From Chrysochromulina parva (taxonomy: Eukaryota; Haptophyta; Prymnesiales; Chrysochromulinaceae), in the NCBI GenBank assembly GCA_002887195.1, contig PJAB01000424.1:1-27123 (forward strand): 27,123 nucleotides of DNA. The letters run 5' to 3'. Shown one piece after another: positions 1 to 27,123 of the stretch. The notes beneath the pieces are model-generated. The model did not search any database. It was not told where the DNA came from and saw nothing but the letters and a program-made list of their open reading frames with translations. The position numbers were made by a program, and so were the translations under genes. Position 1 is the first letter of the stretch. Each line of letters opens with the position of its first letter.

Positions 1-152
1 TCTAACGAACGGCAAAGGACTTGACCAGACTTCCGACCAAGGAGACGGCCACTTCGGGCCTTCGCGACCTCCGACGACTTTTCCCCAGTGGCCGGGGCCT
101 CCCTCTGACCTACCCCCTTAGCAAAACACGGCGCCAAGGGGGTCGCAGAAAC

Positions 153-2568
153 ATGGCCGACGAAGCGCCAACCGAGGCGGGCGGCGTGTCCAAGACCGCA
201 TGCAAGAAGGCCGCCGACGACGCGGGCAAGGCGGCGAAGAAGAAGCCCGATCCTGAGGGCCTCGCACTCATCGAGCAGGCCAAAGAGGCTTATGCGGCCA
301 AGGACCTCGAGAAGGCGTTTGCGCTCTACAAGGAGGCAGAGGAGAAGTGCAAGAACTCGACGATGGATGCGGTGCCCAAGGAGAAAAAGCCCAAGGGGCC
401 CAATCTGCATGCTGCGGCGACCGACGCTGCCGCTGAACTGGCCGCCGACGATGCGACCGCCGCTGAGGCCGAGAAGAAGCCGCGGCTGTACCTGTCCAAC
501 CCGGAGGAGAACCTGCAGGCGAAGCCGACGCGCGAGGGGATGGCCGCGGGTTGCAACTACGCCCTCAACTCACCGGCAAAGCTCAAGAAGCACCTCGAAA
601 CGACGGGCGGCGCGTACCGGACGCGCTTCCCGCCCGAACCGAACGGCTACCTGCACATCGGGCATGCTAAGGCGATGAACTTCAACTTCGGGCAGGCGCG
701 CATCGCGCGCGAGATGGGCAAGGGCGGCACCACGGTGATGCGCTTCGACGACACCAATCCGGCCGCCGAGAAGCAGGAGTTCATCGACTCGATCCTCGAC
801 AACCTCAAGTGGCTCGGCCACGAGCCTGCGAGAGTGACTTACTCGTCCGACTACTTCCAGGAGCTGTACGATCTGGCGGTGCAGCTGATCAAGGACGGCG
901 GTGCGTACGTGTGCCACCAGACCGGGCCGGAGATCAAGGCCTCGCGCGAGCTGCTGCGCGCGTACCACGGACGCGGCCTCAAGGCAAGTGAGCGAGGCCC
1001 ACTGCCTAAGGGTGCCGCTTCGCCGTGGCGTGATCGGCCCGTGGCTGAGAACCTTGCCGAGTTCCGGAAGATGAAACAGGGAAGGTACGCACAGGGGACG
1101 GCTTTCCTTCGCCACAAGGGCGACCTGTTCAGCGAGAACTCGTCCATGTGGGATCTCGCCGCGTACCGCATCATCTACCAGGCACACCCGCACACGGGTG
1201 ACGCCTGGTGCATCTACCCGACGTATGACTACACCCACTGCATCGTCGACTCGCTCGAGGACATCACGCACTCGCTGTGCACGCTCGAGTTCGCGCAGCG
1301 GCAGGCGGCCGACGGCCCGTACTACCACCTGCTCCACAGCCTTGGGATGTACAAGCCAGTCACGTGGGAGTATTCTCGGCTCAACCTCACCCACGCCGTC
1401 ATGTCCAAGCGGAAACTCAAGTTCCTCGTCGTGTATGGCTACGTGGGCGGCTGGGACGACCCTCGGCTCTGTACGCTCAACGGCCTGCGCCGGCGCGGCT
1501 ACACGGGCGCGACGCTCAACCGTTTCTGCGAGGCCGTTGGCGTGACGCGCGCCGCGATGGTGGCACGCAATGAGCTGCTTGAGCAGCTTGCGAGACAGGT
1601 ATCATGGCGCTCGAATGGCCTCGCCTTGCCCCCCAGATGGCCTCGCTTTGCTAATGGATGGCCTCGCCTTGCCCCTGGATGGCCTCTTGCCCCTGCGTGC
1701 CTCTGATGGCCTCCGATTGCATCTCTGAGTGCATGCGGATCTCGCGCGACAGGAGCTCGAGGCGGTTCCGCGCCGCTTCGCCGTGCTCAAGCCGCTCAAG
1801 GTACTGCTCAGTGGCCTGGCTGAGGGGGGCAAGAGCTTTGAGATGAAGAACCATCCGCTCATCGACGCGATGGGCGCTCGCCAGATGCATCTCGGCAGCG
1901 AGATCTACATCGAGATGGACGACTTCCGGCCCGAGCTCGCCGATGACCCCAAATTCTATGGGCTCGCGGTCGGGCGCGAAGCCGGCTTGCTCGGCGCGGG
2001 CGTCAACATTACGGTGACCGAGGCTGTGCGCGACCCGAAGACAGGAGAGCTGCTGCACTTGCTCGCGACGGCGGACCCGACACGTGAGCGAAAGGTCAAG
2101 GGCCACCTGCACTGGGTGAATGCCCAGACGGCCGTCCCTGCGGAGTGCCGTGTGTATAGCGTGCTCTTCTCGCCCGAAGACCCCGAGCTCGCAGCCAAGG
2201 AGATTGCGGCGGCGGCGGGCGCAGCGGAGGCGGAGGAGAACGACGACAATGACGAAGACAATGACGATGCGGACGCCGCTGCTCTCGAAGAGGCCAAGGC
2301 CAAGGCGGCGGCGGCGGCGGCGGCGGGCAAGGTGGCGTTGCCCAAGTGGCTTGAGCTGCTCAACCCAGACTCACTCGTCGTCGAGAGCGCGCTCGTCGAG
2401 AGCTGCTTGGCCAAGGAGGCGGCGCCGCCCAACAAGGCCGCCGACCGTCCCGCCTTCCAATTTCAGCGCGTCGGCTTCTTCTGTGTTGATGACGATTCGA
2501 CGACGGCCAATCCCGTCTTCAATCGCATCGTCGCTCTCAAGGAGGACAAAGAGAAGAAGACGCTGTAG
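153..2568 (+). CDS. QARS: Glutaminyl-tRNA synthetase (cytosolic type), two exons
   Basis: Charges tRNA-Gln with glutamine; class I synthetase of the GlnRS/GluRS family. Exons 153-1598 and 1753-2568 join in phase 0 to give about 753 residues. The first ATG (153, context aaacATGG) is chosen because the reading frame upstream has only a TTG. Residues about 36-68 form a charged helical hairpin resembling one TPR or MIT unit, followed by an Ala/Lys-rich linker. The catalytic core begins near residue 155 with PPEPNGYLHIGHAKA (HIGH at 168-171). It contains CIYPTYDYTHC, WDDPRL and the KMSKS equivalent MSKRK (417-421). Exon 2 encodes the beta-barrel anticodon-binding region (NHPLIDAMGARQMHLGSEIYIE) with an acidic Glu/Asp/Asn plus poly-Ala insertion, and ends KEKKTL. 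The usual eukaryotic GlnRS N-terminal YqeY-like domain is not recognisable. A segment after CHQTGPEIKASRELL is longer than in typical GlnRS. The identity is very secure; the N-terminus is less so. Confidence 0.95.
1599..1752 (+). other. Intron of glutaminyl-tRNA synthetase gene
   Basis: GT-AG intron of 154 nt, phase 0 (CAG|GTATCA ... CGACAG|GAG). Removing it joins LLEQLARQ to ELEAVPRRF and restores the GlnRS frame. The interior is a degenerate minisatellite of about 20-21 nt built on ATGGCCTCGCCTTGCCCC (about 1615-1695). It then runs through decamer-like units CTCTGATGGC, CTCCGATTGC and CTCTGAGTGC near the 3' end. The same decamers occur in the introns of the other genes. GACAGG is present at both splice junctions. 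Confidence 0.9.
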
Positions 2569-2635
2569 CCGACATACGGCTGTAGAGGGTGTACGGCCCA
2601 GAGGGCTCGAGGGGCCATCTTTTGTTGGGTCAAAC

Positions 2636-2797
2636 ATGTCGAGCCTGTACTTCGCCTCCGGTGGGTCGGCTTTCGATGTTGTGTGTCAGTGGAATGTGCT
2701 CATGTTCGGCATGGGCCAGGTGGCCGCATGCGGCACGGACGAGGACGACATATGCCATATGGAGGACGAGAACGGAAGCCGTTTCGGCCGGTTCTGA
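2636..2797 (+). CDS. Possible small ORF, 53 aa, upstream of phosphatase
   Basis: An ATG at 2636 (context aaacATGT) opens a 53-residue frame beginning MSSLYFASGG and ending SRFGRF, closed by TGA at 2795-2797. The composition looks protein-like and acidic near the end, but I recognise no family. It is in the same frame as the phosphatase that starts at 2840, separated by the TGA and 14 further codons. It could be a translated upstream ORF in the phosphatase leader, a lost N-terminal extension, or chance. Confidence 0.3.
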   Translation: MSSLYFASGGSAFDVVCQWNVLMFGMGQVAACGTDEDDICHMEDENGSRFGRF

Positions 2798-2857
2798 ACT
2801 TGCGGGCGGGCCGGTGGTGCGTCACTTCTTGTTCTGAACATGCGGGCGGGCCGGTGG
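2791..2857 (+). repeat. 27-bp direct repeat, period 40, around phosphatase start
   Basis: GTTCTGAAC[T/A]TGCGGGCGGG plus CCGGTGG occurs at 2791-2817 and 2831-2857 with one mismatch. The mismatch (TTG versus ATG) is exactly the start codon of the phosphatase in the second copy. The first copy contains the TGA that ends the small upstream ORF. The 40-nt period is not a multiple of three. Confidence 0.9.
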
Positions 2858-4732
2858 CTCTTGCGCCGCACATACTCCTCCGGCGCACTCCCAGTCCTCC
2901 CAAGCCGCGTGGCCGCTGCTCTTGATGAGCGGGCGGACGCAAACCGTGTTCTCTTGGCGAAGATGCTGCAGTTGCTAAGGAAGCGCGTGGTCGACAGTGA
3001 CCCATCGGTGAGCCAGTTGGCATATCCTCCAGAGCCGGAGAGCTCAAGCATTACCCTGGATGCAGCGTCGCTCACGCACGGCACGGTGAGCGACGTTGTT
3101 CAACGCCTTTGCACCGACCCTGACGCGCGCCTCCACCCGACGGCCCTCAAGCTCGCCCTCGACTCTGCCGCGTCGGCGGCGGGGCAAGATCGGACGGTCG
3201 TCGATCTGACGGATCGTACGATGGTGAGCATCGTCGGGGACTTGCATGGTTGTGCGCTCTCACTACGCCACGTCATGGGCATTGTGGGCGCACCCTCCGA
3301 GTCATCCGCAATCGTCTTCAACGGCGACTTTGTCGACCGCGGCGCAAACGGCGTCGAAGTGCTCGCGTCGCTCGCGCTGCTGAAGGCATGCCATCCGCGC
3401 GACGTGGTGCTTCTGCGCGGCAACCATGAGGACGAGCTGCTCGCCACAGCGTACGGCTTCAAGGACGAGCTCACGAGCAAGTATCCGGGCCAGGCAGCCG
3501 AGCTGTGGGACGCTGCGGTCCGCTTGTTTGCGGCGCTGCCGCTTGGCGCCACGGCCCCGGAGGCGTTCATCGTGCACGGCGGGCTGCCTTCGGAGAAGTT
3601 TGAGATCGCGACGCTCGCGCGGCTGGGTGTGGCCGAGCGCAGGCTGCCCAGCGTGCTGCGCGCCGCGGCGGCGCCTGAGGGGCCCTCAGCCCATGCGGCA
3701 GCCGAGCAGTTGGCCTTGATGCAAGGCGTGCTGTGGAGTGACCCGGCCCACGGTCGGGATCACGTGGGCGTGAAGAGCAACGACTCGCGTGGCGGCACGG
3801 GCTGCCTCTTCGCGGAGGACGTGAGCCGCGCCTTTTTGCAACGTGAAGGCCTGCGATTCCTCATCCGGTCCCACCAGGTCGTCGAGGAGGGGTACGAGCG
3901 CACGGTGCTCGACGAGCCGACAACGACGAAGCCGAGCTCGGAGCTGACGAAGAGCTTGGAGCTACTCACCGTCTTCTCGGCGGCCGCGTACCCGAATGGC
4001 GAGGGGGCGAACAAGGGCGCCGTGCTCCGACTGCGTGCTGCCCCGGTGCATGGCGCCGTGTCGGGCGCGGGCGCGCGCGCGGCCACCCTCGAGCCAGTCA
4101 CCTTTCAGCTTCACGGGGCGTCCAGGCCGGATCGCGACGCTGACGCGCGCCGCTCTCTCGGCGCCCTGATCCGCTCGCATCGCGGCCGGCTGCGCGAGCG
4201 CTTCGGCGCACACGTGCGCGAGAAGCAGACGCGCATCGGCGTGGACGCGTGGGCCTCTGTGATGCGGAGCGAGCTCAAGCTGCTCGTCGACTGGGAGGCG
4301 CTCCAGCCCGCGCTGGCGCCGACGATCAAGCGAGGAGGGTCCACAGGACTCGTCGACACAGGGCTGGTGGACTTTGAGCGCTTCTTAGCGAGTCCGCTGG
4401 TGGCGGGTGAGGCCGAGGGTCCGCGAGGCAAGCCCGCGAGCGGTGGCGCAGCCCAGGCCGGCGAGATCGAGCGCCTCTATAAGAGCCTCGAGTCCTTGCG
4501 AGCGGTCGTCGAGATGCTCGACACCGACAAAAATGGCAAAGTCGACCGCGACGAGTTCCTCGAGGGCTTTCAGCAGCTCAACGAGGGCCTGCCTGACGCG
4601 GAGAAGCTGAGCAGCGAGCAGGGCTGGCGCGACGTGGCGAATGCGCTCTTCGACACGGTCGACACCGATGGGAGCGGCACGATCTCGCTGGCGGAGCTGA
4701 CGGAGGCCTTCCGGATGACGGTGATGCGGTGA
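2840..4732 (+). CDS. PPP-family Ser/Thr phosphatase with C-terminal EF-hands (PPEF/RdgC-like)
   Basis: Metal-dependent serine/threonine phosphatase predicted to be Ca2+-regulated; single exon, 630 residues. The PPP signatures are present and in order: GDLHG (133-137), GDFVDRG (162-168), RGNHE (193-197), a VHGG motif, then SHQVVEEGYE and a late TVFSAAAYPN segment. These supply the two-metal ligands. Two EF-hand loops close the protein: DTDKNGKVDRDE (561-572) and DTDGSGTISLAE (608-619). This phosphatase plus EF-hand order is that of the RdgC/PPEF group. I do not see an IQ motif. The N-terminus MRAGRWLLRRTYSSGALP is Arg-rich without acidic residues and could be a mitochondrial presequence (inference). 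The next in-frame Met is residue 42, still upstream of the catalytic core, so the start is uncertain. Confidence 0.92.
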   Translation: MRAGRWLLRRTYSSGALPVLPSRVAAALDERADANRVLLAKMLQLLRKRVVDSDPSVSQLAYPPEPESSSITLDAASLTHGTVSDVVQRLCTDPDARLHPTALKLALDSAASAAGQDRTVVDLTDRTMVSIVGDLHGCALSLRHVMGIVGAPSESSAIVFNGDFVDRGANGVEVLASLALLKACHPRDVVLLRGNHEDELLATAYGFKDELTSKYPGQAAELWDAAVRLFAALPLGATAPEAFIVHGGLPSEKFEIATLARLGVAERRLPSVLRAAAAPEGPSAHAAAEQLALMQGVLWSDPAHGRDHVGVKSNDSRGGTGCLFAEDVSRAFLQREGLRFLIRSHQVVEEGYERTVLDEPTTTKPSSELTKSLELLTVFSAAAYPNGEGANKGAVLRLRAAPVHGAVSGAGARAATLEPVTFQLHGASRPDRDADARRSLGALIRSHRGRLRERFGAHVREKQTRIGVDAWASVMRSELKLLVDWEALQPALAPTIKRGGSTGLVDTGLVDFERFLASPLVAGEAEGPRGKPASGGAAQAGEIERLYKSLESLRAVVEMLDTDKNGKVDRDEFLEGFQQLNEGLPDAEKLSSEQGWRDVANALFDTVDTDGSGTISLAELTEAFRMTVMR

Positions 4733-4967
4733 GCGGGACAGTGTCCGAGTCTGGTACATGTGTGCCAACTCCACAGGCGCGGAAACACATTCACATTCAC
4801 ACACACACCTTACACATGGCGGGTGCCGCACCTTTGCGCGGTTCGGGAAACCACGTTCGACCTTGTGTTCACAGATGCGCGAGCTCGCGGCGTTGAGTAC
4901 AGTACCGGTGTGCGCCCGCGTGTTCCGTGTGTCTCGTGTGTGTCCCGGCTCCCCCCGGTGTCTTTTT

Positions 4968-4998
4968 ACCGGTACCGGTCTAGACCGGTAGGCCGGTA
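4968..4998. promoter_or_regulatory. ACCGGT palindrome cluster
   Basis: Two overlapping perfect palindromes, ACCGGTACCGGT (4968-4979) and ACCGGTCTAGACCGGT (4974-4989), are followed by GGCCGGTA. They sit 40-70 bp upstream of the beta-helix ATG and just upstream of a TATA-like sequence. TTACCGGTACCGG recurs in the same relative orientation upstream of the TPR gene (20780-20792). A transcription-factor site is inferred. Confidence 0.5.
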
Positions 4999-5000
4999 AC

Positions 5001-5010
5001 AGTATATATG
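5001..5010 (+). promoter_or_regulatory. TATA-like element
   Basis: AGTATATATG lies about 30 bp before the ATG at 5039. If it is functional, transcription would start almost at the coding region, giving a very short leader. Confidence 0.35.
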
Positions 5011-5030
5011 TTTTCGGCGTCGGCGGCGAG

Positions 5031-5036
5031 ATGTGA
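5031..5036 (+). promoter_or_regulatory. Start-stop minimal uORF (ATGTGA)
   Basis: ATG is followed directly by TGA, two bases before the main start in GACCATGG at 5039. Start-stop elements can stall ribosomes, but this one matters only if the transcript includes it. The TATA-like element at 5001 makes that uncertain. Confidence 0.35.
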
Positions 5037-5038
5037 CC

Positions 5039-6181
5039 ATGGTCGTGCTCCCCGACGCGAGTGCTACCTCCAGCGCGACCGTGAGCTCCTTCACCAGAGC
5101 CGAATCGCAGTCGACCGCAGCTCACACATGGGAGTCGCGGGTGCTTGCGCTGGCAATGGCTGCTCATAGCCGCCTTGGCATCCACTGTGCTCAGTCTGTG
5201 TGCGATGTGGCCAGATCGCCCGATCTTCTCCTGCAGATCATGCGGCAAGCCGTGCTGGTCGTTCCGGACGATGTGTCGACGCTGGTTGCGGCTCTTCACC
5301 GTGCCGCACCGTGGCAGCAGGTGCTGCTCCGGCGTGGCGAGTACAACGTTGATGGTCGTGTGGGTGGTGGGCCGGGCTCTTCACAATTGCGTGTGAGTCG
5401 CCCCGTCGAGATTTGCGGCGAGCCGGGTGCGGTGCTGCGTGGCACGCTTGTGCTCGACAAGCACTGCCTTGGCGGTGCCGTGCGCAATTTGCGCATCGAC
5501 GACGGCGGCGACTGTTGCATTCGCTGCGAAGGAGGGAGCTGGGAGCTGACGGGGGTGAGGCTGCGTTGCTCACACGGTTCGGCCCTGCTCGTCACCGGGT
5601 CGTCACGCGTTGTGCTGAGCGAGTGCGTGCTGGGCGGAGAAGACGACGAGGAGGCCGGTCAGCATGTGATGCTCTCGGCCTACGGCTCGTTACAGGAGAC
5701 TGGTCTGCATAAACGCGCTTGCTTTGCCCTCGTCTCAAAGGACGAGGCACGCATCGTCGCCAAGCTGTGCTCACTGCGCCAGTGCAGCGAGGCCGCTGTG
5801 CTCATCGCCCACGCGTCTCTCGTGTTCCTGGAGGCATGCGACCTCTCACACTGCACAGCCGCCTTTCTGGCCGGGGAGGGCTTCGGCCACTCACTGCGGC
5901 TGGACGGGTGCACCTTAATGAAGACGGCACTCAAGATTTGGGCAGATGCTGACCGTCCTCGGGCCTTTGAGTGGGGTGCGAGCGAGTACGAGGAGGTCCG
6001 CGAGGAGCCCGAGGGCGAGGAGAGCGGCTACGCGGACATTGTGCGGCCCGCACAGCCACGTGGAGCCCATGACGACGACTCATCGGACACGGACTCTCTC
6101 GAGGATGCCACCGCGTTCGCCAACATGGAGGCGCTCATGGAGGAGCTCGACAATGCCGCGCTGAGCGCGGCCGCGTCGTGA
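5039..6181 (+). CDS. Right-handed beta-helix (pectate-lyase-fold) protein
   Basis: Single exon, 380 residues. The start is ATG 5039 in a perfect CCATGG context; the frame upstream offers only GTG. After an Ala/Ser-rich N-terminus, the core (about residues 80-300) shows successive short strands and turns typical of parallel beta-helix coils. Examples are VLLRRGEYNVDG, PVEICGEPGAVLRG, AVRNLRIDDGGDC, SWELTGVRLRCSHGSALLVTG, VVLSECVLGG and LRLDGCTLM. This is the Beta_helix family pattern shared by FBXO11- and SHCBP1-type proteins, but no F-box is visible. No signal peptide is obvious. The C-terminal tail is strongly acidic (Glu/Asp/Ser-rich) and ends in a helical EALMEELDNAALSAA. The molecular function is unknown; a scaffold or substrate-recognition role is possible. 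The fold call is moderately sure. Confidence 0.75.
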   Translation: MVVLPDASATSSATVSSFTRAESQSTAAHTWESRVLALAMAAHSRLGIHCAQSVCDVARSPDLLLQIMRQAVLVVPDDVSTLVAALHRAAPWQQVLLRRGEYNVDGRVGGGPGSSQLRVSRPVEICGEPGAVLRGTLVLDKHCLGGAVRNLRIDDGGDCCIRCEGGSWELTGVRLRCSHGSALLVTGSSRVVLSECVLGGEDDEEAGQHVMLSAYGSLQETGLHKRACFALVSKDEARIVAKLCSLRQCSEAAVLIAHASLVFLEACDLSHCTAAFLAGEGFGHSLRLDGCTLMKTALKIWADADRPRAFEWGASEYEEVREEPEGEESGYADIVRPAQPRGAHDDDSSDTDSLEDATAFANMEALMEELDNAALSAAAS

Positions 6182-6707
6182 GTGCGGGGCCACTCATTTT
6201 GTTCTTGATGTCGCGTTCACGAGTCATGATGTATACAGTCTACGGTCCAACATCCGCACAAAATCCCGTAGTACATAATATATTAGACCTAAGACCATAG
6301 ATTACCGATCGGAGCGACATCTCAATTCACATGATCGGATAGGGGGGTACCGTCCGGAATTCGTATACTGCTGTCTCCCGGGCGTGGGGCGCGCGTCGCG
6401 CGTCGATGTCCGTTTGCGCATAGGTGGCAAGCATGCATGTGTGTAGCTGTTCTCCCACATTCGATTGACGATTCTCGTGAACGTCGCATCGCCACGCGAA
6501 CGATCCAAGTAGATCCAGGCCTGTGGCTCGTATCCGCTGCGCATGGACTCAGCTTGCCTCGACACGCTCGATTGACATCCTCAACATGGATCTGCACGGA
6601 GAGCTGGCTGTCGAAGTGGCAGCTGCGCACGCACTCCCCCTACAGTACCGGTACACTCCCCTTGAGCGCCTCAGTCCGACCCCTGTGCATGGAGTGCATG
6701 ATCCACT
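6182..6707. other. Convergent intergenic region, no gene seen
   Basis: 526 bp between the 3' ends of the beta-helix gene (+) and the metalloprotease gene (-). AT-richer patches lie at 6225-6305. A palindrome GTACCGGTAC occurs at 6645-6654 inside TACAGTACCGGT, a 12-mer also found at 4898-4909. The short frames here show no protein-like composition. Confidence 0.6.
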
Positions 6708-8723
6708 CTAGTGCTCTGCAATGGCCATGAATTGAGCGGACGGAGACGATGATTGAGCCGTGACGGCGGCAGGGACGGACGGATACGTGGTTGATTGAGT
6801 GGACCCGGCCGCTCTCATTTGGCACCTCCCAAACTTGCCGAAGGCGCTGTACAGCCTCGACTTGGCCATTTGCTTCCTGTGCTTCGCTTCGATGAGCTCC
6901 TTCTCTTGTTCATACTTGGCCCGATGGCGCGCAGCCTCGCGCCGCTCGAAGCCGTGCACGACGCTGCTGCACGTGATGACCATGAAGAGGCAGATGATGG
7001 TCGGGAAGAGGAGGTACACGGCGATGCGCACGATGCCGATGTTCAGGTTGATGTTGTGGCAGACCGACTCGAAGAGCGCCGACTTGGCATTGCAGTCGGG
7101 GTAGAGCACCGCGAGTGCCTCGAGGTCGTCGTCAAACAGGCACGTGCGGGGGTTGTGCTGGGTGCGCGACTCCATCTGCGCGTCGCGCGTCGGGTAGCGC
7201 ACGTTGAGCTTGGTCTCGTCAATGTCTTTGGAGGCGCCCGGGGGCACCCCCGCCTCGACGGCGGCCCACGGGTTGTTGCAGAACAAGCTCGGGTTCGGGC
7301 GCGTGCCGTCCAGGAGCGCGCCCGAGATGAGTCTGTGGTACGAGTTGTTGCCCGGCGAAGGCAGCGCCCAGCTCTGCGAGGCGCCGTTGGCGGGGGTGAG
7401 CCAGTTGTCAGGGATGTTGTCCGGGTGGCCCAGGCCAAGGAAGTGTCCGATCTCGTGCAGCGCCGCCGCCTCGAAGTCGTAACAGTCAAAGCACGGCTGG
7501 AAGATGCGCGTCGTGATCACGGGCGGCAGGATGAGCATCAGGATGAAGATCGTGAGGATGACCGGGTTCCAATGCGCGATGACGCGCACGATCGCGGCGA
7601 GGCGCTCCTTGATGGAAAGTTTCCCGTCGCCATCCTCATCGTCCACGTGAGCGCCCTTCGCGTCGCGCTCGTCGGCGTCTTCGCAGACGCCGCAGTGCAG
7701 CGTGCGCATCACTATGGTAGCGACCAGACAGAAGTAGAAGAGGATCGCGATGGCCGTGACTCCGTAGGTCAAGCCCCAGATGAGCAGTCGCGCATTCCCG
7801 GGTGAGCCAAGTGATTGCTTGAGCTTGTGGAAAGGCGCGCAGAACTGCGAGTCCAGGTACCAGCACACCCGCTTCACATTGAAGCTGAATGTGCCCGCGT
7901 ACGCCTCGACTACCTGCGTGCGCGGCATCTCACACTCATCAGAGGGACACTCGGGGGCACTCAGAGAAACCACTCATATCGGACTACTATATAGTACGGA
8001 GCTATATACTCGAGCTCAACGAGGCACTCAGGGGCCTACTACCTGGCGGTTAAAGTTGACGACGCCTGCGGAATTCGTGAAGCATGGGCGTCTACCGTTG
8101 CTGTAGCGGAAGTCGGAGCTGTACTGCGCGTGTGGCAGTGCCGTCGCCACGGCGGTCCCATCTCCTCCGTTGCCGTTCTCGCCATCTAGGCTGTGGTCGT
8201 GCGACGTGACCCAGATCTCAGCGAGGGGGCATCCCCCGTGCGGGAAGACGCAGCCAGCTGCCATGGAGCTCGGGTTGCATGCGGGGCCCACGTGCCTCGG
8301 GCCCGTGGGCGGGCCGTAGTTGAGCCCGGCGAGCGTGCACTCCTCGGTCATGTCGACAAACTTGAGGAATCGGCTGTTGGCCGCCCACTTGTCGAACGCA
8401 CGCGCGACCGCCGCGTGGATCTCCTTGCAACCGACGAAATTGCCACCCGGGATGTCCTCGCGGAACTGTGGCAGGATGAGGGCGCAGAGCTTTGCGTCAA
8501 AGGCCCACGTGATCCCACCACCCAGACCACGGGTATCGTCCGAACTCTCGGGACTGTGCCACAGCCAGCCCAGTTCAGCGATGGGGTCTGACCGAGTGCG
8601 CCGACCGCACATCATCTGCGATTGGATCTCGCTGATCTGCGCGCCGTAGACGGACTGCGAGGTGGTGACCCAGCCATAGACGTGCGCGAGCAGCGTCGCA
8701 ATCACGGCGAAGCGAGCAGCCAT
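6708..8723 (-). CDS. Membrane-embedded matrixin-like zinc metalloprotease with internal TM-EF-hand-TM insertion
   Basis: Predicted zinc endopeptidase of the metzincin/M10 type; exons 8723-8043 and 7913-6708 (phase 0), 628 residues. The start is the ATG at 8723 because it opens a clean signal peptide, MAARFAVIATLLAHVYG. Residues about 60-225 resemble the N-terminal half of a matrixin domain (VARAFDKWAANSRFLKFVD, AEIWVTSHDHS, VVNFN). Then come TM1 (about 269-296), a perfect EF-hand loop DEDGDGKLSIKE (319-330), TM2 (342-361), and the zinc site HEIGHFLGLGH (H380, E381, H384, H390). A matrixin-like last helix DDDLEALAVLYPDC precedes TM3 (about 519-546). A charged coiled-coil tail and a Ser/Thr-rich end follow. 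No clear Met-turn methionine is seen. With a cleaved signal peptide, both protease halves would lie outside or in the lumen and the EF-hand would be cytosolic. The zinc-protease call is firm; substrate and location are unknown. Confidence 0.88.
7914..8042 (-). other. Intron of metalloprotease gene
   Basis: 129 nt, GT-AG, phase 0: CGCCAG|GTAGTA ... CACGCAG|GTAGTC. It joins VVNFNRQ to VVEAYAG. Read on the gene strand it contains CCCTGAGTGC, CTCTGAGTGC, CCCCGAGTGT and CTCTGATGAG, variants of the intronic decamer, around an AT-rich TATATAG centre. The 8-mer CAGGTAGT spans both splice junctions. Confidence 0.88.
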
Positions 8724-9078
8724 CGTGTTTTTACGAGTAAATCTCGTCAACGTGCCCGTCACAAAAACAAGGCGTTCTTAAATTGAGGGTCCGCCCTGGA
8801 GGCCCGATTTGGGTCGGTAGTCAGTGTCCGTTTGCATGCTGGACCTCTCTTCAAATATCGAACCGAGCAGTATTCGGATAGCCGATTGTTATTAGTTTTT
8901 GAGTGAGAATTCACACAAAGTTGACACCTGCAGAGAGGGGCGCATTCTGAGACGTCAAGCCGAGAGCTGAGCCGGACCCGCCACGCAGACTCTTCCAGTT
9001 CCACAGACTGGAGCATCTCTTGACACCAAAGACTCATCTGACATATCCGATACTGTGGAGACTCATCTCGACACCGCC
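8724..9078 (-). promoter_or_regulatory. Intergenic region upstream of metalloprotease
   Basis: 355 bp between the GTPase stop and the metalloprotease start, both on the minus strand. It is less GC-rich than its surroundings (for example 8765-8785 and 8855-8915) and presumably carries the metalloprotease promoter. A minus-strand frame crossing it and the end of the GTPase gene has no recognisable content. No definite motif is seen. Confidence 0.45.
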
Positions 9079-11399
9079 TCATCGACCAGGCCATTCGAAC
9101 GCGAAGCTTGCCGCGTCGATTGAGCTCATGCACGAGTCCATGGAAGCACTCGCCGCCAATCGGACACCGACGCCGACGCCCGCGCCCACACCAAAAAAGG
9201 GCAGCCCTCCCGCGAGCTGATCGTGCATCAAGTGCGCCTTGTGGCTGGGGCGTGGCGCGGCGCACGTCTCGACCAGCCGCCACAGCTCGCGCATGTTCGT
9301 GCCACGCGTCGCGCTACCCGCCAGAAAGCGAGCCGCCGTACCGTCGAGGGACCTCAGCTCGGGGATCGGGCATGGCTGCAAGTCGGACTTGTTGCAGAGC
9401 ACGAGGAGTCGTGAGACGAGCGCCTCCTGCTCCTTCTTGGAGGCGAGCTCGTGTGTGAGCTGCTTGAGATGGCGCGCCACGTACTCCTGCGAGGGAGCCA
9501 CAATCACAGGTCATCAGGGTTCATGAGGGGGAATCACAGGTCATCAGGGTTCATCAGAGGCCGTCGGCGCACCTTGAGGGAGCCGCGCTGCTCATCCACC
9601 GCATCCCACACGACGAGGGGCGTCGCCGCTACCAAGGCCTCCCTCGCTGTGGGCTTACCCTCGACGACACTGAGCAGCACGTTGTTGCTCGCTGCGAAGC
9701 CCTCGAGCACTGCGATGACGGTCGACTTTCCGACGCCTGCGTCGCCGAGCACGATGAGATGTGGGAGTGCCGCCGACGGCCATCCCGGGACCGCGGGTAA
9801 CGACGGCGTGGTCGTCGGCGACGGCCAAGCCGGCACCACAAACGCTGGAGCTGCTACAGGGGGGCTCGCGGGTATCAATGGCGTTGTGGATCTGCTGTTG
9901 ATGGCCTGGCCGGTGCCACCGTCGGGGATCGCCTGGTCAGGGTCCTCCTGGTCACGCGAGCCGGCGTCGGCGCTGGCTTCGGTGGCGGGCACAGCACTAG
10001 CTGGCCCGGCGCGTTGGCTTCGCTGGCGGGAGTCCCAGCCCCCCGCAGCTGTCAAACCGCCGCCGCCGCTGCCCCCACCGCTGCCCCCACCGCTGCCCCC
10101 GCTGCGTGAGGGAGTGGGGCGGTGTAGCGGCAGCGGCGGCGTGGCGCCCATCACGCCAGACACGGGCACAGGCAAAACGAGCATGGCGCAGGCAGAACGA
10201 GGCACGTGCAGCGGCAGTGGTGACAGCATTGCGCTCCCGAACAGCGGGGGTTCGCTGTGGGGATCGCTGCTGTGCGTCGGGGGGCTACTGCCGTGCAGAG
10301 CGGCCATCCCCGGGCTCGCTTGCTGCGGCGTGGTCCATCCGGCGTCGTCACGCTCTTGACCTCGGCGTGACCTCGTGACCTCGGGTTCGTCACGCTCGGG
10401 CATCCCGAGGTCACGCACGAGGTCGAGTAATGACGTCTGCAAGTTGCCAGGGAGCTCCAGTAGGGGCGATACGCTATGCCGCTCCCCTGCGCCACCCGCC
10501 GCCCGGGGCGGCGTCGGGCTCAGGCTGCGCGGGCTGGCGCGTGGGCTGGCGCGTGGGCTCAGATCGCGAGGCGTGGTGCGCGGGCTCTGGCGCGGGCTAC
10601 TGCGCGGGCTCCACGCATTCGAATTCTCCCCGGCGGACTCGGCGACTCGCGGCATGCTCGGCACGTACGGCGCCGGCTTGCTGCGCCGCCCGTCGCTCCG
10701 CTCGTCGAAGGCCGCAAGCATGTCCGCGCACGCCTTGACCGCCCGCGTGCTTTTGAGCTCGACAAGGGCTGGGCACGAGAGGCTGCGGTGCATCGCGCGG
10801 TTCTGCTGCTTGCGCAGCTTGCGACCCTTGAAGAAGCCGACCGCGCCCACAAGCAGCGCGCACAAAAACGTGCCGAAGATCAAGTCGGACACTTCGGACG
10901 GCACCACGTTCTCGACGCATTGCGGCAGCGGCAGCAGAGGCGCCGTGTTGGCCGCGGTGGGTGTACCCACGTACGCCTGATGCTTCAACAAGCGCTCGCG
11001 CTCCGCCCGCTCGCGCTCGGCCTTTTTGCGCGCGATGGCCTCCTCCTTGCGTGCCTGCTCCTTGGCGCGCTCGAGCCGCTCGCGCTCGGCCTTCTCCCGC
11101 GCGGCATGCTCCTTGGCCTCGCGCTCGAGCCGCTCGCGCTCTGCCTTGTCACGAGCCAACCGCTCGCGCTCCGCCCTTTCGCGCTCCTTGTCCGCCCTCT
11201 CGCGCTCCGCCTTCTCCCGCGCCGCCTGCTCCTTGGCGTCGCGCTCGAACTTGTCGCGTTCTGCCTTCTCCCGCGCCGCCTGCTCCTTGGCGTCGCGCTC
11301 GAACTTGTCGCGCTCCTCCTTACCCGCCTTGGCCTGCTCCTTGACGCCGCGCTCGCGCTCGTCGCGATCTATCTTTTCGCGATCCTTGTCCTTGTCCAT
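9079..11399 (-). CDS. Membrane-anchored Arf/SR-beta-like small GTPase with long charged N-terminal helix
   Basis: Exons 11399-9573 and 9486-9079 (phase 0) give about 744 residues. Residues 1-145 are almost pure Lys/Arg/Glu/Asp/Ala, with an exact 18-residue repeat (31-48 and 49-66). This looks like a single alpha-helix or coiled coil. One TM segment follows (SDLIFGTFLCALLVGAVGFF), then a basic stop, a long disordered region with SPR repeats, and a GTPase domain at the C-terminus. The GTPase motifs are P-loop GDAGVGKST (552-560), WDAVDEQ as G3 (about 599), CNKSD as G4 (641-644) and SAT as G5 (667-669). TM-then-GTPase order and CNKxD recall the signal-recognition-particle receptor beta subunit, but the linker is far longer. 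The G3-G4 interval is roughly 18 residues shorter than in Ras, so a beta strand may be missing or the splice model may be incomplete. It is likely an endomembrane protein; the role is inferred only. Confidence 0.7.
9487..9572 (-). other. Intron of GTPase gene
   Basis: 86 nt, GT-AG, phase 0: CTCAAG|GTGCGC ... CTCGCAG|GAG. It joins DEQRGSLK to EYVARHLK and brings the G4 motif into frame. On the gene strand it holds a 30-nt unit (CTGATGAACC CTGATGACCT followed by GTGATTCCCC or GTGATTGTGG) repeated twice, i.e. three decamers per unit. The units belong to the same family as in the other introns. Confidence 0.82.
11202..11309 (-). repeat. 54-bp coding tandem repeat (18-residue helix unit)
   Basis: Two consecutive 54-bp units encode DKFERDAKEQAAREKAER twice. 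Eighteen residues equal five turns of an alpha-helix, so the units stack on the same helix face. Shorter degenerate copies continue to about 10985. Confidence 0.85.
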
Positions 11400-11686
11400 T
11401 TTGTACGTAGCGGGCGTATTCTCGGGCAGCTACAGGTTCTACAGGTTTGACTGCGACTTTTGACTCGCGCTGCCGGGCACGGACGCCCCCAGCGACCATC
11501 TTTCGCAATCTCGGATTCGAAATGCTCGATTGACGAATTGAGGACTCATCCTGAGACAGGGAAGGACAGTGCAAGAGCCTTTCGCATTTGACCAGAACTG
11601 CAGTGGACTGGCAAGTGTGTATGGTGAACCAAGTGGCGTGAAATGAGGAAGCTCAGGCCAAACTGGGTTTTTTGAAGTCGTGGTGG
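11400..11686. promoter_or_regulatory. Divergent promoter region between GTPase and kinase genes
   Basis: 287 bp between the start of the minus-strand GTPase gene (ATG 11399) and the plus-strand kinase gene (ATG 11687). Any promoters for both genes must lie here or overlap the genes. No TATA-like sequence is evident. Confidence 0.5.
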
Positions 11687-14300
11687 ATGCTCTCTTGGCT
11701 GATTGGGCTCGGCGCCGAGGCTGTCGGGCCGGCGGCGGCGCCGTCGAGCCCAACGGGATCGGAATTGGCAACGGGATCAGGTCACGCCGCAGATTCTCGC
11801 GCCACCGCCATGCTCGATGGGGGCGAGACCTCTGGCGCGTTCGCGAGTGCCGGGCAGACCTTTCAGGTCCTGTCGGGCACGGTGGTGCCGGGATACGACG
11901 CGTTCGTGGCGGCGCAGTCGAAGACTCTGCACGCGTATGCCAAACTGCGCAGCGAGATGCGCGCGCTCAACTTCCTCGCCCAGCATCCGGTGCTGCTCGA
12001 GGAGATCGCTCACGTGCGCCACTTCTTCCTCATGCGCCACCTTGATCTGAAGATGCCGATGGAAGAGGCGGAGGAAGAGGCGGCAGGCTTCTTCTTGCTC
12101 GATGCGGCCGCTCACGCCGCGCGCAGCCACTACCTCAAGCACAAGGAGAGCGTGAGCGCCTCCGCGCAGGAGGGCGTGCGCATGCTCGCCGCGGCCGTGA
12201 GCGCCCCGGGTGATCCGGTGGGCGTGGGCCCTTGCATAGCGCAGCGCGTGGGGGCGTGGATGGGTGTGGTGCACCAGCAGCGCGACCAGCTGCGCGAGCA
12301 CCTCTTCAGCAAAGGCAGCGCCCTCCCCCACTACAAGTCACCCGCGAAGGAGAGGGAGTCCAAGCACCCTGCGAGCTCGAGTCCCAAGCCCGCAAGGAGC
12401 CCGAAGCATAAGGATCAGGCCAGCCCGAAGCAGCAGCATGCTGAGCAGCAGCCGCCGAACCCGCAGACCAAGCGCTCGCCGGCGACCGCGCGCGGCAAAA
12501 CGTCCTTGACGGCGCGCAACGCCAAGCCGCCGCTCAAGGAGCGACGGAGCAAGCCGGCAGTCGACCCAGCGCGTGTGCTCGAGACGCTCGGGTACATCTG
12601 AGTGCATCTGAGTGCATCTGAGTGCATCTGAGTGCATCTGTGTGCTCGAGACGCTCGGGTACAAGCCTCTCGGCCCGATCGCGCAGCTGCATGCAAGTGC
12701 TCACCACGGCGCTGCCCCCCCCCCCCTCCCCACAGGTACAAGCCTCTCGGCCCGATCGCGGCGGGGGCCTTCTCGACCATCCTTCGCTGCAAGGCGCTGC
12801 GCGACTCGGGCGCCGTGCTGAGTGGCGTCGAGGTCGCGGTGAAGAGCTTCGACGCCGCCAAGTGCGCTTACATCTGCCACCCTGATTGCGCCTGATTGCG
12901 CCTGATTGCGCTCATCATCTGCCCTCAACATCTGATTGCGCTCATCATCTGTCACGAATGTGCCACCGCCCTGAGAGTGCCACCCTGAGTGCGTCTGATT
13001 GCGTTGCATGCAGGTGCTCGAAGGACCCCACACCCTGAGTGCGTCTGATTGCGTCTGATTGCGTTGCATGCAGGTGCTCGAAGGACCCCACGCTCGCGGC
13101 GGCGCGTGACAACGAGATCGAGGTGTTGCGCTTGCTTCGCGTCGAGCTCGACCAAGCCGCGGAGGGTCGGGGAAGCCACGTGGCGAGGGGAGGCCATCCG
13201 CACGTGGCGAACATGCTCGACGAGCTCGGGGACACGAGCGAGCCGCACATACACGCGGTGCTTGAGTACTGCGCGGGCGGCACCCTCAAACGCTACTTGC
13301 AGGCGCGTCCGAGTGCCTCCGAGTGCCTCCGAGTGCCTCTCTGACTGCCCCTCTCATGGCCTCTCATTCCCTCTCATTCCTCTCCTCGCAGGCGCTCACG
13401 CTGCTCAAGGTGGGCTCCGTCTCCCCGAGCGTGGCTGGGCTGCAGGGCATGGTGCCGCCGCTGGTTGCGCGCGCCACCTTCCAGCTCGCGAGCGCGCTCG
13501 CGCACCTGCACGGGATGGGCGTGGTGCATGGCGACCTCAAGCCTGCCAACGTGCTGCTGCGCGATATCGTCGACGTCAAGGATGAGGCCAAGGCCGCCTC
13601 CATGCTCCACCTCAAGCTGTGCGACTTTGGGTTCGCTTGCAAGTGCGACGACAAGAAGCTTCGCTGCTACTGCGGCACGCCCGCGTACCTGGCACCCGAA
13701 GTGGCGACGCCCACGGACGCGCATAAGGGCTACCACGGCAAGCCCGTCGACATGTGGGCGCTCGGATGCGTGCTGTATGAGATGCTGCACGCCTCGCGAG
13801 CCTTCACCTCGCTCGAGGCCTACCAGCTTGAGTGCTGCGTGCGCCAGTGCAACTACAACCCAGTCTGCTCCGAGGTACCGCCCGCGGCCAAGGCGCTCAT
13901 CTCGGAGCTCATCGTGGCCGACTACACGGCGCGCCTCAGCGCCGCCCAGGTCCTCGAGCACCACTGGATACGCAACCCGAATGAGCACTGGCCGCCCGCG
14001 AGTTGGGGGGGCCAGTCGGCGCGTAACGAGCGCCGTTCGCCGCGCGCGATCACACCTCAGCGCCCATTCACGGCGAGGACTAGCGGTGCTCGGCAGCCCT
14101 CACGCACGCCGCGCTCGCCCTCGCCGCACCGGAGCCCGCAGCCACGCGCCGGGGGCGGAGGCAGCTCCTTCCACGCCGAGTCCCGGAGTCCTTTCCATGC
14201 TCCCTCGTCCGACGCGTTGCTACAGCGTCCGAGTGGAGTGCTCGACGCGCAGGCCGAGGTGGACTCGCCTGTGCCGGCCAAAGGCGGCGGTGGTGGTGGA

Positions 14301-14339
<39 letters not shown>

Positions 14340-16193
14340 TTCGTGCCGGGTAAGCACCGGGAGATGAGCGATGAGGGCTCGATGCCAACAGATCCGACCG
14401 ATGCGGGCGCGCCCACAGGTGAGCTGATGCCCTCTGATGGCCTCTGATGACTTCTGGTGACCTCTGATGACCTCTGATGACCTCTGATGACCTCTGATGG
14501 CCTCTGATGACTTCTGGTGACCTCTGATGACCTCTGATGACCTCTGATGACCTCTGATGGCCTCTGATGACCTCTGATGACCTCTGATGACCTCTGATGA
14601 CCTCTGATAGCCTCTGATGGCGATGTCGTCGCACCCTCGCCCTCCGCAGCTGGTGGAGGCACCTCGACCAATACGGGCCGGCGTGCCTCCGCTCGCTGGC
14701 ACCAGTCCGCTCGAGGCCAGTCGGCGCGCTACCCACATCCGACGCGCGTGGGCGATCAGTTCGTGTGGACGACGGCCGAGCCGGTGACGAAGCCCAACCC
14801 CAAGTCAGCTCGGGGCAGCAAGAGTAGCCGCAACGGGAGCCACGGATTTGACGACACGCGGACGAAGCCCAACGGCGCCGACGAGAGTGAGAGCGAGAAC
14901 TTGCCGGATACGCCGTCGGGCACCTCGTGCGACTCGTCGCCGCATCCGTGGACACGGCCCGCCCTAGAGCCCTCGCCCTACGCGCAGGCGCCGCCCAAGA
15001 AGCTGCCGCCGCGCCGACGCGACCGACCACCACGGGCGCTCGGGACAGCGCCCCTCGAGGAGGCCGACGCGTCCTTCGCGAACGCGGCCGGCTCCGACGC
15101 CTACGCCGGGCGCCGTGGTGAGCACTTGCATGCCGGCTCCGAGGCCTATGCGCTCCCCGCCGCCTTTCGTGGCCTCGACGCGCCCGGTGCGCCCACGCCG
15201 GCCATGGTGGTGGACGCGGCGCCCGCGACGGCGCTCGAGTGGCTCGCCACGTTTGGTAAGAGCCACGTCGGCCTCGCCGAAGCAGTCCTCACGACCCTCG
15301 AGGCTCATATGGACCAGCTCGCCGAGGTGCGGGCTGCCGGCGGCGCCGATCCCGACGACGAGCTCCGCGGCCGCTTTGGCTTCTTCGGCGGCCTCGGGGG
15401 CGGCCTCGGCCTCGGAGGCGGCGAGCCGCAGCCGCTGCTGGCGGCGGGCGAGATCGAGGGCATCGTCAAGGCTCTCAAGTGCCACCCGTCGTCTGATCGG
15501 CTGCAGGCCCTCGGCATCGGGCTGCTCGGCCGCATGTGCGACTCAGACGAACGAATCCGTCTCGCCTTCGAAGCGGGCGCGCCTCAGCTGGTACTCAACA
15601 CCATGCGCGCCCTCCCGAGCGCTGATGCGGTGCAGATCGCGGGCTGCGTCGCGCTCGGGCAGCTCGCAATCTCGGCCTCGCGAGCTCGCGAGCTCGCGGC
15701 GCTCGGGGCGGCGCCTGCCGTGCTCGCGGCTCTCAGCGCACGGCCAGAGCGCGCCAACTTGCAGGCATACGGCTGCAAAGCGATCGCCCGCCTCGTCGGC
15801 GGCAGCGCACCCGACCCGCAGTGCTGCCAGCTGGCGGCAGACGAGGGCGCGCTCTCCACAGTCGTGGCCGCGCTTGAGCGCCACCCCTGCCATGAGGGTG
15901 TGCTGCAGTGGGCGACGAGCGCGCTGCTGCGGCTCTCGCACGATAATGCGAGTCGTGCGCACCTCGCCATCAAAGTCGGCGCGATCGAGGCGCTGCGCGG
16001 CGCGATTGCGAGCTTACCGGTCACAAACGCCGCCTCTACGTTCACGCGCACCAAGCACGACGCGGCGCGTGCCACCCGACTGGAACTTGTCGAGAAGTGG
16101 CTCACGCTGCACGAGCGATTCGACTCGGCGCCGGCGAGCAAAGCTGAGCGCGTGTGGATTGACATGGTCTGGGAGAGCTATGGCTCAGCGTGA
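11687..16193 (+). CDS. Protein kinase with C-terminal armadillo-like repeats, five exons
   Basis: Exons 11687-12591, 12736-12861, 13074-13302, 13392-14418 and 14650-16193 give about 1276 residues. The first ATG in frame (11687) is used; residue 42 is an alternative. Residues 50-300 are a helical region of unknown type, then a basic Ser/Pro/Lys linker. The kinase domain (303 to about 580) has glycine loop LGPIAAGAFST, VAVK (K338), alpha-C NEIEVL (E358), HGDLKPANV (D468), DFG (498-500), TPAYLAPEV and DMWALGCVLYEML. All catalytic residues are present, but HRD is HGD, so the activation-loop arginine contact is lost. A poly-Gly run and disordered linker follow. The C-terminus has about four or five ARM/HEAT-like helical repeats (VQIAGCVALGQLAI, ANLQAYGCKAIARLV, GVLQWATSALLRLS). 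Kinase plus ARM recalls Fused/TIO kinases; orthology is not shown. The exon 3 end may be 13332 instead. Confidence 0.85.
12592..12735 (+). other. Kinase intron 1
   Basis: 144 nt, phase 2: CTCGG|GTACAT ... CCCCACAG|GTACAA. It joins VLETLG to YKPLGPIAAGAF, the kinase glycine loop. It holds about five AGTGCATCTG decamers (12597-12646), a 43-nt copy of the two flanking exon ends already joined (12641-12683), and a poly-C tract before the acceptor. GGTACA occurs at both junctions. Confidence 0.85.
12641..12683 (+). repeat. Copy of spliced exon1-exon2 junction inside kinase intron 1
   Basis: Bases 12641-12663 repeat 12574-12596, the end of exon 1 plus the donor bases GTACA. Bases 12658-12683 repeat 12735-12760, the start of exon 2. 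The segment therefore reads as exon 1 end fused to exon 2 start, encoding VLETLGYKPLGPIA, and lies between the real donor and acceptor. Confidence 0.9.
12862..13073 (+). other. Kinase intron 2
   Basis: 212 nt, phase 2: GCCAA|GTGCGC ... GCATGCAG|GTGCTC. It joins SFDAAK to CSKDPTLAAARDNEIEVL. It is filled with units of CTGATTGCGC, GTCTGATTGC and CATCATCTG type. Its 3' end, with the first bases of exon 3, is tandemly duplicated (12981-13090), so a second possible acceptor exists at 13013. Confidence 0.82.
12981..13090 (+). repeat. Tandem duplication of intron 2 3' splice site plus exon 3 start
   Basis: Copy 1 (12981-13030, 50 nt) and copy 2 (13031-13090, 60 nt) both contain CACCCTGAGTGC, GTCTGATTGC, GTTGCATGCAG and the exon bases GTGCTCGAAGGACCCCA. 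Copy 2 has exactly one extra decamer. Only copy 2 continues into the kinase alpha-C helix. Confidence 0.92.
13303..13391 (+). other. Kinase intron 3, donor ambiguous
   Basis: With acceptor CTCGCAG|GCGCTC, the frame-keeping donors are GC at 13303 (TTGCAG|GCGCGT, 89 nt) or GT at 13333 inside the repeat (CTCCGA|GTGCCT, 59 nt, adding ten residues ARPSASECLR). The GT at 13307 breaks the frame. The interior consists of CTCCGAGTGC and CTCTCATTCC-type decamers. GCAGGCGC (8 nt) is present at both ends of the GC-AG version. Confidence 0.7.
14283..14340 (+). repeat. GGC repeat encoding poly-Gly in the kinase
   Basis: A GGC/GGT triplet run encodes about 19 consecutive glycines in the linker after the kinase domain. 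A similar run occurs in the Yju2 gene. Confidence 0.9.
14419..14649 (+). other. Kinase intron 4, decamer array
   Basis: 231 nt, phase 1: CCCACAG|GTGAGC ... CCTCCGCAG|CTGG. It joins GAPT to AGGGTSTN and places the ARM-repeat exon in frame. Most of it is a CCTCTGATGA decamer array (14431-14620), followed by a pyrimidine-rich acceptor. Confidence 0.88.
14431..14620 (+). repeat. 19-copy decamer array with 60-nt higher-order period
   Basis: Nineteen back-to-back 10-mers, mostly CCTCTGATGA with variants CCTCTGATGG, CTTCTGGTGA and CCTCTGATAG. The order of variants repeats exactly: 14431-14490 and 14491-14550 are identical 60-mers. The array therefore grew by copying six-unit blocks. Confidence 0.97.
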
Positions 16194-17214
16194 TGGCGGC
16201 CACCGACTGGCTGACTCAGCCATCCTATTCGCCCACTGCCCCTACGGCCATGCCCAGATGCATGCCCCCAACCACATGTACCCAAGGCGTAACCACATGT
16301 ACCCAAGGCGTGCTGCTGCGTGCCCATGATGGAGATGCCATGCTGACGCTCAAGCTGCTGATGATGATCATGAGTTCGTGATGCTGTCCGCACGGGGTGA
16401 GATGCACGCATGCTGCTGTCAGCTGTGTGGTGTGTATCGATGGTGTGTAGTGCGCCTGTCACCTTGCGCCCAGGTTGGTCCGTCTAGCAGTTGGGAGAGC
16501 TTGGCACTCTGCCCCTGACTGCGATGTACACTCAACAATATGCGTACATGACGGATCGTGGCGGTTCCGTTCGTTTTTATCACCGCCGAGGCGCGTGGGC
16601 GCCCTCCACCGACCACGCGATCCCGATCAGCGGTCTATCATCTAATTCTAAAGACCGAACGAACGACATGAGAGGCAGAGGCCAGAGGGCCGCAGGGCGT
16701 GTCGACAGGGCGTGCGCTTCGCGTGCGAAGCACCACGCCCCAAACCGCGATGCGAGCCGGAGGAGCGACATGCCCCCAGCCGCCACGGCCCACGCTCGAC
16801 GCGCTCGCTCGCGACCGCTCACGCTGTGACCGGCTCAAGGGACCGGCTGACACTTCCGACTTCGCTGAGCCGCGCGGCAGGGCGAGCGCGTGGCCCCGTT
16901 ACCCCGGGGGGGGCTCGGTGCCGGTGGCCGGTTAGAGGGTCGGTCCGGATTTCTAGGCAACTTTGCGTGCTGAGCTCACTGATCAGGGAGCGAGATTTGA
17001 AACAGCCCCCATGCCCAACTTTGGTGCGAAAAGACACCCTCACATTGCGCTGTTGCGCTCTGGTGTAGGGAGCGCAGCAGCGCACCGTGTCGTCACGTCC
17101 CAACTCTTTGGGATCATGCTCGTAGGGCACCTCGCAACATGGTGGGATGGAGGCATCCAGCTCTCTGGTTCCACACACAGATCGACTTGCCAACGTCCGC
17201 CACCAGCCCTGAGC
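16194..17214. other. Long intergenic region between kinase and PFRID-repeat gene
   Basis: About 1 kb with no supported gene. It holds a 21-nt tandem repeat (16270-16311). An in-frame Met upstream of the next gene lies at 17011, but codon use between 17011 and 17214 does not look coding, so I treat it as leader. No tRNA-like cloverleaf was found by eye. Confidence 0.5.
16270..16311 (+). repeat. 21-nt tandem direct repeat
   Basis: AACCACATGTACCCAAGGCG plus T occurs twice in tandem (16270-16290 and 16291-16311), 77 bp past the kinase stop. It probably lies in the 3' untranslated region. Confidence 0.92.
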
Positions 17215-18525
17215 ATGCCGTCTGCCCCACAGCCACTCTCGCTTGATGTGGGCAAAAAGGAGCTCTTTGACACTTTCCGCTTGCACGACAAAGCTGGTCC
17301 GGCCACAGGGTCACTGCTAGCACGACAGTCGAACGGCCTTGCTGCCTTCAACAACGCCTCCGCCTTGCCGAGGACGACTGTTGATAAATCACCCACAGGG
17401 TCTCCGCAACGGATTATCGCGCCGGTACGGGCCGAGGATGCCACCACGATGCGACGCGATGCGATCGAAGACGACATACCAGGGTTCCAAGGACTAAAAG
17501 ACCGTGGAACACGGCCACCGCCGCCTGAGCACCTTCGGCCCGGCGGCGTGGGCCGTCGCGCTCTGCCCGAGCTTCTGCCCTTCAATGATGGCTCAATCTT
17601 GCAGATGATTGCGGGCCACAGAGACCTAAGCGAACGCGCTCGTGCCGACCCAATGGTGAACGAGCTTGGACGCGGCTCTGGGCTCCAACTTACGGCAGTC
17701 CCTAGAGCGGAGCACGACGAAGCCGTGTTCAATGCGACCATCGGAGCAGCCAAGAAGAGCGCGGGCGCATTCGAGCGCCTGATGACGGATAGCACCCCCT
17801 TCTCACTGAATGGCGAGGCTCCCTCCGCATATTCCGATCATCATCATGATCCACGAAGGCGATCCACCGACGTTACCATGGTTGGCGAGGATGTGCGCAG
17901 GCTCGTGGAGCGCAACTCGGACTTCGAGCGTCGCCTGCTCGAGGACCCGCCCGACGAAAGCAAGACGAAGTGGAGGCTTGGCGACCCGGAGCCGTTTCGC
18001 ATCGACTTCTCAAAGGCGCGGATTCATGAGAACCACCTCGATCCCAATCAAGCGGCTTGGCGGGAGCCCGACAAGCAGCCCTTTCGCATCGATGGCTCGG
18101 TTCCTCGCACTCTCGAACAGGCCGTCGATCGAGCAAATGCAGGCGCTGCAGCTCCATACGCTGGCGCGTCTGTCAATGCGCGCCGTTATTCGGATATGCA
18201 CTTAAATTTCCGGCCCGAGGCAGCGGGCGTGGGGCGTCGGTACGCTCTCTACAGGGGAGTACACGACGCAGAGAGCACGCAGCTCGACGGACAGGAGGCC
18301 CACGAGAGCGACGGATTCACCTTTGGACCATTGGCGAGCGGGCCGCGGATCGGGCCAATGCGGTCAGACATTGTGGCATCGGGTGGAGACGTCGGTACAT
18401 GGAGGCACTGTGACTCGCCGGCATCGGGGCTGTCCTGGAGGGAGCTTCAACGCCAGGGCGTCTCTTTGAAGTCATCGGCGAGTGAGTCGGCGATGTACGG
18501 AGTCGGAGGGCGACGGTATCGGTAA
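17215..18525 (+). CDS. Hypothetical protein with internal PFRID repeats
   Basis: Single exon, 436 residues from ATG 17215 (MPSAPQPLSL); an in-frame Met at 17011 would add 68 residues. I recognise no family. The protein is polar, rich in Arg, Asp, Pro and Gly, with no signal peptide or membrane segment, and probably partly disordered. An internal repeat of about 31 residues is clear: WRLGDPEPFRIDFSKARI, then WREPDKQPFRIDGSVPRT. Short aromatic or Phe motifs recur (LFDTFRLHDKAG, LPFNDGSIL, TPFSLNG, FTFGPLASGPRIG), as in cytoskeletal or axonemal repeat proteins. That comparison is only an impression. The intact 1.3-kb frame makes it a likely real gene. Confidence 0.65.
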   Translation: MPSAPQPLSLDVGKKELFDTFRLHDKAGPATGSLLARQSNGLAAFNNASALPRTTVDKSPTGSPQRIIAPVRAEDATTMRRDAIEDDIPGFQGLKDRGTRPPPPEHLRPGGVGRRALPELLPFNDGSILQMIAGHRDLSERARADPMVNELGRGSGLQLTAVPRAEHDEAVFNATIGAAKKSAGAFERLMTDSTPFSLNGEAPSAYSDHHHDPRRRSTDVTMVGEDVRRLVERNSDFERRLLEDPPDESKTKWRLGDPEPFRIDFSKARIHENHLDPNQAAWREPDKQPFRIDGSVPRTLEQAVDRANAGAAAPYAGASVNARRYSDMHLNFRPEAAGVGRRYALYRGVHDAESTQLDGQEAHESDGFTFGPLASGPRIGPMRSDIVASGGDVGTWRHCDSPASGLSWRELQRQGVSLKSSASESAMYGVGGRRYR

Positions 18526-19024
18526 AAATAATGGGCTTATTTCCGCGGGCCGTCCAGGCCGTGGCTGACGACCCGGCGGGGGCGACAGTTTGCAACTTCG
18601 ACTAGTACCGTGTAGCTATACCCCGCTAAGCGCATAAATTGATAATTATGCAACACGAACAGCTCCTCGAAAGGTGGCGGGATAATGCCGAGTCGAACCG
18701 CGACCGTTCGAATTCGAATTCCGTTCCGGCGCAAGCGTCTGGTCCATGGTCTGGTCGTTGCACGACGTGATGGAAGCTCGGCTCAACGCAAATTTCTAAA
18801 GCTCGAGCACAGGCCGGGCTGTGCTGAGCGCTTTCGAGAAGGCGGTTGTTCCTCGTCTGCGTCTCACTGGACGTGTTACTCCAGCGGCTATGCGCCATTC
18901 TTGCGCCCACGACCCCACGCGCCACGACAGTCGGGGGCCGAGCGCCTCGCCCGCCATCCACCTTGATCGTGTGTCAGCTGCCTGCTGCCGCCTCTACCTT
19001 CGCTGCTGTCTTCAACGCCCCGTG
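18526..19024. other. Convergent intergenic region
   Basis: About 500 bp between the stop codons of the PFRID-repeat gene (+) and the TPR gene (-). No gene is seen. It includes the palindromic TTCGAATTCGAATTC near 18707-18721 and a diverged copy of the TPR gene's last codons (18971-19019). Confidence 0.5.
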
Positions 19025-19070
19025 TCAGTGGCCAGCTGCCGCCTCTACTTTGGCTACCTCCTTCAACGCC
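18971..19070 (-). repeat. Tandem duplication of TPR gene 3' end including the stop
   Basis: 19022-19070 holds the end of the TPR gene (reading ALKEVAKVEAAAGH then TGA). 18971-19019, directly downstream on the gene strand, reads ALKTAAKVEAAAGS then TGA. The period is 51 nt, i.e. 17 codons, so both copies are in the same frame. Confidence 0.85.
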
Positions 19071-20767
19071 GTACGCACCATCTCGAGCTCCTCGTTCGCC
19101 TCACGCCGCTGGGTTTCGTCAGACGCGTGCGACTGGCATGCATGCAGGTGCTCCTCCGCCTCGAGCAGCGCCGTCTTGCACTCCTCCGACCCCAAGGCGT
19201 TCTGATCGAGCGCGACGCGTTGCTTGAGGAAGGCGAGCATGCGCCGCGCCTGGTACTGCGTGCGGCTACCCACCACCCAATTCCGCAGCCGGCGCATCTC
19301 CTTATCGAGATTACTGACCACCTCAATCCCGAGCGCGTCGCGCGTCACGAGCTGCACGTCCTGCTGCGTCGCCGCGGCCGCCACGTACGCTTCGAGCTGC
19401 TCGATCGCAGGGCGCACGGCCCTCTGGTTGTATAGGGCCATCCCCGCAAAGTAGCGAGCGTACGCCGTCCCAAGGGGCGGCTCGACCAGCTCGTCGCCGT
19501 TGCGAGTCCGCAGATCTCGAGTCCGCAGATCGGCCTCGAGGCGGAAGTAGCTCGCAAAGTGCGCCGAGGCTGCCTCCCACTCGCCGAGCTCGGCCGCCAC
19601 CAGTCCGAGCCAAAAGAGGGCCCTCGCCTCCTCCGCCCTGGCGCCTCCATCCCGGGCGCACTGCAGCGCCGCGTCGCAAGCCTCGCGCGCAGCGCTTGCG
19701 TCCTTCACGGGTGGCTCCTTCTCGAGCACCTCAAAGATCGCCATGTCGACGAACTCGCGCGCTGGCACCGTGCCGAGCAGCGCGGCCGCACCCTTGCGCA
19801 GCAGGTCGTCGCACTCCTGGCGTGCGTCCGCCTTGGCCACGCTGCCCGCCGCGAGCCGCGCGCCACCGAAGCCTTTGCCTGCGAAGAGTGCGCGGTCGGC
19901 GGCCCGTTGCCGCTGCTTGACGGCTTGCTTGGCGCGCTGGAGCAGCTCGAGCACCGGGCGGCTCCCCCCCGCTGGGAGGCTCGCCGCGCGCTCGAGCAGG
20001 GCGACAGCGCGCTCGGGATCAGCGTGCTCGAGCCGTTCAAGCCAGCTCTGTGCGCTCCGTAGCAGCAGCTTGATGAGATCTTCTCCTTCGGGCGAGCAGC
20101 GCAGACCGCTCTCGCAAAGCTGGGCCGCGAGCTCATGCCGGTGCAGCTTGAGTGCGCACAGCGCTGCGTTCGAGAAGCACGGGATGCACACGCGTAAGGC
20201 CTCTAGATCGTAGAACATCTTCGATGGGTTGGAGACCCATCCGAGCCGCTGCATGAGCTCGACGGCGACCACGTACGTGCGCAGCGCCCACGCGAGCCTG
20301 CCCTCCTTGAAGAGCCGATTGCCGGCCTCCTTGTACTTCCCGGCGAGCGCGGTCGCGAAGGTCGTGGTGGAGTTGGCCTCTTCGATCGCGGTCGGCAGCA
20401 TGGGACCCACTGCGGCGTCGTAACCGATATCCACATCTTCGACCGAGGCCAGGAGTACTAACGCGGCATGATTTGCAGCGGCAACGGCAGCTGCCAAAGT
20501 GCTGGTCGTCGAGGCTGACTGCTGCACAGCCTCTATGGGCACATCGTTGAGGACGAATCCGTCCTCGAAGCGCAGCGTGAGAGTGAGCGTGTCTCCAGAG
20601 TCTCTGTGCAGCTTCTTAACCGTCGCAAATTCCAGGTCGAGACCTGACTCGCGTCGTGCAAGCACCTTAGTGCCGACTGTGGGCGCCGACGCCTGAGCGG
20701 TGAAGACGGGTTGCAACCCGCCAGTCAGCAGATCTGACGGAGGCGGCGATGAAGGCGGCGGCTCCAT
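19025..20767 (-). CDS. Tudor-like plus TPR co-chaperone-type protein
   Basis: Single exon, 580 residues, ATG at 20767. Residues about 31-82 (VGTKVLARRESGLDLEFATV ... LRFEDGFVLNDVPIEAV) look like a small Tudor/Agenet-type barrel. A TPR array begins near 144 with KYKEAGNRLFKEGRLAWALR, continues with CFSNAALCALKLHRHELAAQLCESGL and DLIKLLLRSAQSWLERL, and has further helical repeats around 380-460. The spaced Lys/Asn, Asn and Lys/Arg residues match the carboxylate clamp of Hsp90/Hsp70-binding TPRs, so a chaperone partner role is plausible (inference). No prolyl-isomerase domain is visible. The last residues (ALKEVAKVEAAAGH) are duplicated downstream beyond the stop. Confidence 0.8.
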   Translation of the reverse strand: MEPPPSSPPPSDLLTGGLQPVFTAQASAPTVGTKVLARRESGLDLEFATVKKLHRDSGDTLTLTLRFEDGFVLNDVPIEAVQQSASTTSTLAAAVAAANHAALVLLASVEDVDIGYDAAVGPMLPTAIEEANSTTTFATALAGKYKEAGNRLFKEGRLAWALRTYVVAVELMQRLGWVSNPSKMFYDLEALRVCIPCFSNAALCALKLHRHELAAQLCESGLRCSPEGEDLIKLLLRSAQSWLERLEHADPERAVALLERAASLPAGGSRPVLELLQRAKQAVKQRQRAADRALFAGKGFGGARLAAGSVAKADARQECDDLLRKGAAALLGTVPAREFVDMAIFEVLEKEPPVKDASAAREACDAALQCARDGGARAEEARALFWLGLVAAELGEWEAASAHFASYFRLEADLRTRDLRTRNGDELVEPPLGTAYARYFAGMALYNQRAVRPAIEQLEAYVAAAATQQDVQLVTRDALGIEVVSNLDKEMRRLRNWVVGSRTQYQARRMLAFLKQRVALDQNALGSEECKTALLEAEEHLHACQSHASDETQRREANEELEMVRTALKEVAKVEAAAGH

Positions 20768-20997
20768 CTAGAAAGGACTCCGGTACCGGTAACTTAAACT
20801 TCGTCAATAACAAAGTTCGCACGAATTACCCCGAAGCTGCACTGCGCACGCATCGACCGCTCGGATCGAAGAACAGAGCCTGTCATCCATTTCATCCTTC
20901 GCCTCGTCCCGTTTAGCTTGTAGCTCTCACGCTCTCGCTCCGCGGCGCCGCCGGCGCGTCGCCGTGTCTCCCGTCGGGCTCCACGGTCGCAGGCCGC
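20768..20997 (-). promoter_or_regulatory. Spacer between the PIF1 3' end and the TPR gene start
   Basis: 230 bp; both flanking genes are on the minus strand. PIF1 ends at 20998 and the TPR gene starts at 20767, so this is the TPR gene's upstream region. Beyond the CCGGTACCGG element at 20780-20792 nothing distinctive is seen. Confidence 0.4.
20780..20792 (-). promoter_or_regulatory. TTACCGGTACCGG element upstream of TPR gene
   Basis: On the gene strand, TTACCGGTACCGG ends 13 bp before the ATG at 20767. The same 13-mer in the same relative orientation lies upstream of the beta-helix gene at 4966-4978. A shared promoter or 5'-UTR element is inferred. Confidence 0.5.
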
Positions 20998-23862
20998 TCA
21001 GCGCCATCCCTGCTGCGGCACGCCTCCCGGGCAGTGCCATCCCTGCTGCGGCACGCCTCCCGGGAAGCAACCATACCCATACCCAGAGGGTACAGTCGGG
21101 AAGCTGCTCGGAACTGTCGCCTGCAGGTGCCACGGCGTGCCGGCATGTGGGGGCGGCGTCACGGCCAGGCCGGCTGACGCACTCGCGGCTGCTGACTGCT
21201 GCCGCTTGGCCAGCGCCGCGAGCTTGTTGGCATGGATGCGCGCCTTTTGTTCCTCGCTCAGAGAGGGCGTCTGCGGCTGTGGTGCCGGCGGCTGAGCAGC
21301 CGCGCCTGCCCCAGCCGCCCAGCCGCCGCTGCCGCCGCCTCCGCCGGCAGCGTGCGCGCCGTCGTGAGCGTCTGGCGCGCTGCCGGCGGCGCCGCTCCAG
21401 CGAGGGTCGTCGCTGGACTCTGCCTCGAGGGCCGCGTAGAAGTCGACTACCTTGCGGTGCGCGACCACCTTACCGGGCGCAAACGAGACGATGCGCGTCT
21501 GCTGGAGCGAGACGGCACGCGAGAGGGCGACGTAGGCCTGGCCCGCCTCGAAGCAGCTCGAGAGTTCGACCTCGAGTGACGGGATCGTCATGCCCTGGCT
21601 CTTGTGGATCGAGATGGACCAGGCGAGCTTGAGAGGAACCTGTGTGCGGCTCGCTACTGTGCGTCCACCCTCCTCAACCGTCCACTCTTCGGGGTACACG
21701 ACGCGCGTGAGCCACCCGGCGGCACCGGCGAGCGGGTCCACCTGGAAGGCGACGCGCGGCACGAGGGGCGGCATGTCCTTTGGGTGCATCGTGACGCGCT
21801 TGAGACGCTCGTCCACTGCGGGCGCCTCGAAGCCGGTGACCACGCCGCGCGAGCCGTTGACTAGCTTCGCTTGCTGGTCGAGGTTCTTGAGAAGCATCAC
21901 TTGCGCGCCCAAGCGCAGCGAGAGGCGCGGCTACGCGATGCAATCCTTGATCAGGTTCGGTGCACCCTCGTCATAGCTCATCCAGATGCGCAGCGCCGCC
22001 CCCTCCCCATGCGCGAGAGCATCGAGCCGCATCTGATTCTCGCTGTCCGAGGACTCGTTGTTCGGATACAGGCGCGTCGACAAGAAGAGACCGACGGGCG
22101 GCGCGCCCGCGCCGGCTGGCACCGGGAAGGCGACCATGGCCGGCGACGGCTCGCCACCGGCGTCGGCGGGCGGCGCGGCGGCGGTCGCGATGGGTTGGGG
22201 CGCTTGGGCGGTCGACGTGAGCGGCGGCGCGCCGCCCCGCGCGCCGCGCACAAACTGCTCCGGGGGGTGGCTCACATGATGCTGGAGCTGCGCGATCGAG
22301 AAGGGCGAGAGGCGCGCACGGCGCATCTCGTCGAGCAGGGCAATGAAGCCCGCCTCCTTTTGGCGAAACGTCTTCGTCAGCACGATGGGCAGCAGCTGAG
22401 CCTCCCGCCAGGCATCCGTCTCAAAGAGGAAGCGTACTGTCGGATCGCGCTCCATGCCTACCGGCGGCAGCTGGAAGAAATCGCCGCACAGCACGAGCTG
22501 GATGCCACCAAACGGCTCGTCCGACGGGTCGTGCGTCGTTGGCATGCATCGGGCGCCGCGCACCGTGCGCGCGACGAAGTCGAGCTTCTCGAAGAGGGTG
22601 CCATCGAGCATGCTGATCTCATCGATGACGAGCGCGCGGCAAGAGAGCCAGCGCTTGCACACGGCTTGCTTCGACGCGACCTTGTCGGCGAGCTCCTTGG
22701 CCGAGTCGCGCCCGAGCCCGATGCCAGCGAAGGAATGCACGGTTGTGCCGCCCAGCGCGCATGCGGCGATCCCAGTAGAGGCCGTCACGAAGACGGCTTC
22801 TCTGCCGTACATCATGCGCAGCAGATCGATGATGCTCTTGAGCGTGTAGCTCTTGCCCGTGCCTGCGCCGCCCGTGAGGAAGATGCTGTCACCCTGGCGG
22901 ACCGCCTCGGCCGCACGCTGCTGCTCGTTGCTCATCTGCGGCGCTGCTGACGGTTCGTCCGATGCCAAGAGCGGGGACGATCCCTCGTCCTTGGCGGCCG
23001 CCGCGTCGTCGGCCGCCGTCGGCGCATCGACGCTCCCCGCGACGCTCTCGCTCTTCGGACGCGCGTGCTCGGCAACGCACCGCAAGATGGAGTCGCCGTA
23101 CGAGTCTGCCTTGGCCTTGCCAATGCCGTTGATCTCGAGCAGTTGCAGCCGGCTCGTCGGCCGCTTGTTCGCGATCGTGGCGAGTACCTGGTTCGATGCG
23201 ACCTGGTACGCCGGCTTACCCTCGGCGAGCCGTGCGCGCAGCGCCACGAGCGCCTGATAGAGCGAGATGTTCTCAAGCTTGACGCCAAGCTCTGAGGCCG
23301 ACGGGCCGCGCGATCGCTTCGCCGCTGCCACCTCGCCGCCGTCTTGGCCCGCCGCCGAGAGCGCGTCGGCCCAAGTGGGCGGCTTCGGTGCCTCTGTCAA
23401 AGACGACGGGTGCGGCACGACCGGAGGCAGCGCAGGCTGCTGAGATGTCGACTGTGGCAGCGGCTGCAGCGGTCCGCGTGCGCACAAGGAAGAGCTGGGA
23501 GAAGCGTGAAGCGGCCATGCGGGCAAGTAGGCTATCGCCTGTTCCACTGCCTGCACTGCCTGCGCAGCAAGGGCTCGCACCCCGCTGTCACCGTTGCAGC
23601 GCGCGAGCCGGTTGAGGACCTGCGGTGCACGCGCAAGCGGCCGCCCCGCCTCGCCCTCCCAGTCGCCGCGCTGGGCGATCTGTTCGATCGCCTCGCAGCA
23701 TGCAGCGCACAGGGTTGTGCCCGATGGTGAGGCAGCGCTGGCATTCAGCCACGAGAGGAGCTTATCCACGTCTCCGATGGTGCCAGTGGAGGCGAGCGCT
23801 GTCGCCTCTTTGAGCTGGTCATCAGTGGCGGACGACTGGCCCCGTGAGAAGAGGAAGTCCAT
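20998..23862 (-). CDS. PIF1: HRDC-PIF1 family DNA helicase interrupted by one in-frame TAG
   Basis: 5'-3' superfamily 1B helicase of the PIF1 group, expected in genome maintenance. From ATG 23862 the frame runs 643 codons to a TAG (21933-21931) and then continues in the same frame for 310 more codons to a second stop. The N-terminal region is uncharacterised. HRDC-like residues (about 198-265, with RLQLLEINGIGKAKADSYG) are followed by Walker A GGAGTGKS (331-338), Walker B LVIDEIS (411-417), CGDFFQLPPV (459-468) and TKTFRQ. An Ala/Pro-rich insertion precedes the TAG. After the TAG come LRLGAQVMLLKN, SISIHKSQGMTI (HKSQG 753-757) and YVALSR (777-782), all essential helicase motifs. A Gly/Ala-rich tail ends in an 11-residue repeat. 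The TAG lies between conserved blocks, at DCIA*PRLSLRLG. It may be a recent null allele, a sequencing error or readthrough. Confidence 0.85.
21003..21064 (-). repeat. 33-nt tandem repeat at the PIF1 C-terminus
   Basis: A 29-nt sequence occurs at 21003-21031 and 21036-21064 (period 33 nt), encoding PGGVPQQGWHC then PGGVPQQGWR at the protein's end. Confidence 0.9.
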
Positions 23863-24085
23863 GATCGAGAGCTCCGTGAGACAGGAAACACTCGATCACT
23901 TCAAACTCGTTTGGCGCGAGAGCGACTCGCCATGCGCTATCGTTGAAGGATCCAGAAAGTCGGAAATGATTGTCCCGCGCTGCGTCGTCCTACGCCGGTG
24001 AAGAGAATTCATAAAAAGCACAGATTTCCCACACAAATGGTGGGCACTCATCTCGCCCTGCAACACCAGGCTGCCGAGGCTCGAC
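23863..24085. promoter_or_regulatory. Divergent promoter region, PIF1 / pseudouridine synthase
   Basis: 223 bp between the two divergent ATGs (23862 on minus, 24086 on plus). Both promoters are expected here. No TATA-like element is obvious. Confidence 0.5.
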
Positions 24086-25210
24086 ATGACGAGGACGACA
24101 ACAACTTCAGAGCACGATGTTCGCAAGGATGAAAACTGGTGGAGGACTCGCCAGCTTTTAGAGCAGCGTGCTGCGCTCTTCATGTCCGGCCTCAGCTCAG
24201 AACTTATTCAAGCCCTTGTACGAAACCCTGATCGTAGACTCGTAGCGGCTGTCGCCGCTGCTGCAATCGTCAACGAGCGGTCCGTGTGGCGAGCAGCATC
24301 TTCGCTGAGACCGAATCCCTCCTTTTTCCACTTTGTGTTCAACAAGCCTGCCGGAGTGCTGAGCCAGCCAAACCAATTCGGCCGTCCGGAGGACGTCAGT
24401 GTTCACGATGCCCTGCCATCAGGCTACCCGAGAGTGCCGTTCGCAGGCAGGCTGGACGCCGACACGGAGGGCTTGTTGTTCTTCTCCGACGACGGGAAGC
24501 TGCTGCAGGCCCTTGCCGAACCTCATGCCGAGCCTGACTCCCAGCCTGCTGCTACGGAGCCAGAGGTGGACTGTCAAGTAGCAGCAGAGCTGACTGAGAG
24601 ACGTGTGAATGTGGCCAAGACTGTGACCAAGACTTACCACGTCGAGGTCGAGTTTCTCGTACCCGACTTGTACAGCGGCTGCGAGGATAGCCCTGCCGCT
24701 ACGCTGGAGCGGCGGGTGGCGGCCGTGGCTTGCATGGCGCGGCCGTTGAACATCAAGGGCACGTTGAGCACGCCTGCTGAGGTGTGCCTCGTACCGCGGG
24801 CCTCACTCTCCGAGCGGGGGAACGAACCGCACGTCTTCTGGGTCTCTGTTGTCCTTCGGCAGGGCTTGAATCGTCAGGTGAGGCGGCTGTGCCGACGGGC
24901 CGGGCTGCGGGTGCGTCGCTTGGTGCGCGTCGCCTTTGGGCAACTGCTCCTCGGCTCACTGGCGCCTGGCCAGGCGCGTGCGCTCACCGCGGCCGAGGTC
25001 TCGGCCTGCTACGCTGCTGCGGGCTTAGCCCCTGTGGCCTCATTGCCCTGCCCGGTCCCACCGCAAGGCGCTGAGCTCGTGGCAGCCCTCGCACTATTCG
25101 CCGACGACGGAAGCCTAATCTCCAGTTGTAGCACCAACAGCGGGGCGGCGATTTCCCGCGCGAGTCGACACCTCAGTGTGGCGACTTTCGGCGAAAACTG
25201 TCTTCCGTAA
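24086..25210 (+). CDS. RNA pseudouridine synthase, RsuA/RluB-E-F type
   Basis: Isomerises uridine to pseudouridine in rRNA. Single exon, 374 residues, ATG 24086. The core starts at FVFNKPAGVLS (84-93). The catalytic motif is GRLDADTEGLLFFSDDG with the nucleophile Asp124. KTYHVEVEF follows, then LRQGLNRQVRRLCRRAGLRVRRLVRVAFGQLLLGSL, the C-terminal signature of the RsuA/RluE subfamily, and an LTAAEV end. No S4 RNA-binding domain is seen at the N-terminus, as in RluE-like members. The 78-residue N-terminal extension is polar and then Ala/Val-rich. Organelle import is possible, since this subfamily is bacterial in origin and usually acts on organelle rRNA in algae and plants, but no clear transit peptide is visible. 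A low-complexity insert (about 135-158) separates the two catalytic halves. Confidence 0.9.
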   Translation: MTRTTTTSEHDVRKDENWWRTRQLLEQRAALFMSGLSSELIQALVRNPDRRLVAAVAAAAIVNERSVWRAASSLRPNPSFFHFVFNKPAGVLSQPNQFGRPEDVSVHDALPSGYPRVPFAGRLDADTEGLLFFSDDGKLLQALAEPHAEPDSQPAATEPEVDCQVAAELTERRVNVAKTVTKTYHVEVEFLVPDLYSGCEDSPAATLERRVAAVACMARPLNIKGTLSTPAEVCLVPRASLSERGNEPHVFWVSVVLRQGLNRQVRRLCRRAGLRVRRLVRVAFGQLLLGSLAPGQARALTAAEVSACYAAAGLAPVASLPCPVPPQGAELVAALALFADDGSLISSCSTNSGAAISRASRHLSVATFGENCLP

Positions 25211-25534
25211 CGATACGCCGCAGCCGACGCCACTGATCGTTGCAATTGGATCGTTGTTATGTCTTCTGATCACGTGATCAGTGTTCAATCAGTGATAGGG
25301 AATCAGTGTAACAAATATATATATTCAACCGCATGTAAAGAAAAAGTGAAAAACGTACAGCAGCGTGCACGCACGCGCAGCTTCACACGCCTTCACGCGG
25401 CTCGCAGCGCGCGTGGCAAGTTGCAAGGGTTGAGGGTTGACTACAGGCTACAGGGGTTACGCCGGACTGTAGGTGCACCTCTTGCAGCCTGCCTCTGTGG
25501 CTGCTCGCGGCGCTCAGACATGGATCATTACGTC
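25211..25534. other. Convergent intergenic region with G-box palindrome
   Basis: 324 bp between the 3' ends of the pseudouridine synthase (+) and Yju2 (-) genes. It contains the perfect palindrome TGATCACGTGATCA (25267-25280) and an AT-rich tract with ATATATATAT near 25314-25324. No gene is seen. Confidence 0.55.
25267..25280. promoter_or_regulatory. 14-bp perfect palindrome with CACGTG core
   Basis: TGATCACGTGATCA contains the G-box/E-box core CACGTG bound by bHLH and bZIP factors in other eukaryotes. Its place past the stop of both neighbouring genes makes a promoter role doubtful. As RNA it could form only a very tight hairpin. Confidence 0.35.
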
Positions 25535-25831
25535 TCACGTAGACCCGCTGCCACTGCTATCATAATCCACCAAGCCGAGCACTGCGGCACCGTTGCTACC
25601 TGTTGGCGCTGCTGGCACGGGCGGCGGCGCGGGTGGTGGTGGCGGCGGCGCGGGTGCCTTGGGCTGCAGCACAATGCTCATTGGTAGCTTCGGACGCTTT
25701 GGTGCTGCTTTGGCCGCAGGCGGCACGGTGGTGGCGGAAGTCCCTCTGGCGCCACCCAGGCTGCCATCACCGCCGACGCCGCCGCCGCCGCCGCCGCCGT
25801 CGCCGCCGCCGCCGCCACCGCCACCGCCGCC

Positions 25832-25863
<32 letters not shown>

Positions 25864-26635
25864 TGCTGCTGCTTGCACCCATGGTGCCGAAGCAGCATGG
25901 TACCCGGGGAGCATCAATGCCTCCTTGTGCCCTCGACGTGGATGGCCACGGTCGCTCGTCGGCGTCGCCGTCGTCATCATCGCGCAGCCGCTTGACGCGC
26001 GCAGCTGCAAAGGCGCGCTGCGCCTCTAGCTCATCTTGACGCCCGAGCTCACTCTCGGCTGCGAGCGCTTTCTCCTCGAGCGCCTTCTGCCGGCGATCGA
26101 GGACTTCGTCTATGCCCAGGGCCGCTGAGCGCGCGTTCTGCGTGCGGATCTCATCGAGCGCGTCGAGGATGTCCATCGCGCGCTTCGATTCCTCCGTCTT
26201 GTTCTCGAGCTTCTTCATCGCATCATACTGCTCCTGGTCAGCGCGCTCCGTGGCGATTTCCGCCTTCTGCTTCGCCTCCTCCTTGTACAGCTCGTAGTTG
26301 GCCTTGGCGCCCGCCTCGACGACGTAGTCTGAGTTCTTTGGGTCCGTGCGCACGGTGAACTCGGCCGAGCAAGTGACGCACTTGAAGTAGAAGCGGATGA
26401 TCTGGATGCCGAGGTACACGCCCTCGGGCCCGTCGACGTTTTCCTTGCGCGAGTTAAATTTCTTGCCCTTATACATGTACTCGCCGCACGTGAGGCAGCG
26501 CACGGACATGGGCAGCATCATGCGCACAACGAACCTCTCCTTGAGCTTCTGCTGCCGCTCGCGGTCGGGCCGCGGGATCTTGGTGTGGTCAAAGTCGGGC
26601 GGAAAGTACTTGTTGATGACCTTCCGCTCGCCCAT
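25535..26635 (-). CDS. YJU2: Splicing factor Yju2/CCDC94 (CWC16 family)
   Basis: Step-one spliceosome factor that joins the Prp19-associated complex and promotes branching. ATG 26635 is chosen (context caacATGG) because the family begins MxERKVxNKYxPPDFD, matched by MGERKVINKYFPPDFD; the longer frame upstream is 5'-UTR. 366 residues, single exon. Conserved elements: RCLTCGEYMYKGKKFNSRKE, FYFKCVTCSAEFTVRTDPKNSDYVVEAGA. C47, C50, C86 and C89 form the zinc site. A Lys/Glu-rich helical region (NYELYKEEAKQKAEIATERA) follows, then MKKLENKTEESKRAMDILDALDEI. The C-terminal third is low complexity, with a long poly-Gly run and Pro/Ala segments, unlike the short tails of animal homologues. The identity is very secure. 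Confidence 0.95.
25769..25872 (-). repeat. CCG triplet repeat encoding poly-Gly in Yju2
   Basis: About 100 bp of CCG/CCA triplets on the plus strand, translated as poly-Gly with a few Asp/Val interruptions on the gene strand. Prone to slippage and assembly error. Confidence 0.9.
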
Positions 26636-27123
26636 GTTGATCCGAGCGAGCGAGAGTGCGAGTGCGGGGTGGAGACGAGCCGCGTGAATGGGACCAGACC
26701 GCCTGGAGTACAGTCTGTGAAACGCTAGACGCGGGCTTTCCACCCAAGAAACGTTTACGCGTACTCACACACCGAGTGCGGCTCATGCCCTAACCGTGCC
26801 CGTGTAGCATGGGAGAGCGCATGACGACGCACGCTGACACTCGTACTGTACGCTGCATACGAGCCATACAGCTTGACAACCTTGGTGGGCAGCGCGGGCC
26901 AAAGCTCGTCGACCGCCGCCAGAGAGCGACCATGCCGTCCGGGCCGCTCGGCGCTCGCATGCAGAGAGCGCCGAATTACGACGCAGTGTCCGGAGCACGC
27001 AGTAGGAGACCGTGGTGGGCGGAACGCCCCAGCGTTGCATCTCGCGCGGCATCTGGCGCACGGGCTTCCACAGCGGCGGCCGGTTGCGCGCGTATGCACT
27101 CAGCGCATCACGATTGAACACGA
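26636..27123. other. Right-end region upstream of Yju2
   Basis: About 490 bp holding the Yju2 5' region (to perhaps 26760) and, beyond it, a minus-strand frame that may be the 3' end of another gene. Nothing else is supported. Confidence 0.4.
26783..27121 (-). CDS. Possible 3' fragment of a PPR-repeat protein gene, cut by the window edge
   Basis: An open minus-strand frame enters from the right edge and ends at TGA near 26783. Two stretches resemble pentatricopeptide repeats: ALSAYARNRPP then PREMQRWGVPPTTVSYCVL, and NSALSACERRA. These recall the typical eMxxxGVxPTxVSYxxL and NAAISACEKG patterns of algal PPR proteins, RNA-binding factors of organelles. After about residue 70 the frame loses this look, so the gene may be degenerate or wrongly extended past a splice site. 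The call is weak. Confidence 0.33.
   Translation of the reverse strand: MFNRDALSAYARNRPPLWKPVRQMPREMQRWGVPPTTVSYCVLRTLRRNSALSACERRAARTAWSLSGGGRRALARAAHQGCQAVWLVCSVQYECQRASSCALPCYTGTVRA

Follow-up and report, generated by a model that had tools for sequence, protein, structure and literature searches.

The locus described here raises the question of whether the catalytic domain of a metzincin can be encoded in two pieces, with a pair of transmembrane (TM) helices between them, and, if so, what such a membrane hairpin might do for the protease. The window in which we address this question, that is, the whole stretch of 27,123 nucleotides, is the entire contig C424 of Chrysochromulina parva, whose genome (45 Mb, 2199 contigs) was also searched for related genes. 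The protease gene lies on the minus strand, as do all of its features given below, and runs from an ATG at position 8723 to a stop codon at 6710-6708. Its two exons (8723-8043 and 7913-6708) yield a spliced product of 628 aa, and are separated by a GT..AG intron of 129 nt and phase 0 (7914-8042), which is missing from the single-exon paralogue C1012; an alternative acceptor ends at 7929.

The remainder of the contig is varied. A neighbour of the protease gene is a Saf4/Yju2 homologue, which together with the intron indicates eukaryotic DNA, and a calcineurin-like phosphatase followed by EF-hands occupies positions 2798-4729, some 2 kb from the protease gene. A PIF1-like helicase, with an HRDC domain upstream in the same frame, is found on the minus strand at 21934-23895. 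Between a kinase ORF and an armadillo-repeat ORF, the minus-strand frames at 14450-14700 repeat the motif (S)EVIRGHQRS, which suggests a short DNA tandem repeat.

The spliced translation begins with a putative signal peptide (aa 1-19, 8667-8723), a hydrophobic N-terminus whose best 19-residue mean is 1.44; this call, like those of the TM segments in the window protein, uses a hydrophobicity criterion only. Exon 1 also encodes the matrixin-like N-terminal half (aa 67-227, 8043-8525), which is recognized by profile matches to matrixins and whose GGITW, AFxxWA, IxFxDV and AEIWV elements are assigned by analogy. A putative beta-V strand and the motif CWYLDSQFC come next (aa 228-262, 7809-7913); the pattern CWYLDxxFC is kept in most paralogues, and varied in the most divergent ones. 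The hairpin then consists of TM1 (aa 278-296, 7707-7763; Kyte-Doolittle mean 2.42), the canonical 12-residue EF-hand loop DEDGDGKLSIKE (aa 319-330, 7605-7640), and TM2 (aa 344-362, 7509-7565), a hydrophobic stretch whose end is separated by 17 residues from the zinc helix. The C-terminal catalytic half (aa 367-501, 7092-7496), whose family profile matches MMP-11, MMP-1 and other metzincins, includes the zinc-binding helix motif HEIGHFLGLGH (aa 380-390, 7425-7457) and the Met-turn RDAQMES (aa 470-476, 7167-7187), with 84 residues from the third zinc His to the Met-turn Met. The protein ends with TM3 (aa 524-542, 6969-7025; Kyte-Doolittle mean 2.52) and a basic tail (aa 543-628, 6711-6968), which is probably cytosolic, judging from its sequence and from the C2 and PDZ domains in paralogue tails. 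To judge by these motifs, the window protein presumably binds both zinc and Ca2+.

This translation agrees with a preliminary description of the locus as to the coordinates and the order of the parts: N-terminal half, TM1, EF loop, TM2, zinc helix, TM3. The intron had been placed near the start of the insertion, and on this point the description was mistaken; the intron actually lies ahead of the putative beta-V strand, about 50 aa before TM1, within the N-terminal part. AF2, applied to the window sequence alone, without relatives, gave a poor, uninterpretable model (mean pLDDT 45), in which all that can be seen is a long helix through TM3 into the tail.

Since the window gene model rests on genomic sequence, it is important to consider whether the layout could be an artefact, either of two genes read as one or of an unspliced intron carrying the TM-EF-TM stretch. 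The search of the same genome recovered the hairpin layout in the window gene, in 12 further genes and in one fragment. The 13 near-full paralogues are C424 (the window gene), C1012, C136, C827, C784, C925, C641, C359, C125, C430, C31, C8 and C22; the fragment, C1897, comprises the end of the C-terminal half, TM3 and the tail, and is excluded from all counts. For C784 the alignment lacks the first exon, and C430 enters it from an internal Met. The family alignments (A1, A3 and A5) contain 12 members, with C22 left out; the frame of C22 stops in a proline-rich stretch, ahead of any Met-turn or TM3.

The nearest paralogue, C1012, encodes the whole layout in a single uninterrupted exon, with 63% identity to the window protein over aa 3-613. 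Thus the layout is not an accident of the gene model, and the hairpin is neither an unspliced intron nor a fusion of two genes. Moreover, when the insert is compared between C424 and C1012 (58% identity over 98 compared codons), we find dN 0.336 against dS 0.73; the insert as a whole evolves as expected for constrained coding sequence. For TM2 alone, over 23 codons, dN is 0.279 and dS is 0.27, which gives no sign of constraint. Given the intron-free copy, the codon changes, and the presence of the hairpin in 11 further members, we reject the artefact readings as close to refuted, and an origin of the layout in the gene model is scarcely credible. The separate genes or TM-removing intron that had been feared are, at the level of sequence, not borne out.

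Across the family, two TM-like stretches lie between CWYLDxxFC and the position of the zinc helix in 13/13 paralogues, as measured by the best hydrophobic window. The TM1 window reaches at least 1.82 in every one of the 13, and the weak segments are TM2 of C784 (1.26) and TM3 of C8 (1.38). The distance from the end of TM2 to the zinc helix varies from 12 to 30 residues. The zinc motif HExxHxxGxxH is intact in 10 of the 13; C31 has Ser replacing Gly, and the motif is lost in C430 and C22. The TM hairpin is kept in C22 and C430 where the zinc motif is gone (RQIGY, HAAGR), and C22 also keeps the EF loop; these two genes are, from their sequences, likely pseudoproteases. Separately, the tails of C641 and C1897 contain a common repeat that, by eye, resembles RSNGDEKxAxVxxFDxxTNxY.

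The assignment of the two halves to one catalytic domain begins with the C-terminal half. Among the best 60 of 156 matches of its family profile are MMP-11 (best E 0.00033), MMP-1, stromelysins, karilysin and other metzincins. The three alignments examined, those with MMP-11 and MMP-1 among them, also bring the Met-turn and the last helix into register along with the zinc helix. The separate pieces score from 4 to 6 bits, so that the Met-turn piece alone is weak (5.9 bits for MMP-11, 4.3 bits for MMP-1); the Met itself is invariant in 12/12 aligned paralogues (C22 left out). Against the Pfam model PF00413, the C-terminal half of the window protein scores 19.2 bits, where the gathering cut-off is 24 bits. 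Five paralogues (C827, C784, C925, C125 and C8) exceed this cut-off and five (C1012, C136, C359, C641 and C31) fall below it; C430 has no match to PF00413 at E ≤ 0.01.

The N-terminal half requires more care, for it could be a separate domain, with the zinc site in the C-terminal half alone and no split metzincin at all. It has no Pfam match at E ≤ 1 and no confident fold, and its profile matches are individually weak. Where they fall, however, is informative. When its profile is compared with 177,635 PDB sequences, there are 5 matches at E ≤ 10, all of them to MMP-8 (best E 0.79), and they cover the AFxxW helix and the next strand. In a second search, against 770 sequences, bacterial matrixins are the first matches outside the family. 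Five of the seven unsplit matrixins rank next after the family (E 0.0088 to 0.43), above all decoys (best decoy E 1); the other two, L028 and L025, do not rise above the decoys, and L030 does so only via a longer frame. The full-length family profile, in turn, matches both halves of karilysin in order, with E 0.0018 overall; the N-terminal piece of this match alone has 3.2 bits (i-Evalue 270). By eye, the N-terminal half has ITWSF, AFxxW and IxFxEV in common with bacterial matrixins, and its AEIWVT resembles the ADIMISF strand of MMP-1.

A direct comparison by hhalign of the N-terminal half with the seven matrixins gave P 0.0015, but its control was disturbed. That is, 8 of 400 column shuffles reached P ≤ 0.0015, and the remaining 392 did not reach the observed P. 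The 8 outliers have scores of 130-137, from alignments of 2-17 columns at the end of the profile, and a run of 100 shuffles produced 2 outliers of the same kind; we take the 8 for an artefact of the program. Because of this disturbance, the case for the N-terminal half rests on the profile searches of the PDB and of the 770 sequences.

Those searches score matrixins weakly but specifically and put the N-terminal half on them in the expected register, as the preliminary description had supposed in calling this half matrixin-like. Although each single test is weak, the profiles point to a matrixin-type N-subdomain. In addition, we know of no case in which a zinc helix and Met-turn fold without the upper beta-sheet, which tells against a C-terminal half acting by itself; that the N-terminal half is a separate domain is therefore improbable. 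The family layout and the profile matches together support a single protein with two protease pieces around a TM hairpin, and we hold with considerable confidence that this is the anatomy of one metzincin catalytic domain. As read from the sequence, the split separates the putative beta-V strand from the zinc helix, and the two halves presumably assemble into one domain. Weak Pfam matches to Ceramidase, DUF7935, Glyco_hydro_75 and similar models, and matches of the full-length profile to GPCRs and a sodium channel, were taken as chance matches on TM or low-complexity stretches.

How far does this family depart from known matrixins? With the M10 matrixins (MMPs, karilysin and bacterial matrixins) it shares HExxHxxGxxH, the Met-turn, the last helix before LYP, and the register of helix and strand in the N-terminal half; it differs in that two TM helices, joined by a loop that is probably cytosolic, break up its catalytic domain. 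The cysteine-switch propeptide of MMPs has the form PRCGxPD. In the family alignment we saw, by eye, no Cys motif conserved ahead of the GGITW strand, and the MCGRR of the window protein is not shared by C1012. The genome also contains an unsplit matrixin, C129, whose connection between beta-V and zinc helix is somewhat longer than that of MMP-11. This matrixin (L001:1489-2028) reads HAIGHCLGLGH, with Ala in place of the catalytic Glu, and may be inactive.

In the gelatinases, an insertion of fibronectin-II repeats sits between beta-V and the zinc helix; it is extracellular and binds substrate. According to passages in PMC10910010 and PMC7696829, MMP-2 and MMP-9 carry a large catalytic-domain insertion of three such repeats. 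The matrixin fold is thus known to tolerate a large insertion. In contrast to that of MMP-2 and MMP-9, the insertion in the present family would pass through the membrane twice, with a loop exposed on the cytosolic side. PMC2784329 mentions an StcE-like metalloprotease EST, in a passage that has no bearing on the present family.

We found no description of a metzincin split by a hairpin in titles and abstract openings of mainly open-access literature. It may well be that eukaryotic relatives have been deposited elsewhere with an unspecific name. No whole-protein relative was found in viral contigs (pattern scans A1, with 600 candidate stretches, and A2, with 100 candidates) or in prokaryote species genomes (pattern scan A2, with 46 candidates), these scans covering motif-sharing relatives only, nor was one found in phages by tblastn at E ≤ 0.01. 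Within the reach of these searches, we rejected a viral or prokaryotic origin. The C-terminal half alone, in a scan limited to 600 candidates, resembles at least 4 viral loci, where the common ground is the region of the zinc helix only; the hairpin is absent from the frames of these 4 loci, as read by eye.

The next issue is which side of the membrane each part occupies, and here we infer the topology of the window protein family from its cysteines, its charges and its tails. Twelve cysteine columns are common to at least 10 of the 13 paralogues: six lie before TM1, six after TM2, and none between. This distribution is as expected for disulphide-bonded halves in an oxidising compartment, with the loop in the cytosol. 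Counted over all members (C22 contributes no TM3), the K+R total in the 12 residues next to the TM ends is 74 on the sides predicted to be inside versus 47 outside. Two tails carry recognizable domains, a C2 domain in C136 (E 6.9e-17) and a PDZ domain in the fragment C1897 (E 1.4e-09). C2 and PDZ domains are typical of the cytosol, and their presence therefore supports an inside location for both tail and loop.

Conversely, the protease halves might be cytosolic and the EF loop outside. The charge bias is modest, and there is none at the flanks of TM1 and TM2 in the window gene; furthermore, sequons occur within the hairpin loops of C136 (aa 334) and C641 (aa 344), and these count against a loop inside. 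Such an inverted arrangement must nevertheless contend with the hydrophobic N-terminus as well as with the cysteines, the family charge bias and the C2 and PDZ tails, and we consider it very improbable. The arrangement originally proposed, with luminal or outer protease halves and a cytosolic EF loop, is thus supported by the cysteines, the charges and the tails, and we judge it probable that both protease halves lie outside and that the EF loop is cytosolic.

We now turn to the EF-hand loop, which invites the idea that calcium inside the cell controls a protease outside. The window gene is one of 7/13 paralogues with a canonical 12-residue EF loop; when each of the 13 loops is shuffled 5000 times, the fraction of shuffles with an EF-type loop never exceeds 0.0014. 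Between C424 and C1012, 11/12 residues of the EF loop are identical, compared with 10/27 compared residues around it (Fisher p 0.0019), and within the EF loop pS is 0.857 and pN 0.034. With such high synonymous and near-zero replacement change, the Ca2+ loop looks to be under selection.

The EF-hand had been called a textbook one, a label that holds for the 12 loop positions but not for their surroundings. The strict EF-hand pattern has a hydrophobic residue after the loop; C827, C784, C31 and C22 conform to it, and the window gene, C1012 and C136 have Arg instead. The exit helix is poorly conserved (46% identity in the comparison of C424 with C1012), the window protein has just one, unpaired motif, and no Pfam EF-hand model matches that protein at E ≤ 1; for C136, C827 and C31 such matches have E 0.14 to 0.27, below the cut-off. 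Thus, compared with EF-hand proteins in general, the window protein has the same canonical 12-residue Ca2+ loop, but has it singly, in the short stretch that links two TM helices. In the family tree, five EF members group together (82/84) and C31 joins C22 (91/91), a join of long branches that may be false, according to a warning of the program. The EF label requires 2 changes on this tree, and the loop may still be of single origin in the family.

The hairpin and the EF loop are not equally widespread. The hairpin occurs in 13/13 paralogues and the EF loop in 7/13, so that the hairpin, and not calcium, is the core feature of the family. Of the 6/13 whose hairpin has no EF loop, 5 keep an intact zinc motif, and calcium is therefore not a general requirement. 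These counts bear on the main rival to direct Ca2+ gating, which is that the hairpin merely pins the catalytic domain, so that the protease cuts membrane-proximal stretches of neighbouring proteins, and that an EF-hand, in those paralogues that have one, serves loop stability, dimerisation or sorting, without gating catalysis. The 12-30 residues between TM2 and the zinc helix, which put the active site at the membrane, also speak for such a passive anchor. Against it, no other part of the hairpin loop is as well conserved between C424 and C1012 as the EF loop, suggesting a specific Ca2+-linked role; moreover, a terminal anchor would be simpler, and the window protein already has one in TM3. 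We regard the passive anchor as a possibility to be taken seriously, though one that falls short of likely.

The explanation that we favour, by a modest degree of confidence, is that these genes encode three-pass, matrixin-type membrane metalloproteases with cytosolic control handles, with Ca2+ tuning in the EF group. The N-terminal beta-sheet half and the C-terminal half with zinc helix and Met-turn would assemble outside the cytosol as one catalytic domain, located at the cell surface or in the lumen of the secretory pathway. The connection from beta-V to the zinc helix would dip through the membrane as a TM hairpin, which would tether the protease there, with the active-site helix suspended some 17 residues above TM2. 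On the cytosolic side, hairpin loop and tail would act as the control handles, and these handles would differ among paralogues: an EF-hand in some, including the window gene, other loop sequences elsewhere, and, on certain tails, a C2 or PDZ domain. In the EF group, Ca2+ would most likely order or dimerise the loop, so that TM1 shifts relative to TM2 and the protease outside is tuned.

Calcium control is put forward here as a hypothesis for one subset of the paralogues. Direct gating of activity by Ca2+, acting through TM2, is attractive since TM2 and the zinc helix are just 17 residues apart in the window gene; we think it possible, but doubtful. A more elaborate proposal is that cytosolic Ca2+ on the EF-hand moves TM2 and the zinc helix and so switches the extracellular protease on or off, that the EF-less paralogues have other sensor loops in exchange for the EF-hand, and that the two zinc-less members are receptors or decoys; taken together, these suppositions are rather unlikely to hold.

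Membrane sheddases respond to signals inside the cell, and it is, as far as we know, poorly understood how such signals reach a catalytic domain far away on the other side of the membrane. Membrane-type MMPs and ADAM10/17 have a single TM segment after an intact catalytic domain. They resemble the window protein in being membrane-held metzincins with a cytosolic tail; the window protein differs in having two TM segments inside the catalytic domain and one after it. ADAM10/17 are raised by inside-out signalling, according to a passage in PMC8880048. If the explanation favoured here is true, then membrane helices are part of the catalytic domain of these proteins, and inside-out control would have a direct route that can be tested. 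The family would further demonstrate that a metzincin domain can be completed in spite of an insertion that spans the membrane, and that at least 13 genes of one protist are built on this split-protease plan.
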